NCBI RefSeq assembly: GCF_003258315.1
Contig: NZ_CP030032.1
Location: 2,457,804-2,521,803, forward strand
Length of the DNA stretch: 64,000 nt
Origin: Bradymonas sediminis
GTDB lineage: Bacteria > Myxococcota_A > Bradymonadia > Bradymonadales > Bradymonadaceae
Reading direction: 5' to 3'
Below are positions 1 to 64,000 of this stretch, piece by piece. How positions within the stretch are numbered: position 1 is the first letter of the stretch; each line of letters opens with the position of its first letter. The notes beneath the pieces were generated by a model. The model did no database searches, was not told where the DNA came from, and saw nothing but the letters and a program-made list of their open reading frames with translations. The translations under genes were made by a program, and so were the position numbers.

Positions 1-921
1 GCGGCCGACATAGGCGAAGATCTCTTCGACGCGCGGCTCGATGATCTCGCTGAGGATCTGGCGGCTCAGGATGCGCGGGGGACGCCCGCCGACCGAGGGA
101 ACCTCGATGGTCTCTTCGGCGCCGACGCGTCCGGTCATGGCGCAGCCGTATTTTTGCTTGATGCGCTCGGCCTCGGCCATCGGGGTGCGCAGGCCGACCG
201 CGATATCATTGGTCAGGTGGTTGCCGCCGATCGACAGGACCGCGGTGTGGACCAGGCTGCCCTTGCTATAAATCGCGATATCGGTGGTGCCGCCGCCGAC
301 GTCGACCACGGCGATGCCCAATTCCTTCTCGTCTTCGCTCAGGACGGCTTCGGAGCTGGCGAGCGGCTCGAGGACGATGTCGGCAACATCGAGCCCGCAG
401 GCGTTGGCGCATTTGACGATATTACGAGCGCTGGTGACCGACGCGGTCACCATATGCACGCTGGACTCAAGGCGCACGCCGGTCATGCCCAGCGGCTCTT
501 TGATGCCTTCCTGGTCGTCGATGATATATTCACGCGGGATGACGTGAATCACCTGACGGTCCATCGGCATGGCGACGGCGCGGGCGGCGTCCACGACGCG
601 CGCCAGGTCTTCGCGGGAGACCTCTTTATCTTTGATCGCGACGATGCCGCGCGAGTTAAAGCCTTTAACGTGGCCGCCGGCGATGCCGGCGTAGACGCGG
701 TTGACCTCGCAGCCCGCCATAAGCTCGGCTTCCTCGACGGCTTTGCCGATCGAGTCGATGGTGGCGTCAATATTGATGACCACGCCCTTTCGAAGCCCGG
801 TCGACGGATGGGTACCGATCCCGATCACGTCGATTCCGTGTTCACCGACCTCGCCGATGATGCACGCAATCTTGGTCGTTCCAATATCCAGCCCAACAAC
901 AATTTTATCCCGATTTCGCAT
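1..921 (-). CDS. ftsA: Cell division protein FtsA, 5' part (3' end outside window)
   Basis: FtsA is the actin-like ATPase that anchors FtsZ filaments to the inner membrane and recruits later division proteins. The first 307 codons are present; the frame is still open at base 1. Residues 10-17 read GLDIGTTK (first phosphate loop) and VVDVGGGTTD lies near residue 205 (second phosphate loop), with the FtsA-specific 1C region between them. It follows ftsQ at the distal end of the dcw cluster; ftsZ would be expected next, outside the window. The ATG at 921 is chosen because an AAGGA ribosome site lies 10 bases upstream; that site is in the loop of a hairpin. Confidence 0.96.
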   Translation of the reverse strand, partial: MRNRDKIVVGLDIGTTKIACIIGEVGEHGIDVIGIGTHPSTGLRKGVVINIDATIDSIGKAVEEAELMAGCEVNRVYAGIAGGHVKGFNSRGIVAIKDKEVSREDLARVVDAARAVAMPMDRQVIHVIPREYIIDDQEGIKEPLGMTGVRLESSVHMVTASVTSARNIVKCANACGLDVADIVLEPLASSEAVLSEDEKELGIAVVDVGGGTTDIAIYSKGSLVHTAVLSIGGNHLTNDIAVGLRTPMAEAERIKQKYGCAMTGRVGAEETIEVPSVGGRPPRILSRQILSEIIEPRVEEIFAYVGR

Positions 922-923
922 CT

Positions 924-943
924 CGCTACCGTCCTTGGTTGCG
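924..943 (-). promoter_or_regulatory. ANGGAN-loop hairpin covering the ftsA ribosome-binding site
   Basis: On the mRNA strand CGCAACC pairs with GGTAGCG (one A-A mismatch), closing a six-base loop AAGGAC. The loop holds the ftsA Shine-Dalgarno sequence and the hairpin ends two bases before the ATG. GGA in an ANGGAN hexaloop is the CsrA/RsmA recognition shape; the identity of the binding protein is inferred. Confidence 0.6.
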
Positions 944-1075
944 ACGTCCTGCGGGTGGCCGAGCACCTGCAGTTGCCTAATTCATATGATAATAAATAAT
1001 TCGCTAAATATTTTTCTGGCACCCGCCTCAGGGCCGACGCGTCGAGCGCCTGGCGAGCCAGTCAGTCTCTAAATT

Positions 1076-1978
1076 TCACGGCGCCCCTCCCAGGCCCACT
1101 TTTTCTCCGTAGCGTTGCCCTACCGCCACACGACTCAAATCCGTTTCCTGGTCGATTAAGATATAATCGACCTCCATGGCGCGCTCGACGATTGACCGCT
1201 GCACCACCTTCAAGCGCTCCAACCGCTGGCGATAGCGCCCTCTTCCCAGCCGTATCTCAATGCCGGTGTCGGCGCTCACCAGGCTCAACCCGAGCGTCGT
1301 GTCGACATGAATCTCGCTGAGCGGCTCCCACTCCGAGAAGCCCATCTCTTCGTAGAGACTCGCGACCTCCATGGCCTCCAAAAACACCGCCTTATCCACC
1401 AACGTCAGCGTGGACGGCCGGGCCGACGCTTCGCTCGAATCGTCCTGCTTTCGCGTGACCTCAAGGCCGCTGATCATCGGCAGGTGAAGAAACGCGTTGA
1501 GGGAATCCCCAGGCTCGATGGTGTCGAAGATATCACCGTCTTCACTGATAAGACGGTAGCGCTCGCCGACCAGCACCGCGACCGGGGTGTATTCGGCCAG
1601 CGTCACCTGCACCGTATTGGGCAGTCGACGCTCCACCTCGACCTCGCGCACCCAGGGGTGCCCGGCGATCGAGGCGCGCGTGCGCTCCAGATCAATATCA
1701 AAGATATTTCGCCCGGGCCGAAGCCCGGCTTTCTTGAGGAGCGGCTCGCGCTCAACATGAGCGAGCCCGCTGACGGTGATTTCTGAGAGCTCGAAGTATG
1801 TGCCGGAGACGGTGCTCAGGTAAGCTTGGAAGATCCCGAAGGGTACGCCGATCGCAACGGCCGCTAAAAAGACCAGGGGCAATAGCTTGCGCCCCAGGCC
1901 GATAAAGCGTTCACCAACCGACTCGACACGTTGTCGCATAGGTCGGCGTTTGCGGTTTTTGGGGCGGATACCAAACAT
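1076..1978 (-). CDS. ftsQ: Cell division protein FtsQ
   Basis: FtsQ is a bitopic inner-membrane protein linking early and late division proteins through the FtsQLB complex. The 300-residue product has a basic cytoplasmic tail rich in Arg/Lys, one membrane segment at about residues 35-55, and a POTRA domain beginning FELSEITVSGLAHV, followed by the beta domain. A TTG codon sits directly before the ATG, but the ATG at 1978 is better placed with GGAAG six bases upstream. It lies between ddl and ftsA, the usual order. Two ANGGAN hairpins precede it, the nearer covering the ribosome site. Confidence 0.92.
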   Translation of the reverse strand: MFGIRPKNRKRRPMRQRVESVGERFIGLGRKLLPLVFLAAVAIGVPFGIFQAYLSTVSGTYFELSEITVSGLAHVEREPLLKKAGLRPGRNIFDIDLERTRASIAGHPWVREVEVERRLPNTVQVTLAEYTPVAVLVGERYRLISEDGDIFDTIEPGDSLNAFLHLPMISGLEVTRKQDDSSEASARPSTLTLVDKAVFLEAMEVASLYEEMGFSEWEPLSEIHVDTTLGLSLVSADTGIEIRLGRGRYRQRLERLKVVQRSIVERAMEVDYILIDQETDLSRVAVGQRYGEKVGLGGAP

Positions 1979-1979
1979 C

Positions 1980-2022
1980 AACTTCTTCCGTAAAGCTACA
2001 GCGTACGCTCATCCTTGAGCGT
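1980..2022 (-). promoter_or_regulatory. Paired ANGGAN-loop hairpins in the ftsQ leader
   Basis: Two hairpins sit in tandem on the mRNA strand. At 2005-2022 ACGCTC and GAGCGT close the hexaloop AAGGAT (6 bp, perfect). At 1980-1997 AGCTTT and GAAGTT (two G-U pairs) close the hexaloop ACGGAA, which contains the ftsQ Shine-Dalgarno GGAAG. Two sites, one over the ribosome site, is the classic layout of a CsrA-repressed leader. Binding is inferred from shape only. Confidence 0.6.
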
Positions 2023-2061
2023 CTTGATAATATACTTCGGTCGGTGCGCTACTCTACCAAG

Positions 2062-3114
2062 TTATGGGGCATCGCAGCAAGATGCCGCGAGCATTAACTC
2101 GGTAAAATCTTCAAAAGCAATCCCGTGGGAGGCGGCCAATTTGGGGATTAGGCTCGTCGCGGTCATGCCGGGAATCGTGTTTATCTCCAGGACATAGAGT
2201 TGCATCTGCGCGCCTGAGTCTTGCCCCTGTGCATCATTCGATCCCTTTGGCAGATGCGCCTTGATGTCGACTCGCGCGACACCCCGACAGCCGAGCGCTT
2301 TGTAGGCATGTCGGCCGATGGTTTCAAGGCGAAATTTTAATTCTTCGTCCTCAACCGCCTGATAGCGCGTTTTATCTGATTCGTATTTTGCACGATAGTC
2401 ATAAAACCCGTCTTCGGGTGTCACTTCGATCGATCCCAGGCAGATATCGTCGAAAAATCCGACGGTATATTCGGGGCCGTTGAGGAATTGCTCCACCAAG
2501 ATCGCCGGCGTTCCCTCGCCGACTTCGCGATCCCAGAGGGTATCGAGGGCGACCGCGAAATCGGTCTCCTCTTTGCACAAATACACGCCGACCGAGCTGC
2601 CCTCATCATTGGGCTTGACGACCAGCGGCAATTCCAGCCCGAGGGCGTCCAGGTCGGCGTTGACCGCCTCGAAATCGAAGTCGCCGAAACCAGCCAGTCG
2701 CAACCCGCTGGGGGTGGGGACGCCGGCGTGGTTAAGCACCGCCTTGGCGTGCCCCTTATCCATGGCCAGGGCCGAGGCGAGCACGCCGCTGCCGGTGTAG
2801 GCCACCCCGAGGGTCTCGAGAAACCCCTGCAATACACCGTTCTCGCCGGCGCCGCCGTGCAAACCAAGCAACAGCGCGTCCGGGCGATCCGCGACCAATT
2901 TTCCCAGGTCCGCGGGCATATCATAGACAAGCGGCTCGTAGCCGAGCTTTTTCAGCGCGCCCACGAAACCCTCGCCGGTGCGCAAGCTAATCGCGCGCTC
3001 CGAGGATTGCCCGCCGGTCACGACGCCGACGCGTTGGCCGCGCCGGGCGTCTTTTTGAATCGACGCGTAGAGCAAATCCGCAACCTTCGTATTCTCTTTC
3101 GCCTGGTCCTGCAT
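2062..3114 (-). CDS. ddl: D-alanine--D-alanine ligase
   Basis: Ddl joins two D-alanines with ATP in the cytoplasm, making the dipeptide that MurF adds to the peptidoglycan precursor. The 350-residue product shows the ATP-grasp pattern: GLHGGAGENG in the N-domain, DKGHAK, PLVVKPNDEGSSVGV, VEQFLNGPEYTVGF, and the metal/product site VLEINTIPGMT. Its genomic place between murG and ftsQ is typical of dcw clusters. An in-frame ATG exists at 3144, but the ATG at 3114 has GAGGG about ten bases upstream and is preferred. The C-terminus (AASCCDAP) is slightly extended. Confidence 0.96.
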   Translation of the reverse strand: MQDQAKENTKVADLLYASIQKDARRGQRVGVVTGGQSSERAISLRTGEGFVGALKKLGYEPLVYDMPADLGKLVADRPDALLLGLHGGAGENGVLQGFLETLGVAYTGSGVLASALAMDKGHAKAVLNHAGVPTPSGLRLAGFGDFDFEAVNADLDALGLELPLVVKPNDEGSSVGVYLCKEETDFAVALDTLWDREVGEGTPAILVEQFLNGPEYTVGFFDDICLGSIEVTPEDGFYDYRAKYESDKTRYQAVEDEELKFRLETIGRHAYKALGCRGVARVDIKAHLPKGSNDAQGQDSGAQMQLYVLEINTIPGMTATSLIPKLAASHGIAFEDFTELMLAASCCDAP

Positions 3115-3620
3115 GAGTCGAATACCCTCGCCGCTTTCGCGCAATCTCTATGACCGCGCGAATAGATTGGTGTCCCTGGGAGCTTAAATTAGAGTTCGCG
3201 GATGAATGCCGCACGTTGACCAATAGACAGGTAGGGCGAAGCATATCAACCTCATCTCGCCCTTCCCTACTGTTAGCTACGTTCATCCAGACCGCGCTGT
3301 TTTCTCAGCGTAAAGATGGCCTCGATTTCATCGACGCGCTCACTAAATACGCCGTTACAATACAAGACATCCTCAGTCTCGCAAGGGTCCGGAACACGCC
3401 CCCAAAATAACTTAAAGCCCATTATTTACGCAGACTTAGCACCCAAAACCTAAGGCATCACTCAAGGCTTTTCGCCAGATCTGAAGTTGAATCTTGGAGC
3501 GAATCCGCCCCCCTTAAGCGACGCATCAGGTCGCCTGAGGGGGCTTAAGTTTCACCTCAACTCAGATTCGAATCGCCCACCCCAGAAGATGGTATTTGAG
3601 GCGCTCAGGAAGACGATATT
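3115..3620. other. Non-coding gap between murG and ddl, with a promoter-like motif and a hairpin
   Basis: No convincing gene is seen in these 506 bases, where murC and murB sit in many other dcw clusters. On the minus strand a weak sigma70-like pair, TTGCGA (3384-3379) and TATTGT (3362-3357), with a 16-base spacer, could start ddl transcription. A 14-bp stem with one mismatch and one wobble occupies 3509-3543 (CCCCCTTAAGCGAC against GTCGCCTGAGGGGG, 7-base loop). It has no U-tract, so it is not a clear terminator. Confidence 0.4.
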
Positions 3621-4733
3621 TTACAGCATTTCGATGCATTTCTGGGCGATGATCGTGGCCGCGTCGGGGCGCCCCAGCGTGCGCGCTTTTCGGGCGAGGT
3701 TTTGCAGGGAGATCGGATTCTGCAGAAGGCCGGCGAGCAGGCGGGTGGCGCGCCCTTGGCCGACGTCGGAATCCGCGATCATGATTCCGGCGCCCGCCTC
3801 GGCGATCGCCTGGGCATTTTTGGTCTGATGATCGTCAGCGGCGTGCGGGAACGGCACATAAATCGCCGGGATACCGAGCACCAAGACCTCGGCGATCGTG
3901 GAGGCGCCGGCCCGGCAGATCAGCAGGTCGCACCATTTATAAGCCTCGGCCATATCGTCGATAAACTCGACCACTTCGGCCTCGCCGGCGAAGTCGCTAT
4001 AGCCGCCGTCGACCTCAGCCACTCGCCCGCGACCGCATTGATGGCGGATGCGAAGATTGGCGCCCTGCTCACCGAGCGCGCAGAAATCGGCGGGCAATTT
4101 CGAGTTAAAACTCGCCGCCCCGCCGCTGCCACCGATGATGAGAATTCGGAATTCACGCCCTTCCTCCGGCGCCTCGTATTCGAAGCCTTCCGCCAAATCG
4201 AGCAGGCTTTTTCGCACCGGATTCCCGACGAAGTCGCAGGGGATATTCGGGAAGAACTCGCGTGTTTTTTCAAAACTCACGAAGGCCTGGTCGACGACCT
4301 TTCCGAGCAATCGGTTGGTCATGCCAGGCGTCGAGTTTTGCTCCATCAAGGCGCAGGGAATCCCGCGCATCGAGGCGAGCATGGTGAACGGGCCGGCCGC
4401 GTAGCCGCCGACGCTGACGACGAGCCCCGGGTTGAGGCGCTTAATCGCGCCCATCGCGCCGAAACCACTGCCGGGCAATTGCACCAGACCGCGCGCCCAG
4501 CCCGCGGCGCCAGCGCCGTTGAGCATCGGCACATCGATCAGCTCCAGGTCATAGCCGAGTTTGGGGATGGCGCGCGCTTCGATTCCGCGCGGCGAGCCCA
4601 CAAAGGCGACATCGACGCTCGGGTCGAGCTGTTCGATCGCCTCGACCACCGCGACGCCCGGGAAGAGATGCCCGCCCGTTCCACCACCAGCAATGACGAC
4701 GCGCCGCGCGCGCTCTCCAGAAAATGGCCACAT
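3621..4733 (-). CDS. murG: UDP-GlcNAc--lipid I GlcNAc transferase MurG
   Basis: MurG transfers GlcNAc from UDP-GlcNAc to lipid I at the cytoplasmic face of the inner membrane, giving lipid II. The 370-residue protein has the GT-B fold signatures: GGGTGGHLFPG near residues 15-25, LMEQNSTPGMTNRLL, the second-domain GGSGGA loop, and RAGASTIAEVLVLGIPAIYVPFPHA split over the donor-binding helix. AAGGA lies about 9 bases before the ATG. It is 22 bp downstream of ftsW, so the two are almost certainly cotranscribed. Confidence 0.97.
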   Translation of the reverse strand: MWPFSGERARRVVIAGGGTGGHLFPGVAVVEAIEQLDPSVDVAFVGSPRGIEARAIPKLGYDLELIDVPMLNGAGAAGWARGLVQLPGSGFGAMGAIKRLNPGLVVSVGGYAAGPFTMLASMRGIPCALMEQNSTPGMTNRLLGKVVDQAFVSFEKTREFFPNIPCDFVGNPVRKSLLDLAEGFEYEAPEEGREFRILIIGGSGGAASFNSKLPADFCALGEQGANLRIRHQCGRGRVAEVDGGYSDFAGEAEVVEFIDDMAEAYKWCDLLICRAGASTIAEVLVLGIPAIYVPFPHAADDHQTKNAQAIAEAGAGIMIADSDVGQGRATRLLAGLLQNPISLQNLARKARTLGRPDAATIIAQKCIEML

Positions 4734-4755
4734 AATGACTTCCTTATATCTTTGA

Positions 4756-6027
4756 TTAATCGCGCAGATCTTTGCGGCGACTCAGAATTCTTTGCTTCTT
4801 TCGCGACCATCGCTTCTCCGAGCGTCGCGCGAGGCGCTCCTCTCGGTTGAGCTCCCATTCATCGGGCGCGTTCTTCGAGATATTGAGCAGTATCCCAATC
4901 GAGCATAGCGACAGGATCATTGAGCTACCGCCGAAGCTCACGAACGGGAGCGTCAGACCCTTGTTGGGCAGAAGCCCCGTGACAACGCAGAGGTTCGCGG
5001 TGGCCTGAATGCCGATAAGCGAGGTCAGCCCGAACGCCAGGTAGCGGCCAAAGTCATCGGTCGCCCGAAAGGCGATCAGCGTTCCGCGCCAGACGATGAC
5101 GATGAAGAGCGAGACCAGGAAGATCATGCCGAGCAGTCCGAGCTCCTCGGCGATGATGGTGGCGATAAAGTCACTCCACAGCTCCGGCACATACCCCAGG
5201 TTTCCGGTGCCGTTTCCGAGCCCGCGCCCGGTAAACCCACCCGAGCCAATCGAGATAAGCGACTCACTGATCTGGTAGCCGATGCCGCTGCGATATTCGA
5301 AGGGGTCGAGGAAGGCCATCACGCGTTTCATACGGTATTCGCGGCTCGTGATCGCGAAATACGCCAGCACTGCGCCGGTGACGGCGAATCCGCCGAGGTA
5401 GATAATCCGCGCCCCGCTGACGAAGAGCAGAAGCCCCATCATAAGCATCAGGATGACGGACGTTCCGAAGTCGGGCTGCAACATCAACAGCCCGACCAGC
5501 AGGCCGATGACCACGATATGGGGGACAAACGCCACGCTGAATTTCTTCATCGTGCCGATCTTTTTATTCAGGGAGTAGGACAAGAAGATGAGCGACACGA
5601 CCTTGGCGACCTCGCCGGGCTGGAAGCTCGCCCCGCCGATACTAAACCAGCGCTGGGCGCCGTTCTGGATCTTGCCGATGCCGGGGATGAGGACCAGGAC
5701 GAGCATCAAAATCGTGATGCCGAGGATTGGGTAGACGAGGCGTTGGTACCAGCGGTAGTCCACGCGAAGCGCGACAAAAAGTCCAACGACGCCCACGCCC
5801 ACCTTTTGGGCCTGGCTGAGGACCAAAAACATCGGGTCGCCGAATTTCTCAGCAGACATCACGGCGCTGGCCGAATAGAGCATCACCAGGCCAAAGCCCA
5901 CCAGGGCCAGGACCGCGGCGAGCAGCCAGCTATCCCAGGGCTGTGCGTCGGGGTCGCCGAAGCGATCGCCCGATGTATCCCCCGAAAATTGCCCGGCGAG
6001 GGTGCTAAGTCGATCCGTGGTGCTCAT
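4756..6027 (-). CDS. ftsW: Lipid II polymerase / division protein FtsW
   Basis: FtsW is the SEDS-family glycosyltransferase that polymerises septal lipid II with its partner FtsI. The 423-residue protein has about ten membrane segments, the QPDFGTS motif with the catalytic Asp region, LPFVSFGGSS near the C-terminus, and a basic cytoplasmic tail. The N-terminal 30 residues are hydrophilic. The ATG has GGAGG upstream, held in a hairpin loop (6030-6045). murD, normally just upstream, is absent: only 112 bases separate it from mraY. Confidence 0.95.
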   Translation of the reverse strand: MSTTDRLSTLAGQFSGDTSGDRFGDPDAQPWDSWLLAAVLALVGFGLVMLYSASAVMSAEKFGDPMFLVLSQAQKVGVGVVGLFVALRVDYRWYQRLVYPILGITILMLVLVLIPGIGKIQNGAQRWFSIGGASFQPGEVAKVVSLIFLSYSLNKKIGTMKKFSVAFVPHIVVIGLLVGLLMLQPDFGTSVILMLMMGLLLFVSGARIIYLGGFAVTGAVLAYFAITSREYRMKRVMAFLDPFEYRSGIGYQISESLISIGSGGFTGRGLGNGTGNLGYVPELWSDFIATIIAEELGLLGMIFLVSLFIVIVWRGTLIAFRATDDFGRYLAFGLTSLIGIQATANLCVVTGLLPNKGLTLPFVSFGGSSMILSLCSIGILLNISKNAPDEWELNREERLARRSEKRWSRKKQRILSRRKDLRD

Positions 6028-6029
6028 TG

Positions 6030-6101
6030 TGGCCCTCCGTGGCCATGCTCAGAACAGGCTCTACAAATACGAATCTGCGCAAATCCTTTTGCGCAGATTC
6101 G
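6030..6101 (-). promoter_or_regulatory. Paired ANGGAN-loop hairpins in the ftsW leader
   Basis: At 6030-6045 TGGCC and GGCCA close the hexaloop ACGGAG, which contains the ftsW Shine-Dalgarno GGAGG three bases from the ATG side. At 6070-6101 a perfect 13-bp stem (arms starting CGAATCTGCG) closes the hexaloop AAGGAT. The upstream hairpin has no U-tract after it on either strand, so it is not a standard terminator. The pair repeats the layout seen before ftsQ. Confidence 0.6.
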
Positions 6102-6139
6102 ATCAGAAGCTGTTTTAATACTCGAATTCTGCCATGCGC

Positions 6140-7279
6140 TCAGCGCAATTTAAGCGACGCCAAAGCGACCAGGTTCAACACTATCGCAATGATCCAAAAA
6201 CGCACGATAATTTTTGGCTCCGGCCACCCTTTCATCTCGAAATGGTGATGAATCGGCGCCATGCGGAAGACCCGCTTGCCCGTGAGCTTATAGCTCGTGG
6301 TCTGGGTGATGACGCTGATCGCCTCGATCAGGAAGATGCCGAAGATAATGGTCGACAATAATTCATGCTTGGTGATGACCGCCAGCGAACCCAGCGCGCC
6401 GCCGAGCGACAGCGCGCCGACATCGCCCATGAATACCTGCGCGGGGAAGGAGTTATACCAGAGGAACCCGACGCCAGCGCCAATCATCGCGGCACAGAAA
6501 ATCGCGAGTTCCTGGGCGCCGTCCACCTTGGGGATCATTAGATATTTCGCGAGGTCGAATTTCTGCGTCACGGTCACACCGTTGACGACCTCCTCATAGC
6601 CCAGCACGGTCGCCGAGCTGTAGGCGAGGATGAGGAATGTGCCGGCGGCGACGATGACCGGGCCGATGGCCAGGCCGTCGAGCCCGTCGGTGAGATTCAC
6701 CGCGTTCGAGGTGCCCACGATGACGAGCATCGCAAAGGGCATATAGATCCAAAGCGGCAACTCGAAGGCGAATTTTTCGGTACTTACAAAGGGCAAATAA
6801 AGCGTGGTCGAATAGTCGAAGGCGTTGAGCTTGAACATGATGAGCATCGCCGCGCCGGCGACCGCGAACTCGATCAGCAGCCGAATCTTCCCCGACAGCC
6901 CCGCCGAGGATTGGCCGCGCAATTTCATATAATCGTCGAAAAAACCGACGACCCCAAAGAGCACGGTGATGCCAAGGATGACGCCGACATAGGGGTTTGA
7001 GAGGTCCGCCCACAAGAGCGTGGAGACCACGACCGCAAAGAGCAGCAGCACGCCGCCCATGGTGGGCGTTCCGGCCTTGCTAAAATGGCTCTCGGGGCCA
7101 TCTTCGCGGATCACCTGGCCGATCTGGCGCATCTGGAGGCGTCGAATAAACCAGGGATACAGAAAAAGGCTCATCCCCAGCGCGGTGATCATCGCCGCGA
7201 CGGTTCGGAAGCTGACATAGCGAAAGACGTTGAGGGGGCTAAAATAGTCTTTTAGCCAAAAGAAGAGTTCAAAAAGCAT
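6140..7279 (-). CDS. mraY: Phospho-MurNAc-pentapeptide translocase MraY
   Basis: MraY moves phospho-MurNAc-pentapeptide from UDP onto undecaprenyl phosphate, forming lipid I. The 379-residue protein has about ten membrane helices and the family motifs: GDDYMK-like FFDDYMK, NAVNLTDGLDGLA, FMGDVGALSLGG, and the C-terminal MAPIHHHFE loop. AGGAAA lies about 8 bases before the ATG. It sits between the murE-murF fusion gene and ftsW on the same strand, in the order expected apart from the missing murD. Confidence 0.97.
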   Translation of the reverse strand: MLFELFFWLKDYFSPLNVFRYVSFRTVAAMITALGMSLFLYPWFIRRLQMRQIGQVIREDGPESHFSKAGTPTMGGVLLLFAVVVSTLLWADLSNPYVGVILGITVLFGVVGFFDDYMKLRGQSSAGLSGKIRLLIEFAVAGAAMLIMFKLNAFDYSTTLYLPFVSTEKFAFELPLWIYMPFAMLVIVGTSNAVNLTDGLDGLAIGPVIVAAGTFLILAYSSATVLGYEEVVNGVTVTQKFDLAKYLMIPKVDGAQELAIFCAAMIGAGVGFLWYNSFPAQVFMGDVGALSLGGALGSLAVITKHELLSTIIFGIFLIEAISVITQTTSYKLTGKRVFRMAPIHHHFEMKGWPEPKIIVRFWIIAIVLNLVALASLKLR

Positions 7280-7451
7280 GAGCGTTTCCTACCGGGCTGC
7301 CGGGCGCTCCCGACGGCGTTGGGGGTCTGAATACTTCGAGAAGCAGGTGATTATTGCGCGTGTATTGATGCTTAAGTCTGGGGCCATGCATTCTTAAAAA
7401 ACGACATAAAATCAAGAACTTAGCAGCGCCAGGGGCGGTCAAATCACCCGC

Positions 7452-10400
7452 CTATTTCTCGCCTGTTGCGACAACGAGGTCAATCACCCTTTCGAGCCGT
7501 GCTCCGCGACTGGCTTTGAGCAAAATACGCGTCAGCCCCCGCTGGTCAACGATATATTTCAACCAGGGACCGACCGCCTCGACATCCTCAAAGGCCGCCA
7601 CTTCGAGCGTGCGCACCTTTGATGCCGCCTCGGCCATCTGTTGGGCAAATTCACCGACGCAAACCAACGCGTCGACCTGCGCAAACTCGGCGACCTTGGC
7701 CGCGACTTCGCAGTGCAATCTCGCCGCCTCCGCGCCTAATTCCCGCATCTCGCCGAGAATCACAACACGCGGCGACGGCTCCTCGGTCGCCGACGAGACA
7801 AATGCCTGAACCGAGGCGATGGTGCTCGACGGATTCGCGTTATAGGCGTCGTCGATAAAATAGTAATCGCCCTGCTCCACGATTCGCCAACGCCCCGCGG
7901 GAAGCGCGAGTTTCGCAAGTGCGCCGTTGAGCGCGGGCGCGTCGATAGCCTCTCCGGCCGCGATAAGCGTGGCGATCGCGGTGGCGGCGTTGAGCGCATG
8001 ATGCGTTCCGGGAATCGGCAGGTGCAGCGTGTATTCTTGGCCGGCGTGCGCCATCGTAAACCCGAGCGCGCCGCGGGCGTCGGCACCGTCGAGGAGTTCG
8101 ACCCGAAGATCAGCGCCCGCTTCGAAGCCGACGGTGAAGCATCGTCCCGCAAAGTCCGGCCCGACGAGATTCGAGCTTTCCGAAAACGGCAAGATGGCCG
8201 CGGTGTCGGCGCTCGGATTTTCAAAGATCTCGGACTTCGCGCGCCGGATTCCATCCAATGAGCCGAAGCCCTCGATATGGGCCAGGCCGATCGAGGTCAC
8301 GACGCGCGCCTCGCCCGGGGCGAGCGCTAGCAATTGGGAGATCTCACCGGGGCCGTTAGCGCCCATCTCGAGGATCAGGCGCTCGCAATCCGCCGGAATC
8401 GCACACAAAACAAGGGGCACACCGATATGATTATTGAGGTTGCCGGGCGTCGCGAAGACCCGGGCGCGCGCGCCCCAAAGGAGCGCGAGCATCTCTTTGA
8501 CGGTGGTCTTCCCGTTTGACCCGGTGACGTTAATCGTGCGCATGCCGGCGTCGCGTGCTTCGTTCCAGATCGCGTGTCCCAGCCGGCTCATGCCAGCGAG
8601 GGTGTCCTCGACGACGACGAGCGGCAATTGAGTGTCGAGGGCGTCGACGCGGTCGACCAGAATCGCGATCGCCCCGCCCTGGTCTGCGCGCCCCAGAAAA
8701 TCATGGGCGTCGAAATTCTCGCCACGAAGCGCCACGAATAATTCGCCCGCCTCAAGCGTGCGCGTGTCGCTGCTCACCCCGACGGGGCAAAGCGCGGCGA
8801 CGCTCTCAGGCGCGGGCGCGTCTTCGATATGGTCGAGACAAAGTCGCCCGCCGATGGCCTCCGCGATCTTCGCGAGCGACCAGGATGCGATGCGCTTCGG
8901 AGCATTCTGACCGACCTGCTCTTGCGGCAGCGCCTTCGCATCCAGCGCCGCCCGAGCGAATTCGACATCGTCAAATGGGATGCGTTCGCCGTCTCGCTCC
9001 TGATAATTTTCGTGGCCTTTGCCGGCGATAAGGACGGCATCATTCGGCCCGGCCAGGTCGATCGCCTTTTTGATCGCGCGCGCGCGGTCAACTTCGACGC
9101 ACACCCCAACTCGGTCGGCGACGACCTCGTCGACGCCGACCAAGATCTCGTCGATAATCGCCTCTGGCGACTCGTTTCGTGGGTTATCGGTGGTGATAAT
9201 CGCGACATCGGCGCCCTCGACGCCGACGCGTCCCATGGGCCCACGCTTCTGGCGGTCGCGGTCGCCGCCGCAGCCGAAGACCACGACCACTCGACCATCG
9301 GTGAGCGGGCGCACGGTCTCAAGCGCGCGCAAAAGCGCGTCGGGGGTGTGGGCGTAATCGACGAAGACCGCCGGCTGGGCCGCGCGGGCGTCCGCCGAGG
9401 TCGCCTCGACCCGCTGCATGCGCCCGGGCACGGCCTCGAGCTCGGCGAGCGTCGCCTGAATCTGGGCCTGGGACACACCGGCGCTTCGCGCAGCGATGAT
9501 CGCGGCGAGCATATTCGACACGTTGAATTCGCCCATCAATTTGCTGCGGATGCGGAAGGATTCATCCGGCGCGCGCACCAAAAAGCGGGTCCCGTGCAGC
9601 GTTTGTTCGACCTCGGTGGCGCGCCAATCCGCCTTCGACGACTGCCCGTAGGTGAAGGTCTTCACCTGGGCGGCGCGAGCCTGTTCTGCGAACCAATCGC
9701 CGGCGGGGTCGTCAAGGTTAATAATCGCGACCGGGTCTTTGCCGGCCTTCTTCGAGGCGGGTAATAACCTATTGAAGAGCCGCCCCTTCGCCTCGCGGTA
9801 GGTGTCCATATCACCATGAAAATCAAGGTGATCCTGGGTGAAATTGCTAAAGACGGCGGCGTCAAAATGGGTGCCACCGAGGCGGTAGGTGGCGAGCCCG
9901 TGGCTGGAGACTTCCATGGCTACGCGCTCGACGCCGTCGCGGCGCATATCGGCCAGCACGCGCTGAATGACGAGGCTCTCGGGCGTCGTATTCTTGGCGA
10001 CTTCGCGATGCGCCCCCCAGCGATATTCGATGGTGCCGAGCAGTCCGCTGGGCGCGCTTTTTTGTGCGGATGCATCAGCGGACTGCGGGTCTTCGGCCGA
10101 GAATAACGCGTCGAGGATCCAGCTAATCGTGGTCTTTCCATTGGTGCCCGTGACGCCTGCCAAATAGAGGTCGTCGGCCGGGTGGCCGAAGAACGCCGCG
10201 CTCAGCGGGCCGAGCGCCTGGCGGGTGTGCTCCGCGACCAAAAGTGGGCAGTCCAAGCGACCTTCGAAGTCGGCGGCGCGTGCGCGGTCGACCAGAATCG
10301 CGGCCGCCCCGGCCGCCTGGGCGCCCTCGATAAAATCATGCCCGTCCATCGCCGCGCCGTGCAACGCGACGAAGAGCGTGCCGGGCTCGACTCGACGCGA

Positions 10401-10499
10401 GTCGAAGGTGATCGCGTCGATCTCAACCGCCGACGCGTCCGACGTCGCCGCGTGGAGTGAGATGCCGTCGGCCTGAGCTAGTAATTTTGCTAATTTCAT
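7452..10499 (-). CDS. murE-murF: MurE-MurF fusion: mDAP ligase and D-Ala-D-Ala ligase in one chain
   Basis: This 1015-residue protein joins two successive Mur ligases. The N-terminal half is MurE: substrate domain to about residue 110, P-loop GVTGTNGKTT at about 115-124, EVSSHG, and DNPRNE near residue 440, the motif that selects meso-diaminopimelate. After a linker near residue 530 comes MurF: substrate domain, P-loop TGSNGKTT near 660, LEMGANGPGEI, HALNAATAIA and DDAYNANPSS. All catalytic motifs look intact in both halves and no stop or start separates them. Such fusions are known in some other bacteria, for example Bordetella. A GTG directly precedes the ATG chosen here. Confidence 0.95.
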   Translation of the reverse strand: MKLAKLLAQADGISLHAATSDASAVEIDAITFDSRRVEPGTLFVALHGAAMDGHDFIEGAQAAGAAAILVDRARAADFEGRLDCPLLVAEHTRQALGPLSAAFFGHPADDLYLAGVTGTNGKTTISWILDALFSAEDPQSADASAQKSAPSGLLGTIEYRWGAHREVAKNTTPESLVIQRVLADMRRDGVERVAMEVSSHGLATYRLGGTHFDAAVFSNFTQDHLDFHGDMDTYREAKGRLFNRLLPASKKAGKDPVAIINLDDPAGDWFAEQARAAQVKTFTYGQSSKADWRATEVEQTLHGTRFLVRAPDESFRIRSKLMGEFNVSNMLAAIIAARSAGVSQAQIQATLAELEAVPGRMQRVEATSADARAAQPAVFVDYAHTPDALLRALETVRPLTDGRVVVVFGCGGDRDRQKRGPMGRVGVEGADVAIITTDNPRNESPEAIIDEILVGVDEVVADRVGVCVEVDRARAIKKAIDLAGPNDAVLIAGKGHENYQERDGERIPFDDVEFARAALDAKALPQEQVGQNAPKRIASWSLAKIAEAIGGRLCLDHIEDAPAPESVAALCPVGVSSDTRTLEAGELFVALRGENFDAHDFLGRADQGGAIAILVDRVDALDTQLPLVVVEDTLAGMSRLGHAIWNEARDAGMRTINVTGSNGKTTVKEMLALLWGARARVFATPGNLNNHIGVPLVLCAIPADCERLILEMGANGPGEISQLLALAPGEARVVTSIGLAHIEGFGSLDGIRRAKSEIFENPSADTAAILPFSESSNLVGPDFAGRCFTVGFEAGADLRVELLDGADARGALGFTMAHAGQEYTLHLPIPGTHHALNAATAIATLIAAGEAIDAPALNGALAKLALPAGRWRIVEQGDYYFIDDAYNANPSSTIASVQAFVSSATEEPSPRVVILGEMRELGAEAARLHCEVAAKVAEFAQVDALVCVGEFAQQMAEAASKVRTLEVAAFEDVEAVGPWLKYIVDQRGLTRILLKASRGARLERVIDLVVATGEK

Positions 10500-10572
10500 C
10501 ACGTCTCGAGATTCTCAGGTCTTGCTGACTCGCTCAAAAATCAAACCAGCGCTTGAACTTGTATCGACTCGC

Positions 10573-12681
10573 TTACAGAGCAGATCCTGGCGACGGTTCC
10601 ACCGAGAAGAGTGCGTCGCGGGTCGCCGGGGACAGCACCAGGGCGATCACCTCGCCGGGCTCCATCGGCGTGCCGGGAGCTGGGGATTGGGAAATCACCC
10701 GCCCCCAACCGTCCACCGACGGCAGAAGCTCGCGCTCATTGGCGCGCTGAAGCGCGGCGCGCAGCGTCAGCCCGCGAAAGTCGGGCGCGCTGCCCTCGGC
10801 GAGGTCTTCATCATCGATCAACTCATCGGGCAAACGCACGGTCGGCAATACGAGGACATCGTCGGCGACCGAGCCAAGCAGCACGACTTCTTCGGCGCCC
10901 GGCTCATCGCTCTCATCATTGAATTGGAAGCGGTCTTCGTCGGCAAGCGGCATCACGCCGCGCAGCGAGAGCGCGGTGCGCATGATATCCTTGAAGACCG
11001 GCGCGGCCACGACGCCACCGTAATGGGTACCCTTTGGCTCGTCGATCATCACGTTAATCACAAACTCGGGGGCTTCTGCCGGGGCAAAGCCGATAAAACT
11101 ACCGACCCACATATGCGGGTCATAGCGGCGTGTTTCGGGGTTCACTTTTTGCGCGGTGCCCGTTTTGCCGGCGACCGTATAGCCCTCGATCGCGGCGTTC
11201 GTACCGGTGCCACCCTCACGCGTGACCATGCTCATCGCCCAGGAGGTTTCGCGCGCGGTTTCTGGCGAAACAACGCGGCGCACCAGCGTGGGCTGGGACT
11301 TCTCGACGATATCGCCATTCTTGTCGCGAATTTCCTTGATAATGCGCGGCTTCATCAACATGCCGCGGTTGGCGATCGCGGCCATGCCGGCGGTCATCTG
11401 CAGGGGCGTCGTGGTCAGACCCTGGCCGAACGAAATGTTAGCAAAAGAGACCTCGGCCCAGCGGTCCGGCGGCCATACCAGGCCGGGTTGCTCACCGCGC
11501 ACCTCAATGCCGCTTCGCCCGCCAAAGCCGAAGGCGCGAATCGCGTCGTAGAGCGCTTTCTTGCCGATGGTCTGCGCGATTTTATAGATACCGATATTAC
11601 TCGACACCTGCATAATCTCGGCCGAGTTCAGAATCTCGTGGCGCGAGCTGTCGCGAATGGTGTGTCGGCCGATACGAAGGCGGCCGTTCTCGGTGTCAAA
11701 TTGGGAATGCAGGCTGACTTTCTTGGCCTCCAGGGCGGCCGCGAGCACGAAGGGCTTGAAGGTTGAGCCGGGCTCGAAGGTGTCGGTGACGCTGCGAAGG
11801 CGCCAATCTCCGGAGGTATATTCGCCGAAATGATTCGGGTCGAAGCTCGGCGTATTCGCCAACGCCAGGACCTCGCCGGTTTGCACGTCCATGACCACTG
11901 CGTAGCCGCCCTTGGCCTCAAATTTCTCGACGGCGTTCTTCAAGGATTGCTCGGCGACGCGCTGAATGCGCGTATCCAGCGTCAATGTGATGCTATTCCC
12001 CTCAAATTTGCTGAACTCCGGCAAATCGCTCATCAGCAGCGTTCGCCCGCGCGAGTCGCGCATTCCGTCGATCTGGAAACTTCCGCCGGCCAGCGTGGAG
12101 TTCATCGAACTCTCAAGCCCCTCAAGCCCCTTGCCGTCGACGTTGACGAAGCCCAGGACCTGGCCGGCGCGCTCTTGAAGCGGATAATAGCGCTTGCTCT
12201 CAGTGGTGATGCCCACGCCCTTGATATCAAGCGCGCGAATCGCCTCGGCAGAGGCCGGAGTGGTCTGGCGCTCCAGCCACACAAAGGCGCTCTTGGAGTC
12301 GAGCTTCTTGAGCAACCACTCAAAGTCCCGACTCATATGCGGGAGCAATTGGCGGGCGACCTGGCGAGGGTTTTCGATCTCGCGGGGGCGCACGAAGATG
12401 CTGGGGACTTCGACGGTCACGGCCATCTCGACGCCGCGGCGGTCGAGGATGCTGCCGCGTTTTGCCTGTAATTTGATGCTACGAGCGGTCTGTTTGCTCG
12501 CCATCTCGGTCAAATTCTCGCCGCGGGCGGTTTGCAGATAATAAACCCGCCCAAGAACGACCGATAACGCGCAAACCATCACCCCAAGGACGATGGTCAT
12601 GCGCGCGCGGACCCATTTTTCCCGGTTTTTATCATTCGCCGGTGAGGTCGGGCTTCCCGAGTATTTAAGCTTTTTTCGCAC
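10573..12681 (-). CDS. ftsI: Septal peptidoglycan transpeptidase FtsI (PBP3) with C-terminal PASTA domain
   Basis: FtsI is the class B penicillin-binding protein that cross-links septal peptidoglycan made by FtsW. The 702-residue protein has one membrane anchor at about residues 28-46, a dimerisation/pedestal region containing RGSILDRRG, and the transpeptidase motifs GSTFKPF (Ser-x-x-Lys, near 305), SSN (QVSSNIG) and KTGTAQ near 505. After an acidic stretch, about residues 640-695 form a single PASTA domain (DFRGLTLRAALQRA...SPAPGT). The start is GTG; only a weak GGGA precedes it. It lies 49 bp after ftsL. Confidence 0.95.
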   Translation of the reverse strand: MRKKLKYSGSPTSPANDKNREKWVRARMTIVLGVMVCALSVVLGRVYYLQTARGENLTEMASKQTARSIKLQAKRGSILDRRGVEMAVTVEVPSIFVRPREIENPRQVARQLLPHMSRDFEWLLKKLDSKSAFVWLERQTTPASAEAIRALDIKGVGITTESKRYYPLQERAGQVLGFVNVDGKGLEGLESSMNSTLAGGSFQIDGMRDSRGRTLLMSDLPEFSKFEGNSITLTLDTRIQRVAEQSLKNAVEKFEAKGGYAVVMDVQTGEVLALANTPSFDPNHFGEYTSGDWRLRSVTDTFEPGSTFKPFVLAAALEAKKVSLHSQFDTENGRLRIGRHTIRDSSRHEILNSAEIMQVSSNIGIYKIAQTIGKKALYDAIRAFGFGGRSGIEVRGEQPGLVWPPDRWAEVSFANISFGQGLTTTPLQMTAGMAAIANRGMLMKPRIIKEIRDKNGDIVEKSQPTLVRRVVSPETARETSWAMSMVTREGGTGTNAAIEGYTVAGKTGTAQKVNPETRRYDPHMWVGSFIGFAPAEAPEFVINVMIDEPKGTHYGGVVAAPVFKDIMRTALSLRGVMPLADEDRFQFNDESDEPGAEEVVLLGSVADDVLVLPTVRLPDELIDDEDLAEGSAPDFRGLTLRAALQRANERELLPSVDGWGRVISQSPAPGTPMEPGEVIALVLSPATRDALFSVEPSPGSAL

Positions 12682-12730
12682 TGCTAAGCGTCCCGTTTCT
12701 TGCCGTTATATGGGCGCGTTCAACCCTGAA

Positions 12731-13102
12731 TCAGCGCCGGCTTAGTTCCAGCGCAGCGTGCTTCTGGGGTGCATCCTGGTCTTGCTTTGCATCGCTATGG
12801 GCGAACTGCTCGACCTGAATGACCTGCGAAGGCTGAAGCTCCTCAAGACCAAATTTTTCCCGCGCAAGCGCGAGGACGCGGTCGTTTCGCCCCTGGTAGG
12901 CGGCCTCGATGCTCAGCTTTCGCTTCTCTTCGATCAGTTGACGATGGGTGCGGGTTTGCTCGGCGACCTCATAGCCCAGATCGGTGATCTGATAGCGGGT
13001 CCACACGTGGAAAAAGAGCATCGCGACCGGGATCGCGACCAACGCAACAACTCGGAGAATGCGAAGCCCGTCAGCGGCTGATTCCTTCAACATCTTTTTC
13101 AT
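12731..13102 (-). CDS. ftsL: Cell division protein FtsL
   Basis: FtsL is a small bitopic membrane protein of the FtsQLB complex that activates FtsWI. The 123-residue product has a short cytoplasmic tail, a membrane segment at about residues 17-35 (ILRVVALVAIPVAMLFF), a coiled-coil-like stretch rich in Glu/Arg/Gln, and the conserved end region ALAREKFGLEEL. Sequence identity in this family is low, so position between rsmH and ftsI is strong supporting evidence. The ATG at 13102 follows AGGAAG closely; a GTG one codon upstream is less likely. Confidence 0.88.
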   Translation of the reverse strand: MKKMLKESAADGLRILRVVALVAIPVAMLFFHVWTRYQITDLGYEVAEQTRTHRQLIEEKRKLSIEAAYQGRNDRVLALAREKFGLEELQPSQVIQVEQFAHSDAKQDQDAPQKHAALELSRR

Positions 13103-13212
13103 CACTTCCTACCAATTTTACAAAAGCACGAAAATTAACGGCATATATCGAAACAAGGCTCACGCAGCCCTCGCCTGCAACCACGGGGGGTCTACGTGTC
13201 AGACAACAATCA

Positions 13213-14178
13213 TTATAGAACTTCGACGACCCGCAACTTTGCGCTGCGGGCGCGTGGGTTTTGCTCAAGCTCCGCCGGACCGGCGGTCAGCGCCCGAGAG
13301 GTCAACACCTTGACCTTTGCCCGCTCATCACAGGCGCAGATCGGAAAATCAGGCGGGCACACACAATCGTTGGCCAACTCTCGAAAACCGTGTTTTACGA
13401 TGCGGTCCTCCAGGGAATGAAAGCTGATAAACGCCGCCCTCCCCCCGGGTTTGACAACCTTCGGGATGGCGCGAACGGCGGCCTCCAGGGTGTCGAGTTC
13501 GCGATTAATCGCGATACGAAGCCCCTGAAAAACGAGGGTCGCCGGGTGAATCTTGGTCTTCTGTCCGCCCCCGCGCGCGCCGCCGCCAATCGTGTCTTCG
13601 ACGACGGCGGTGAGGTCGACGGTGGAGTGGAGCTTCCCGGCCTCAAAGGCCTCCAGAATCGCCAGGGCGACGCGCTTGGCCGAGCGAATCTCACCGTAGA
13701 CGCTCAGAACCCGCATAAGCTCGCGGGGCTCGACGTCGGCGAGGTATTCGGCCAGCGACGGCGCGTCCGGGCCCATCCGCATGTCGAGGGGGCCCGCGCG
13801 CCGGAAGCTAAACCCGCGCTCGGCCTCATCGAGCTGGTGTGAACTCACACCGGCGTCGACCAGAAACCCATCGACGGGCGAAAAATCATTTTCGGCGCAG
13901 ATGCGCTCCACATCCCCATAATTGCCTTGAACCACGCGAAAGCGGTCTCCAGCGCCAGCCAGGCGCGCCTGCACCTGGGCGATGGCTTCCGGATCACGGT
14001 CAATCGAGAGCAACTGCGCGCTGGGCGCACCTGCGTCAAGAATCGCCGCGCTATGCCCGCCGCCACCGGCGGTGCCGTCGACAAAACGCGCTCCAGGGCG
14101 AACCTGAAGGTAGCGAATCACCTCGTCGACCATAATCGGCGTGTGATATTCGGTGGCGTATTTTAGGGTATTGGGCAC
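13213..14178 (-). CDS. rsmH: 16S rRNA m4C1402 methyltransferase RsmH (MraW)
   Basis: RsmH uses S-adenosylmethionine to N4-methylate C1402 in 16S rRNA. From the GTG at 14178 the product is 321 residues, close to the usual 310-315, and starts just before YHTPIMVDEVI, as in the family. Motifs include FVDGTAGGGGHS (SAM loop), FLVDAGVSSHQLD, ERGFSF and FISFHSLEDRIVK. Upstream in-frame starts would add an unconserved extension reading through a hairpin. GAGAG lies six bases before the GTG. The 340-base gap from mraZ carries five ANGGAN-type hairpins. Confidence 0.95.
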   Translation of the reverse strand: MPNTLKYATEYHTPIMVDEVIRYLQVRPGARFVDGTAGGGGHSAAILDAGAPSAQLLSIDRDPEAIAQVQARLAGAGDRFRVVQGNYGDVERICAENDFSPVDGFLVDAGVSSHQLDEAERGFSFRRAGPLDMRMGPDAPSLAEYLADVEPRELMRVLSVYGEIRSAKRVALAILEAFEAGKLHSTVDLTAVVEDTIGGGARGGGQKTKIHPATLVFQGLRIAINRELDTLEAAVRAIPKVVKPGGRAAFISFHSLEDRIVKHGFRELANDCVCPPDFPICACDERAKVKVLTSRALTAGPAELEQNPRARSAKLRVVEVL

Positions 14179-14210
14179 AGAAAACTCTCGTCTAATAACG
14201 GCCCCAAGCA

Positions 14211-14470
14211 GACCCATCCTTGGGTCGATTCCGAGGCATTTCGAGACTGCGCAAAAGAAGTAAAGTGGCCCATCCTTGGGCCAGCGCGCTCGGAGTCGGG
14301 TCAAACCAGCGCCGGCTGCAAGCCGACCTAAACAACCCGGTCAAAACACGCGCTTCAATCCTTGAAGACTTCTTTCGGCGACTCATCCTTGAGTCTAACC
14401 CGGATGCCCCGGGTTAATGCTGCGCGGCGGCTCGGTGAAGAAATGCAGCGCAGCGTTCTCATCCTTAAGA
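14211..14470 (-). promoter_or_regulatory. Cluster of five AAGGAT-loop hairpins between mraZ and rsmH
   Basis: Reading the mRNA strand, five hairpins show the same loop and different stems: 14457-14470 TCTT[AAGGAT]GAGA (weak, one G-U); 14380-14395 GACTC[AAGGAT]GAGTC; 14353-14367 CTTC[AAGGATT]GAAG; 14266-14283 TGGCCC[AAGGAT]GGGCCA; 14211-14226 GACCC[AAGGAT]GGGTC. Stems change in a compensating way while the loop stays fixed, which points to selection on an RNA structure with a loop-reading partner. No gene or terminator is seen in this gap. CsrA/RsmA is the best known match. Confidence 0.65.
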
Positions 14471-14518
14471 TAACTTTTAAATTCTTGCTTCGTGTGAGCT
14501 CGCCGGGCCCGGTCCAAC

Positions 14519-14977
14519 TTAGAGACCGAATTCGGCGACCTTCTGGCGCAGCTCCTCGGTGTCCTCGAGCGCCGCGTTGACCGCACGGTCCCAGCTTGGC
14601 TTCGACCACATTTGGACCTTCTCCAATTGGCCGACCCACACGACGTCTCGCTCCAAACTGGCGAATTCGCGCATGGATTTCGGGACCAGCAGACGACCGT
14701 GGCTGTCGAGCGTGCACTCCACAGCGCCGGCGACGAAGACACGCAACACCCGTTGAACATAGGGGTCAAACTGGGGCAGCGAGCGCACCTTCTCTTCGAA
14801 ATTAAGCCACTTATCGAGCGGATATAGCTCGAGGCTCTTCTCGAAGTTACGCGTCAGGATGACACGGCCCGCGTTTCTTCCCTCGACGTCCATTTCGGTC
14901 AGCACCTCTCGGTACCGGGCGGGTAGACTGACGCGACCTTTGGCGTCCATCGTATGTTCATACTGACCACGAAACAT
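14519..14977 (-). CDS. mraZ: Transcriptional regulator MraZ
   Basis: MraZ is a DNA-binding regulator of its own dcw operon and forms rings of SpoVT-AbrB-like domains. The 152-residue protein has both tandem domains with their DxxxR signatures: MDAKGRVSLPARYRE near residues 10-24 and LDSHGRLLVPKSMREF near residues 90-105. It is the first gene of the dcw cluster, with a good promoter 140 bases upstream that carries MraZ-type TGGGN boxes. No strong Shine-Dalgarno is visible; GGCGG just before the ATG is the best candidate. Confidence 0.97.
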   Translation of the reverse strand: MFRGQYEHTMDAKGRVSLPARYREVLTEMDVEGRNAGRVILTRNFEKSLELYPLDKWLNFEEKVRSLPQFDPYVQRVLRVFVAGAVECTLDSHGRLLVPKSMREFASLERDVVWVGQLEKVQMWSKPSWDRAVNAALEDTEELRQKVAEFGL

Positions 14978-15011
14978 GACGCCGCCACGTCCAGGAAAAA
15001 CGCAGATCGAA

Positions 15012-15065
15012 GATGCTTCCTTGCATCAACAATCATCCTGACGAATGAAGCCATCCTTGGCTTCA
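15012..15065 (-). promoter_or_regulatory. Two ANGGAN-loop hairpins in the mraZ leader
   Basis: Within the roughly 140-base mraZ leader, 15046-15065 forms TGAAGCC[AAGGAT]GGCTTCA (7 bp) and 15012-15027 forms GATGC[AAGGAA]GCATC (5 bp) on the mRNA strand. The nearer hairpin ends 35 bases before the ATG, so these do not cover the ribosome site directly. They belong to the same family as the hairpins before rsmH, ftsW, ftsQ and ftsA. Confidence 0.6.
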
Positions 15066-15108
15066 GCACGCCGGGACCTCTCGACCCATTTGGCGCTATG
15101 GGAATTTG

Positions 15109-15151
15109 TCCCACTGCGGCCCACTATAGGGGCACCGATACCCACCGTCAA
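15109..15151 (-). promoter_or_regulatory. Sigma70-type promoter of the dcw cluster with overlapping MraZ-type boxes
   Basis: On the minus strand TTGACG (15151-15146) and TATAGT (15128-15123) are separated by exactly 17 bases, predicting a start near 15116. Boxes TGGGC (15123-15119) and TGGGA (15113-15109) are 10 bp apart and overlap the -10 and start site; a TGGGT (15144-15140) lies in the spacer. Repeats of TGGGN with 5-base gaps are the described MraZ operator in Escherichia coli, so autoregulation is likely. Confidence 0.7.
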
Positions 15152-15326
15152 CAACTTCACACCCATTCTGGGCCCAGCGCCGCCGAATCGAGCGGGAATT
15201 TGATCCACCGATCCAACACCCCTCCGAGCATCCCCTTAAATTTCAACAACTTAGAAAACCACCACCCTAAAAATCGCGCCGAAAATTAATTTCTAAACCA
15301 TTTTCTAGGGCGGTACACACCTGCCC

Positions 15327-15538
15327 TGGGAGTGTATTGGGGGGCAGTGGAGCGCAGTGGGATGGCGGTGGGGATGAAGTGGGATCAGGGTGGGATCGCG
15401 GTGGGATCATCCCCCAACACACGACCAAACGCAGGTGGGGATAAAGTGGGTTCGGTGGGAATTCGCCCCAAAATGCCGGCCGAAACGGGGCCTGGGACGA
15501 AGTGGGAAAGAAGCGGGGATGAAGTGGGATCGGCGGGA
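15327..15538 (+). repeat. Helically phased array of about 15 TGGGA-type boxes upstream of mraZ
   Basis: TGGG(A/G) or near-variants start at 15327, 15338, 15348, 15358, 15369, 15380, 15391, 15402; 15436, 15447, 15456; and 15493, 15503, 15514, 15525, 15534 on the plus strand. Steps are mostly 10-11 bp, one DNA turn, in three clusters of 8, 3 and 5. Typical context is GTGGGAT. It lies 175 bp or more upstream of the mraZ -35 and is oriented opposite to mraZ. The boxes match the MraZ half-site; binding is inferred. Confidence 0.7.
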
Positions 15539-15556
15539 GCATCTCCCAGCGTCCAT

Positions 15557-15610
15557 AAAAAAACGCAGGCGCCACACCCTAATAAAAATCGGGGATGACG
15601 CCTGCGTTTT
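15557..15610 (-). terminator. Intrinsic terminator after the small gene at 15641-15853
   Basis: Arms AAAACGCAGGCG (15560-15571) and CGCCTGCGTTTT (15599-15610) form a 12-bp stem around a 27-base loop. On the minus strand the stem is followed by seven T residues. It separates the upstream small gene from the TGGGA array and the mraZ promoter. Confidence 0.7.
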
Positions 15611-15640
15611 CAGCTCTTTAATGCGCGCTATGCGTCGCGA

Positions 15641-15853
15641 TTAAAGTGCGGATTCTTCCAGCTCGAACTTCACGTATTTCGGCATCACGCGAACTTTTTT
15701 GCCGGGCATATACTCAAGCTCGACGGTCTGGTTGATCGGCACCATTTCTTTGGAAACGAAGCACATGATCTTCTGTCCGCCGGTGTCGCGCTCTTCTTGC
15801 TCGGCTGCTTGTTGCTCGGTTGCCTCTTCGGCGTTCTTCACTTCTTCGGCCAT
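15641..15853 (-). CDS. Small acidic protein of unknown function
   Basis: A 70-residue product with an acidic Glu/Ala/Gln-rich N-terminal third and a C-terminal part containing GQKIMCFVSKEMVPINQT and GKKVRVMPKYVKFE, which looks like a compact beta fold. No signal peptide or membrane segment is seen. The ATG at 15853 is chosen for a strong AAGGAG seven bases upstream; an earlier in-frame start at 15898 would read through a hairpin (15877-15896). I do not recognise the family. The gene has its own terminator and is not part of the mraZ transcript. A single Cys argues against a zinc ribbon. Confidence 0.75.
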   Translation of the reverse strand: MAEEVKNAEEATEQQAAEQEERDTGGQKIMCFVSKEMVPINQTVELEYMPGKKVRVMPKYVKFELEESAL

Positions 15854-16259
15854 GTTGCTTCTCCTTAAGAGGATTGGAGCCGAGTGATTTCGGCTCAATC
15901 AATTGGATAATAAATTCAGTTCAGGTCTATGCTTTTCGCGATTATCAGAAATCGTCTTCCAGGCCCGCAGCCCCTGCTTTGCGCGGCAGGCCCTTGAATA
16001 AGCGTTGCTCCATTAGCAATCCCAGGGGCGCACGTCAACATTGCGGTCGCCCTGCCCGGCTCAAGCCTGGCCCAGGCGCGGCCGTCGAAACCCGGGGCGC
16101 CCGGGTTTGACCTGATCTATGAATCAAAATAGAGTCTCAGCCGTCGGCACCACGATCAATCAGGCACGCCTACACGCTACGCTCAACCGCATATACCGCT
16201 CAAATTGGGCGTGCGAATATCGACTTCACACAGCGCCCCAAACCCACCGCGTATGACCT
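15854..16259. other. Non-coding divergent intergenic region
   Basis: 406 bases between the divergent small gene (minus) and the TPR lipoprotein (plus). It contains a GAGCCG/CGGCTC hairpin at 15877-15896 in the leader of the small gene, and the palindrome and promoter described at 16084-16135. I see no coding sequence. Confidence 0.6.
16084..16135 (+). promoter_or_regulatory. Promoter-like pair overlapped by a perfect palindrome
   Basis: AAACCCGGG and CCCGGGTTT (16088-16108) form a perfect 9-bp inverted repeat with a GCG centre, extendable by GTC/GAC with one bulged base. TTGACC (16107-16112) overlaps its right arm and TAGAGT follows after 17 bases (16130-16135). This would place an operator on the -35 of a promoter reading into the lipoprotein gene at 16260. 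Confidence 0.4.
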
Positions 16260-17864
16260 ATGTATAAAATGATAAGCCGCGCCGCGCTCACCTATATCCT
16301 CGCCGCGCTCCTGGCGCTCAGCGGTTGCGCCTATGGCAAGCATATCAAGCAAGGCGACTCCTTTTTTGAGCGCGGCGAATATGAGCGCGCGCTGGCTTCC
16401 TATGAGGCCGCCTATAAGCTTGACCCGGACGATCCCGAGGCCAGCGATAAGATCCGCCAAACCCGCACCCGCCTGGCCGAGCATTATCACGCCGCGGCCG
16501 AAGGCGCGCTGGCCGAGGACGACCTCTTCGCGGCGATCGACGCGGCCTCCAAAGCCTATAAATTTCTGCCGAGCAGCGGCCGCGTGGACCAGCTTATCCA
16601 CCGCATATCGACCCGCGCCGACGAGGTCGGCGCGGCCGCTGCGGAGCAGCAATCCTGGGCGTATACGCTGGCGCTCTTCGAGGCGGTCTCCGAGCAACTC
16701 CCGCCTAAACGCAGCGCGTTCGCGCAGAAAGCCACCCAGACGCGGGCGCGCTGGTCTGAGGAGCTTCAGCTTGGCGCGCGCGACGCCGAGGAGCACGAAC
16801 AACTGGGGTTGGCCGCGCTGTATTGGGCGAAGTCCCTTCAGTTGAGCGGCGACCGCACCGCCCGCCAGCGGCTTCACGCCATGCGCCAGCAGCTCGCCGA
16901 GCGCCACCGCTACCACGCCTACCTCCAAGGCGATGCCGACGACGCCGGGTACAAGGTCGTCGCGTCCGCCATCACCGGCGCGAATAAGGCCAACGCCCTG
17001 CACCTCTCGACCCGAAAGACCGACGCAGACCCGAAGATCGACGCGTTCATTCACGTGGGCGTCACCGAGCCGACCTTCGAGACACGCCGCAGCGCCCGCG
17101 GCGAATCGCTGACCTACCAATCCGGCACGCGCATGGTGAAGAACCCGGCGTACCATCGGGCCCAGGACGACCTCATCGACGAGGAGCGCCGCCTGGTCGA
17201 CTATCAAAAGGAGCTCAGCGACGCCCAATACGAGCTCGATTATTACCGCACCGAATACGCCAAGATGGACCCGGCGAGCGTGAGCGCATACGCCGAGCAG
17301 GACCTGACGCGGGCCCAAAAGAAGGTCGACAGCGCCCGGGATAAGGTCGACGCTCAACGCGAGGATGTGCAATACGCGCGCGAAAAGCTGGCCGTCACCG
17401 ACCAGCTCCTCGAAGAAGCGGTCTACCGCGACCTTCGATATACCGTCACAACCCACACGCGCCACGCCACGAACTCGGTGCAGATACGCATCGAGCACGC
17501 CGACAATCGCCCCAAATTAGAGAAGGGATTTCGCCTGGAGTTAACGGCCTCGGACGATGAGCACCGCGCATACCCCGAGGCAGGCCTCGCGGGCGACCCG
17601 CTCACGCTGCCGTCAGATGGACAGCTGCGCGCGAGCCTTTTCAGCGACGCGGCCGCGCCGGTGATGCAGGTGATTGGGGATAGTTTTGAGGGGTGGCGCC
17701 AGAAGCTGGTTCAAAAAGCGCTCCAGGCGCCGTCGGATCGCGAACGCGTCGACTTCTATGTGAGCTATGTCCTCACGGACCCGACCGCCGTGGCCGCGGA
17801 CGTGGCCCAGGAGCTCACGTCCATGACCGGCATCCCCGACGCGGTCGAAGTGCTTCGACCGTGA
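16260..17864 (+). CDS. Lipoprotein with TPR-like N-terminal region and coiled coil
   Basis: A 534-residue envelope lipoprotein. The signal peptide ends in ALSGC with Cys23 as the lipidation site. Residues about 25-110 resemble tetratricopeptide units (GDSFFERGEYERALASYEAAY, then a second helix pair). About residues 300-385 are a charged Glu/Lys/Gln-rich coiled coil (LIDEERRLVDYQKELSDA). The C-terminal 130 residues form an unrecognised beta-rich domain. No close functional family is apparent; a scaffold role in the periplasm is a guess. The gene is convergent with the next one, 12 bp apart. No clear Shine-Dalgarno is seen; ATG at codon 4 is an alternative start. Confidence 0.85.
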   Translation: MYKMISRAALTYILAALLALSGCAYGKHIKQGDSFFERGEYERALASYEAAYKLDPDDPEASDKIRQTRTRLAEHYHAAAEGALAEDDLFAAIDAASKAYKFLPSSGRVDQLIHRISTRADEVGAAAAEQQSWAYTLALFEAVSEQLPPKRSAFAQKATQTRARWSEELQLGARDAEEHEQLGLAALYWAKSLQLSGDRTARQRLHAMRQQLAERHRYHAYLQGDADDAGYKVVASAITGANKANALHLSTRKTDADPKIDAFIHVGVTEPTFETRRSARGESLTYQSGTRMVKNPAYHRAQDDLIDEERRLVDYQKELSDAQYELDYYRTEYAKMDPASVSAYAEQDLTRAQKKVDSARDKVDAQREDVQYAREKLAVTDQLLEEAVYRDLRYTVTTHTRHATNSVQIRIEHADNRPKLEKGFRLELTASDDEHRAYPEAGLAGDPLTLPSDGQLRASLFSDAAAPVMQVIGDSFEGWRQKLVQKALQAPSDRERVDFYVSYVLTDPTAVAADVAQELTSMTGIPDAVEVLRP

Positions 17865-17876
17865 CGTCGGGGCGGA

Positions 17877-19622
17877 TTAGAACTCGGATGCGGCGGGGGC
17901 GGCGACGAAGTCGGAGGGGGTGAAATACTCGGCGTCGCGCAGCGTCGCGGAGTTGGCGCCGATGCCGCCGGTCAAAAGAATCTTCCCGTTAGCCAACAAC
18001 GTCGCAGTGCTGTCGGCGCGCCCGTTCACGGACTGAGCGCCGGTCGCGCTCGCGCTGTAGGCGTTGCCCTGGGAGAGGCTTGCGAATTTGAGGACCTCCA
18101 CCCCGCCGGCGCGCGAGTTATCGGACTTACGCCCGTCGAGCACGACGATGTCGCGGGTATTGGGGAGCTCCACCGCCTCCAGGCCGCCGCGCGGCGTCGA
18201 CAAGGTGCAGGCGCCGCACGCGTTGAAGCTATCACGCCCCAACTTACCCAGTTCCACGGAGCCGGTCGCCGCGCCGTTCATATCGGTAAAGCCACCGATG
18301 GCCACGACGACCAGGCCACCGCCCGCGACATCGGAAGAGCGCACGGCTTCGAAGTCGTAGCGCGCCTGCAGCATCGTCGCATTGGGCGTCACGAAACCGC
18401 TCACGCCAATGGTCGAGGTGGAGCTAAGCGCCTGGGAAGAGTCGCGCCCGCCCAGAATCCAGATGGTCTGGTTATCGGCCATCAAGACCGCCTCGTGCTG
18501 GGCGCGCGGCGTCGCCAGCGCGGGGCCCGGGACAACCGTGCCTGCGTTCAGATTAATAACTTCGACCGTGGCGAGCACGTCGGTCGGGCCGCCGGGACCA
18601 ACGCCGCCGGCGACGACGACGCTGTTGTCGACCGGGCGATACGTCGCGCTATGAAATACCCGCGCCCCGCTGAGGCGAAGCGGCATCCCGTTGGCGTCGA
18701 GCAACGGACGAACCCGCGAGCCCGCCGGAAGACTCAGGTCGATCATCTCGATGCTGCTCAACACGCTGAGCGCACCGTTCTCCTCACCATATCCGCCGAT
18801 AACCAGGTATTTATTATCCCCGATATCGGTGACCGTGTGGAAGGCGCGCGCGCTCATCAGGCGGTCGGCGCCGCCGGGGAACACCGTGTTGGTGGCCGGG
18901 TTAAACGACAGGTCGGTGAAATATCCGCTATTGGGATCAAATTCCATCAAATCATCGTGGAGCGACAGCGCGCGGCCGTCGCTCGGGGTGCGAAAATTCG
19001 GGTCGGCCCCGGCGCGCACCGGCGAAATCGCGTCACCGCCGCCCACGATCAGCGCCTTATTGCCGCCGTCCATCGTCACCGCCGCGTGACCCACCCGCCC
19101 CAGCCAGCGCTCAATTCCCATCGACGAGATAGAGCGCGGGTCCAGGGTTGACTGAGCCATCGACCCGCTGAGCACCGCGCCGACCGGCGAAAAGCTATTT
19201 ACCGGGTCGACCTGAATGCGGAAGCTCTGCACATAATCGGTGCCGCTGAAGCTAAAGAGCGGCGTGGCCCCGTAGGCCATCGGCTGCATCGCCGCGTCGA
19301 GGACGTCGAATTGCATGCGCAGGCCATCGCTACTCTCTAACTTCGGCAGGCGCGCGTTTCGCTGGGCGACCGCGAAGGTCTCGCTCTCCACCACCCGGCC
19401 GGTGGCCGGCTCGGTGAGGCTCACCCGAACATTCTGGGCGCCCGGGAAATTCGGCAGCGTGGTCTGAAAGCCGAGCGTCCCGTCCACCCCGGGGCCCCAA
19501 CCGATGACGTCGACCCGCAGGTTGCCGTCGCGCGAGTCGACCCCGTCGCCGCAACCCAACGTGGTAGCGCCAACCGAAAGCATCAAACAGGCGGGAAGAA
19601 TATATCGCTGAAGATTCGCCAT
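17877..19622 (-). CDS. Kelch-repeat lipoprotein
   Basis: A 581-residue exported lipoprotein; the ATG at 19622 gives a signal peptide ending TTLGC (Cys24). From about residue 190 onward several blades of a kelch-type beta-propeller can be read, each with a Gly-Gly pair: GNKALIVGGGD, NKYLVIGGYG, NSVVVAGGVG, NQTIWILGGRD, VVVAIGGFTD, KILLTGGIG. The first 170 residues form a separate beta-rich domain. An earlier in-frame start adds an unlikely 29-residue basic extension. Kelch propellers usually bind partners or glycans; the ligand here is unknown. Confidence 0.85.
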   Translation of the reverse strand: MANLQRYILPACLMLSVGATTLGCGDGVDSRDGNLRVDVIGWGPGVDGTLGFQTTLPNFPGAQNVRVSLTEPATGRVVESETFAVAQRNARLPKLESSDGLRMQFDVLDAAMQPMAYGATPLFSFSGTDYVQSFRIQVDPVNSFSPVGAVLSGSMAQSTLDPRSISSMGIERWLGRVGHAAVTMDGGNKALIVGGGDAISPVRAGADPNFRTPSDGRALSLHDDLMEFDPNSGYFTDLSFNPATNTVFPGGADRLMSARAFHTVTDIGDNKYLVIGGYGEENGALSVLSSIEMIDLSLPAGSRVRPLLDANGMPLRLSGARVFHSATYRPVDNSVVVAGGVGPGGPTDVLATVEVINLNAGTVVPGPALATPRAQHEAVLMADNQTIWILGGRDSSQALSSTSTIGVSGFVTPNATMLQARYDFEAVRSSDVAGGGLVVVAIGGFTDMNGAATGSVELGKLGRDSFNACGACTLSTPRGGLEAVELPNTRDIVVLDGRKSDNSRAGGVEVLKFASLSQGNAYSASATGAQSVNGRADSTATLLANGKILLTGGIGANSATLRDAEYFTPSDFVAAPAASEF

Positions 19623-19718
19623 TTTATCTAACTTCACAGTATAATTTTTAGTTTTTCGCAAGAATCCTGCGCCCCGCCCCTTGAAGGACCGGAGCGCCAA
19701 GCGCCGCACCGGGGTTGC

Positions 19719-21344
19719 TTACCAGGACAGCGCCGCGTCGAATTTTCCGCCGCCCGCAGGGTCAGCGTCGTCAGCAAATAACAGCACGCCGCCGACCACT
19801 GCGCCCGCGACCAGGACCGCCGCGCTACCGGCGCCGACCCACATCCAAACATTCGAGTCATCGTCTTCGTCGAGCCCATCTTCGATCGGCGGCAGCGGCT
19901 TGACGGATTTGGACTGCTCAACGGGAGCCTGCGCGACCGGCTTGGTCTCAGCCGGCGCCTGCGTGCTCGGCTTCTTATCGGCCTCACCGGCGGCCGGCTT
20001 GACCGCCACTGCTGCCGGGGCGGGCTTCAGGTCCACCGAGGTCACGAGCTTGTCGCCCGCCTCGGCCCCGACCACGCCGCTGATCGAATTGGCCAGGGTA
20101 TTCACGCCCACCCGCAGGTTCGACAGCGCCAGGGTAAAGGACACATCGCCCTCGCGGACCAGCTCACTGGTCTCGACATTATAGATGAAGGGGACCGCCG
20201 AATAACTCGAGCGCTTCTTCACCATCACGACCCAGGCCATATATTTGGCGCCGGTGCGCGAGTGCAGCTCGTCGAGATAGGGACGAAGTTGTTCGTCGCT
20301 GAATTTTCCCGACCCGACGCTCGAGACGAGGCCCGTATAAAACGCGGGTTGATTCGAGGCAGCAGCATCCGGAGTCGCCCCCGGCGCGCCAAGCTTGGCC
20401 TCAAAGGTCTGCTCTTTCGAGCGCCCACGCACCCGAATCTGCTCGCTCCACACCCCACCGGTCGCGCCGCGAACGACGAGATAGTGGTAACCGTAGCCGA
20501 TATCGTTGAGCTCAACCGGAGCCTGACCTTTCTCGACGCCGTCGACAAATACGGTGGCCTTCTCGCCGCCTGCGGTGACGCTGATCTTGCCCGGACCGGC
20601 CTTTTTGACCTTGTCGGCCTCGACCTGGTAAACCTCACGCAACTCTTTAGGGAATTTCTCGGGGTCCAACTTCTCGTTGGGACGAAGATTCGCGTAGACC
20701 TGCATCTTTTTGCGGGCGTCGAAATCAAAGCCCGCCAGGAAGTACGCGAGCGCCATATTCCGATAGGCGTCGACCAGGACGTTGAAATTCTCGAGGTCTG
20801 CCAGGTTCTTCTCGAGGCTGTCCACCGAGCGCTGGAAGGTCGTCGCCGCGCGGTCATTCTGACCGGCGGTCAGCAGGCCGATGCCCGAGGTATAGAGGCG
20901 CTCGGCCTCGGCGAGCTCCGCGTTCGGATTGCCCCCGCCCTGCTGCATCATCGCCTCATAGGTCGGCAGAAGCTTGGCGCTGCGCTTGTCCGCGAGCTGC
21001 GCGCGCAGCATCTCACCGATGCGCTCCGGGATAATCTCGGACATCTCCCCTTTGATTCCCTGGGTCGGCAGCAAGAACATCGTGGGCGTCGGGCCCGCGG
21101 GCTTGGGCGCCGGCGCGGCCTCTTCGGCCTGCTTGGCTTCGCCCGCGTCATCCGACGCGCCCGGCGCTGCCTGCTGGGCGATGGCTGCCAATGGAGAGCA
21201 AACAAACGCCATCATCGTTGCGATGGCGCAGGCCGAGCGCAAAATTTTGGCGCGGCAGGTGGATTCCCCGAGGGACGTCTTCTTGGTCGAGTTATCAATC
21301 ATCAATATATCTTCGGAAGCTCTTGGAGCCTGATTGGAGATCAT
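19719..21344 (-). CDS. Secreted PEGA/TPR-type protein with C-terminal membrane anchor
   Basis: A 541-residue protein of a style common in myxobacterial-type genomes. It has an N-terminal signal peptide (CAIATMMAFVCSPLAAIAQ), an acidic Ala/Pro linker, a TPR-like helical part (about 140-230), a PEGA-type beta sandwich (KISVTAGGEKATVFVDGVEKG, about 250-310), a central unrecognised domain, a Pro/Ala linker, and a C-terminal membrane helix (VWMWVGAGSAAVLVAGAVVGGVLLF). Function unknown; envelope anchoring or signalling is plausible. ATG at 21302 is an alternative start and would give a shorter signal peptide. It precedes the kelch lipoprotein gene by 96 bp. Confidence 0.8.
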   Translation of the reverse strand: MISNQAPRASEDILMIDNSTKKTSLGESTCRAKILRSACAIATMMAFVCSPLAAIAQQAAPGASDDAGEAKQAEEAAPAPKPAGPTPTMFLLPTQGIKGEMSEIIPERIGEMLRAQLADKRSAKLLPTYEAMMQQGGGNPNAELAEAERLYTSGIGLLTAGQNDRAATTFQRSVDSLEKNLADLENFNVLVDAYRNMALAYFLAGFDFDARKKMQVYANLRPNEKLDPEKFPKELREVYQVEADKVKKAGPGKISVTAGGEKATVFVDGVEKGQAPVELNDIGYGYHYLVVRGATGGVWSEQIRVRGRSKEQTFEAKLGAPGATPDAAASNQPAFYTGLVSSVGSGKFSDEQLRPYLDELHSRTGAKYMAWVVMVKKRSSYSAVPFIYNVETSELVREGDVSFTLALSNLRVGVNTLANSISGVVGAEAGDKLVTSVDLKPAPAAVAVKPAAGEADKKPSTQAPAETKPVAQAPVEQSKSVKPLPPIEDGLDEDDDSNVWMWVGAGSAAVLVAGAVVGGVLLFADDADPAGGGKFDAALSW

Positions 21345-21614
21345 GATCTCATTCGTATTTACAATAGAAAATCGTCAGCCATGCATCACAAATATCGCCC
21401 GCGCGCGGCCCGAACGGCCCTCATGGATAACACGAGCTAAAATTAAGCGTCAACTCAATGCGCCGGGCTAAGCGGCTGTGTATCTTAACAATTACGCGCT
21501 CGCTCGCCTCGCCAATCAGCGCCGCGCTGCAGGACAAACAAAGCCGAGCAGCGCGCCACCGGGGCGCCCTGCTCGGCCTGCTTGATTCATCACATTTTCA
21601 GACGCCGCTGCGCC

Positions 21615-22616
21615 TTATTCGGTCGCCTTCTCGGCTTCCGCGCTCTTCACAGCTTCAAGCTCTGCTTCAATCGCCGCGATAATCGCAGCCTTATCGATGC
21701 CCCCCTGATACTGACGCCCGTTGATATAAAGCGTCGGGGTGCCGGTCAGCCCAGCCGCCTCGCCCTCTTGACGGTCACGCGTGATCGCGCCCGCGATCAT
21801 CGGGCTCTTCAGGTCGGTCTTGAATTTCGCCATATTCAGGCCGATTCGGCCGGCAAATTTCTCGTAGCTATCCGCGGCGAGCGAACGCTGGTTCTCGAAC
21901 ACCAGGTCGTGCATGGGCCAGAATTTATCCTGGTTATGCGCGGCAAGCGTGGCGATCGCCGCGCTCATGGACTGGTTATGCGCGTTGAGCGGGAATTGCT
22001 TGAAGTAGATGACGATCTTGTCGCCATATTCTTTGGAAATCTCGTCGAGGATTCCCGAGGCCACTTTACAATGGGGGCATTGGAAGTCAGCGAATTCAAC
22101 GATGGCCACCGACGCCTCTTTATTGCCCTTGGACGGGACACCCTTGAGGTCAAAGGTGTGGATCTTCTTGGCGTTGGTCACGAACTGGGCGATGACATCC
22201 TGGATCTCCGATTTCGGCGCGCCGGCGTGAACGCCGCGAACGACCGTGTTGGCGACCTGTTTCGCCAGCGCACAGGCTTTGTCCGCATCCTGCAGACATG
22301 CGTGCAGGCTCTCAGTCGAGTCCTCGCACGGGCACAGCTCGGCTTCGGTGATCTCGACAACCGTGGCGCGCTTGGCGTCGGGCAACATGCCCAGGTTCAT
22401 GCCGGGATAGATATCTCCGGGGGGCGCGTCCACGACTTTCTTGTCGTCCTTCGCCTCTTCTTTTGGAGCCTCAGCGGCGGCTTCGGCGCCGTCCTTCTGG
22501 GCCGAATCCGGCGCGGACTCATTGCTCTTGCACGCCCCAAGGGAGAGCAAAAAGAAAAGCGCGACCAATGACAGCAATGTGGCGCGGCGACGATTATGAT
22601 TTTGAAATTTCGACAT
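21615..22616 (-). CDS. DsbA-family thioredoxin-fold lipoprotein
   Basis: A 333-residue lipoprotein (signal peptide ending SLGAC, Cys29) with an acidic linker to about residue 65. A central region has a Cys pair (ELCPCEDSTES) and further Cys (LHACLQDADKAC). From about residue 165 there is a DsbA/thioredoxin fold with VEFADFQCPHC (CPHC active site) and the cis-Pro loop GTPTLYINGRQYQG. It resembles the DsbA/DsbG-like disulfide oxidoreductases seen in periplasmic oxidative folding, and the extra Cys-rich region may be a dimerisation or redox-partner segment. Isolated minus-strand gene, divergent from thrS. Confidence 0.88.
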   Translation of the reverse strand: MSKFQNHNRRRATLLSLVALFFLLSLGACKSNESAPDSAQKDGAEAAAEAPKEEAKDDKKVVDAPPGDIYPGMNLGMLPDAKRATVVEITEAELCPCEDSTESLHACLQDADKACALAKQVANTVVRGVHAGAPKSEIQDVIAQFVTNAKKIHTFDLKGVPSKGNKEASVAIVEFADFQCPHCKVASGILDEISKEYGDKIVIYFKQFPLNAHNQSMSAAIATLAAHNQDKFWPMHDLVFENQRSLAADSYEKFAGRIGLNMAKFKTDLKSPMIAGAITRDRQEGEAAGLTGTPTLYINGRQYQGGIDKAAIIAAIEAELEAVKSAEAEKATE

Positions 22617-22950
22617 AGGTTATTTTCCAAGTACGGAGAGTTAAGACAGACGGCCTATAGCACATGGCACCGATGGATATAAAGGCATCTCACGCGGCGG
22701 CACGCCCCGAGGCAACATCCCATAGAGTACCGCTAAATATCTCAATATATTTCGACCCACTACACTTTAATCGCGTACTGGACCTTTGAAGCCAATCTTT
22801 ATAAGTAAATGCGGCAAACCCGGCGATGGCGCGCAGAGTCTGCGCGCCTCTCTAGTTGGACTCGCTTTACTTCGCCAGCATAGATAATGAAATCGCCCGC
22901 TAAAATACTGATATTTTCAACCGACTCCGATCTCTCCTGAAGGTTCCGAC
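22617..22950. other. Divergent intergenic region before thrS
   Basis: 334 bases between the divergent DsbA-like gene and thrS. A compact GC-rich hairpin, GGCGCGCA and TGCGCGCC with a 5-base loop, lies at about 22825-22845, in the leader of thrS. No T-box features or clear promoter are seen, and no coding sequence. Confidence 0.5.
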
Positions 22951-24777
22951 ATGGCTGAGCAAGAAAAACAAGACGTCGACAACAAAAAAGATGCACTCTA
23001 CCGCGTGCGCCACTCGGCCTCGCATATCATGGCGACCGCGATTCAGCAGATGTTCCCGGACGCGAAGTTCGCGATCGGCCCGCCCATCGCCGACGGCTTC
23101 TACTACGATTTCGAGCTCCCCCGCCCCATCTCCACCGACGACTTCGGCCAACTCGAAGGCCGCATGACCCAGGTGATCAAGCAGAACCAGACCTTTGAGC
23201 GCGAGGAGTGGAGCAAAGAGAAGGCGCGCGAGTTCTTCGCCGACCAGCCCTACAAGCTCGAGCTCATTGACGGTATCGAGGGCGAGACGGTCTCGATCTA
23301 TAAGAACGGCCCCTTCACCGACCTGTGCGCCGGCCCGCATGTCGAGTCCACCGGTGCCTGCGAGCATTTCAAGCTCCAAAAAGTCGCCGGCGCCTATTGG
23401 CGAGGCGACGAGAATAATCCGATGCTCCAGCGCATCTACGGCACGGCCTTTGAGACCGCCGACGAGCTCAAGGAATATCTCTTCATGCTCGAAGAGGCCA
23501 AACGCCGCGACCACCGCAAGCTCGGGCGCCAGCTCGGCCTCTTTGACTTCGACCGCCTCTCGCCGGGCTCCATTTTCTGGCGCCCCAAGGGCTGGCTGGT
23601 CTACCGCAAATTGCAGGATTATTTCCGCGAAATCGAAGAGAAGAACGGCTATATCGAGATCAACCATCCCCTCCTCTATAATAAGGAGCTCTTCGAGCAA
23701 TCGGGGCATTGGGAGAATTACCAGGAGAACCTGTTCACCTTCGAGGCCCACGACCAGACCTATTGTCTCAAGCCGATGAACTGCCCGGACACCATGCTCT
23801 TCTTTAAGAGCGACAAGCGCTCCTACCGCGAGTTGCCGCTGCGCGTGGCCGAGTTCGGCACCCTGCACCGCAACGAGATGCCGGGCGCGCTCTCCGGAGC
23901 GACCCGCGTGCGCCAATTCTGCCAGGACGACGCGCATATCTTCTGTACCCAGGAGCAGATCGGCGATGAGATCTCGCTCTTCTTGAAGATGGTCGACCAG
24001 ACCTACAGCCTCTTCGACCTCGACTACGATATCGAGCTGTCGACCCGCCCCGAGAAGTTCATGGGTGAGATCGAGGTTTGGGATCGCGCGGAAGCCGCGC
24101 TTAAAGCCGCGCTGGACGCCAACGAGCGCCCCTACACCATCCACGAAGGCGACGGCGCGTTCTACGGCCCGAAGATCGACTTCCAGGTGCGCGATAGCCT
24201 GGGCCGCAGCTGGCAGTGCGCGACCATCCAATTGGACTATCAGCTCCCGCAGCGCTTCGAGCTCAAATACGCCGCCGGCGACAATACCGAGAAGACCCCG
24301 GTCGTGCTTCACCGCGCCCTGGCCGGCAGCCTCGAGCGCTTCATCGGCATCCTGGTCGAGCATCTCGCCGGCGTCTTCCCCACCTGGCTCGCCCCGGTGC
24401 AGGTCAAACTGCTGACCATCACCGACGACCAGAATGACTACGCCTGGGAAATCGCGAAGGAATACCGCACCCACGGCATCCGGGTTGAGGTCGACGACCG
24501 CACCGAGAAGATCGGCTTTAAGGTCCGCGAAGCCGAAACCCAGAAGGTCCCCTATATGCTCGTCATCGGCGCGCGTGAGGCGGAGGCCGGAAACGTCGCC
24601 GTGCGCAGCTACTCCGAGGGACGCCTTGGGAATATGACCCCCGACCAGGTGCGCGATGATATCCTGGAGAAGGTGAAAAACCGCACCCTGGACGTCGAAA
24701 TCCAGCGCTCCAAAATCGCCACCGCGGCCCGAAGCGCCGAGGGAACCGGCGATGATATGGTCGACCGCGGCTACTAA
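22951..24777 (+). CDS. thrS: Threonyl-tRNA synthetase lacking the N-terminal TGS domain
   Basis: ThrRS charges tRNA-Thr and edits mischarged Ser-tRNA. The 608-residue protein begins only some 20 residues before the editing domain (HSASHIMATAIQQMFP, with HFKL..GAYWRGD later), so the first, TGS/N1 domain of about 60 residues found in Escherichia coli ThrRS is missing. The class II core is complete: motif 1 region, motif 2 RVAEFGTLHRNE, zinc ligands in CLKPMNCPD and the later His residues, and motif 3 HRALAGSLERF. The C-terminal anticodon domain (WLAPVQVKLLTI onward) is present. AAGG nine bases upstream supports the ATG at 22951. Confidence 0.96.
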   Translation: MAEQEKQDVDNKKDALYRVRHSASHIMATAIQQMFPDAKFAIGPPIADGFYYDFELPRPISTDDFGQLEGRMTQVIKQNQTFEREEWSKEKAREFFADQPYKLELIDGIEGETVSIYKNGPFTDLCAGPHVESTGACEHFKLQKVAGAYWRGDENNPMLQRIYGTAFETADELKEYLFMLEEAKRRDHRKLGRQLGLFDFDRLSPGSIFWRPKGWLVYRKLQDYFREIEEKNGYIEINHPLLYNKELFEQSGHWENYQENLFTFEAHDQTYCLKPMNCPDTMLFFKSDKRSYRELPLRVAEFGTLHRNEMPGALSGATRVRQFCQDDAHIFCTQEQIGDEISLFLKMVDQTYSLFDLDYDIELSTRPEKFMGEIEVWDRAEAALKAALDANERPYTIHEGDGAFYGPKIDFQVRDSLGRSWQCATIQLDYQLPQRFELKYAAGDNTEKTPVVLHRALAGSLERFIGILVEHLAGVFPTWLAPVQVKLLTITDDQNDYAWEIAKEYRTHGIRVEVDDRTEKIGFKVREAETQKVPYMLVIGAREAEAGNVAVRSYSEGRLGNMTPDQVRDDILEKVKNRTLDVEIQRSKIATAARSAEGTGDDMVDRGY

Positions 24778-24806
24778 ACCCGGCGACTCAACAGGTGACT
24801 AACCCC

Positions 24807-24851
24807 GGCGACACGAAGAGCCCAAACCCCTACCCCGCTCTTCGTGTCGCC
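24807..24851 (+). terminator. Strong hairpin after thrS
   Basis: GGCGACACGAAGAGC (24807-24821) and GCTCTTCGTGTCGCC (24837-24851) make a perfect 15-bp stem with a 15-base loop, 30 bases after the thrS stop. There is no T-tract, so it may be a mRNA-stabilising structure or a factor-assisted terminator. Confidence 0.5.
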
Positions 24852-24960
24852 ATCGGGCGGCTTGACGAATCGCTCAAAAGCGCTATCGTCGCCCACGATT
24901 GCAGTATTTCATAAATAATTTGACGGGACGTTTTTTGGTGCGACGATAAACTGCCTAATC

Positions 24961-24993
24961 TGACTGCAGTCACGGGACGGCGGATGCCGTTCC
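24961..24993 (+). promoter_or_regulatory. Palindrome and GGA-loop hairpin before the beta-barrel gene
   Basis: TGACTGCAGTCA (24961-24972) is a perfect 12-bp palindrome and may be an operator. Directly after it GGGACGGC and GCCGTTCC (24974-24993, one G-U) close a GGAT loop. A TTGACG at 24920 is followed 19 bases later by GATAAA, a possible but weak promoter. Confidence 0.35.
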
Positions 24994-25047
24994 AAAATTG
25001 TCAATGTAAGTGTCTATTAACCACGCTGTTTACCAGTAGGAAAACAA

Positions 25048-25614
25048 ATGAAAAAACAACTGTTGCTGATTGCTATCTTTGCCATGGCTACTTTTGCTTT
25101 CTCCTCCTCGGCATTTGCTCAGGGCGACCGCGCTCCGAATAACGCGCTTAAAGCCGGCCAGCACTCGCTTTCCTTCTCCGTACCCGGCGGCGGAAACCCG
25201 TACGCGGGTGGCGCTTTTGGTTATTGGATGATGCTGACGCCCAACGTCAACCTGGGCCTGAACGTCGGTCTTGGCCTTGACCCGCGCGACGGCTTCACCG
25301 ACAGCGGCGAAGAGACCACCGACTTCTATTGGAACCTGCTGCTCGCCCCGACGCTCAAATACTACCCCAGCACCCGCGGAAACGTGGCGATGTTCTACTT
25401 CGGCCAGCTAAACCTCGGCCTTGGCGGCGGCGCTGGTGAGTTCGACGACCCGGGCTTCGGCATCGCCGGTGGCCTCGGCGCCGAGTGGTTCCCGACCACC
25501 CGCTTCAGCATCTCCGGCCAGGCCGGTCTGGGCATCGACATCGTGCGCCCCAACCAGAAGCCGTTCGGCGTGGGTACGTTCACGTCGGCGCTTGCCGCGA
25601 ATATCTACTTCTAA
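25048..25614 (+). CDS. Outer-membrane beta-barrel protein
   Basis: A 188-residue protein with a clean Sec signal peptide (cleavage after AFSSSAFA, about residue 24) followed by alternating hydrophobic/polar strands rich in Gly and aromatic residues, ending in NIYF with a terminal Phe, the usual signature of beta-barrels inserted by BamA. It fits an eight-strand OmpA/OprF-type or OmpX-like barrel with no peptidoglycan-binding domain. Codons lean to preferred ones and AGGAAAA precedes the ATG, suggesting good expression. A strong hairpin follows at 25701. Exact role unknown. Confidence 0.85.
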   Translation: MKKQLLLIAIFAMATFAFSSSAFAQGDRAPNNALKAGQHSLSFSVPGGGNPYAGGAFGYWMMLTPNVNLGLNVGLGLDPRDGFTDSGEETTDFYWNLLLAPTLKYYPSTRGNVAMFYFGQLNLGLGGGAGEFDDPGFGIAGGLGAEWFPTTRFSISGQAGLGIDIVRPNQKPFGVGTFTSALAANIYF

Positions 25615-25700
25615 GCCAGCCTGCTTAGAGACGCATAAGGGCTGCCAATGTGGATATTATGATTAAATTCGGCTATCCTACGGGCATCCCTAACGCAGGA

Positions 25701-25727
25701 GCACCGCCGCGTCCGACGCGGCGGTGC
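25701..25727 (+). terminator. GC-rich hairpin after the beta-barrel gene
   Basis: GCACCGCCGCGT and ACGCGGCGGTGC form a perfect 12-bp stem with a 3-base loop, followed by CTCTTAAC. The T-tract is poor, but position and strength fit a transcription terminator. Confidence 0.55.
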
Positions 25728-25764
25728 CTCTTAACTAACATCTAGAAATGCTTGGAGGCATATT

Positions 25765-26514
25765 ATGAAAATGCGATTATATACTCCGATCGCCCTGCTT
25801 CTTTTTGCGGGACTTGGCGCCGCAGGCTGCGCTGAATCCATCGATGACACCTCCGAAATGCACCAATCCAGCCAGGATTTGGTGCTTTTAAGTGTCCAGG
25901 ACGACGCCTCGGGCACCCAGGCCGTCAGCGTGAGCTACACCCCGGAGCGCGGCTGGCACATGAGCCTGAGCCCCGAGCTGCGCCCGACCAATATGCCGGG
26001 CACCGAGAACTCGCTGCTCCGCCGCCAATCCAGCCTGGATCTGGACTTTGACTTCAGCGACAGCGGCCCCGCCCCGGCTCGCTACAATGCGTCGCTCTCC
26101 GGGTCGCGCAGCTTCTCGGCAAGCGTGCCCGGCTCGTCGCGCTTCAGCACCTCGGTTGGCGGCACCTCGTCGTTCAGCAGCGGCCTGCCGACCTCCTATA
26201 GCTTCTCCTCGGGCCTTTCGACCGGCGGCAGCTGCTCGCTGGAGGGTCTGTGCGACTTCGCCGAGTTGATCTGCCAGATGTCCCCGGCCGGAGAAGAAGG
26301 ATGCAGCGGCGCCGAGATCGCGCAATGCCGCGCCAGCATCAACCAGGTGCAGGCCGAGATCCCGCCGGAGGCACGCCCCTTCCTCTGCGCGCTCAGCGAC
26401 TTCTTCGCCTGCGCCAATATCGCGCTTCGCAGCGGTGGCAACCCCGAAGCAACGATGCAAGCCTGCGTCGCCAATAGCGCCGCGGGTGGCTTCGTCGGCA
26501 ACATCGTCGACTGA
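25765..26514 (+). CDS. Small lipoprotein with Ser/Gly-rich linker and Cys-rich C-terminal domain
   Basis: A 249-residue predicted lipoprotein: signal peptide ending GAAGC (Cys22), a beta-rich stretch to about residue 90, a low-complexity Ser/Gly/Phe-rich region (about 105-155, repeats such as SGSRSFSASVPGSSRFSTS), and a helical C-terminal domain with six to eight Cys (SCSLEGLCDFAELICQ, EEGCSGAEIAQC, FLCALSDFFACANIAL). The Cys-rich end probably forms disulfides in the periplasm or at the surface. The ribosome site GGAGG lies in a TTGGAG hexaloop closed by ATGC/GCAT (25748-25761). Family not recognised. Confidence 0.8.
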   Translation: MKMRLYTPIALLLFAGLGAAGCAESIDDTSEMHQSSQDLVLLSVQDDASGTQAVSVSYTPERGWHMSLSPELRPTNMPGTENSLLRRQSSLDLDFDFSDSGPAPARYNASLSGSRSFSASVPGSSRFSTSVGGTSSFSSGLPTSYSFSSGLSTGGSCSLEGLCDFAELICQMSPAGEEGCSGAEIAQCRASINQVQAEIPPEARPFLCALSDFFACANIALRSGGNPEATMQACVANSAAGGFVGNIVD

Positions 26515-26565
26515 TGCAACACCGATAGGCTCATGGGCCTCCTCGGGGGCTCGAGAGCGCACCTT

Positions 26566-26605
26566 AAATGCCGTCGCCGACACCTTGTCAGCGACGGCAT
26601 TTTTG
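26566..26605 (+). terminator. Intrinsic terminator after the lipoprotein gene
   Basis: AAATGCCGTCGC and GCGACGGCATTT form a 12-bp stem with a 13-base loop and run into a T-tract (TTTTT). Confidence 0.8.
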
Positions 26606-26748
26606 CGCCTCACGCCCGCCCTCACGCGCTCGCGCCGCGCCAGCGCACAGCTCGCCGCACGCCCCGCCCGTCGAAGTGGCGCAGGGGCACGCTCTGGCGC
26701 TCCCTGACACCTCCAGGAACGCCTCCACGAACGCCAATTTAAAGACAC

Positions 26749-26786
26749 AAAAAAGCCCGCCTACTTAAGAAAGTAGGCGGGCTTTT
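26749..26786 (-). terminator. Bidirectional intrinsic terminator downstream of SRP RNA
   Basis: GCCCGCCTACTT (26755-26766) and AAGTAGGCGGGC (26771-26782) form a perfect 12-bp stem with a 4-base loop. A run of six A precedes it and four T follow, so it works for minus-strand RNA from the SRP gene and possibly for plus-strand readthrough. Confidence 0.85.
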
Positions 26787-26800
26787 AAGATTAAATTAGC

Positions 26801-26904
26801 TCGACCCCTGAGCGGTCAGCGGACACCCCGTGTCCAGTCCGCTGCTCCCTCCCGGGCCTGACGGGGTACCGAATCGGTGGTCCCGCTGACCGCTCAGGGG
26901 TCGA
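26801..26904 (-). ncRNA. ffs: Signal recognition particle RNA (4.5S, small bacterial type)
   Basis: The ends of this 104-base RNA pair perfectly over 22 bp (arms containing GACCCCTGAGCGGTCAGC), forming the long hairpin of bacterial 4.5S RNA. The apical part carries the Ffh-binding region GTCAGGCCCGGGAGGGAGCA with the asymmetric loop and a GGGA (GNRA) tetraloop. It binds Ffh for cotranslational membrane targeting. It lies at the end of the tRNA-Ser/tadA block and is followed by a strong terminator. A tadA-SRP RNA neighbourhood is also found in Bacillus. Confidence 0.93.
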
Positions 26905-26962
26905 ACCATGCACCAGCAGGACTAAGCAATATCCTGCTGATTGTAAAGCGAAATCTTATAAG

Positions 26963-27049
26963 CGGAGAGAGAGGGATTCGAACCCTCGATACCTGTGAGG
27001 GTATACACGCTTTCCAAGCGTGCGCCTTCAGCCACTCGGCCATCTCTCC
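26963..27049 (-). tRNA. tRNA-Ser (GGA anticodon)
   Basis: Class II tRNA of 87 bases: acceptor GGAGAGA/TCTCTCC, anticodon stem CACGC/GCGTG with loop TTGGAAA (anticodon GGA), long variable arm, T-arm GAGGG-TTCGAAT-CCCTC, discriminator G. CCA is not encoded. It reads UCC and UCU. Only three bases separate it from the preceding tRNA-Ser(CGA), so both come from one transcript. Confidence 0.95.
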
Positions 27050-27052
27050 GAA

Positions 27053-27139
27053 GGAGGGAGTGGGATTCGAACCCACGGTACCGCATAACGGTACATTTGA
27101 TTTCGAATCAAACGCCTTCGTCCACTCGGCCATCCCTCC
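27053..27139 (-). tRNA. tRNA-Ser (CGA anticodon)
   Basis: Class II tRNA: acceptor GGAGGGA/TCCCTCC, anticodon stem TTTGA/TCAAA with loop TTCGAAA (anticodon CGA), variable arm built on GTACCG/CGGTAC, T-arm GTGGG-TTCGAAT-CCCAC. It reads UCG. The base after the acceptor stem is U, unusual because bacterial tRNA-Ser nearly always has G73. CCA is not encoded. Confidence 0.93.
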
Positions 27140-27202
27140 ACAAAAAAACGAAGAGTATCAATGCCTTCTGCAACTGAAGAATTCCGCTGTCAAAGATCGC
27201 TT

Positions 27203-27679
<477 letters not shown>

Positions 27680-27702
27680 CTAAACTTCCAAAAGAGAAAC
27701 TC

Positions 27703-27758
27703 TTAAATAGCGCCTCCCCTCCCCTGGATTCCTCCTCAAAAGAAGAGGCGCTATTTAA
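27703..27758 (-). repeat. 14-bp inverted repeat in the tadA leader
   Basis: TTAAATAGCGCCTC and GAGGCGCTATTTAA form a perfect 14-bp stem around a 28-base purine-rich loop, between tRNA-Arg and tadA. No T-tract follows on the minus strand, so it is unlikely to terminate; it could shield the tadA mRNA end or guide RNA processing. Confidence 0.5.
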
Positions 27759-27803
27759 TGATACCGGTGTTCGATTTATCGGCTTTCGAAAAAGCCCTGA
27801 CTT

Positions 27804-27841
27804 AAAAAAAGGGAAGCGCCTTACAGGCATTTCCCTTTTTT
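27804..27841 (-). terminator. Intrinsic terminator after tRNA-Arg(ACG)
   Basis: On the minus strand GGGAAATGCCT pairs with AGGCGCTTCCC (one mismatch, one G-U, loop GTA) and seven T follow. It lies three bases after the end of tRNA-Arg. Confidence 0.7.
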
Positions 27842-27843
27842 CA

Positions 27844-27917
27844 TGCACTTGGAAGGACTTGAACCTTCAACCTACGGTTTCGTAGACCGTTGCTCTATCC
27901 AGTTGAGCTACAAGTGC
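27844..27917 (-). tRNA. tRNA-Arg (ACG anticodon, inosine-edited)
   Basis: 74-base class I tRNA: acceptor GCACTTG/CAAGTGC, anticodon stem ACGGT/ACCGT with loop CTACGAA (anticodon ACG), T-arm GAAGG-TTCAAGT-CCTTC, discriminator A. CCA is not encoded. A34 would be edited to inosine by TadA, encoded next to it. Confidence 0.95.
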
Positions 27918-27926
27918 GTCTGTTAG

Positions 27927-28102
27927 CTCCCGCCTTGCCAGCGGGAAACAAGGTTTACATTCATTAAATCAGAATTGCAAGCCTTATTTTTAAGCATTTG
28001 CTAAATAGTTTCAACAGGCGAACCAGGAGACTATTTAACTCCCGCCTTATCAGCGGGAAATAAGGTTTACATTCATCAAATCAGAATTGCAAGCCTTATT
28101 TT
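27927..28102 (-). repeat. Tandemly duplicated upstream region of tRNA-Arg
   Basis: Two 64-base copies, 27927-27990 and 28039-28102, match at 60 of 64 positions with a 112-base period; weaker similarity extends into the stretch between them. On the minus strand each copy holds TTGCAA, 17 bases, then TAAACC (weak promoter-like) and a CCCGC-GCGGG hairpin that in the nearer copy ends ten bases before the tRNA. It looks like a duplicated promoter/leader. Confidence 0.75.
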
Positions 28103-28165
28103 GGATTCATTATGAAATAATCTTAACAAGCAAACTTAAGAAAACTATTTCACAACTTCGTCCAG

Positions 28166-28254
28166 CGGAGAGGGAGGGATTCGAACCCTCGATACGGGAT
28201 AAACCGTATACTCCCTTAGCAGGGGAGCGCCTTCAGCCTCTCGGCCACCTCCCC
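28166..28254 (-). tRNA. tRNA-Ser (GCT anticodon)
   Basis: Class II tRNA of 89 bases: acceptor GGGGAGG/CCTCTCC (one G-U), anticodon stem CTCCC/GGGAG with loop CTGCTAA (anticodon GCT), long variable arm with TACGG/CCGTA, T-arm GAGGG-TTCGAAT-CCCTC, discriminator G. CCA is not encoded. It reads AGC and AGU. Confidence 0.95.
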
Positions 28255-28349
28255 GAATCAAACGATTCAGGTAAACTACTGTTTACATCCTAAGATAACT
28301 TCAATCAACTTCGCTGCTACAAAGTCATGTTATCTAAGCAACGACCGCC

Positions 28350-28378
28350 TTATTTCATACCTTGCAAATCTTTGTCAA
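28350..28378 (-). promoter_or_regulatory. Possible promoter of tRNA-Ser(GCT)
   Basis: A consensus TTGACA (28378-28373) is followed after 17 bases by AAATAA (28355-28350). The -10 match is poor, but the perfect -35 about 100 bases upstream of the tRNA is notable. Confidence 0.3.
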
Positions 28379-28408
28379 GCACAAAAAGCGAATCGTTTGA
28401 AGTCCAAG

Positions 28409-28495
28409 TGGAGGAGGTGGGATTCGAACCCACGAACGCCCTAAAACGTTGCTGGTTTTCAAGACCAGTGCCTTCAACCGCTCGGCCACTCCTCC
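28409..28495 (-). tRNA. tRNA-Ser (TGA anticodon)
   Basis: Class II tRNA: acceptor GGAGGAG/CTCCTCC, anticodon stem CTGGT/ACCAG with loop CTTGAAA (anticodon TGA), long variable arm, T-arm GTGGG-TTCGAAT-CCCAC. It reads UCA (and UCG/UCU by wobble). The discriminator base is A rather than the usual G. CCA is not encoded. With GGA, CGA and GCT nearby this completes the serine set. Confidence 0.94.
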
Positions 28496-28558
28496 CGAGT
28501 CAGGCGCCTATTTGGCGCTTTTGCGAAGTGTTAAATCCGCAACCCGCGAGGGCCGCCG

Positions 28559-28586
28559 ATAATACCCATGCGAAGCCGAACGTCAA
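28559..28586 (-). promoter_or_regulatory. Sigma70-type promoter of the tRNA block
   Basis: TTGACG (28586-28581) and TATTAT (28564-28559) on the minus strand are separated by 16 bases, about 55-60 bases upstream of tRNA-Ser(TGA). Both hexamers are close to consensus. The remaining part of the 28496-28853 gap holds no gene that I can support. Confidence 0.65.
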
Positions 28587-28853
28587 GCGCTTTTTATTGT
28601 TTTCGCCGCATTATTTCTCACCCTCCGCCCGGGCGCAACTTAAACCACTGAAAGTAAAAAGGAATCTGCGCGCGCCCGCCGACACACCCGGCGACGCCCT
28701 GTCCAATCCCGCTGGATCGCGCCGGTATAATCGGGCCGATAATGCACGCTCGACCGGGATCCTGCGGACTGGGATGTGCATGGACGACGCCCCCGCCAAA
28801 CATGTATATATGCAGCAACTATATTTGTGTTCCCAGAAGCCCAAAGGAAAATA

Positions 28854-30092
28854 ATGCACCTATACCGTGGTATCCCCGCCCACCTTATTATTAGTGCGGG
28901 CCTTATTATGTCCCCGGCCACTCTTGCGTGGGCCCAGGAGTCGGGCTCGTCGGCCGAGGCGCCGGGCTTTGCCAACGAAGCGCCCTCTCCCCAGCTCAAG
29001 GAGACCGCCGACGCCCAGGCTTCGGCGGACACGCCCGCCTGGGATCTTCAGTTTGGCGGTTATCTACGCACCAAATACTCCGCCGTCCAAAACGATCCCC
29101 ACTACCAACTCATCGGGCGACGCGACGGCTTCTCCCTGGCGGATGTCGCCCTGGCCGTCGACGGCAGCCTTGAGAACGGCGTCGGGTTTAATGTGGTGCT
29201 CGAAGGCGCCGCAGGATTGCCCAAGGGTGCCGACAACGAGGATATCGAGCTGGGGACACGGCTTTTGGACGCGTTTCTCTCTTATGCGCCCCACGATCTT
29301 GTGCGCATCTCTGTCGGCCAATTTAAGGCCCCCTATGATGCGGAGACCCTGCAATCCACCAAGGACCTCCTCTTTGTCGATCGCTCGGTCGGCAACCAGG
29401 GCGTCAGTGGTCTCGACGGCATGCCCGTTATGGGTCTGAGTCAGGGCCGACAGGTTGGCCTGCGCCTGGACTCCGAGCCCTATTATTTCTTCAATGATTC
29501 CCAGGACGCCGCGCCCAATGGACCGGCGCTGAGCTATGCGCTTGCCGTAACCAACGGGCAAAAGGTGAACCTGCGCTTCAATGAGAACGACAAGATGGCC
29601 TATTACGGCCGCCTTAACCTGCACTGGGGCGACCTCATCCGCGTGGGCGGCGCCGGCTTCTATAACGAGCGCACCCTCGGCGCGGCCCCCGATCGCCTCA
29701 ACCAAAAGAACGTCGGATGGACCGGCGATCTCACGGTGAACGCCTACGGCGTGAGTCTGCTGACCAATATCACGCAGGTAGAGGTGACCCCGGCGCCCGA
29801 GTTGCAGGCTGAACAATCCCGCACCGCGCGCTCACTGCAGGCACAGATCGCTTATCAGGAGCCGTTTTTAGGCCTCCAACCCGCCTACCGCTTCGCCTAT
29901 TATGACCCGGACATCAACGACGATGGCTCCGCAAATGTGGCCTATGAGGCGCTGACCTATCACACCTTCGGCCTGAACTATAATTCGCCGGATTACCCGG
30001 TCCGCATCCTGCTTAACTACACGGTGACCGGCGAGGATATCCGCTCGATCGACAACAATCGCTTTGACGCCCTTGCCCAGATCGTGTGGTGA
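28854..30092 (+). CDS. Phosphate-selective porin O/P-like outer-membrane porin
   Basis: A 412-residue protein with a Sec signal peptide ending ATLAWAQ, an acidic Ala/Pro/Glu spacer, then a beta-barrel beginning WDLQFGGYLRTKYSAVQ. Features of the OprO/OprP family include GFSLADVALAVDGSLENGVGF-type strand pairs, RISVGQFKAPY followed by LLFVDRS, QGRQVGLRL, and a C-terminal strand ending VW. It would form an anion-type channel in the outer membrane; the substrate cannot be told. AAAGGA eight bases upstream supports the ATG at 28854 over a longer reading from 28776. It may be cotranscribed with the PHP lipoprotein gene 94 bp downstream. Confidence 0.9.
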   Translation: MHLYRGIPAHLIISAGLIMSPATLAWAQESGSSAEAPGFANEAPSPQLKETADAQASADTPAWDLQFGGYLRTKYSAVQNDPHYQLIGRRDGFSLADVALAVDGSLENGVGFNVVLEGAAGLPKGADNEDIELGTRLLDAFLSYAPHDLVRISVGQFKAPYDAETLQSTKDLLFVDRSVGNQGVSGLDGMPVMGLSQGRQVGLRLDSEPYYFFNDSQDAAPNGPALSYALAVTNGQKVNLRFNENDKMAYYGRLNLHWGDLIRVGGAGFYNERTLGAAPDRLNQKNVGWTGDLTVNAYGVSLLTNITQVEVTPAPELQAEQSRTARSLQAQIAYQEPFLGLQPAYRFAYYDPDINDDGSANVAYEALTYHTFGLNYNSPDYPVRILLNYTVTGEDIRSIDNNRFDALAQIVW

Positions 30093-30186
30093 TCACCGAC
30101 GCGGGCCGCGCGACCGGCCCGCACCGCACCGACAAGATCTTCTGAGCTTCTCATCATTGTCTCGAATCTCTGTAGTGATCGCCTCA

Positions 30187-33100
30187 ATGCAATATAATCA
30201 GCCAAGCGATAGCTCGTCCTCCGGTTCCCAGCCTGCGGCGCGCCGATTTGCCCGCCTCTATCTGCTCATCGGCCTCTGCGCGGCCCTCGCCGCCGCCCTG
30301 GCCATGCCGAGCTGCCTGCCCGACGGGGATGAACCCGCCCGGGCCAGCGCCAAGCGCATCACCAGCCGCGACGAGTTGATCGGCGGCCCCACCGCCCTGG
30401 GCGAGATCGGCGACTTCATCTTGATGAACGATAAGATCAAGGTGGTGGTTGAGGACGTCGGCTTCGCCAGCGGCAGCGGGCTCTTTGGCGGCTCGCTAAT
30501 CGACGCCGACCGTATCCGCACGACCTCCAACCCCGACAAGATCGGCGGCTCCGGCAAGGATACATTCGGCGAGTTCTTCCCGGCGTTCTTTTTGGAGATG
30601 GTGGACCCCGAGGAGGTCGTCGTGCTCAACGACGGCAGCGACGGCAAAGCCGCGATTGTCGAGGTTCGCGGGCGCGGCGGCGAGTTCGTCTCGATGCTGC
30701 GCTTTATCAACCAGGCGATGATCAATAGCTATGAGGCAAACTTTGGCGACCTGGTCGCCGGCATTCCTGCGAACTCCGACGGCGCCCCGCTGGTGCGCTT
30801 CTCGGTGCGCTATATTCTGGAGCCCGGCGCAAGCCATATCCGGGTCGAGAGCACCCTGAAGAATGCCAGTGACCAACCCCTGACCTTCCCGAATGCCGCC
30901 GTCATGGGCGTGCTGGAGTCTTTCCTCGGCCTCGATCTCAGCGGATTTAGCGTGCCGGTCGGCGCGGTGCTCGGCTTCGGGGAGCTCAACAGCCTCTTTC
31001 TTCCCGGCGTTGGCTATGACCTGCGCTGGGGCCTCGAAGATAGCTATCGCCACGAGATCCCCCTGCCCGCCTTCCCGGGGCTGGTCACCGACTTTATGGC
31101 CTCCTCCAACACCAAGGGCACCAACTACGGCTTTATCGCCGAAGAAGCACCGGAGCGAAATTTCGTCGCGAATAAAGAGGCATATGGGGCGCGTGATGAC
31201 GACGATATGCTCGTCCTCTTTTATGCCGCCGGATTCAGCGGCGCGTTTACCCACGACATCCCGGACACGATGGGTGTCGGCGAGGAGTTCACCTTCACCA
31301 ACTACCTGATCGTCGGGACCGGCGACGTCGCCAGCATCCTGGACGAGGCGTATATCATCCGCGACGCCCCCACCCAGACGGTCGCCGGGCAGGTCCTAAC
31401 CCCGACCGGCGCGCCGGCGCGCAAAAACACCTCCCTGCTGCTCTACACCGCCCGCACCGACAGCGGCGCTTCGGCCGACGGCTGCAGCCGCGACGGCGAG
31501 GGCTTCGATCTCCTTGCGCCCGCGCCCTATAGCCAGGCGTTCACCAATGACGAGGGTTATTTCCAATTCACCCTCCCGCCGGGCAAATATTGCTATCGCA
31601 CCCGCGACGAGGGCCGCCCGCTAAGCGACTACAGGCCCTTTGAGGTCGGCGACAAACCGGTCTACCTGAATGTGCAGGCGTCCCCGAGCGCGTCGCTCTC
31701 GGTGCTGATCCAGGACGAGCGCGGAAACCCCATGCCCGGCAAGATCATGCTGGTTGGCAAGCACGATTACCGCGGCGATCTTCAGAAACGCTTCTATCTC
31801 TACGACCTGCAGGCCGGCGAGCCGTGGCGCACCAGTGATATGGTCCCGGATGACCCCAACGATCCTTCGACGCGCGAATATCTCGAGGCGATCGCCTACG
31901 CCTCAGCCGACGGCATCGCGCGCCTCAACGCCCGCCCCGGCACCTACGATGTCTACGCAAGCCGCGGCATGGAATATGAGCTGGTTCGCAGCAAAGACGT
32001 CACCCTAAAACCGGGACAACCCGCCCAGCTCGCCGTCACCTTAAATCGCGCGATCGACACCACCGGCTACCTCAACGGCGACTTCCACATGCACGCGCGC
32101 GGCTCGATCGACAGCGGGCTGAGCTTCGACGATCGGGTCATCAGCATCGCCGCCGAGGGGCTTGAGACCGTGGTCTCCAGCGACCATAACCACGTCTCCG
32201 ACTATCTGCCCTATATCGCGCGAAACGGCCTACGTCCCTGGCTAAACTCGGTGGTGGGCGTCGAATTGACGACCTTCGAGTTCGGCCACTTCAACGCCTT
32301 CCCGATGAATTATGACGTCGGCAGCATCAACGGCGGCGCGGTCCCCTGGCAGAGCCTGCCGCCCCAGCAGATCTTCGACGAGCTGCGCAAACACGGCACG
32401 ATTTCGCCCGAGGAGACGATCATCCAGGTCAACCACCCGCGCGACACGATCATGGGGTACTTCTCCCAATATAACGTCGACCCCTTCACCAGTGAGGCGA
32501 CGCTCACCTTCCAGGACCCGTCGGTCACCGGCGTCGACAAGATCATGGCGACGATCTCCACCCCGAGCGGCCCGAGCTTTATGCGCGACTGCCGCAGCGA
32601 GGGTGAGTCCTGCCGCGGCACCGAAAAGTTCGAGAGCACGCTGAGCTGGGATTTCGACGCCATCGAGGTCTTCAACGGCAAACATCTCGAGTTACTCAAG
32701 CATTATCGCGTCCCGTATCCGGCGTCCGTGGGCGGGGCCGACGGCTGGCCGCAGCACGCCGTCGACCAGATCATCGACACGACCTGCGCCGACGAGTTCG
32801 GCGCCGAGCTTACCCAATTCTGCACCGATAACGCGATCCCCGCGGCCGATTGCGAGGCCCCGCTGGCCGACCACCCCACCGCAGCCTGGTGCTCCTTCGA
32901 CACCCAGGCGCTCTTTGCCCGCTACCCCCAGGGCTCGGTGCTCTGCGACGGCGACGCGGTCGCGTTCCCCGGCGGACTCGACGATTGGTATAATACCCTC
33001 AATTATCCGCGCACCTTCATCCGCGGCGACGCCACCCCCGCGCCGGCCGAGCCGGTCTACAAGCGCTATACCGCCACCGGAAACTCCGACAGTCATACCG

Positions 33101-33963
33101 CAGGCGTGCCGAACTTCACCCAGCCGGGAAGCCCGCGAAACTTCTTCTATGTCGGCTACGATGACCCGACGAAGTTTAAGCCGGCCGATCTCGTCGAGGC
33201 GATGACCCAGCATCGCAATATCATCAGCAACGGCCCCTTCGCCTTCATGAAGATCGGCGAGGCCTCGATCGGCGATGAGATCGCGATCGCCAACCCGCGC
33301 GTCGACGTCGAAGTCGTGGTGCGCGCGGCCAAATGGGTCGGCGCGAGCCGCTTCCGCATCATCAAGAACGGCGAGGCGGTCGTGGTCGACGATGACGCGA
33401 CGCCGACCGTCCACGAATTCCAACTCGACGAAGGCGGCGAATACCGCGCCACGGTCTCGCTCACCGTCGACAAAGACTCCTGGCTGGTGCTCGAGGTCGA
33501 GGGAGACAATAGCCTGTTCCCGGTCTACACCCCGCAGGAGATCCCGGAGGTCAACTTCGAAGCGGCAATCGGCAGCATCGCGGGCACCCTTGGATTTGGC
33601 GGCGGCGTCGACGGGCTGGCCCCCGAGACGACCTTCCCGCTCACGCCCTTTGCGTTCACCAACCCGATCTGGTTGGTCTACGATCGCCCGGGCGACAGCG
33701 ACGGCGAATTCACGCCGCCCGCCCCCAGCGCGCCGAGCTGCTCGGCCGGCGCACTCCAGCTCAGCGAGATCGTGCAGGCCGACGCCGACGCGCCGCTTAA
33801 ACCCGTCGCGCCCGCCGCGCCCCGGCGCCTGCGCCGCCTCGACACCGCGAAGCTCCCCGCCTCGCTCAAAGCCAACGATCACCACGGCCACGAGGCCCTC
33901 GAGCGCCAACCCGGCGAGTACCGGGATCTGCGCACACGCTTTAAGAATTGGCACACGCATTAA
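30187..33963 (+). CDS. Large lipoprotein with CehA/McbA-type PHP metallohydrolase domain
   Basis: A 1258-residue exported protein; the hydrophobic N-terminus ends at MPSC (Cys43), suggesting lipidation. About residues 50-420 form a beta-rich region; two carboxypeptidase-regulatory-like beta sandwiches follow (VAGQVLTPTGAPARKNTSLLLY and VLIQDERGNPMPGKIMLVG). From about 625 there is a PHP domain: GDFHMHARGS (HxH), VVSSDHNHVSDY, IIQVNHPRD and GNSDSHT (about 965), the metal ligands of the CehA/McbA family. Such enzymes hydrolyse phosphoesters or other esters; the substrate is unknown. The start at 30187 is chosen because longer frames add a low-quality extension. Confidence 0.85.
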   Translation: MQYNQPSDSSSSGSQPAARRFARLYLLIGLCAALAAALAMPSCLPDGDEPARASAKRITSRDELIGGPTALGEIGDFILMNDKIKVVVEDVGFASGSGLFGGSLIDADRIRTTSNPDKIGGSGKDTFGEFFPAFFLEMVDPEEVVVLNDGSDGKAAIVEVRGRGGEFVSMLRFINQAMINSYEANFGDLVAGIPANSDGAPLVRFSVRYILEPGASHIRVESTLKNASDQPLTFPNAAVMGVLESFLGLDLSGFSVPVGAVLGFGELNSLFLPGVGYDLRWGLEDSYRHEIPLPAFPGLVTDFMASSNTKGTNYGFIAEEAPERNFVANKEAYGARDDDDMLVLFYAAGFSGAFTHDIPDTMGVGEEFTFTNYLIVGTGDVASILDEAYIIRDAPTQTVAGQVLTPTGAPARKNTSLLLYTARTDSGASADGCSRDGEGFDLLAPAPYSQAFTNDEGYFQFTLPPGKYCYRTRDEGRPLSDYRPFEVGDKPVYLNVQASPSASLSVLIQDERGNPMPGKIMLVGKHDYRGDLQKRFYLYDLQAGEPWRTSDMVPDDPNDPSTREYLEAIAYASADGIARLNARPGTYDVYASRGMEYELVRSKDVTLKPGQPAQLAVTLNRAIDTTGYLNGDFHMHARGSIDSGLSFDDRVISIAAEGLETVVSSDHNHVSDYLPYIARNGLRPWLNSVVGVELTTFEFGHFNAFPMNYDVGSINGGAVPWQSLPPQQIFDELRKHGTISPEETIIQVNHPRDTIMGYFSQYNVDPFTSEATLTFQDPSVTGVDKIMATISTPSGPSFMRDCRSEGESCRGTEKFESTLSWDFDAIEVFNGKHLELLKHYRVPYPASVGGADGWPQHAVDQIIDTTCADEFGAELTQFCTDNAIPAADCEAPLADHPTAAWCSFDTQALFARYPQGSVLCDGDAVAFPGGLDDWYNTLNYPRTFIRGDATPAPAEPVYKRYTATGNSDSHTAGVPNFTQPGSPRNFFYVGYDDPTKFKPADLVEAMTQHRNIISNGPFAFMKIGEASIGDEIAIANPRVDVEVVVRAAKWVGASRFRIIKNGEAVVVDDDATPTVHEFQLDEGGEYRATVSLTVDKDSWLVLEVEGDNSLFPVYTPQEIPEVNFEAAIGSIAGTLGFGGGVDGLAPETTFPLTPFAFTNPIWLVYDRPGDSDGEFTPPAPSAPSCSAGALQLSEIVQADADAPLKPVAPAAPRRLRRLDTAKLPASLKANDHHGHEALERQPGEYRDLRTRFKNWHTH

Positions 33964-33984
33964 TTCCCCCCCCCGGTCACTCAA

Positions 33985-34608
33985 ATGCTCCACACCGCGC
34001 TTCGCCCGATCTTCTTCGCCCTCGCCGCCGCGCTGCTCCTGGGCCCGAGCAGCGCTGGCGCGCACACGCTGCCGCAGGAGCGAAAAGTCGTCGCCCAGGT
34101 CTCGGGCGACCGCGTCGAGATCTTGGTCGAGTTTCTCGAGCCCCCCAACGATCGCGTCCAATTATTGCTGCGACGTTTTGACCTCGACGGCGACGGCGAG
34201 CTGCGCGGCGCCGAGGCGAAGTTAGCCGGCGGCGCGTGGAGCAAATATATTCTGGCCGGGCTGCAATTCGAGGTGGTGGGCGAATCGCCAGCGGCACAGG
34301 AGCCCGAGATTAAGTTTCGGCGCGCGCAAAAAGGCGCGCTCACATCCCTGCTCTATATGCGCTGGGATCTTCCTCAATTGGCGCCCGGCGCCACGCGCAC
34401 GCTGCGGCTGAAGATGCAGGCGGACGAAAAAACCGTGCCGACCGCGATTTCTTTTTCCCCCGGCGAAGCCACCGATATTCGCGAAATCGCGGTGCCGCTG
34501 CGCTTTAAAAGCAACCTCGACGCGGCGGTGTTAAACCCCGGCGAACGCGCGCACCTGCGGGTCGAAGTCGCCGCGGCCCGCCCCTCCCCATCCGCGGATT
34601 CTCCCTAA
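33985..34608 (+). CDS. Secreted protein with one EF-hand-like motif
   Basis: A 207-residue protein with a Sec signal peptide (cleavage after SSAGA), then a beta strand region and a single calcium-loop motif DLDGDGELRGAE near residue 67, as in the EF-hand or dockerin-like loop. The rest is beta-rich and unrecognised. It starts 21 bases after the PHP lipoprotein stop, so the two are likely cotranslated, which suggests a shared extracytoplasmic job. The ORF ends in a Pro/Ser tail. Confidence 0.8.
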   Translation: MLHTALRPIFFALAAALLLGPSSAGAHTLPQERKVVAQVSGDRVEILVEFLEPPNDRVQLLLRRFDLDGDGELRGAEAKLAGGAWSKYILAGLQFEVVGESPAAQEPEIKFRRAQKGALTSLLYMRWDLPQLAPGATRTLRLKMQADEKTVPTAISFSPGEATDIREIAVPLRFKSNLDAAVLNPGERAHLRVEVAAARPSPSADSP

Positions 34609-34674
34609 ATATGCTCGCCAAAATTCGCGGCGTGGCTAGCCCCCGGGGGCTGCCATAATCATCTAGCACCGTGT

Positions 34675-34935
34675 TTGACGGACCCTGAAGGCTGTCTAGG
34701 TTTGAAATCAAGCGAGCAAATCGAAGTGAATGCCCATTCAGCAGAATCCGCATTCACAATCTACAGCGGTCGACAATTCGGACGGGCAACAGGCTGCCCG
34801 ATATGATTTGCCAATGATTTCGAACTCGCAATATTGGGCACACGCTAGCGCCTGGGGGTGTCTCCCGCCATGGATTGGCATCGGAGATGACTAGCGGTGG
34901 GGCTGTCGGGAATCTTCCGACAGCCCCGTTTTTTT
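34675..34935 (+). ncRNA. Candidate structured small RNA
   Basis: In a 491-base gap without a gene, TTGACG (34675) and TAGGTT (34697) with a 16-base spacer are followed about 200 bases later by a strong terminator. Between them are GTGAATGC/GCATTCAC around 34724-34756 (with an inner ATTC/GAAT), CGGGCA/TGCCCG around 34780-34797, and GCTAG/CTAGC enclosing a CATC-GGA-GATG loop. No tmRNA, RNase P or 6S hallmark is visible. A palindrome AGCCCCCGGGGGCT lies just upstream. Confidence 0.45.
34899..34935 (+). terminator. Strong intrinsic terminator
   Basis: GGGGCTGTCGG and CCGACAGCCCC form a perfect 11-bp stem with a 7-base loop followed by G and seven T. It ends the candidate RNA, since the previous coding gene stops 290 bases upstream. 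Confidence 0.88.
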
Positions 34936-35099
34936 CTTGAGATCTCGGACGCGCCTGCGCCCCGCGGAGTCGCCAGAAAATATCTTAGATCGTTTCGGCG
35001 AGCCGCGCGTTCGTACTCCCTGACTCGATCGCATTACCCAGCGGAGCCCATTGCCCCCAAATTTGGCCGTCGCCTTGACGATTATCTGGACTGACTTCG

Positions 35100-36437
35100 A
35101 TGAAATTCATCAAAATTTTGCTTCGCATCGCCAAGGGCATTTACGATATCCTGGCGAGCTATTTGCTCGGCTGGGTATTGGTCTTCGCGCTGTTTTCGCT
35201 GGGGCTGCACCTCGGGCTGGAGTCGGTCGCGAGGCTTCAAAATTACGATTCGGCCGACGCCCTGTGGCGCGCGCTCTCCTATGCTTATGGGGAGCGCGCG
35301 ATCTTATGGATGCGCCTGCTGGTCTTCGGCGCGCTCAACGCCGGATTGGTCTACCTCTTTCGGCGTCCACTGCGCGCTACTCAGCACTTCATCGAGTCGG
35401 GCATCGATACCCTGATCGAATTCTTCCAGCACTTCAGCCAAAACCGCCCACGCGCACGCACACTCGGCCACCTCGTCTTTAGCGCCACCGTTACTTCACT
35501 GCTCATCCCCTTTGTACTCCAACCCACGCTGGTCGCGGATTATCGCAATCGAGGCGCCTGGCTTGAGCGCGGGGCAAACCTGGTGGACGGCAGCGCAAGC
35601 CGATATGTCGCGGACTCGGTCATCGGGCTCTACCGAAAATTCTACGCCTCGCCGGTCGAATCCGTGGGCGGGGTCTCGGACAGCGAGGTCGCCTCGGCCG
35701 GGGACCCACAGGATGGGCGCCCCCCATCCTCGACGCCGCACGGCAGCACGCACTACCCGCCGACGCCGGCGAGCGCCCAACCGCTGATGGACCGCTGGGA
35801 CCCCATCATCTGGCGCGCGGCCAAGAATGACCCGGAGCGCTTCGCCATGCTCAAGGCATTTATGTGGGTCGAATCCGCCGGGCGCCAATTCGCGGTGAGC
35901 ACGACCGGGTGCAGCGGCCTGATGCAATTTTGCGCGGGAACGGCGCGCGCGCGCCCCTTCCGCGAGATCTTCGGCGTGGGCCAAATCACCACCTGCAAAT
36001 GCGATGGCCCGTGCAGGATCGACAAGCAGACGCGCCAGTCACTCGAGACCGGCGCCATCAACGCTTCCGAGGCCGGCGACGCGTTCCCCTGTGACCCCGC
36101 CGACGCCCGCTTTAACCCCGAGCGCAGCATCTTCGCCGGCGCCGCCTACGTCGCGCAGCTCAGCGAGCGCTTCGGCGGCAATATCTACCTGATGTATATC
36201 GGCTATAACTCCGGGCCCGCGGTCGCCTCCCGGGTCTATCAGCGCCTGGGCCGACGCGCCGACGCCAGCTTAAGCGATATCGAGCTGCACCTGGCCGCCG
36301 CCATGCGCCCCTACTACGCCAACGCTTCGGCGCGCCGCGCGCGCTCATTGCTGCGCACCCACCTGCCCAAGATAAACCGCGCCTATCTGGGGTACCAAAA
36401 CCAAACGCCCGCCCCGGCACCGGTCGCCATGCGCTAA
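35100..36437 (+). CDS. Membrane-anchored lytic transglycosylase (SLT domain)
   Basis: Lytic transglycosylases cut peptidoglycan glycan strands to 1,6-anhydroMurNAc ends. The 445-residue protein has membrane segments at about 15-40 and 70-85 and a weaker one near 125-140, a Ser/Pro linker, and from about residue 240 an SLT domain: LKAFMWVESAGRQFAVS (catalytic Glu near 258), GCSGLMQFCAGTA, and YLMYIGYNSGP. Several Cys in the domain (TTCKCDGPC) are unusual and may form disulfides. It is a lone gene between the candidate RNA and yajC. Confidence 0.88.
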   Translation: MKFIKILLRIAKGIYDILASYLLGWVLVFALFSLGLHLGLESVARLQNYDSADALWRALSYAYGERAILWMRLLVFGALNAGLVYLFRRPLRATQHFIESGIDTLIEFFQHFSQNRPRARTLGHLVFSATVTSLLIPFVLQPTLVADYRNRGAWLERGANLVDGSASRYVADSVIGLYRKFYASPVESVGGVSDSEVASAGDPQDGRPPSSTPHGSTHYPPTPASAQPLMDRWDPIIWRAAKNDPERFAMLKAFMWVESAGRQFAVSTTGCSGLMQFCAGTARARPFREIFGVGQITTCKCDGPCRIDKQTRQSLETGAINASEAGDAFPCDPADARFNPERSIFAGAAYVAQLSERFGGNIYLMYIGYNSGPAVASRVYQRLGRRADASLSDIELHLAAAMRPYYANASARRARSLLRTHLPKINRAYLGYQNQTPAPAPVAMR

Positions 36438-36504
36438 AATTTGACCTCGCCCGGACGCGCGCCGCGGGCCCATAAAGTCGCGACAAACTCCCCTGCACCC
36501 ATGC

Positions 36505-36533
36505 TTGACCATGATCAACTCGACTGCTATTGC
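36505..36533 (+). promoter_or_regulatory. Promoter-like pair before yajC
   Basis: TTGACC (36505-36510) and TATTGC (36528-36533) are separated by 17 bases, about 105 bases before the yajC ATG. Confidence 0.4.
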
Positions 36534-36639
36534 CTACGCTCCTTAGACCGCGCTGTTTTTTGCGGCCGATTTGAAGCTGTTTAGCGGAAAACCGACGCGT
36601 TTTTCGCTCAAGAACATTGTATTTAGTGAGAAACGACTC

Positions 36640-37062
36640 ATGTTGAACACGATTGTCATCGCTCAGGGAGCGCCTGAAGGCTCGTTCCTTGTCCAGATTC
36701 TGCCATTTGTACTCATCTTCGGCGTCTTCTGGCTCCTGGTCATCCGACCGCAGCAAAAGCAGGTCCAAAAACACCAGGCGATACTGAACAGCCTCAAGAA
36801 AGATGATAAGGTCATCACCAGCAGCGGTATCTTAGGCACCATCGAGAAGGTTGACGGACAGGTCATCGACCTGCGCATCGCGCGCGACACGAAGATCAAG
36901 GTCCTCCTCTCGAACGTTAAGGGATTGCAGGATCAACTCCTCATCGCTGGCGACGCGGAAATCGAGGATAAATCGAGCTCCGACAAGAAAAATTCGAAGA
37001 CAAAAAGCGATGACTCAGACAAGGCCGCCGACGACTCGTCGGACGACTCTGGGAAATGGTAA
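36640..37062 (+). CDS. yajC: Preprotein translocase accessory protein YajC
   Basis: YajC is a small inner-membrane partner of SecDF. From the ATG at 36640 the product is 140 residues with one membrane segment (ILPFVLIFGVFWLLVIRP), the typical QQKQVQKHQAILNSLKKDDKVIT segment split over helix and SH3-like beta domain, and a Ser/Asp/Lys-rich tail longer than in Escherichia coli. The longer reading from 36571 lacks a family match. It is followed by secD and secF, the standard operon. Confidence 0.94.
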   Translation: MLNTIVIAQGAPEGSFLVQILPFVLIFGVFWLLVIRPQQKQVQKHQAILNSLKKDDKVITSSGILGTIEKVDGQVIDLRIARDTKIKVLLSNVKGLQDQLLIAGDAEIEDKSSSDKKNSKTKSDDSDKAADDSSDDSGKW

Positions 37063-37075
37063 TTATTTAACATCT

Positions 37076-37119
37076 GGCCGCAGCCTGCCCGGGGTAATCA
37101 CCTCGCGCGCGCTGCGGCC
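37076..37119 (+). other. Hairpin between yajC and secD
   Basis: GGCCGCAGC and GCTGCGGCC form a perfect 9-bp stem over a 26-base GC-rich loop, just after yajC. No T-tract follows. It may tune the relative amounts of yajC and secDF mRNA. Confidence 0.4.
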
Positions 37120-37149
37120 GAATCGACCTCCGAGCGGAGTTTCGGGATT

Positions 37150-38943
37150 ATGAGCGCCAATAAATTTAAGTGGATCATCACCATTCTTGCTATTCTCTTA
37201 GCCGTCTACGGCCTGATACCCAGCGTATTGGACGGCGCGGACGGCAAGTTGGACCGAAACGTCGAGAATTATAGCGGTCCGACCGTCGACTGGTTCATGG
37301 AGAACGGCAAGGCGTTGACCCTGGGGCTGGACCTGCAGGGCGGCTTGCTGCTGCAATACGGCGTGCTCGTCGAAGAGGCCGTGCAGGACAAGCTCGAGCG
37401 CATGTCCGACGACCTTGAAGCGCGCCTGGAGGGCGAGAATAGTGGCGTTGAGGTCACCACCGAGCACCCCAAGAATACCAACTACGTCGACATCCGCTTC
37501 AAGGACCCGTCCAACACCACGCTCATCACCGATGACTTCATGAGCTTCTTCCCCAGCATGACCCAGGTGGATATGGGTTCGGGGGTCGTCCGGGTCACCA
37601 TGACCGACGATTATATCAAAGAAACCAAGGAGTTCGCGGTCACCCAGGCCGTCGAGACCATTCGTGAGCGTATCGACGCCCTCGGTGTCGCCGAGCCCAG
37701 CGTGACCCGCCAGGGCCAAAACGGCATCGTCGTTCAGTTGCCCGGCCTCAAGGCCGACGACGTCGACCGCGCCAAAGGCCTCATCGGCCAGACCGCCCAG
37801 CTTGAGTTCAAGATGGTCGACGACGACGGCACCCAGGCTTTCTTCAGCCAATTCCAATCCGGTGGATTGCCCGCAGGTTTTGACCTGCGCCGCATCGGCG
37901 ACGGCAACCTCTCGGTCACCGCCAAAGACAAAGACGCGCTCATCGCGTTCCTTGAGACCAAGATCGACCGCAACCACGCCATCGGCGTTCAATACCACCC
38001 GATCTACGAGAATAGCCTCGAGAAAACCGGCGTGGACCCCGAAGCCTCGTATTGGAAGTCCTATTATCTCTTCCGCAAGGTTGACCTGACCGGTGAGTAT
38101 ATCCAGGACGCCCGCGTCGCCGTGGACCCGCAATTCAACAAACCCTACGTCTCGCTGACCTTCGACTCGCGCGGCGCTGAGCTCTTCGGCGACCTGTCCG
38201 CCAATAACGTCGGCAAGCGCATGGCCATCATGATGGGCGACGAAGTCCAGAGCGCCCCGGTCTTCAACGAAGCCATCCGCGGCGGCCGCGCCCAGATTAC
38301 CCTGGGTTCGATGGAAGGCCCGATGCAGATGCAGCGCGACGCCCAGGACCTGGTCATCGTGCTTCGCCACGGCGCCCTGCCCGCGCCCATCGAGATGCAG
38401 TACCAGACCGTCGTCGGCCCGACGCTTGGCGCCGACTCCATCAACACCAGCCTCAAAGCGCTGGGCGTCGGTGGCCTGCTCGTCATCCTGCTGATGGGCC
38501 TGTACTACCGCGGCTCCGGCATGATCTCGATCGGCGTGCTCTTTCTTAACCTTCTTTTCATCACCGCAGCGCTGGCCGCCCTGGGCGCCACGCTCACGTT
38601 GCCCGGCATCGCCGGCGTCATCCTGACCATCGGTATGGCTGTCGACGCCAACGTGATTATCTACGAGCGTATTCGCGAAGAATTGCACCGCGGCTTTTCC
38701 CCCTACGAAGCGGTTCGCCTTGGCTTTGACCACGCCCTGTCGGCTGTTATGGACGGCAACATCACCACCGCCATCGCTGGCCTGGTGTTGCTGCAATACG
38801 GCACGGGCCCCATCAAAGGCTTCGCCGTCACGCTTCTCATCGGTATCGGCAGCACCCTGTTTACCGCCGTCATCATTACGCGCCTGATCTTTGACACCTA
38901 CGGAGCCGGTCGCTCACGAGATGTCGAAAAAATCAGCATCTAA
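37150..38943 (+). CDS. secD: Protein translocase subunit SecD
   Basis: SecD, with SecF, uses the proton gradient to pull secreted proteins through SecYEG on the periplasmic side. The 597-residue protein has an N-terminal membrane segment, LGLDLQGGLLLQY (a family signature), the periplasmic P1 domain with ETIRERIDALGVAEPSVTRQG, and five C-terminal membrane helices with GMAVDANVIIYERIREE, including the conserved Asp needed for proton flow. The ATG at 37150 follows a hairpin-prone leader. secF follows after 72 bp. Confidence 0.97.
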   Translation: MSANKFKWIITILAILLAVYGLIPSVLDGADGKLDRNVENYSGPTVDWFMENGKALTLGLDLQGGLLLQYGVLVEEAVQDKLERMSDDLEARLEGENSGVEVTTEHPKNTNYVDIRFKDPSNTTLITDDFMSFFPSMTQVDMGSGVVRVTMTDDYIKETKEFAVTQAVETIRERIDALGVAEPSVTRQGQNGIVVQLPGLKADDVDRAKGLIGQTAQLEFKMVDDDGTQAFFSQFQSGGLPAGFDLRRIGDGNLSVTAKDKDALIAFLETKIDRNHAIGVQYHPIYENSLEKTGVDPEASYWKSYYLFRKVDLTGEYIQDARVAVDPQFNKPYVSLTFDSRGAELFGDLSANNVGKRMAIMMGDEVQSAPVFNEAIRGGRAQITLGSMEGPMQMQRDAQDLVIVLRHGALPAPIEMQYQTVVGPTLGADSINTSLKALGVGGLLVILLMGLYYRGSGMISIGVLFLNLLFITAALAALGATLTLPGIAGVILTIGMAVDANVIIYERIREELHRGFSPYEAVRLGFDHALSAVMDGNITTAIAGLVLLQYGTGPIKGFAVTLLIGIGSTLFTAVIITRLIFDTYGAGRSRDVEKISI

Positions 38944-39015
38944 GCGCGACGATTCACCCACTGTGACGACGCAAAACTGGTAAACTGAACCAAGAAACGC
39001 TTTAAGGAACTCCCG

Positions 39016-40203
39016 ATGTTCGAAATCATTAAACCCGACGTAAATTTCCAGATCGTCGCGAAGCAGCGCTTTTTCCTCATCGTCTCGGCGATCGGTGTCT
39101 TGCTCAGCCTCGCCGCTATCATCTTCATGGGGCCGACCTACGGCATCGACTTTAAGGGCGGCAGCGACATCATCCTTCGCTTCACCGAAGACGTCGAAGC
39201 CCAGGCGGTGCGTGACGCCGCCGACCGCGCCGGCCTGCCCGACGCCCAGGTCCAGCGCTACGGCACCAAAGAGCAGAAGACCTTCCTGGTCCAGACGCGC
39301 GCCGCCTCGGTCATGGACGAGACCAAAGCCGACGAGATCCGCGAGAACCTGGCCAAAATCGGCACCGTCACCGAGTTCACCTGGGCCCCCAACCAGCCCA
39401 ACCGCGCCCGCGTCACCTTCGACGCCCCGGTCAGCACCGACGAGATCAAGAAGACCGTCGAGAAATCCGACCTCCAGGGCATCGAGGTCGCCGAGTCGAA
39501 CACCTCGGGGCAGAATCGCTACGACATCAGCTTCGAAGACCTGCAGACCTTCGTGACCGACGCCTTCGCCGAGGAATTCCCGACCCAATTCGACCCCGCC
39601 CACGGCATCGCCCGTATGGAGACGGTCGGCTCAACGGTCGGCGCTCAGTTCCGCAACGCCGGTATCCTGTCGCTGCTCGTCGCGCTGCTGGCCATCATGC
39701 TCTATATCGCGATCCGCTTCGACATTCGCTACGCCCCGGGCGCGGTCGTCTCGCTGCTCCACGACATCATCATCGTCGTCGGTATCTTCACCATCATTCA
39801 GCACGAGATCAGCCTGCCGACCATCGCCGCGCTGCTGACCATCCTCGGCTATAGTATCAACGATACGATTATCGTTTATGACCGTATTCGCGAGAACCTC
39901 GCCAGCGCTGATGACGACGCCTCCGTGCCGGAAGTCGCTAACCGCAGCATCAACGAGACGCTGAGCCGCACGATCATGACCAGTACGACCACCCTGCTCG
40001 CCATCTCGGCCATCGCCGTGCTCGGCAGCGGTATCATCCAGGACTTCGCCCTGGCCCTGATTATCGGTATCGCCGTCGGTACCTACAGCTCGATCTTCGT
40101 CGCCTCCTCGGTCATGGTTCGCCTCGACGCGTTCATCACCTCGCGCCGCGAAGCCCAGGAGCTCATCGACGCTCAGGCCGCCGACGCAGCACCCTCGGCC
40201 TAA
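39016..40203 (+). CDS. secF: Protein translocase subunit SecF
   Basis: SecF is the partner of SecD in the RND-type translocation motor. The 395-residue protein has six membrane helices, GIDFKGGSDIILRF, the repeated duplicate of the RND core, and the motifs SINDTIIVYDRIREN and SRTIMTSTTTLLA. The N-terminal MFEIIKPDVNFQIVAKQRF is typical. Its length (usually 300-330) is raised by a larger periplasmic loop. AAGGAA seven bases upstream supports the ATG. A terminator follows at 40250. Confidence 0.96.
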   Translation: MFEIIKPDVNFQIVAKQRFFLIVSAIGVLLSLAAIIFMGPTYGIDFKGGSDIILRFTEDVEAQAVRDAADRAGLPDAQVQRYGTKEQKTFLVQTRAASVMDETKADEIRENLAKIGTVTEFTWAPNQPNRARVTFDAPVSTDEIKKTVEKSDLQGIEVAESNTSGQNRYDISFEDLQTFVTDAFAEEFPTQFDPAHGIARMETVGSTVGAQFRNAGILSLLVALLAIMLYIAIRFDIRYAPGAVVSLLHDIIIVVGIFTIIQHEISLPTIAALLTILGYSINDTIIVYDRIRENLASADDDASVPEVANRSINETLSRTIMTSTTTLLAISAIAVLGSGIIQDFALALIIGIAVGTYSSIFVASSVMVRLDAFITSRREAQELIDAQAADAAPSA

Positions 40204-40249
40204 TGCACCAAATCAGCAGGCGTTGACCCCGAGTTAACGCATACGCGAG

Positions 40250-40284
40250 AGGCGGCCTTTTTAATAAAAGGCCGCCTTTCTTAT
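40250..40284 (+). terminator. Intrinsic terminator after secF
   Basis: AGGCGGCCTTTT and AAAAGGCCGCCT form a perfect 12-bp stem with a 4-base loop, followed by TTCTTATTTT. It ends the yajC-secDF unit. Confidence 0.88.
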
Positions 40285-40435
40285 TTTCTTCGCCTAGGCT
40301 GACGCCTACATTGTCCTATGTTAGAATTCTGAAGAACCTCGCGAGCCTGTCGCCTTTGTGAGAGACTCGCGTCTCAAGCTCGCTTTTATTTCGCCCGAAC
40401 GACGTTTTTGCCTCGACCCTCTTACGGTTCACCGC

Positions 40436-42232
40436 ATGACCTGGGACTCCGACATGGCTGCATATCCACGCAGGTGGATCCTCAGGCGCAGCCGGCCCGC
40501 CCAATGGCGCGCGCTCCAGCAGGAGTTCGACCTCCACCCGCTCACCGCTCAACTGCTCTTCCAGCGCGGCTTCTCCGACCTCGAGGAGCTCGACACCTTC
40601 TTGAACCCCTCGCTGGCCAAGATGCATGATCCCTTCCTCATGAAGGATATGGGCCGCGCGGTCTACGAGGTGTTGCTCGCGCTCGACGGCGGCCAACGCA
40701 TCGTCATCCACGGCGACTACGACGTCGACGGCATCTGCAGCGTCTCGGTGCTCTACTCGTTTTTGCGCGCCCTCGGGGCGAACGTCAGCTATTTTATCCC
40801 CACCCGCGAGCAGAACGGCTACGGCATCGCCGAGCCCACCGTGCGCAGGCTCGCCCAAGACGGCAACGACCTTCTCATCAGCACCGATTGCGGGGTGTCG
40901 AACGTCGACGAGATCGCCCTGGCCCGCGAACTCGGCATGCGCGTGGTCGTGGTCGACCACCACACCGTCCCCGAGATCCTCCCGCCGGCAAACGCGATCC
41001 TCAACCCGCTGCAACGCGATTGTAATTTCCCCTTCAAGCAACTCGCTGCGGTCGGCGTGACCTTTAATTTCGTGGTCGCGCTGCGCAAAGAACTGCGCAG
41101 CCGCGGCGTCTTCGCCCACGTCAAAGAGCCCGATATTCGCGCGCTCCTCGACCTGGTCGCCATGGGCACCATCGCCGACGTCATGCCGCTCGTCGGCGAG
41201 AACCGGATCTTTGTCAGGAGCGGCCTGGAGATCCTCGGCAGCAAAAAACGCCCGGGCATCGCCGCGCTCCTGGAGCGCATCGGCCGCCCCGAAAGCCAGG
41301 TCAACACCGAGACCGTCAGCTACGGCATCGCCCCGCGCCTCAACGCCGCCGGGCGCATCGGCGACGCCTCGATTTGCGTCGAATTGCTCACCACCCGCAG
41401 CTACCAGCGCGCCCTGCAACTCGCCGAGCGACTCGACGCCATGAACCGGCGCCGCCAGGAGGTTGAGCGCGGGATCCTCGACGAGGCGCTCGCCAAAGCC
41501 CAGGCCGAAGTCGACCTCGAACGGAAGATTTTGCTGATCGCAGGCGTTGATTGGCCAGGCGGCGTGCTTGGTATCGTCGCCAGCCGACTCACCGAGCGCT
41601 ACCACCGCCCCGCCATCATCGTCAGCATCCAAGACGGCGTCGCCCGGGGCAGCGCCCGAAGCATCGAGGGATTCGATATCTTGGACTTATTGCGCCAATC
41701 AGACCCGCTGCTGTCCACCTACGGTGGCCACACTGCGGCGGCAGGGCTGTCATTCGCCGCCGATAATTTGGAGGCATTGCGCGACGCCCTCAACCAGAGC
41801 GCCAACGTCGTGCTAAAGACCAGCGGGCTGCCGACCCCGCAGATTGTGCTCGATGGCAGCGTCGAGTTGGGCGATCTCGACGAGCGCTTCGTGCGCGACC
41901 TCGCGCGCCTCGCCCCGTTCGGCATGGCCAACGCCGAGCCGATCTTTTTGGCCGAGCACACGATCGCCTCGCGCGCCCGCGTCGTCGGCAGCGACCACCT
42001 GCGCGCCCGCTTTCGCGACGACACCGCCGCGCTCGACGCCATCGGCTTTTCATTGGCCGATCGCCAGCCGCTGCTTAGCTCCGCGGTCGCCATCGCCTTC
42101 TCGCCGCGCCACTCGACCTTCCGCGGGCGCGCGCGCCTGGAGATGCACCTCAGAGACATCCGCAGCGCCGTCAACAACCAGGCTGACGAGGTCTTCGACG
42201 CCCTCGAATCGCACGACGCGCCCAACGATTAA
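40436..42232 (+). CDS. recJ: Single-strand DNA exonuclease RecJ
   Basis: RecJ degrades single-stranded DNA 5' to 3' in recombination and repair. The product (598 residues from 40436) has the DHH phosphoesterase motifs IHGDYDVDGI, STDCGVSN, VDHH and GTIADVMPL, the DHHA1 motif GGHTAAAGLS, and the C-terminal OB-like domain. ATG at 40454 (MAAYPRRW) is an equally possible start; neither has a clear Shine-Dalgarno, and a longer reading from 40358 is open. It is a monocistronic-looking gene after the sec operon terminator. Confidence 0.95.
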   Translation: MTWDSDMAAYPRRWILRRSRPAQWRALQQEFDLHPLTAQLLFQRGFSDLEELDTFLNPSLAKMHDPFLMKDMGRAVYEVLLALDGGQRIVIHGDYDVDGICSVSVLYSFLRALGANVSYFIPTREQNGYGIAEPTVRRLAQDGNDLLISTDCGVSNVDEIALARELGMRVVVVDHHTVPEILPPANAILNPLQRDCNFPFKQLAAVGVTFNFVVALRKELRSRGVFAHVKEPDIRALLDLVAMGTIADVMPLVGENRIFVRSGLEILGSKKRPGIAALLERIGRPESQVNTETVSYGIAPRLNAAGRIGDASICVELLTTRSYQRALQLAERLDAMNRRRQEVERGILDEALAKAQAEVDLERKILLIAGVDWPGGVLGIVASRLTERYHRPAIIVSIQDGVARGSARSIEGFDILDLLRQSDPLLSTYGGHTAAAGLSFAADNLEALRDALNQSANVVLKTSGLPTPQIVLDGSVELGDLDERFVRDLARLAPFGMANAEPIFLAEHTIASRARVVGSDHLRARFRDDTAALDAIGFSLADRQPLLSSAVAIAFSPRHSTFRGRARLEMHLRDIRSAVNNQADEVFDALESHDAPND

Positions 42233-42299
42233 GACGACCTAATTCGCCCAACCCGAGACACATCGCGCCCACGCGCCCCCCATTTACACCACCTGATTT

Positions 42300-42575
42300 A
42301 TGGCTCTAAAACGACGCCGCAACGCCAGTCACTGGCTGATCCTCACCCAGATCGTGCTCTTATCCATCATGTTGATCGTGATTCTGTTCTTCCGCGATCT
42401 CATCGCCACCGGCGCGAGCAACTTCGTCGGCGTCTTTGGCAATGACGATATCCAGGTCGAGGCGCCCGCTGAGCCCGGCGCCCCATCGGACCTCTCGTCG
42501 GAGCCCCCGGCAGACAACCTAGAGATGGACCTCAACATCAAGCCCAACGCTGACCCGGCAGAGGATGCCGAATAA
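42300..42575 (+). CDS. Small single-pass membrane protein, unknown
   Basis: A 91-residue product with a basic N-terminus (MALKRRRNASHW), one strong membrane helix (ILTQIVLLSIMLIVILFF), and an acidic Pro/Glu/Asp-rich tail (EAPAEPGAPSDLSSEPPAD). Topology with the basic end inside is likely. I do not recognise it. It lies 67 bp after recJ and is convergent with tex, whose stop is 20 bases away. Coding is plausible from codon usage and topology but not proven. Confidence 0.6.
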   Translation: MALKRRRNASHWLILTQIVLLSIMLIVILFFRDLIATGASNFVGVFGNDDIQVEAPAEPGAPSDLSSEPPADNLEMDLNIKPNADPAEDAE

Positions 42576-42595
42576 GCGTCGGGCCGGCGGCGACT

Positions 42596-44797
42596 TTATT
42601 TCGCCTGCTTGATCGACAGCGCGATGCGCCCACGGTCCTGGTCGACCGACACGACGACCACCTTCACCTGATCCCCCACGCTCAACACGGCGTGGGGGTT
42701 TTTGACATAGCGCTGGGCCATCTCACTGACGTGTACCAGCCCGTCTTGCTTAACCCCGATATCGACGAAGGCGCCGAAGTCGACCACGTTTCGCACGGTG
42801 CCAACCAACTGCATGCCCTCTTCAAGATCGTCCATCGACAGCACGTCGCTGCGAAGTTGCGGCCGGTCGAAATCATCACGCGGGTCACGCCCCGGCCTCA
42901 ACAGACCGTCTACGATATCGTTAAGCGTGTACTTACCCACGTTGTGCCGCTCGGCCAGCGCGCTGAGCTCGCCCGAGGTGCGCAGGCGCTCCAGGCCCCT
43001 GGCCACCGCGGGGTCGCCCAATTGCTCGCTGCTTCCGCCCGCTTGCTTCAAGATCGCGCGGGCGAGGTCGTAGTTCTCGGGGTGAATTCCGGTGCGATCG
43101 AGCGGCTCCGATCCGTCGCGAATCCGCAGGAAACCCGCGCATTGCTCAAAGGTCTTCGCCCCCAAGCCGCGCACCTTCTCTAACTCCTTGCGCGAGCCGA
43201 TCTGGCCGACCTTTCCGCGGTGGCGAATCACCCGCGCGGCCAGCGTCGGCCCGATGCCCGCGACCCGCGCGAGCAACTGCTCCGAGGCCGAGTTCACGTC
43301 GACGCCCACGCCGTTGACGACGTCCTCAACCACCGCGTCGAGCGACTCCATCAGCCGGGTCTGGTTGACGTCATGCTGGTACATGCCGACGCCGATGCTC
43401 TTCGGGTCGATCTTCACAAGCTCCGCCAACGGATCCTGCAGGCGCCGCCCGATCGACACCGCGCCGCGCACCGAAACATCAAGATCGGGAAACTCCTCAC
43501 GCGCGACGTCCGACGCGCTGTAGATACTCGCCCCGGCCTCGTTGACCATCGCGTAATGCACCGAGCCGGCGACCGACCCGCTGCGCTCCATATCCCGGAT
43601 CGCCTCGGCCGCGGCCTGCTCGGTCTCGCGACTTCCGGTGCCGTTACCGACCGCGATCACGTCGATCTCATATTTCTCCACCAGCGCGCGAATAATCGCC
43701 GGAGCGTTCGCCTTTCGCCCGTCATGGATATGAATCATGCTCGTGCCGAGCAGCGCGCCGGTCTCATCGACCGCGGCGATCTTGCAGCCGGTCCGATACC
43801 CCGGGTCGATCCCCAGGATCCTCTGCCCGGCCAGCGGCGGCTGAAGCAGCAGATTCTTCAGATTGAGCCCGAAGACGTTAATGGCGTGCTCTTCGGCCTT
43901 TTCTTCAAGCTCCCGGCGAAGATCGCGCTCGGTGCTCGGGTGAATGAGGCGCTTAAAGGAATCCTCGATCGCCTCGTCGACCAGGCGGCGCGCCGCGGGC
44001 GACTGGACGTTATTCTTGCGGCGCGAAATCCAGCGCACCATGGCGTCGGCGTCGACCTCAAGACCCGCGCTGAGCACCTTCTCCTTCTCGCCGCGCCGTA
44101 TCGCCAGCACCTGGTGCGGCTTCGCCGAGCCAAAGGAGGTCGAGAAATCGAAATACAGCTTGAAATTCGGGTCCTCATCGCCGCCGCGCCGCCGCCGGCA
44201 CCCCAGACGCCCGCTCTTGCGCGCCTCGTCACGCACATGCTCGCGCACATCGGCATCGTCCGCGATATCCTCGGCGATAATATCTTTGGCCCCGCCGATC
44301 ACCTCATCGACCGTCCCAAAGTCCTCGCCAATATGGCGCTGGGCGATGCCGAGAAAATCACCGCCCTGCAGGATCGCCTCGACCACCGGCTCCAGCCCGG
44401 CCTCGCGCGCCTTCTGCCCGCGCGTGCGACGCTTCTGCTTATAGGGCGCATAGAGGTCGTCGAGGCGCGACATCGTCTCGGCGCGCTCAAGCTCCGCCCG
44501 CAGCGCCTTCGTGAGCTTGCCCTGCTCCTCGATGGTCTTGACGATCATCGCCCGCCGATCTTCGAGCTGACGAATCTCTTCGGCGACCGCTGCCACGTCG
44601 CGAATCTGAACCTCATCGAGGTTCCCGGTGCCCTCTTTTCGATACCGCGCAATAAACGGGACCGTATTGCCCTCATCGAGCAGATCCACGGTGCCGCGCA
44701 CCTGACGGTCGCTCAAATTCAGACGCTTCGCGATCCGTCCGATAAGCTCGCGAACGTCATATGCGCCAGGGGTTGATTGGGTCGAAGTCGTACTCAT
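42596..44797 (-). CDS. tex: S1-domain RNA-binding protein Tex
   Basis: Tex is a large RNA-binding protein linked to transcription and toxin gene expression. From the ATG at 44797 the product is 733 residues: N-terminal helical domain (ALYAPYKQKRRTRGQKA region), YqgF-like nuclease fold with GIDPGYRTGCKIAAVDE, a helix-hairpin-helix stretch (VDVNSASEQLLARVAGIGPTLA), and a C-terminal S1 domain (GTVRNVVDFGAFVDIGVKQDG). AGAGGA about 8 bases upstream supports the start. A basic Arg-rich insertion (RRRRGGDEDPNFKLYFDF) in the middle is unusual. Confidence 0.96.
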   Translation of the reverse strand: MSTTSTQSTPGAYDVRELIGRIAKRLNLSDRQVRGTVDLLDEGNTVPFIARYRKEGTGNLDEVQIRDVAAVAEEIRQLEDRRAMIVKTIEEQGKLTKALRAELERAETMSRLDDLYAPYKQKRRTRGQKAREAGLEPVVEAILQGGDFLGIAQRHIGEDFGTVDEVIGGAKDIIAEDIADDADVREHVRDEARKSGRLGCRRRRGGDEDPNFKLYFDFSTSFGSAKPHQVLAIRRGEKEKVLSAGLEVDADAMVRWISRRKNNVQSPAARRLVDEAIEDSFKRLIHPSTERDLRRELEEKAEEHAINVFGLNLKNLLLQPPLAGQRILGIDPGYRTGCKIAAVDETGALLGTSMIHIHDGRKANAPAIIRALVEKYEIDVIAVGNGTGSRETEQAAAEAIRDMERSGSVAGSVHYAMVNEAGASIYSASDVAREEFPDLDVSVRGAVSIGRRLQDPLAELVKIDPKSIGVGMYQHDVNQTRLMESLDAVVEDVVNGVGVDVNSASEQLLARVAGIGPTLAARVIRHRGKVGQIGSRKELEKVRGLGAKTFEQCAGFLRIRDGSEPLDRTGIHPENYDLARAILKQAGGSSEQLGDPAVARGLERLRTSGELSALAERHNVGKYTLNDIVDGLLRPGRDPRDDFDRPQLRSDVLSMDDLEEGMQLVGTVRNVVDFGAFVDIGVKQDGLVHVSEMAQRYVKNPHAVLSVGDQVKVVVVSVDQDRGRIALSIKQAK

Positions 44798-44962
44798 TGA
44801 TGCGTCCTCTTTGTATTCGATTATCAGATATCCATACGTCGCCGGCCCCTTATTGATGCACATGCAGAGGCCAAAAACTCGCGCCCACCCGCCGTGTTGG
44901 CGAGGCGGTCGCGTACTCTATTTCAGCGCCCAGGTCTTCGCTGCGCAAAGCCCGTGGCGGGG

Positions 44963-46093
44963 CTATTCGATGATCTCGAGCTCCACGGCCTCCAAGAAAT
45001 CCCGGGCATCGAAGAGCGCCGCGGCCGAGGTGAACCCGCCCTGCTTCGGGGGCGCGGCGATGACGCGCCGGGCGGCCTCGACGATGATCCGTGCGGTCGT
45101 CAGGTACGGGTCGCCGCCGGCGATCGCGACGAAAAAACTCCCGTCATCGGGATCAAAAGCGGTCACGCGAAACTCGGGCTGATGGTCCCCCACCGTCATC
45201 TTATCTTCCGCCGAGCTCCGCTCACTCGACTTCATCGGCGCGGCCTTATCTCGGTGCGGATCGCCGTCGCTGCGATCGATGAGGCGGTCCAGAATCGGTC
45301 GCGCGAAGCCAAGCGCCGGCACGAACAGACCGAGCCCACGCTGGAGCGCCCGACCCACCCGGGCGCCGGTCGCCACGCAGGTCTCCACCTGGGTGATATG
45401 CTCGGCAAAGAGCGGCACTTGCAGCGACTCGCCTCCCGGGATCCACAGCGCGCTCACCCCCGGGCGCCCGGGACGCGGCACGTCGAAGACACGGTAGCCC
45501 ATGCGACACTTGGACAACTTCCCATCAATGAAGGTCAAGCCCGGATTGGTGATCGCGCGCAACACCGACTTTTTGGTGCCATGCGACATGCCAGAATTTC
45601 GCTGCGCGTAGCAGATTCCCAGGCGATCGGCGCCCGCGCGCACCGCCAGGCGCGCGGCAAAGCCACCCACCGCGTACTCGTAGGCCGTGGCCGGGGCGAG
45701 CACCACCCCGCGCTCGCGCGCCCGAGCGCCGAAATCCTGCTGGACCTGTCGCATAAACGACTGCTCCCCGGTGGTGTCGAAATAATGCACTTCGTTTCGC
45801 AGCGCCGCAGCCACAACCGGCAGGCCCACGTCGCAAAACGGCCCGGCGCAATTGATAAGCACGTCCACGCCGTCGAGCATGGTGTCGAGCGAGGCGGCGT
45901 AGTCCACCGAGGCCTGCCGCGTCTGTACCACCACGTCGTGGCTGGCGCGGACCTCCGCGGCGAGCACGTCGAGTTTGGACTGCGTGCGCCCGGCGATAAT
46001 GAATGAATCGACCCGGCTGGCCAACTCACGCACGACTAATTTCCCGGTAAAACCGGTCGCACCATACACTGCTATTCTTGGTTGCGTCGTCAT
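44963..46093 (-). CDS. Saccharopine-dehydrogenase-like NAD(P)-binding oxidoreductase
   Basis: A 376-residue protein with an N-terminal Rossmann fold (RIAVYGATGFTGKLVVREL, GxxGxxG type) and the saccharopine dehydrogenase signature NCAGPFCDVGLPVVAAAL. This family includes trans-acting enoyl reductases and lipid-modifying enzymes; the substrate here cannot be told. No membrane segment or signal peptide is seen. It lies downstream of truB on the same strand with a 24-bp gap, so it may be cotranscribed with it. Confidence 0.85.
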   Translation of the reverse strand: MTTQPRIAVYGATGFTGKLVVRELASRVDSFIIAGRTQSKLDVLAAEVRASHDVVVQTRQASVDYAASLDTMLDGVDVLINCAGPFCDVGLPVVAAALRNEVHYFDTTGEQSFMRQVQQDFGARARERGVVLAPATAYEYAVGGFAARLAVRAGADRLGICYAQRNSGMSHGTKKSVLRAITNPGLTFIDGKLSKCRMGYRVFDVPRPGRPGVSALWIPGGESLQVPLFAEHITQVETCVATGARVGRALQRGLGLFVPALGFARPILDRLIDRSDGDPHRDKAAPMKSSERSSAEDKMTVGDHQPEFRVTAFDPDDGSFFVAIAGGDPYLTTARIIVEAARRVIAAPPKQGGFTSAAALFDARDFLEAVELEIIE

Positions 46094-46117
46094 AATCCCG
46101 CTCGGTTTAAGTCGAAT

Positions 46118-47011
46118 TTATTGAGGCTTTAGCACGCGCACCGGTTTCAGGCGCGGCGCACCCGTGTCGTCCGAGATCGCCTTTACCTGGGCCATCGCGA
46201 CCAACTCATCGGCGGCGTCAGCGATCGCGACAAACGCGTCCTTCTCGGCCGCCAGCCCTACGGCATCAATCTGCTGGCCATAGCCGATCGCGCGCACCTG
46301 GGCTTCATCGGCCACAAACGTTGTCATCCCGCGCATCATCTCCATCGGAGAGCGCAAAAGACCGGCGAAGTTCTCGGGCGTAATCTCCGCGAGCGGCGTC
46401 GCCTCGCTGAGGTCAAAATCCCCCACGCGCGTGCGACGGATGAGCGTCGTATAAGCCGCCGAGTCCAACGCGCGCGCGATATCGCGCGCCAGGGAGCGCA
46501 CATAGGTCCCCGACCCACACCGCGTATGCAGTCGAGCGCGCGGCAGGGAACACGACTCCAGCACCAGCGACTCGATCATCACCGGCCGCGCCTTCATCTC
46601 GACCTCCTGGCCGTCGCGCGCCAACTTATACGCGCGCTCACCGTTGATCTTGATGGCCGAATAGATCGGCGGCACCTGCTCGATCGGCCCGCGAAATTGC
46701 CCCAAGACCTGCGCGAGCGCATCCTCGGTGACATGCTCCCAGCCCGACTCTTTCGAGGTCTCACCCTCGGCGTCCCCCGTGGTCGTCTCGCGCCCGAACT
46801 CCATCTCGAAGTCGTATTCTTTGGTGTCGAGGGTCAAAAATCGCGCCAGCTTCGTGCAACTTCCGACCACGATCGGCAGCAGCCCGGTCGCCAACGGATC
46901 CAGCGTTCCGGTGTGGCCCACCTTGCGTGTCCTGCCGACGCGCCGCACCTGGCGCACCACGTCAAAACTGCTGATTCCCGCCGGTTTATCGATAAGCAAA
47001 AGACCATTCAT
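46118..47011 (-). CDS. truB: tRNA pseudouridine(55) synthase TruB
   Basis: TruB makes pseudouridine 55 in the T-loop of tRNA. The 297-residue protein has GLLLIDKPAGISSFDVV, the catalytic motif GHTGTLDPLATGLLP (Asp), PPIYSAIKINGERAY, and CGSGTYVRSLARDI, with a C-terminal PUA-like part. It follows the nrnA terminator region, with no good Shine-Dalgarno. Its place after infB-rbfA-nrnA is the standard gene order. Confidence 0.96.
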   Translation of the reverse strand: MNGLLLIDKPAGISSFDVVRQVRRVGRTRKVGHTGTLDPLATGLLPIVVGSCTKLARFLTLDTKEYDFEMEFGRETTTGDAEGETSKESGWEHVTEDALAQVLGQFRGPIEQVPPIYSAIKINGERAYKLARDGQEVEMKARPVMIESLVLESCSLPRARLHTRCGSGTYVRSLARDIARALDSAAYTTLIRRTRVGDFDLSEATPLAEITPENFAGLLRSPMEMMRGMTTFVADEAQVRAIGYGQQIDAVGLAAEKDAFVAIADAADELVAMAQVKAISDDTGAPRLKPVRVLKPQ

Positions 47012-47165
47012 ATTTTATATTCGTCTTTAATCGAGAAGATATTCGATACGGTGCCGCGCGCTCCCGCCACACCCTAAATACGTGGCCCGCTATAGCACGA
47101 TGCGCCGATTGTCGCGCCTATCAATTCGCGCCAGGCGCGGCTCAAGCAAAGCGCGCGGCGCAAAC

Positions 47166-47200
47166 AAAAACGCCCCGCCGATATCAAATATCGTGGGGCG
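47166..47200 (-). terminator. Terminator between nrnA and truB
   Basis: On the minus strand CGCCCC and GGGGCG with an inner ATATC/GATAT pair form a hairpin followed by TTTTT. It would end the rimP-to-nrnA transcript and implies a separate promoter for truB. Confidence 0.65.
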
Positions 47201-47246
47201 AAATCGCCGGGGCGGTGACTTAAAATACTACTCCCGCAGCGCCACC

Positions 47247-48299
47247 TCAGGGAGTGTCCAATAAGTCGACGAGCGCCTGGCTCAACTTCTCGACGATCTC
47301 ATCGCTGGTCCCAACGATCGTGCAGCCCGCGGCGTTATAATGGCCGCCGCCGCCGAACTTCGCCGCCAGCGCCGACACGTCGACCTTTCCGCGCGAGCGA
47401 AACGAGATGCGCCACGCCCCGTCGGCGGCCTCACGGATCTGTGTGGCCACTTCGACCCCGCGGATGGCGCGCGCGTAATTGATAAACCCGTCGGTAAGAT
47501 CGGTGTCGGTGCCCGCCGCGGCGAACATCTTGTCCTCGACCCGCAAAAACGCCAGCCGCCCGCAACCCGAGAACTCAAGCGTGTCGAGCACCATGGCGAG
47601 CAGCGTGAGCCGCTCGCGCGGTTGGCTCTCGTAGATCTCGGAGGTCATTTTCCACGGCTCGACGCCCGCTTCAATGAGTTCGCCGGCGATCCGAAAGGTC
47701 GTGCGCGAGGTATTCGAATAGCGAAAACTCCCCGTGTCGGTCATCAAGCAGCAATAGAGGGCTTCAGCCAGGCCGATGCTCATCGCGACGCCCGCCGCGG
47801 TGGCAATACGCCAGACCAACTCACCGGCCGCGGCCGCCCTCACGTCGCGGACATAGACATCGGCAAACTCGGAATTCCAGGTTTTGTGATGGTCAACGAC
47901 CGCAACCTTAATCGGCGCGCTTGCGGCGCCCTGGCGCTCGCCGAGCCAGGCGGCGAAGTCATCTCCGACCCGCGCGGCTTCGGCGCAATCGAGGATCACC
48001 GCCACGTCGATCGGACCCTGCGGAAGCTCCTGGACGAGGCGGTCCGCCCCTTCCAAAAAACCGAAGTTATACGGGACCGGGTCACGGTTATACAGGACGA
48101 CATCCTTGCCCATCGCCTCCAAGAAAAGCGTCATCGCCACGCTTGAGCCGATGGCATCACCGTCCGGCGAGGTATGGGCGACAACAAGAAAGCGCTGATT
48201 TTGAGCCACCTGGCTCAAAAAGCGCTTAATCGCGTCATCTAAATGGGAGGATGTCGGGACGATTTCGGAGGGCGCGTCAACGCGCGTAGACGAAGTCAT
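47247..48299 (-). CDS. nrnA: DHH-family nanoRNase/pAp phosphatase NrnA
   Basis: NrnA degrades 2-5 nucleotide RNAs and dephosphorylates pAp. The 350-residue protein has the DHH motifs VAHTSPDGDAIGSSVA, ILDCAEAARVG (Asp), VVDHHKT and the DHHA1 motif AAKFGGGGHYNAAGC. It lies between rbfA and truB in the same orientation, the usual neighbourhood. No strong Shine-Dalgarno precedes the ATG at 48299. Confidence 0.95.
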   Translation of the reverse strand: MTSSTRVDAPSEIVPTSSHLDDAIKRFLSQVAQNQRFLVVAHTSPDGDAIGSSVAMTLFLEAMGKDVVLYNRDPVPYNFGFLEGADRLVQELPQGPIDVAVILDCAEAARVGDDFAAWLGERQGAASAPIKVAVVDHHKTWNSEFADVYVRDVRAAAAGELVWRIATAAGVAMSIGLAEALYCCLMTDTGSFRYSNTSRTTFRIAGELIEAGVEPWKMTSEIYESQPRERLTLLAMVLDTLEFSGCGRLAFLRVEDKMFAAAGTDTDLTDGFINYARAIRGVEVATQIREAADGAWRISFRSRGKVDVSALAAKFGGGGHYNAAGCTIVGTSDEIVEKLSQALVDLLDTP

Positions 48300-48365
48300 G
48301 ATCTATCGGGGCCAGGATACGCAATAATAAATTGCAAAAATTTCTGAATTTGGACAGCCCGAAAA

Positions 48366-48737
48366 TTACACGTCTTCTTCGGGGATGTCCAGATTCGAAA
48401 GCAATTCATCCATATGCCGCCCGCGTTCGACCGACTCATCGTAGATGAACGTCAAATGCGGCATATAGCGCAGGTCCAACTGCTTGCCGATCTCATGTTT
48501 GAGATACCCTTCGATGCGCTCGAGACCCGCTTGTGTTTTCGGGTCCGCTTCGCGCTGGTCGAGCATCACATAAAAGATCTTGGCGTTGGTTAAATCCGGG
48601 CTGACTTCGACCGAGATGACCTGGACCTTCTGTACGCGCGGGTCATCCACGTCGCTCAGCAAGAGCATTGCAATAACTTCGTGCAATTGCTGAGCGACGC
48701 GGGTGCTGCGCTTATAGCCACGTTTGGAGTGTGCCAT
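48366..48737 (-). CDS. rbfA: Ribosome-binding factor A
   Basis: RbfA binds the 30S precursor during maturation of the 16S 5' end. The 123-residue protein has the KH-fold pattern: STRVAQQLHEVIAMLL, DVDDPRVQKVQVISVEVSPDLTNAKIFYV, and MPHLTFIYDESVERGRHMDELL. Standard place just after infB (27 bp). AGGAAG precedes the ATG. Confidence 0.96.
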   Translation of the reverse strand: MAHSKRGYKRSTRVAQQLHEVIAMLLLSDVDDPRVQKVQVISVEVSPDLTNAKIFYVMLDQREADPKTQAGLERIEGYLKHEIGKQLDLRYMPHLTFIYDESVERGRHMDELLSNLDIPEEDV

Positions 48738-48764
48738 TAATTCTTCCTATCCAGCCGGCCTGAA

Positions 48765-51647
48765 TTAAAGGGTCGCGGCGACTTCGATATATTCGAACCC
48801 TTCGATGATATCACCGAGTTCGAAATCGTTATAACCTTCGACGGAGACACCACATTCAAAGTCCTTCTTGACCTCATTAACGTCATCGCGGAAGCGACGC
48901 AGCGAGGAGATCGTGGACTCGTGTACGGTTTTTCCACCGCGCAACACACGGACATGCGCGTTGCGACGCAGGACACCGTCGGTGACCATACAACCGGCGA
49001 CCATGCCGGAGCGAGGGGTGGTGAACAGGTCGCGAACTTCCGCGTGCCCGGTGACCTTCTCCTCGATAATCGGCGACAGCAAGCTCTCCAGAATCTTATT
49101 AATCTGGTTAATCGCGTCGTAGATGATGCTGTGGGTAAGAATCTTGACGTGATTCGCCTCGGCGACGGCTGCGGCGCGCGAATCAGGGCGCACATTGAAG
49201 CCGACGATGACGCAACCGGACTCTGCGGAGGCCGCGAGTTGGACGTCGTTCTCGGTAATACCGCCGACACCAAATCGAATCACGTTGACCCGAACTTCTT
49301 TGTTACCCAACTTCAGGAAGGCGTCGCGAACCGCTTCCACCGAGCCCTGGACGTCGCCCTTGAGGATGACGTTGAGCTCTTTGACTTCGCCCTCTTCGAT
49401 CATCTTCGAGATGTCTTCGAGGCTGCCGGTGGTGGCGCGAGCACGCTGCGCCATGGCTTCTTTGCGGCGCTGCGCGGACACGTTATCGGTGATGCGCTTG
49501 GCGTCTTTCTCATCGGGGACCGAGAAGAAAGGCTCGCCGGCTTCCGGGATTCCGCCAAGACCGGTGATCTCAACCGGCGTGCTGGGTCCAGCTTCCTTGG
49601 TGGTCTTGCCCTGGTCATCATACATCGTTCGCACGCGGCCATAATACTGACCACTGACCACGATATCGCCCTGTCGAAGCGTACCGCGCTGCACCAACAT
49701 GGTGGCCACGGGTCCACGTCCAACGTCGAGCTCTGCCTCGATGATAACGCCCTGCGCGTCGCGGTCGGGGTTGGCCTTGAGCTCTTCGATCTCGGCCTGA
49801 AGCGCGATCATCTCGAGCAATTCAGCCACGCCGATTCCCTGCTTCGCGCTGACTTCGGCGAAGAGCGTCGTGCCGCCCCATTCCTCGGGGATAAGCGAGT
49901 ATTCGGTCAACGCCTGCTTAATACGACCCGGGTTGGCGGTGTCCTTATCGACCTTGTTAATGGCGACGATAATCGGAACTCCAGCATCGCGGGAGTGGTT
50001 GATGGCCTCGACCGTCTGCGGCATGACGCCGTCGTCGGCTGCGATAACCAGGACCACAATATCGGTGGCTTTTGCACCACGCTGGCGCAGCTGGGTGAAC
50101 GCCTCATGACCCGGGGTATCCAGGAAGGTCATCTCGCTGCCGTCACCGGTGCGCACTTTATAGGCGCCGATATGCTGCGTGATTCCGCCTGCCTCTCCGC
50201 CGATGACGTTCGCGTTGCGAATCGCGTCGAGCAGCGAGGTTTTACCATGGTCAACGTGACCCATGACCGTGACGACCGGAGCGCGCGACTTCAGCAACTC
50301 GGGGGCGTCTTCGGAAGTATCGTAGAAGTTCGAGATATCGAACGCGACGTTCTCGACGGTATATCCGAACTCGTCGGCGACCAGCACCGCGGTCTCGTAG
50401 TCGAGCATCGTGTTCACGGTCGCCATCATGCCCGATTCGAGCAATTTCATTGCGACTTCACCGGCCTTAATACCCATCTGATGGGCAAGGTCACCGACCG
50501 AAATAACGTCTTCGATGCGGATGACGCGCTTATGCTCGGCGGCCTCGGTAATCTGCGTCTTCTGCGGAGCTTTACGCCCACGGCTCTTGCGCTTGTTGCG
50601 ACGGCCGCGTTTTTTGCCATAAAGATCGCTGCCCTCGACGACGCGCTTGCGCGAACGACCGCGGCTTCCGGCGCTGCTGCGACCGCGTCCCTTCGTGGAC
50701 TTCGACGGACCAGGAGTAAAGTCTTTGCCCTCGGCCGACAGACGGTCTTTGACGACATTGGTGTCAATCTGACCCAGAATTCGTGCGCCACCGCCGCCTT
50801 CTTTACGCTTGCGTCGACGACGAGGCGCCGCTGCAGCGACAGGCTTCTTGTCGGACTCGGGCGTCTTCTCGTTGGTCGCGGGTGTCGCTTTCTCAGCGGC
50901 TGCCGCGGGTGCCTCAGCTTTCGCGGGCGCCTCAGCTTTTTCGGCCACGGCGTCGGTTGCCTCGGCAGCCTTCTCGGCGACCGGAGCTTCCTCAGCGACT
51001 TCGGACTTGGCAGCCTCGACCTCGGCCGGAGCTTCGTCGACGGCTTTCGTCTCCGTCGCTTCCTTAACCTCGACCGGTGCGGCCTCTTCTTCGGCCGGCT
51101 CGTCAGCGGCTTCGACGGGCTCCTCGACAACGGGCGTCGACTCAACTTCATCGGCGACCGGCGCCTCCTCGACCTCGGCCTCGACGACTTCTTCCTGCAC
51201 CTCGGCCTCTTTGGCCACCGGCTTGGTCGAAATCTCGGCGCTCGCCTCGCCCTCGGCAGCTTCGCCCACCACAACTTTCTTGCGGCGGCGACGAACCGTC
51301 GGCGCAATCACGTCGCCCGAGGCTTCATCGGCCTTGGCGTCCGCGTCGCTCTCAGCTTCATCGGATTTGCGCCGAACACGAGTGCGGGTCACAATCCCGG
51401 GCTGCTCGGTTTCTTCCGACGCAGTCGGCTTGGACTCAGCCGCCTTCTTAGGCTTCTTGGCAACCTTCGCCTCGCCCTTGTCGGAGCTCCCCAGAGCTGC
51501 TTTCAGCTGGGAGATCTCTTCAGGACTCAACTTGGTCATATAATTATTCGCCGTGAAACCTAGCGACAGTTCATTGATCTTGGTGACCAATACCTGGCGA
51601 TCCAGACCCAACTCTTTGGCGACTTCGTATACTCTTTGACTCGGCAT
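48765..51647 (-). CDS. infB: Translation initiation factor IF-2
   Basis: IF-2 is the GTPase that positions initiator tRNA and joins the subunits. From the ATG at 51647 (GGAG six bases upstream) the product is 960 residues: short IF2-N domain ([14 protein letters not shown]), an Ala/Glu/Lys/Pro-rich linker of about 300 residues, a basic stretch, the G domain from about residue 460 ([26 protein letters not shown]), then domains II, III and the C2 fMet-tRNA domain. The low-complexity linker is longer than in Escherichia coli. Confidence 0.97.
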
Positions 51648-51812
51648 GTGCTCTCCGCTCTGTTCGCTGAAGCCTGGCATGGCGGCGAACAGGAAACCTC
51701 AAATTAGGCTACTATATCTCTATCGACTGGCGCGTGCACAATCGACCGGCACTGCATACTTCGCTTTGCTACCAGATTCAACCCCGACAGACCTTCGGCC
51801 GGCCGGGATGCC

Positions 51813-52427
51813 TCAAAGCGACTCCAGATGCTCTTTAATGTCGATGTCCCGGCGTATTCTCGCCAGGCAACGCGATGGGGCTACAGCGACTACCGCCACG
51901 AAGGCGCGTCCACTCAGGGCCCCGAGTTCTTCTCCGCTAAGCGTCTGGCGCACCGGAATGCCCTTTCGCTCGGCGTTGCTGCTGAATTTGTGACGTGTGC
52001 TTTCGCTGGCATCACGCGCCACCAACAGCAGTGCAACTTGATCCGACTTAACGGCCTCTGCAACAGCCGTACCGCCCAGAAATAACTTTTGCGACTTCAG
52101 CGCGACCCGCAAACCCTCTTGCAGCCGCCGGTAGACACCGATGCAAACATCATCAATCAATGTATCGGCGTCAACCTGTACTTTGGTCTTAAACCCGCGG
52201 GAAAACCCGCCCTTCTGCGCGGCGCCTAGCAGGCACTCACGGCGAGCGTGAACATACGCACCACGCCCGGGAGCCTTTTGACGAAGATCGTAAATCAGGC
52301 CACCTTCCTCGTGATAAATAAACCTCTCGAGGTCTTCCTTCTGCGCCGGCTCACGGCAGCTCACGCAAATGCGCTCGGGCTGTGATTTGCTGGCTTCAGC
52401 TTTCTTTTGGTCGTTCGCGGCCTGAAT
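51813..52427 (-). CDS. ylxR: YlxR-L7Ae fusion RNA-binding protein, probable ATT start
   Basis: The first part is a YlxR/DUF448 domain: RICVSCREPAQKEDLERFI and GGLIYDLRQKAPGRGAYVH. The second part (GLRVALKSQKLFLGGTAVAEAV ... ALLLVARDASE split) is an L7Ae/YlxQ-type RNA-binding domain, so the two small proteins of many firmicutes are one 204-residue protein here. A GTG at 52364 falls inside the conserved RxCVxC motif, so the true start must be upstream. No ATG, GTG or TTG exists in frame up to the ribosome site; AGGAG at 52440-52436 sits eight bases before ATT at 52427. Confidence 0.85.
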   Translation of the reverse strand: MQAANDQKKAEASKSQPERICVSCREPAQKEDLERFIYHEEGGLIYDLRQKAPGRGAYVHARRECLLGAAQKGGFSRGFKTKVQVDADTLIDDVCIGVYRRLQEGLRVALKSQKLFLGGTAVAEAVKSDQVALLLVARDASESTRHKFSSNAERKGIPVRQTLSGEELGALSGRAFVAVVAVAPSRCLARIRRDIDIKEHLESL

Positions 52428-52516
52428 CTTCGTCTCTCCTAAATAATATTAAGCGTAATAACAACCCTGCAACACGCAACCTCCTCCATTAATTGCAGGA
52501 GGTCGCGTGTTTGGGC

Positions 52517-54241
52517 TTATTCTTCTTCGCCAGCCGCGTCGTCCTGCTCCTCGGCGGCGTCCTCTTTCGGGGTCGCGGCTTCGGCAGCAGCGGCCTCCAC
52601 GGTCGCAGCTTCCTTGGCCATGACGGCCGCGGCGGCTGCGTTTGCCTTCGCGCTGGCGTACTCGAGACCGTAAAGCTCAAGCGCTTCTTCGGTTTCGATG
52701 CCTTGCTTGGCCTGGACCAATTCGCGGGCAGCGTACCAGAGTTGACGACCTTTTTTGGCGGGAATCCCCACCGCTTTGGCCATCGCCTCGGTGTCTCTTG
52801 CGAACGCGATACTCTCAATCTTCAGGTACCCAGCCTCATACAATTTGGCCGCGACCTTCGGACCGACCCCGCGAATTTCTTCAAGCGCCTGGCGCTCGTA
52901 GTCTTCGGGCGTCATCGCCTCGGGAGAACCCGGAGCGGGACGTGCCAGAATCTCGTCGGCGGCGTCGATAATAATCTCGGCCTGCTCGGAGTTGATTCCG
53001 GGGATCTGCGCGAGCTCTTCGATATTGGCCTGCGCCAAATACTCGAGCTTATTATAGCCAAGCGTGAACAGCGAGCTGACCATATCTTCGTCGATACCGT
53101 CGAACTCAAGCAAGCTCTCGCGCGCCTCTTTCATCAAGCTCTTAAGGCGAGTCTCACTGATGATGTCGAGGTTCCAACCCGTAAGTTGGGCGGCGAGGCG
53201 GACATTCTGCCCACCACGACCGATCGCCAGGCTAAGCTGGTCGTCCGGAACAATCAGCTCCATGGTCATATTATGCTCATCGATGAGCACCTTGCTGACC
53301 TCAGCCGGGCTGATGGCGTTGGTGACGAATCGTGCCGAGTCTTCGACGTAAGGCACGATATCGATCTTCTCGCCGTGCAACTCCTGCACGACCGCCTGAA
53401 CCCGCGACCCACGCATACCGACGCATGCGCCGACCGGATCGACATCGCTATCACGGCTATACACGGCGACCTTGGTGCGAACACCCGGCTCACGCGCGAC
53501 GGCGACGATACGAACGATGCCCTCGTAGATCTCGGGGACTTCGTGGCCAAAGAGGTTGATGATCAACTGCGGGTCAGCGCGCGTCAGGACAACCTGCGGG
53601 CTACGACTCGAGCGCTGAAGCTCTTTGATCATCGCCTGAACGCGGTCGCCCGGGCGATAACTCTCGCGCGGGGTCTGCTCGCGGCGCGGCAAAATCGCGT
53701 CGGCGCGGCCCAGGTCCACAATGATATTGCCCTTCTCGAAGCGTCGAACGATGCCGGTGACCATATCCCCGACGCGGTCCTTATACTCGTTGAAGATAAT
53801 ATCGCGCTCGGCCTCGCGCACCCGCTGGATAATAACCTGCTTGGCGGTCTGCGCGGCGATGCGACCAAAGGTCGACTTCGAGGATTCGAGCTTAAGCAAT
53901 TCCCCGAAGCGCGCGTCCTGACTGCGGGCGCGCTCCTTATCGTCATCGCGATAGAAGATCTGGAAGAGCAATTCGTCGCCGGCTTCGGCGCTGAATCCAG
54001 CCTTCTCGATCTCCTCGGTTGATACCTCGCGGAACGGGTTATCGACGCTATCGTTCACAGTGACAATCTGGAATAGCTCAACTTCGCCGGAGTCCTCGTT
54101 AAACTGCGCCTCGATCTCGCGCTGCGGGCCGTAGGTACGGCGTGCAGCAGTCAAAATCGCGGCCTCGAGGGTCTCGATGAGGGTCTCGCGGTCAATCCCC
54201 TTGTCTCTGCCGACCTGTTCTATGACGGTGTTCAGATCCAT
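52517..54241 (-). CDS. nusA: Transcription elongation/termination factor NusA
   Basis: NusA binds RNA polymerase and nascent RNA and governs pausing and termination. The 574-residue protein has the N-terminal polymerase-binding domain, an S1 domain ([21 protein letters not shown]), two KH domains ([38 protein letters not shown]), then helix-hairpin-helix repeats and an acidic Ala/Glu tail. AGGAG lies about ten bases before the ATG. It is 18 bp downstream of rimP. Confidence 0.96.
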
Positions 54242-54259
54242 GGAATACTTACTCCTAAC

Positions 54260-54826
54260 CTAAAAATCGAAATCGTATTTGAGACGGGCTTCTTTCACAT
54301 CAGCCCATTGAATATCGACAGGCTCATTGGGCCCCTCATCCAGGAGGACGCTTAACACACCATCCTGATAGGCCATCAACTCGCCAGAAAACTTGTTCTT
54401 CCCTTCTACCTGCGTGCGCACAACCAGCTGCACGCGATGCCCAACCACCATCTCGAGGTGCTCGGGCGTCTTCAGCAGGCGCTCAATGCCCGGGCTGGAC
54501 ACTTCCAACACATAATTGTCGGGCAAATCAGAGGCGGCATCCAAATAGGCTTCGAGATACCGACTCACCTTCTGGCATTCACCCGCTTTAACGCTTTCTT
54601 CGGGGTTAAGAGGACCGGGGCGATCGATATAAACACGAATCGTCCAGCGGCCATGAACCACCATCTCAACGTCATATAAGGCGACGCCGTTGGCAGCGGC
54701 AGCTTCCGCCGCCCACTCCCGAATATTGGCAACCGCCTGCGGTGCATAGACCTCGCCGGCCTGAGCAGAAATATCTGCCGAGCCATCCTGAGACGATGCT
54801 TGCTTTCTTCGACGCCGCTTTGCCAC
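54260..54826 (-). CDS. rimP: Ribosome maturation factor RimP
   Basis: RimP helps assemble the 30S subunit. From the GTG at 54826 (GGAG seven bases upstream) the product is 188 residues: a basic Lys/Arg-rich N-terminus (AKRRRRKQASSQDG), alpha-beta N domain (LYDVEMVVHGRWTIRVYIDR), VSSPGIERLLKTPEHL, and the SH3-like C domain. A longer open reading begins at 54880 without support. It starts the rimP-nusA-ylxR-infB-rbfA-nrnA unit. Confidence 0.94.
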   Translation of the reverse strand: MAKRRRRKQASSQDGSADISAQAGEVYAPQAVANIREWAAEAAAANGVALYDVEMVVHGRWTIRVYIDRPGPLNPEESVKAGECQKVSRYLEAYLDAASDLPDNYVLEVSSPGIERLLKTPEHLEMVVGHRVQLVVRTQVEGKNKFSGELMAYQDGVLSVLLDEGPNEPVDIQWADVKEARLKYDFDF

Positions 54827-54845
54827 GAAACTACTCCATCTATCC

Positions 54846-54980
54846 TGGCGCAGCCCCATCGATGATGGGTTCGGCGCCAATTAATTAAGTTCTTAGACGC
54901 GAGAACGCGCCGATTTCTACGGGTATTCCACCTGAAGCACGCGATTTTTTGATAATAAAAAAAGCGGGCATAGGGCCCAC
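54846..54980 (-). promoter_or_regulatory. rimP leader with an intrinsic terminator and a stable hairpin
   Basis: On the minus strand GTGGGC and GCCCGC (54980-54964, loop CCTAT, one G-U) are followed by seven T (54963-54957), an intrinsic terminator sited upstream of rimP. Nearer the gene, TGGCGC/GCGCCA and CCCATC/GATGGG (54879-54846) form a 12-bp two-part hairpin with a 3-base loop, ending 19 bases before the GTG start. A terminator with no coding gene before it on this strand fits attenuation of the nusA operon. Confidence 0.55.
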
Positions 54981-55450
54981 TTCGCATGCATCTCGCGAAA
55001 TTGTGACACCGAGTGCTGCGGTGTCGCCCGCATTAATAACCATCAACGTGAGGGTCATTAATACTCAAAAAACAGCCTCGAAATAATGCGACCGTTAATC
55101 GTGCAACGGAGGCTTACAAAACCCGGCCCGCCGCGTCAAGCCTGCGATGAAGCGCTGCTAACGAGCGGGCGGTCAAATTCGGCGCTAACACGCCGCCACC
55201 AGCACATATCTCGCGACGTTTCGAGCACAAAACCATGCACTTCGGCGCAGTATTCCGGCAAGCCAAAAAAGAGTGAACAAAGGCGCTTGCGCCGAATATT
55301 CTTGCCCGCTTATTGCTTTAGATGTCAGCGCGATGGCTGAAGACCTGAAAAACACGTCAGAGCATGTTAATATTTTCCTGAGCTGCTATTTTCGGCCGGC
55401 GTATCGGCCGTTCGATATTCGATATCCTTATAGAACCTGGATCGCTCCCC
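54981..55450. other. Divergent intergenic region upstream of rimP and the nitrilase gene
   Basis: About 470 bases without a supportable gene. GACACCG/CGGTGTC (55005-55025) forms a hairpin in the rimP leader. A minus-strand TTGACG near 55140 with TAAGCC after 17 bases is a weak promoter candidate for rimP. Small open frames here have no ribosome site or recognisable product. Confidence 0.45.
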
Positions 55451-56311
55451 ATGAAGACGTCTCTTATTCAACTCTGCTCGACGCGCGATGTCGCCCACAA
55501 CCTGAAGCGTTGTGACGAATTGGCGGACCAGGCCATTGCCGACGGCGCCGATTGGATCCTCTTTCCCGAGAACGCGCCCTTCCTTGGGCCCGACAAAGAG
55601 AAGTTCACCATCGCCGAGCCCATCGATGGGCCCATCGTGGGTCACTTTCGCGAGATCGCGCGCCGCGGCCAATGCTGGGTGTCGCTGGGGAGCTTCGCCG
55701 AGAAGATCGCCTCCGAGCGGGGAGGTGCCCCCGAGCGAACCTATAATACCCAACTGCTCATCGCCCCCAGCGGCGAGACCGTCGCCGTCTACCGTAAGAT
55801 CCATCTGTTCGATGTACACGTTGAGGGTGGCCAGAGCTTTTTAGAGTCCGGGTCGGTCGCCCCCGGCGACCAGGTCGTGAGCGCCGCGATCGCCCCCGAC
55901 GGGACATCCGCCCCGGCCCAACGCGTCGGGTTGACCATTTGCTATGACCTGCGTTTTCCGGAATTATACCGCGCATTATCGGCCCAGGGCGCCACGGTTT
56001 TAACCGCGCCGGCAGCCTTCACCCTGCAAACCGGTCGCGACCACTGGCACCCGCTCTTGCAGGCGCGCGCCATCGAGAACCAGGCCTATATCCTGGCCCC
56101 GAACCAATTCGGCAACCACTTCGGCCAGCGCTGGTCGTATGGGCACTCGGCCATCTACGACCCCTGGGGGCGCATGATCGCCTGTGCGCCCGATACCGAA
56201 TGCGTGGTCAGCGCGACCCTTGACTTCGAGTATCTCAACGACGTACGCCAGCGCATGCCGTGCCTAAGCCACCGACGCCTGGGTGGGCCGAACACGTCCA
56301 CCTTCAAATAA
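55451..56311 (+). CDS. Carbon-nitrogen hydrolase, Nit/deaminated-glutathione amidase type
   Basis: A 286-residue nitrilase-superfamily enzyme with the catalytic triad in place: Glu40 (WILFPENAPFLG), Lys116 (VYRKIHLFDV) and Cys164 (LTICYDLRFPELY). RKIHLFDV and CYDLRFPELYR are close to the Nit1/Nit2 branch, which hydrolyses deaminated glutathione or omega-amides; the exact amide is inferred. No signal peptide. It is the first gene of a plus-strand run leading into haem genes but is probably not part of the pathway. Confidence 0.92.
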   Translation: MKTSLIQLCSTRDVAHNLKRCDELADQAIADGADWILFPENAPFLGPDKEKFTIAEPIDGPIVGHFREIARRGQCWVSLGSFAEKIASERGGAPERTYNTQLLIAPSGETVAVYRKIHLFDVHVEGGQSFLESGSVAPGDQVVSAAIAPDGTSAPAQRVGLTICYDLRFPELYRALSAQGATVLTAPAAFTLQTGRDHWHPLLQARAIENQAYILAPNQFGNHFGQRWSYGHSAIYDPWGRMIACAPDTECVVSATLDFEYLNDVRQRMPCLSHRRLGGPNTSTFK

Positions 56312-56359
56312 TATGTCTTCATAGGCCCCCTTCATCGAGGGCCGAACCTCTTTCGAAAA

Positions 56360-57184
56360 ATGACGAGTCCACTCAACATCCTCGAATTGGCCTTGCCGGC
56401 GCTCTACGCGCTGACATTTGGCGTCTATTATCGCCAGTTTTTCGGCGAGGATGCGCAGGGCGACCGCTTTTTCGGCAGCTTTATGCTCAAGGGGACGCTC
56501 GCGATTCACGTGGGCTACCTCATCTACCGCGGCATCACGCTGGCGCATTTCCCCATCGCGACCGGCGCCGAGTTTATGTCGATGCTCGCCGCGAGCATCG
56601 CCGCGATCTATGTGCTGGTGGAGACCCGCCATAACAACCCGAATACGGGCATCTTTTTTATCGGCCTGATCACCCTCTTTCAGCTCTTCAGCTCGATCCT
56701 GATCACCGATATCAGCACCTATCCCGATCGCATGACCCATTCGGTCTTTGGCGTGCATATTATCGTCACCGGCCTGGGATTCGCAGCGCTGAGCCTGAGC
56801 GCCATTTACGCGCTGATGTATGTGATGCTCTCTCGGCAACTAAAGGCGCGCAACCTGGGGGTGATCTTCCGGCGGCTTCCGCCGTTGGCGACGCTCGAGA
56901 ACATGAGCAAATTGGCCACCATCGCCGGCGTAATATTGCTGGGCATCGGGTTGGCGCTGGGGCACTGGTTCGCGCTTGAGCAAGGCGTGTCTTTAACCAC
57001 GCTCGACCCGACCATTATCGCCGCCGACCTCATCTGGCTCGCCTATTTCCTCGGATTAATTGTCGTATCCGTGCGTGGTCTATCGGGACTTCGTATGGGT
57101 TATTTTTCGCTTTTCGGATATGTCGCGCTCGTCGGGACGATCGTCGTAATCCTGTCGGTCTCCGGTGCGCTTCATTCCTTCTAA
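56360..57184 (+). CDS. CcsA/HemX-type membrane protein
   Basis: A 274-residue protein with about eight membrane helices and the CcsA/HemX family layout: ELALPALYALTFGVYY at the start, conserved His in GTLAIHVGYLIYRG and HSVFGVHIIVTGLGFAALS. HemX-like proteins are encoded just before hemA in many bacteria and influence HemA level or haem handling; CcsA is a cytochrome c assembly factor. The position 22 bp before hemA favours the HemX role. No Trp-rich WWD motif is seen. Confidence 0.85.
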   Translation: MTSPLNILELALPALYALTFGVYYRQFFGEDAQGDRFFGSFMLKGTLAIHVGYLIYRGITLAHFPIATGAEFMSMLAASIAAIYVLVETRHNNPNTGIFFIGLITLFQLFSSILITDISTYPDRMTHSVFGVHIIVTGLGFAALSLSAIYALMYVMLSRQLKARNLGVIFRRLPPLATLENMSKLATIAGVILLGIGLALGHWFALEQGVSLTTLDPTIIAADLIWLAYFLGLIVVSVRGLSGLRMGYFSLFGYVALVGTIVVILSVSGALHSF

Positions 57185-57205
57185 GGTGAGGATCCTCCTC
57201 CGTCC

Positions 57206-58507
57206 ATGAGTACCGCGAATAAACTCATAGCCTTCTCCTTTAGCCATAAGAATACATCGCTAAAGGAGCGCGATCGCCTGGCCTTCTCCGCGGAGGATGT
57301 CGCGGCGTTTATGGCCGAGGTGCGCCTGCAACTCGGCAGTGAGGCTGCGGTGATTTCGACCTGCAACCGTAGCGAACTGTATTTCTTCGGCCCGGCCGCG
57401 GCCCTCACCTGGGCGAAGGTCTGGGACGCAATCTGCGCGGTTAAATTTGGCGCCCACGACAGGCCCGCCCCGCCCAGCCAGCCGCCCCATACCTTCGAGG
57501 AGCACGAGGCGGCGCTGCATCTATTTCGAGTGGCGGCCTCCCTTGAGTCCATCGCCCTCGGCGAAAACCAGATCCTCAGCCAGCTCAAAGCCGCCCACGC
57601 CCTGATGCTCGAACAGCCGGTCAAATGCCCGACGCTCGACCGCCTTTTTCAATTCGCGCTGCGCTGCGGCAAAGAGGTGCGCACCGAGACCGGCTTATGC
57701 GCCGGCACCGTCTCCATCAGCTCGGTCGCGGTACGCCTGGCCGAGAAGATCTTCGGCAGCTTCGCCCAGCGCCAGATCCTCATCATCGGCGCCGGCGAGA
57801 CCGCCGAGAAAGCCGCCGGCCATTTCCAGGGCGCGGGCGCCGAAGACTTCGTGGTCGTCAATCGCAGCGAGGCCAAGGGGCGCGCGCTGGCCGAGAAATT
57901 CGGCGGCACCTGGCGTGGACTCAACGCCATTGCTCAGTCCTGCGTCACCGCCGACGTCGTGCTGGTCGCCACCGGCGCCACCGACTTCCTGCTGACCACG
58001 GCGATCTTCAAAGACGTCATGAAGAAGCGCCACCACCGCTCTATCTTCTTGATCGATATCAGCAACCCGCGAAATATCGACCCGGCGCTTGCCAAACAAT
58101 CGGGCGTCTTCCTCTATAATATGGACGACCTGCAGAGCGTGGTGGCCGACAATCTCGACGCGCGCCGCCAGGAGATTCCGGCCGCAGAACAGCTCGTCGC
58201 GCGCTTTGTCGAGGAATGGGAGCTCTGGGCCCAGACCCTTCAGGTGACGCCCACCATCGCCACCCTGGCCCGCTATTTCGACGCGATTCGCGAGCAGGAA
58301 CTCGAGCGCCACGGCGGCCAGATGAGCGAGACCGAGCGCGTGATGCTCGAAGACTTCTCCCGCGGGCTCGTCAAGAAATTGCTGCACCATCCAATTATGT
58401 ACCTGCGCTCTTCGGTCCAAGAAAAGACGTTCAAAACCGAAGACTTACGCGTCTTGCGCTCGCTTTATAAACTTCAGGATTTCGAGGAGCAGCCCGATGA
58501 AAATTAG
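57206..58507 (+). CDS. hemA: Glutamyl-tRNA reductase
   Basis: HemA reduces Glu-tRNA to glutamate-1-semialdehyde, the first step of C5 tetrapyrrole synthesis. The 433-residue protein has the catalytic Cys in ISTCNRSELYF, ESIALGENQILSQLK, the NADPH loop ILIIGAGETAEKAA, VVNRSEAKGRALAEKF, and the C-terminal dimerisation helix ending in HHPIMYLRS. Its last codons overlap the hemC start (58497-58507), so translation is probably coupled. Confidence 0.96.
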   Translation: MSTANKLIAFSFSHKNTSLKERDRLAFSAEDVAAFMAEVRLQLGSEAAVISTCNRSELYFFGPAAALTWAKVWDAICAVKFGAHDRPAPPSQPPHTFEEHEAALHLFRVAASLESIALGENQILSQLKAAHALMLEQPVKCPTLDRLFQFALRCGKEVRTETGLCAGTVSISSVAVRLAEKIFGSFAQRQILIIGAGETAEKAAGHFQGAGAEDFVVVNRSEAKGRALAEKFGGTWRGLNAIAQSCVTADVVLVATGATDFLLTTAIFKDVMKKRHHRSIFLIDISNPRNIDPALAKQSGVFLYNMDDLQSVVADNLDARRQEIPAAEQLVARFVEEWELWAQTLQVTPTIATLARYFDAIREQELERHGGQMSETERVMLEDFSRGLVKKLLHHPIMYLRSSVQEKTFKTEDLRVLRSLYKLQDFEEQPDEN

Positions 58508-59426
58508 TCTCGGTTCGCGAAAATCTCGCCTCGCCCTCTGGCAGACCAACCGCATCGCGGACCTGCTCAAAGCGGCTCACCCCGCGCTCGAAGTCGAGAT
58601 CATCACCATGGACACCCTGGGCGACCAGATCCTCGACAAGCCCATCCCGGAGATTGGCGGCAAGGGATTATTCACCGCCGAGCTTGAGCAGGCGCTGGCA
58701 GCCGACGCGGTCGACTTCGCCATCCACTCGCTCAAAGACCTGCCCACCGAATTGCCCGCGGGCATGGCCTATGTCGGCTCGCCCCGGCGCGCCGACCCTA
58801 CCGATAGCCTGCTGAGCTATAAGTGGAGCAGCCTGGACGACTTGCCCGAGAACGCGGTCATCGCCACCGGCAGCGTTCGCCGCCGGGCGCAACTTCGCGC
58901 ACGCCACCCAGGCTTCGAGTTCCGCGAGCTGCGCGGCAATATCGGCACCCGGCTGCGCAAGCTCAAAGAATTCGATTTTGACGCGATTATTATGGCCAGC
59001 GCCGCGCTGGACCGACTGGAGCTAGACCTCGCGGCGGAGGGTGTTTATTGCCACAAGCTCGACCCCAGCCTCTATGTGCCGGCGGTTGGCCAGGGCGCGA
59101 TTGGCGTCGAGATGCGCGAGGGACGCGAAGAGATACGCGCCCTCCTGGACCCGATTATTGACCCGGAGACCCTGGCCGCGGTCGAAGCCGAGCGCATCGT
59201 GATGCGCCGGCTTGAGGGCGGCTGCTCCGTGCCGCTGGGGGTCTATTGCTGCTTCGACGCGAGCGCGACCGAGGAGCCCTGGTCACTGCACGCCTGGGCG
59301 TCGAGCCCGGACGCAAAAGTCGTCATCGAGCATAAATTACGCGGCGCATCTCCCGAGAAGATGGCGTTTGAGATGGCCGACGCGCTCGTCGCTCAAGGCG
59401 CCGGCGCCGTCATGCGCCCGCGATAA
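58497..59426 (+). CDS. hemC: Hydroxymethylbilane synthase
   Basis: HemC polymerises four porphobilinogens into hydroxymethylbilane. The 309-residue protein has IGSRKSRLALWQT-like GSRKSRLALWQTN, GKGLFTAELEQAL, VDFAIHSLKDLPTELP, ATGSVRRRAQL, ELRGNIGTRLRKL and the cofactor Cys in EGGCSVPLG near residue 242, to which dipyrromethane is attached. It starts inside the last codons of hemA and is followed by hemD after 15 bp. Confidence 0.97.
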   Translation: MKISLGSRKSRLALWQTNRIADLLKAAHPALEVEIITMDTLGDQILDKPIPEIGGKGLFTAELEQALAADAVDFAIHSLKDLPTELPAGMAYVGSPRRADPTDSLLSYKWSSLDDLPENAVIATGSVRRRAQLRARHPGFEFRELRGNIGTRLRKLKEFDFDAIIMASAALDRLELDLAAEGVYCHKLDPSLYVPAVGQGAIGVEMREGREEIRALLDPIIDPETLAAVEAERIVMRRLEGGCSVPLGVYCCFDASATEEPWSLHAWASSPDAKVVIEHKLRGASPEKMAFEMADALVAQGAGAVMRPR

Positions 59427-59441
59427 GCCAACGGAGCTGCG

Positions 59442-60233
59442 ATGTGCACCGATGCCCCCGACGACATTTGCCCCGACGATGCGCCGCTGACGGTGCTCTA
59501 TACCGGGACACGCAGCCCCACGATTAAACATCCGGGCCTTGCAATCGTGCACCGCCCGATGCTCAAGCCCGCGCCCCTCGACTTCGATCGGCAGCGCGCA
59601 CGCGCCCTCGCTAAGCAAGCGAAAACGCTCGTCTTTTATAGCCCGAACGCCGTTGACCACCTGGCCGATTCCGGCGTCCTCGACGGCCTCGCGCTCCATG
59701 AAAAGACGGCATGGGCTGTCGGCGAGAAGACCGCAGAGTCGCTCCACGAGCGATTTGGCGTCCACGCGCGCGTCCCCGAAGACCCGCAATTCACCGGCAT
59801 GCTCGCCCACTTTCATGCCCGAAAGCCCGAACTTCCCCTGGTCGCCTTCGGCATTCAGGGGTCACCGCGCAGCTTGATGGGCGACGCCCCCGGACAATTT
59901 GCGCCGGACGATGCCGCCCAGATTCATCAGATCCCGATCTACCAGACCACCGCCGAGCACCACGCTGACCTGGGCGAAACCATCGCCCGGGGGTCCATCC
60001 GCTGGGTTGCGCTGACCAGCCCGCGCGGCGTCGATGCCTTCGTCTCTCACTTCAGCGCGTCCACCCTCGCCGGGTTTAAGCTCGCCACCATCGGCCCGAC
60101 CACCGCCGACGCGCTCAGGGGGCACGGACTCACCGTCGATCTGATGGTGCAACTGCCCGACCGAAATGCGATGATGCTTGAGATTCTCCACGCGGCAAGC
60201 CTGGCCCAGCCACCATCAACTCAGCCGCCCTGA
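59442..60233 (+). CDS. hemD: Uroporphyrinogen-III synthase
   Basis: HemD cyclises hydroxymethylbilane with inversion of ring D. The 263-residue sequence is divergent, as usual for this family, but shows LVFYSPNAVDHLADSG, AWAVGEKTAESL, ALTSPRGVDAFVSHF and ATIGPTTADALRGHGL, the pair of alternating domains expected. Position directly after hemC supports the call. Confidence 0.88.
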   Translation: MCTDAPDDICPDDAPLTVLYTGTRSPTIKHPGLAIVHRPMLKPAPLDFDRQRARALAKQAKTLVFYSPNAVDHLADSGVLDGLALHEKTAWAVGEKTAESLHERFGVHARVPEDPQFTGMLAHFHARKPELPLVAFGIQGSPRSLMGDAPGQFAPDDAAQIHQIPIYQTTAEHHADLGETIARGSIRWVALTSPRGVDAFVSHFSASTLAGFKLATIGPTTADALRGHGLTVDLMVQLPDRNAMMLEILHAASLAQPPSTQPP

Positions 60234-60311
60234 ATGTCTTGGACCACTTACCCACGCACAAGAGTCCCGGACCTCAATTTTTAATCTATCCTCAACCCGA
60301 GTCCTGCCCTT

Positions 60312-61742
60312 ATGTCGCCCCCTAAAGTCACCGCCTATCGAGCCCGAAACACCCTGCTCTTATGCGCATTCATGCTCTCAGGCTGCGCGCTCACGGATGC
60401 ATTTAGCGGCGAGCAGAAAGACGACAAAGACGCGCAGACCTCGGACGTATTCGCCGAGGATACCCGCACCGAAACCGACACCCAAGAGGTTGCGGATGTC
60501 GGCCGCGACGTCTCCACCGACGCCTCAGGGTGCGCCCCGGGGTATGCCGGCGCAGACGGGATAAACTGCACCGTATGCTCCTCAGGCACGTATTGCGCGG
60601 GCGGGCAAAGCGAGCCCGTCGATTGCGCTGTGGGGGCGACCTATGACCACGATTTGGATCCCAGCACGCCGTGCCGAACGCAGGTCACCTGTGCGCCCGG
60701 CGAAGAAGTCGCGCAGGCAGGAGACGCAACGACCGCGCGGGTATGCTCGGCTTGCCCAGCGGGTACGTATTCCGCTGAAGAAAACGCGGCGGAGTGCACC
60801 CCTTGGACCGACTGTGCGTTCGACGAAATTGTCAAGGAACTCCCAACCAGTGAAAGCCAACGTCAATGCGAGACGTGCCCAGCGGGGAGCGCTCCGATTC
60901 GCACCAACGCAACCGCATGCAATACGCCCTCTGACCTGATCACAATGGGCGATGGGCACCTCTGTATTCTAGACCCTATAAGCAACCAATTTCAGTGCAC
61001 GGGACGCGATGATTTCGGTCAACGTGGCCCAAACCAACCCAACGATGGCTACGACTTTATCTCCGCGGCCGGCACGCGCACCTGCGGTATCAGACATGAC
61101 AACGCGATTGTCGATTGCTGGGGAAAAACCTCAATTACCGACCACAATACACCTCCAACTTGGACCCGATTCAAATCGATCTCGGTCGGCGAGTCCCATG
61201 CCTGCGGCATTCGACAACAGAACTCCCGTATCACTTGCTGGGGCAATGACGTCTTTGGTCAAGCGCCCACTACGACCATGACGGCATTTAAAGCGGTCGC
61301 CGTCGGCAACGTCTATTCGTGTGGAATCACGAGAGACGGCGCCAATATCCGCTGCTGGGGGTCGGTGACAGACCTACAACCGCCCACGATGGAGAATCTT
61401 CGATTTAAGGCGATCAGCGCGGGCAACGACTTCATTTGCGCAATTGAGGAACTGAACTCGACGGTGGGCTGCTGGGGCGCCGACGACTTTTACCAAACCT
61501 CAGATCCAACGATTCCCTCCGGTCGAGTCATAAGTGTTGCTGCGGGAAAGCGTCATGCGTGTGCGATCTTGGAGAACCAGACGATCACCTGCTGGGGAGA
61601 CAACCAGCATAATCAACAAGACCACGTCCCGGATGGGCTGTTTAAAGCCATCACGGCCGCAGGAGATCGCACCTGCGCAATAGCGGCGGACGACTCGCAG
61701 GAACACAGCGTGCAATGCTGGGGCGGACAAACGGTCCACTAA
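60312..61742 (+). CDS. RCC1-like lipoprotein with Cys-rich head
   Basis: A 476-residue lipoprotein (signal peptide ending MLSGC, Cys25). An acidic linker is followed by a Cys-rich part resembling TNFR/ephrin-receptor-like cysteine repeats (CTVCSSGTYCAGG, CSACPAGTYSAEEN, CETCPAGSAPI), and then seven repeats of the RCC1/BLIP-II beta-propeller type, each about 45 residues with a pair such as TCGIRHDNAIVDCWG, ACGIRQQNSRITCWG, SCGITRDGANIRCWG. Six of the seven carry CWG. It is exported and very likely disulfide-bonded. It sits after hemD but has no link to haem synthesis. Confidence 0.88.
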   Translation: MSPPKVTAYRARNTLLLCAFMLSGCALTDAFSGEQKDDKDAQTSDVFAEDTRTETDTQEVADVGRDVSTDASGCAPGYAGADGINCTVCSSGTYCAGGQSEPVDCAVGATYDHDLDPSTPCRTQVTCAPGEEVAQAGDATTARVCSACPAGTYSAEENAAECTPWTDCAFDEIVKELPTSESQRQCETCPAGSAPIRTNATACNTPSDLITMGDGHLCILDPISNQFQCTGRDDFGQRGPNQPNDGYDFISAAGTRTCGIRHDNAIVDCWGKTSITDHNTPPTWTRFKSISVGESHACGIRQQNSRITCWGNDVFGQAPTTTMTAFKAVAVGNVYSCGITRDGANIRCWGSVTDLQPPTMENLRFKAISAGNDFICAIEELNSTVGCWGADDFYQTSDPTIPSGRVISVAAGKRHACAILENQTITCWGDNQHNQQDHVPDGLFKAITAAGDRTCAIAADDSQEHSVQCWGGQTVH

Positions 61743-61774
61743 CGAAAGACGAACGCGGCTCAGGGGCCAACATT

Positions 61775-61813
61775 AAAAAACGCCGCGCCATCGTTCGATG
61801 GCGCGGCGTTTTT
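61775..61813. terminator. Bidirectional terminator between the RCC1-like and DedA genes
   Basis: CGCCGCGCCATC and GATGGCGCGGCG form a perfect 12-bp stem (4-base loop) flanked by five A and five T, so it can act on both converging transcripts. Confidence 0.9.
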
Positions 61814-61848
61814 AGTTTCACTGCCCCGACAAAAGTTGGCGCGCGCGC

Positions 61849-62520
61849 CTACTCAATCGACTCGGCCCCACCGGCCTGCGCCTTGCGCTTCTCCAACCAG
61901 CCCATGCCGATCTCGTACACAATCGGCAACACCGATACGATGATAATGCCCAATACCACGATGCCGAAATTCTCTTTGACGACGGGAAGGTTGCCGAAGA
62001 AATAACCGAGGAAGATAAACCCGCCAACCCAGGCCAGGGCGCCGACACAATTATAAAAGAAGAAATACGAATAGCGCATATTCGCGGCCCCGGCGACGAA
62101 GGGCGCGTAGGTGCGCACGATGGGCACGAAACGCGCCAGGAAGATCGTCTTGCCGCCGTATTTTTCGTAGAACTTTTCGGTGCGCCGCAGGTGCGAAAGC
62201 TTCAGAATCTTGGCGTCCTCCTTGAAAATACGCGTGCCCACATAGCTGCCAATCGCGTAGTTCAGGCTGTCGCCGATGATCGCCGCGACCAGCAATAGCA
62301 CGAACAATATCACCGGATTCATCGACGTGGTCGCGCTCAGGGCGCCCGCGGCAAAGAGCAGCGAGTCGCCCGGCAAAAACGGCGTGACCACCAGGCCGGT
62401 CTCGCAGAAGATGATCAAAAATAGAATCGCATAGGTCCACATACCGTAGTTATTGATGACCTCGCCCAGCTTGTCATCGATATGTAAAAACCAGTCCAAC
62501 GCCTGCATTAAGAGTTCCAT
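61849..62520 (-). CDS. DedA-family inner-membrane protein
   Basis: A 223-residue membrane protein with the DedA/VTT signatures ETGLVVTPFLPGDSLLFAAG, a re-entrant loop region, DSLNYAIGSYVG, and FLARFVPIVRTYAPFVAGAANM, where the Arg and acidic residues are the ones needed for function. DedA proteins are thought to flip undecaprenyl phosphate or phospholipids. About five membrane segments. The gene faces the hem genes and is divergent from hemE. Confidence 0.92.
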   Translation of the reverse strand: MELLMQALDWFLHIDDKLGEVINNYGMWTYAILFLIIFCETGLVVTPFLPGDSLLFAAGALSATTSMNPVILFVLLLVAAIIGDSLNYAIGSYVGTRIFKEDAKILKLSHLRRTEKFYEKYGGKTIFLARFVPIVRTYAPFVAGAANMRYSYFFFYNCVGALAWVGGFIFLGYFFGNLPVVKENFGIVVLGIIIVSVLPIVYEIGMGWLEKRKAQAGGAESIE

Positions 62521-62821
62521 ATTTACGCCCTAATTCTGACTTCGGTATGTCGTGTGTGGTTGTTTGGGTTGGTTGGGGGCCAAGGTGATGCGCCAGGCGC
62601 GTCTGAAATCGGTTACTATCCCAGGGTGCCTGCACTGTTCGACCCGGAGCCATCTTTTGTCATAGCCCCCATCGCATCGCAAGAGTCTGGCAGGGATACC
62701 CCGAAAAATCGGCGCAAATAGATGCGCTATGCCCCTTGCAATTTGAACGCATCCGGGCATGTTGAAGCCGATTAAATGGGGAATCCATTCCTTTCCTTTG
62801 ACGCTATCGATGAGGCCCTGC
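62521..62821. other. Divergent intergenic region between dedA and hemE
   Basis: About 300 bases with no coding gene and no convincing promoter hexamer pair or strong hairpin that I can identify. Short open frames upstream of hemE lack ribosome sites. Confidence 0.5.
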
Positions 62822-63847
62822 ATGAACTCACGCGAACGATTCTTAAAAGCCTGCCGCTGCGAACCTGTAGACCGTCCGCCGATCTGGGTGATGCGCCAGG
62901 CTGGGCGACATCTACCCGAATATCGGGAGTTTCGCAAAAAACACACGTTCCACGAAGTCGTGAAGGCCCCCGAGCTCGCGCTGGAGGTCACCATGCAGCC
63001 GATTCGCCGCTATAAGATGGACGCGGCGATTATCTTCTCCGATATCCTGGTCATCCCCGAGGCGATGGGTCAGCAATACGGATTCCCCGAGGGCGGCGGC
63101 ATCGAGATGGACTTCGCCGTGCGCACCCAGGCCGACGTGGACCGGCTGAGCGTCGACGGCATCGAGTCGCGCCTGAGCTATATGAGCGAATCGCTTCGCC
63201 TGGTCAAAAAGGAGCTCAACGGTGAGCGCGCGCTGATCGGTTTTAGCGGCTCCCCCTGGACGTTGGCGACGTATATGGTCGAGGGCAAGAGCTCCAAAAC
63301 CTACACCCACGCCAAAAAGATGTTCTACGAAGACCGCGTCCTCTTTGACCGGCTGATGCGCAAAATCACCCAGGCCGTCGTGCGCTATGTGCGCCTGCAA
63401 ATCGCCGCCGGCGTCGACGCCATCCAGCTCTTCGACAGCTGGGGCGGCGTGCTCGCCCCGGACGCATTCACCCAGGCGTCGGCGTTTTGGATGAAGCGCG
63501 TGGTCGACTCCGTCGCCGGCCAGGTTCCCGTCATCATCTTCTCCAAGGATATGTCGCACCTGGGCGACATCCTCGCGACGACCGGGGCCAACGTCCTCGG
63601 GGTGAATTGGAACCGGCGCCTGTCGACGGTTAAAAATAGTCTCCCCAGCGGCATCGCCGTGCAGGGCAACCTCGACCCGACCGTGCTCAACACAAACCCG
63701 GAGGTCGTGGAGCGCGAGGCGCTGCGCATCCTCAAAGATATGCGCGGCCTGCCCGGGCATATCTTTAACCTCGGCCACGGCATACAGCCCGACGCATCCC
63801 CCGAGAACGTGGCGAAGCTGGTCGACACGGTCACGAATTTTAAGTAA
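62822..63847 (+). CDS. hemE: Uroporphyrinogen decarboxylase
   Basis: HemE removes four carboxyl groups from uroporphyrinogen III to give coproporphyrinogen III. From the ATG at 62822 (GAGG seven bases upstream) the product is 341 residues: CEPVDRPPIWVMRQAGRHLPEYR split over the first motif, IIFSDILVIPEAMG, FSGSPWTLATYMVEG, QLFDSWGG, and FNLGHGIQPDASPENV. A longer reading from 62759 has no family match. hemG follows 20 bp downstream. Confidence 0.97.
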   Translation: MNSRERFLKACRCEPVDRPPIWVMRQAGRHLPEYREFRKKHTFHEVVKAPELALEVTMQPIRRYKMDAAIIFSDILVIPEAMGQQYGFPEGGGIEMDFAVRTQADVDRLSVDGIESRLSYMSESLRLVKKELNGERALIGFSGSPWTLATYMVEGKSSKTYTHAKKMFYEDRVLFDRLMRKITQAVVRYVRLQIAAGVDAIQLFDSWGGVLAPDAFTQASAFWMKRVVDSVAGQVPVIIFSKDMSHLGDILATTGANVLGVNWNRRLSTVKNSLPSGIAVQGNLDPTVLNTNPEVVEREALRILKDMRGLPGHIFNLGHGIQPDASPENVAKLVDTVTNFK

Positions 63848-63867
63848 ATCGAAGCATCGGCGAGCTC

Positions 63868-64000
63868 ATGGCGAAGGAAGTGAATCGGGGAAGCATCGCG
63901 GTATTAGGCGGCGGGATTACGGGTCTCACCGCCGCCTATCGACTCCAAAAAGCCGGCTTCGAGGTCGTCCTCTTCGAAGCCGGCCCGGCCCTCGGCGGCC
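63868..64000 (+). CDS. hemG: Protoporphyrinogen oxidase, HemY/HemG flavoprotein type, start of gene
   Basis: Only the first 44 codons are in the window. They contain the FAD-binding dinucleotide motif IAVLGGGITGLTAAYRL and the following LFEAGPALGG, typical of the oxygen-dependent HemY-type protoporphyrinogen oxidase. Position right after hemE makes this the likely identity; another FAD amine-oxidase-fold enzyme cannot be excluded from this fragment. Confidence 0.75.
   Translation, partial: MAKEVNRGSIAVLGGGITGLTAAYRLQKAGFEVVLFEAGPALGG

Follow-up and report, generated by a model that had tools for sequence, protein, structure and literature searches.

The window (the whole stretch of DNA that was analysed, 64,000 nucleotides of Bradymonas sediminis) carries on its minus strand genes of the dcw operon, in which mraZ and rsmH (mraW) are separated by about 340 nt, measured between the stop of mraZ (14519) and the probable GTG of rsmH (14178). 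Both genes were assigned from their open reading frames with NCBIfam models, and the rsmH start was picked by eye from a protein alignment. Five hairpins presenting an AAGGAT loop, four solid and one weak, occupy positions 14470 to 14211 of the minus strand within this gap (Table 1). A first-pass annotation of the DNA had described both a gap of this size and five hairpins sharing one loop; the former agreed with the gene boundaries and each of the latter could be placed letter by letter, H1 having the weak stem. Many relatives possess a stronger counterpart of H1, of the form GCTC-ANGGAN-GAGC, and H5 is an extra copy, near relatives having no hairpin at its place. A helix of 10 pairs enclosing H3 and H4, here called P0, was absent from that annotation. 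Folding of the gap RNA gave z = -3.76, with none of 100 shuffled sequences equally stable, and the predicted fold contained the hairpins as well as P0. The probable rsmH start lies about 32 nt beyond the end of the array, and the rsmH ribosome site is outside it.

Two further hairpins, U1 and U2, likewise missed by the first-pass annotation, lie between a probable promoter and mraZ. A promoter-like site comparable to the one in the window was present at all 18 mraZ loci examined. A covariance model of the two leader hairpins (R2; alignment A5, made without L012 and L014) had no strong match elsewhere in the genome of B. sediminis, a single contig of 5,045,683 bases. In the window sequence, a consensus scan indicated a weak terminator-like site at 14991-14978, directly ahead of the mraZ ATG. 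Small reading frames were considered by eye both in the mraZ-rsmH gap and in the mraZ leader and were rejected, the leader candidate differing among the species compared. Separately, numerous GTGGG/GTGGGAT repeats, which we take to resemble MraZ boxes, were observed at 15100-15560 of the window and upstream of mraZ at two other loci (L003, L004), some of them spaced by 10 nt near the promoter. A GTCARRATGA sequence common to many relatives is located between U1 and U2 (15045-15028).

Table 1. Genes, candidate control elements and hairpins of the dcw region, in window positions (loops in square brackets)
Feature	Position	Strand	Sequence or remark
Probable mraZ operon promoter	15151-15123	-	TTGACG, 17 nt, TATAGT; consensus scan
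U1, leader hairpin	15065-15046	-	TGAAGCC[AAGGAT]GGCTTCA; covaries, 18 sequences
U2, leader hairpin	15027-15012	-	GATGC[AAGGAA]GCATC; covaries
mraZ	14977-14519	-	Open reading frame; TIGR00242, 131 bits (cut-off 98)
H1	14470-14457	-	TCTT[AAGGAT]GAGA; weak stem of 4 pairs, one G-U
H2	14395-14380	-	GACTC[AAGGAT]GAGTC
P0, 5' strand	14377-14368	-	Pairs with 14261-14252
H3	14367-14353	-	CTTC[AAGGATT]GAAG; heptaloop
H4	14283-14266	-	TGGCCC[AAGGAT]GGGCCA
P0, 3' strand	14261-14252	-	Pairs with 14377-14368
H5	14226-14211	-	GACCC[AAGGAT]GGGTC
rsmH (mraW)	14178-13213	-	Open reading frame, probable GTG start; TIGR00006, 299 bits
Distal mraY-ftsW hairpin	6100-6071	-	AAGGAT loop
ftsW hairpin	6045-6030	-	TGGCC[ACGGAG]GGCCA; loop and 3' arm hold the ftsW ribosome site, ATG at 6027
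ddl-ftsQ hairpin	2022-2005	-	ACGCTC[AAGGAT]GAGCGT; E 0.003 with model R1, ranking second genome-wide

Background frequencies were estimated from 20 stretches of this genome, each 20 kb long and evenly spaced, read on both strands (800 kb of strand). This sample contained 45 ANGGA hairpins with a stem of at least 5 pairs, or 0.056 per kb, and nowhere three of them within 300 nt. Occurrences of the ANGGA motif fell in a hairpin at a rate of 27 per 1000 motifs, compared with 18 to 36 for 11 control loops, showing no excess. The strict form C-ANGGAN-G, closed by at least 4 pairs, occurred 7 times. At these densities, four ANGGA hairpins (stem of at least 5) in 349 nt have a Poisson probability of about 6e-9, and three C-ANGGAN-G hexaloops in the same length one of about 5e-9, or about 1e-4 once all windows of the genome are counted.

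The gene mraZ was found in 18 of the 26 genomes of the order, Lujinxingia vulgaris being among the relatives whose loci were compared. Most of the 18 mraZ loci displayed the same order of hairpins, GCTC-ANGGAN-GAGC, GACTC-ANGGAN-GAGTC, CTTC-ANGGAN-GAAG and GCCC-ANGGAN-GGGC, with local changes, and all four letters occurred at the second loop base. In an alignment of 15 gap sequences with a mean identity of 31%, invariant columns were mostly the GGA of the loops and stem positions; the gap alignments (A2, A4) were made without two loci with short gaps (L014, L015) and one from another family (L019). A covariance model of H2 to H4 (R1), for which 15 of the 18 mraZ loci were used, matched 17 of the 21 genomes of the family with E <1e-7 and none of the 36 other genomes of the class. 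Across 282 genomes of the phylum, the same 17 were recovered and nothing else rose above noise. Fifteen of these 17 matches exist by construction, because the loci concerned built the model, and the independent finds are those in genomes G004 and G007. Looser arrays, for instance the one in G040, escape the model, and its negative results outside the family are therefore weak. One further match (E 9.6e-4) fell inside a reading frame of G050, and those with E between 1e-3 and 0.1 were mostly chance-like or single sites, the exceptions lying in the leader of mraZ in G008, in the gap between ddl and ftsQ, and in G020 and G032, where hairpins were paired. The first-pass annotation had held that lack of hairpin conservation would count against its proposal; in this respect the hairpins proved to be conserved.

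The array was thin or missing in the remaining four genomes of the family: one hairpin was found in G001 and two in G005, none in the 1500 nt upstream of rsmH in G002, and neither mraZ nor rsmH was found in G006. A direct scan upstream of rsmH covered 30 loci (35 genomes have rsmH), three of them with less than 400 nt of upstream sequence. Looser sets of hairpins were found ahead of rsmH in three other genomes of the order (G021, G022, G025), and none in 24 genomes of families f3, f4, f6 and f7, except for one hairpin each in G031 and G055. In G040, a genome of the class that belongs neither to this family nor to the order, a mraZ-rsmH gap of 524 nt contains three ANGGA hairpins with differing stems; this set may be either an independent gain or an old inheritance.

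Compensatory changes were assessed by shuffling. In the alignment of the leader pair U1-U2 (18 sequences), 92.5% of cells were paired, both sides had changed in 34 cells against 9.7 in shuffled alignments, and the covariation score was 0.582 against 0.166, a result reached in none of 500 shuffles. For P0, a run of 5 to 10 pairs was found between the same two places at all 15 loci, with a shuffle p <0.05 at 11 of them. Its two strands paired better within species than when swapped between species (17.9 versus 13.5; 0 of 5000 permutations, 13 species), two near copies of L013 (L011, L012) having been set aside. Covariation of the H2 to H4 stems was not significant, since these stems vary too little: 20 to 104 of 500 shuffles reached the observed values. 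Alignment-based folding likewise yielded no firm covariation for the stems of H1 to H4.

The observation extends past the mraZ-rsmH gap to the leader, to ftsW, to the ddl-ftsQ gap and to the leader of a methyltransferase gene. In the dcw operon stretches of 12 genomes, two of which end early at contig ends, ANGGA hairpins numbered 102 on the sense strand and 6 on the antisense strand. They recurred in the mraZ leader and in the mraZ-rsmH, mraY-ftsW and ddl-ftsQ gaps, not at every place in every genome; with stems of at least 5 pairs, they were present in 6 of 12 mraY-ftsW gaps and 7 of 10 ddl-ftsQ gaps. When loop cores of the pattern xNxxx, 256 in all, were compared in the operon gaps (46 gaps, 6,679 bases), ANGGA ranked first, with 71 hairpins for 126 motif occurrences in the sense orientation and 0 for 12 in the antisense one; the cores ranked next were apparently shifted readings of the same hairpins. 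The geometry of a CsrA site, a C-ANGGAN-G hexaloop, was found in 65 of the 71. Inspection by eye revealed ANGGAGGGC, whose loop doubles as ribosome site, before ftsW in all 12 operons, with a second hairpin upstream (stem of at least 5) in five of them, namely the window and loci L059 to L062. In these five, a site on the ribosome site is accompanied by an upstream hairpin, a layout that resembles glgC and is not found at rsmH. Elsewhere in the operon, positions 7452-10502 of the window form a single reading frame of 1016 aa resembling a MurE-MurF fusion, with a match of similar length in the other operons as well.

A search of the whole genome for two close copies of CANGGANG returned 20 matches; with the pattern reversed there were 3. 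Those with stems include the dcw leader, the leaders at 353426 and 1721670 and that of the methyltransferase, most others being stemless. At 353426-353466 (G000:C1, locus L183) and 1721670-1721708 (L188), paired ANGGA sites adjoin the start codon. The methyltransferase is an orphan DNA adenine methyltransferase (gene 3457280-3458077, locus L198, G000:C1:3457280-3458188), for which the nearest NCBIfam model is CcrM, at 236 bits and thus far under the cut-off of 830. Its leader in B. sediminis has three to four ANGGA hairpins, one of them at the start codon. The gene was present in 21 of the 26 genomes of the order, and the 260 nt upstream of these 21 loci held 31 sense hairpins versus 1 antisense. 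GGCC-ANGGAT-GGCC was found in most members of the family, and many loci carried GAC-ANGGAN-GTC beside the ATG; no hairpins were found in the 260 nt upstream of the gene in G007 and G022. A tandem 24-nt repeat containing CAGGGACG, stemless, was also observed at G000:C1:2699791-2699894.

A single CsrA (87 bits) is encoded by the genome of B. sediminis. It aligns with CsrA of solved structure over 55 residues, including R44, and its translation holds L4 and R44, which we take to be the RNA-binding residues of CsrA. The protein was found in 24 of the 26 genomes of the order and in all 13 good assemblies. In the class outside the order, it was found in 22 of 31 genomes and in none of the six of family f3. 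Families f4, f6 and f7 have CsrA and lack the array, so that the presence of CsrA alone does not predict the array. The antagonist FliW was not found in the genome of B. sediminis by a search that was positive in the B. subtilis and T. maritima controls. Separately, a locus of G033 (L116, positions 1501-1640) displays ACCC-ACGGAT-GGGT four times within about 125 nt; CsrA was not found in that genome.

Structures and SELEX data of CsrA/RsmE revealed the same loop and closing pair as in C-ANGGAN-G (PMC7652899). The first-pass annotation had related the hairpins to CsrA; loop sequence, hexaloop geometry, conservation and the presence of a CsrA gene all support CsrA-type sites, and on these sequence features CsrA would be expected to bind them. 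It is probable, though far from certain, that CsrA controls the mRNA for division and cell wall genes in cis at several junctions. The polycistronic dcw mRNA would start ahead of mraZ with a leader holding two putative CsrA sites. The mraZ-rsmH gap would offer four to five more in a defined fold, H1 and H2 followed by P0 around H3 and H4. One or two could be available in each of the mraY-ftsW and ddl-ftsQ gaps; in the former, the loop of one hairpin contains the ribosome site of ftsW. Neighbouring hairpins may be bridged by CsrA dimers. The spacing of H2 and H3 is 24 to 31 nt at all 15 loci, and this falls within the range over which a CsrA dimer can bridge two sites on one RNA. At ftsW, bound CsrA might block ribosomes as it does on glgC, where an upstream hairpin tethers the protein and a second site lies over the ribosome site (PMC7652899). 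At the leader and in the mraZ-rsmH gap, where no evident ribosome site is covered, CsrA could act on mRNA turnover, processing or elongation. Such modes are exemplified by flhDC, which CsrA protects from RNase E, and by pgaA, where it acts through Rho (PMC7652899); cis control of the operon, acting at more than one junction, is therefore favoured. The expected net effect of free CsrA would be a coordinated damping of division and wall genes. A repression leader for rsmH had also been proposed in the first-pass annotation. In the narrow sense this idea is weak, as about 32 nt separate the array from the start and the ribosome site is left uncovered, and it holds better as one part of an operon-wide control.

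The density of sites can also be read as that of a CsrB/RsmZ-like sponge, in which the segment 14500-14180 would be cut from the mRNA, or transcribed apart from it, as a stable RNA titrating CsrA. Four to five hexaloop hairpins in 260 nt together with an enclosing helix, the distance of the array from the rsmH ribosome site and the failure to find FliW in the genome would suit such an RNA. Precedents exist in the flaA mRNA, which acts as a CsrA sponge (PMC4894983), in the UpsM sRNA arising from a dcw leader (PMC5089854) and in stable RNA fragments derived from the coding parts of the E. coli dcw genes (PMC6156199). However, consensus scans gave no promoter in the gap, the only promoter-like site being upstream of mraZ, and no conserved terminator, the sole terminator-like site being H4 with its T-rich tail, after which relatives have other letters. 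Rfam scans detected no sponge family at gathering score (RsmV reached 13.1 bits for a cut-off of 100). Like hairpins also occur in other gaps of the operon, and on ribosome sites both there and in other genes, a distribution that fits cis control better. On these grounds a separate sponge sRNA, one of the two roles that the first-pass annotation had suggested for the array, was abandoned as first choice and is considered unlikely. A related proposal, that in Bradymonadales the dcw mRNA itself is the main CsrA sink and that its amount sets free CsrA, is conceivable if doubtful. If true, other targets of CsrA, for example the CcrM-like DNA methyltransferase, would be released when the division genes are transcribed, and RNA would thereby link cell division with wall synthesis and DNA methylation.

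Alternatively, the array may be an element of mRNA processing or stability, or bind another GGA-loop protein, with CsrA not being the partner. A conserved RNA structure would be expected in this case too, as conservation alone names no protein, and some families have CsrA without the array; yet 65 of the 71 gap hairpins have the loop and closing pair of a CsrA site, and CsrA is never missing in good assemblies of the order (24 of 26 genomes overall), which makes a different partner quite unlikely. A reading of the repeats as sites on the DNA, or as terminators, instead of as RNA sites is very improbable. They are short palindromes, and H4 together with its T-rich tail receives a terminator-like score, but the copies share their loop and vary in their stem letters, whereas the arms of a DNA palindrome site would be conserved, and the hairpins are confined to or concentrated on the sense strand (71 versus 0 in the gaps, 102 versus 6 over the 12 operons). 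The strand bias in the gaps led to rejection of a DNA palindrome, and the T tail not being kept in relatives to rejection of H4 as a terminator. Least credible of all is a chance clustering of hairpins: lone ANGGA hairpins do arise, at 0.056 per kb of strand, but the Poisson probability of about 6e-9 speaks against it, and this reading is already refuted because the array is conserved, being kept in 17 of the 21 genomes of the family.

CsrA has mainly been tied to metabolism, motility, virulence and biofilm formation. If CsrA control in cis is true, the conserved CsrA-type sites along the dcw operon and ahead of an orphan methyltransferase would allow division to be controlled directly at the post-transcriptional level in a group of predatory bacteria. 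The prediction is sharp: it names particular loops and one protein, type strains are in culture, and RNA-seq of B. sediminis has been published. The RNA-seq covers strain FA350 in pure culture and co-culture, and CsrA is not mentioned in the available part of that report (PMC7460792). In Vibrio cholerae, CsrA affects cell shape through AspA (PMC8989286). The portions available of the open-licence literature, which cannot prove absence, contain no report of CsrA acting on dcw mRNA by direct sites; likewise, those on CsrA together with intercistronic sites, CcrM, Myxococcota or Bradymonadales report no such sites, and none of six dcw or division terms occurs in the main text of an E. coli CsrA study (PMC5694010).

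Several known systems share features with the present one. The mraW RNA motif (RF01746) of Actinomycetales is likewise named for rsmH (mraW); it comes from a different lineage, and its covariance model had no match in our Rfam scans. In CsrB/CsrC and RsmX/Y/Z, too, a short length of RNA bears several hairpins with GGA hexaloops. CsrB carries about 18-22 CsrA sites, whereas the present array has fewer, lies inside an operon, shows neither a promoter of its own nor a conserved terminator and has no Rfam match. UpsM of Rhodobacter sphaeroides is, similarly, an RNA regulator located where the dcw operon begins. It lies ahead of mraZ and has a Rho-independent terminator (PMC5089854), in contrast to the array described here, which follows mraZ, presents GGA loops and has no conserved terminator. 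In Campylobacter jejuni, the flaA mRNA is both a CsrA target and a sponge (PMC4894983), and GGA hexaloops within an mRNA that is possibly target and sink are common to both cases; the operon is a different one, and FliW, the main antagonist in C. jejuni, was not found here. Leaders of the glgC type combine an upstream hexaloop GGA hairpin with a site on the ribosome site, and the mraY-ftsW gap and the methyltransferase leader have a comparable layout. Unlike in these leaders, the sites are distributed over several junctions of one essential operon, in Bradymonadales, and the mraZ-rsmH part leaves ribosome sites uncovered and has an enclosing helix.

Follow-up and report, generated by a model that had tools for sequence, protein, structure and literature searches.

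Upstream of mraZ in Bradymonas sediminis, a three-block array of 16 TGGG-type elements lies on the strand opposite to the gene, and these elements are well supported, by comparison of sequences, as MraZ boxes. The array was found in a window of 64,000 nucleotides (the whole stretch of DNA analysed; positions given below are those of the window). Most relatives have similar clusters in a comparable location, and this suggests control of the cell-division operon by MraZ from two sites and not from one. We consider the chances about even that the array acts as a distal auxiliary MraZ operator, which would help MraZ to repress its own dcw operon, perhaps through bridging or a DNA loop. MraZ autoregulation at the promoter was already known; the second, reversed, multi-box site is new here, and our literature search turned up no description of an MraZ array that is distal or reversed.

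Layout of the array and of the promoter operator

The coordinates of the features are listed in Table 1. The + strand of positions 15327-15537 contains 13 exact TGGG boxes (the last exact one ends at 15528), and 16 boxes in three blocks (8 + 3 + 5) once the TGGA and CGGG variants are counted. The three blocks and the 10-11 bp recurrence given in a preliminary description of this DNA were reproduced, as was its statement that the boxes and mraZ are on opposite strands. The spacing from neighbour to neighbour is 9-11 bp (mostly 10-11 bp within the blocks; mean of block A, 10.7 bp, about one helical turn), and the box sequence is AGTGGGAT. Every block is closed by an inverted CCCA located 11 bp past its final direct box (at 15413, 15467, and 15545; TGGG-N7-CCCA), which the preliminary description did not mention. 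The 13 TGGG fall in a 212-bp stretch, and their count is far lower elsewhere in the 64 kb. The spacers between the boxes differ from each other, with the boxes and the 11-bp spacing kept, and weak 11- and 22-bp repeats were detected in the array with TRF.

The + strand of the array is G-rich and contains one canonical G4 pattern, and G-quadruplex control was proposed for the mraZ promoter of Staphylococcus aureus (PMC11796246), which resembles the array in having G-rich tracts upstream of mraZ. Such control is extremely improbable for the array, because the canonical pattern (four G3+ runs with loops of 1-7) was found in 3/26 distal regions (the window included), while the boxes and their spacing were kept. 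Neither inverted boxes nor a fixed spacing of 10-11 bp belongs to the features of a G4, and the array differs from the S. aureus promoter in that the relatives keep the box spacing and not the G4 pattern.

The gene mraZ is followed by rsmH/mraW and then by further cell-wall genes; the PDB entries 9qlg, 9qlr, 9r4j, 9sx6, and 9sz7 are among the newer MraZ structures. A scan of positions 14900-15950 for sigma-70-like promoters gave TTGACG-17-TATAGT as the sole match, the predicted -35 of which is 176 bp from the array, in agreement with the distance of about 175 bp given previously; the classic boxes noted earlier at the mraZ promoter were also found, on the - strand (Table 1). The boxes of known mraZ promoters point with the transcript and those of the array point along the + strand, so that the array might be the operator of a divergent promoter that drives transcription along the + strand, for example of a small RNA. 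This is very unlikely: no promoter was found on the + strand (14900-15950; the scan covers the sigma-70-like type only), inspection of the relatives revealed no shared -35/-10 preceding the reversed boxes, and no Rfam family was found in the region.

In the alignment of the 17 family members, TTGAC, the TAT of the -10 element, and TGGGA-N6-CCCA were conserved. The promoter operator has TGGG-N7-CCCA (exactly 11 bp) in 17/17 members of the family (f1, L018-L034) and in 8/8 members of f5 (L037-L044), and TGGG to CCCA at other short distances is rare in both; this invariant arrangement offers a second, directly testable feature of DNA reading by MraZ. The same arrangement was counted 7 times distally in the family (0.46 expected) and 4 times in f5 (0.09 expected). 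Many f1 members have more GTGG boxes after the inverted box, in the same 10-bp register; thus, the promoter operator may have five positions, of which the middle one is inverted.

Table 1. Features of the mraZ upstream region in the window
Feature	Position	Strand	Description
mraZ	14519-14977	-	First dcw operon gene; product of 152 aa; two MraZ/AbrB-type repeats; Pfam PF02381 (E=3.4e-30); related to PDB MraZ chains
Promoter operator	15085-15144	-	Boxes 15141-15144, 15120-15123 (overlaps the -10 element), 15110-15113 (at the predicted start), and a further box 15085-15088; inverted box 15099-15102 (+ strand), 11 bp past the last direct box
Predicted mraZ promoter	15123-15151	-	TTGACG-N17-TATAGT; sigma-70-like scan; expected start site ~15116
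Distal array, block A	15327-15416	+	8 boxes: 15327, 15338, 15348 (TGGA), 15358, 15369, 15380, 15391, 15402; terminal inverted CCCA, 15413-15416
Distal array, block B	15436-15470	+	3 boxes: 15436, 15447, 15456; terminal inverted CCCA, 15467-15470
Distal array, block C	15486-15548	+	Boxes 15493, 15503, 15514 (CGGG), 15525, 15534 (CGGG); an extra CGGG at 15486 possibly belongs here; terminal inverted CCCA, 15545-15548
Likely intrinsic terminator of the upstream gene	15560-15610	-	Arms AAAACGCAGGCG / CGCCTGCGTTTT, loop of ~27 nt, T-run; read from the sequence; bounds the array, outside it
Small conserved upstream gene	15641-15853	-	ORF co-directional with mraZ; no Pfam match

Assignment of the array elements to MraZ

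In E. coli MG1655, AGTGGGAAATTGTGGGGCAAAGTGGGA is located just upstream of mraZ and contains three GTGGG at 10 bp. A weight matrix was built from the promoter operators of the relatives, with the window left out; array boxes made up 5/8 of the + strand matches in the 64 kb at a threshold of at least 10 bits, and 9 of the 21 at a threshold of at least 8 bits. Because the matrix of the relatives scored the array and its blocks end with an inverted box, the array consists of the element of the promoter operator in reversed orientation.

Pattern searches were performed over the 5.05-Mb genome (a single contig of 5,045,683 bases). All three matches to TGGGRN6TGGGRN6TGGGR were in the array (control with the reversed pattern, 0), as were all three matches to GTGGG repeated three times at 10-11 bp (control, 1). 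The two-box pattern RGTGGGN{4,5}RGTGGG gave 14 matches in the whole genome, of which 6 were in the array region, against 13 for the control; thus, there was no box enrichment outside the mraZ locus. In the window, GTGG[GA] boxes spaced 9-12 bp apart form their longest chains in the array (6 and 3 boxes); next come the 2 boxes of the mraZ promoter and a single further pair. A search of Rfam gave a single match, bglG-cis-reg, which was below the threshold (26 bits; cut-off, 80) and was taken as chance.

The reading of the array elements as MraZ boxes, already made in the preliminary description, is well supported by the match to the E. coli box, the motif of the relatives, the pattern shared with the promoter operator, the restriction to the locus, and the clusters in the relatives. 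As in known MraZ operators, the array has TGGGN/GTGGG at about 10 bp and is upstream of mraZ in a genome encoding MraZ. Known operators are also located in the core promoter and on the strand of mraZ, which holds for the promoter boxes and not for the array; the latter is reversed and lies upstream, about 176 bp from the -35 element, and was therefore classed as a variant MraZ operator.

Distal clusters in the relatives

MraZ was present in 43/57 of the class genomes searched; it was not matched in the listed members of the families f7 (G043, G049, and G050) and f11 (G060-G069) of the phylum, in which mraZ loss is possible. Upstream regions were compared for 42 class members (the relatives of B. 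sediminis include Lujinxingia vulgaris and one Lujinxingiaceae MAG), 40 other Myxococcota, 32 further genomes (mostly Actinomycetota), and 30 more Actinomycetota. A distal cluster was defined as at least two GTGG[GA] on one strand, 9-12 bp apart, between -220 and -700, and the expectation was obtained from dinucleotide shuffles. Distal clusters were found in 33/42 class genomes (about 1.5 expected) versus 17/102 outside the class (about 2.5 expected). Within the class, they occurred in 8/8 genomes of f5 (0.16 expected), 10/15 of f3/f4 (0.57; some f4 clusters have GTGGA only and are weaker calls), 1/2 of f6/f2 (0.07), and 14/17 of the family (0.74). The absence from close relatives, named beforehand as one of the results that would speak against the MraZ reading of the array, did not occur. 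Outside the class, the numbers were 7/40 for the other Myxococcota (0.98 expected), 4/32 for the further genomes (0.70), and 6/30 for the additional Actinomycetota (0.86). The spread of distal clusters across the class goes beyond the preliminary description. Isolated genomes of Polyangia-like Myxococcota and of Actinomycetota (L077, L150, L152, L155, L185, and L202) also have reversed distal GTGGG clusters; thus, the two-site layout may extend beyond the class.

The number of boxes in the relatives ranges from 2 to about 20. In the nearest relative (G010/L019), the MraZ of which is 88% identical, about 20 GTGG[GA] boxes lie from -648 to -366. Part of them belong to a 23-bp unit that contains two boxes and is present in 4.5 identical copies (L127, 1016-1119), and this perfect repeat points to recent growth of the array. 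L038 has ten boxes, in pairs 10 bp apart within a 26-bp unit. Thus, arrays grow by tandem duplication, with the box, its spacing, and its place kept. Such growth, together with the weak repeats detected by TRF in the window, would also be expected if the array were a functionless product of neutral tandem expansion of a short G-rich unit. We consider that explanation very doubtful, since the spacers of the window diverge while the boxes and the 11-bp spacing persist, and since, without selection, one would not expect a biased strand and a steady distance in clusters that are present in most of the genera of the class. L029 has, from -443 to -576 and upstream of the box cluster, about 8 copies of another tandem repeat with a 19-bp unit (TGGGACTTCATCCCCCCGA-like), and L027 and L028 have units related to it.

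Orientation, distance, and helical phasing

The distal clusters are reversed relative to mraZ in 30/33 class genomes (binomial p = 1.4e-6, relatedness ignored) and in 12/17 genomes outside the class (p = 0.14). An upstream gene could be recognised in 11 family members; in these, the distance from the end of the array to the -35 element is 171 +/- 22 bp, the apparent steadiness of which is inflated by the kinship of these genomes, and the distance from the upstream stop codon to the start of the array is 200 +/- 155 bp. As the distance to the promoter is steady and that to the neighbour is variable, the array follows the promoter, which counts against a role tied to the upstream gene. The clusters of f5 are farther, at 289-329 bp from the promoter box, and clusters overall are 130-330 bp from the promoter operator. 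The action at a distance on the mraZ promoter put forward in the preliminary description is favoured by the steady distance and the strand bias. Helical phasing between the array and the promoter operator gave no signal in 16 genomes (Rayleigh p, 0.31 for 10.5 bp and 0.07 for 11 bp).

The small upstream gene has a homologue in 13/17 family loci (the remainder are without the gene or without enough upstream sequence). Its protein of about 70 aa, MAEE...QKIMCFVSK..VP....VELEY..GKKVRVMPKYVK, is conserved beside mraZ across the family. The co-direction of this gene with mraZ in the family and the position of the array between its terminator and mraZ would suit an insulator or roadblock, in which MraZ bound to the array stops read-through into the dcw operon. 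Such a role is improbable, because the distance to the upstream stop codon is the variable one, a likely terminator is already there, and f5 keeps its arrays with other upstream genes.

The main rival explanation is titration, in which the boxes would soak up MraZ and the promoter operator would be filled only above a threshold, the geometry being irrelevant. The many boxes in the window and in the nearest relative, and the strong variation of their number between species, are in its favour. A decoy could, however, sit anywhere and in either direction, whereas the clusters keep their distance and mostly their reversed orientation and track the promoter and not the neighbour, and we regard titration as rather unlikely.

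Proposed function of the array

According to work on E. coli, Burkholderia, and mycoplasmas, MraZ forms ring-like oligomers that bind such repeats at the dcw promoter, and it represses dcw in E. coli (PMC7761207, PMC8475190). If the array is an auxiliary operator, oligomeric MraZ on the promoter operator, covering the -10 element and the start site, would repress its own operon, and the array 170-400 bp upstream would raise the local concentration of MraZ. MraZ oligomers could then bridge the array and the promoter operator into a loop or a compact nucleoprotein complex, and the bridging would make the autorepression tighter or more switch-like. In a loop, two sites that point apart would come to lie alongside each other in the same orientation, which is a matter of geometry and not evidence. 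As in looping by an auxiliary operator, the sequence has a second predicted MraZ site, and its distance from the first is conserved.

An auxiliary operator is supported by the box shared with E. coli, the motif of the relatives, the excess of distal TGGG-N7-CCCA in the family and in f5, the reversed clusters across the class, the steady distance to the -35 element, and the confinement to the locus. Weighing against it are the lack of a phasing signal, the wide range of box number, and the distal fragment of Burkholderia (-386 to -136, a region not known to hold a box array), which was unbound by MraZ, only the promoter-proximal fragment being bound (PMC7761207); thus, a distal site is not general to mraZ promoters. 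For the Bradymonadia, and sporadically for other Myxococcota and Actinomycetota, we tentatively propose, at somewhat less than even chances, a two-site autoregulation of dcw, in which forward promoter boxes would be combined with a reversed array about 130-350 bp upstream where MraZ oligomers assemble and bridge the DNA. If this is true, MraZ would act as an architectural protein. The recurrent reversed distal arrays provide natural material for studying the placement of ring-forming MraZ on DNA and its possible bridging or wrapping of DNA, and they also raise the question of why the number of boxes differs so much among species.

Comparison with known systems

LacI and GalR have auxiliary operators that loop DNA, in which a second site for the same repressor is located away from the promoter operator. 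The array resembles them as a predicted second site of one repressor, set apart from the promoter operator; LacI and GalR have one or two single sites, whereas the array has 16 boxes in three blocks, reversed and without detectable phasing. The E. coli mraZ operator consists of GTGGG in 10-bp repeats near the promoter (Eraso et al. 2014, as described in PMC7761207 and PMC8475190). It shares with the array the same box at 10 bp (checked in MG1655) and differs from the arrangement in B. sediminis in having three boxes, at the promoter only, on the mraZ strand, and without an inverted box; no distal cluster was found in the 600-bp intergenic region upstream of mraZ in MG1655. PmraBc of Burkholderia cenocepacia has four repeats with a 10-bp period that overlap the start site and are bound by MraZ in a gel shift (PMC7761207), which is similar to the promoter operator of B. 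sediminis in its 10-bp-period repeats over the start site and different in being without a distal site. In Mollicutes, the MraZ site was given as AAAGTG[T/G] in a series of direct repeats, the sole such site in the M. genitalium chromosome (Fisunov 2016, as cited in PMC8475190); this series resembles the array in consisting of direct repeats at mraZ, and differs from it in the box sequence and in its confinement to the promoter region.
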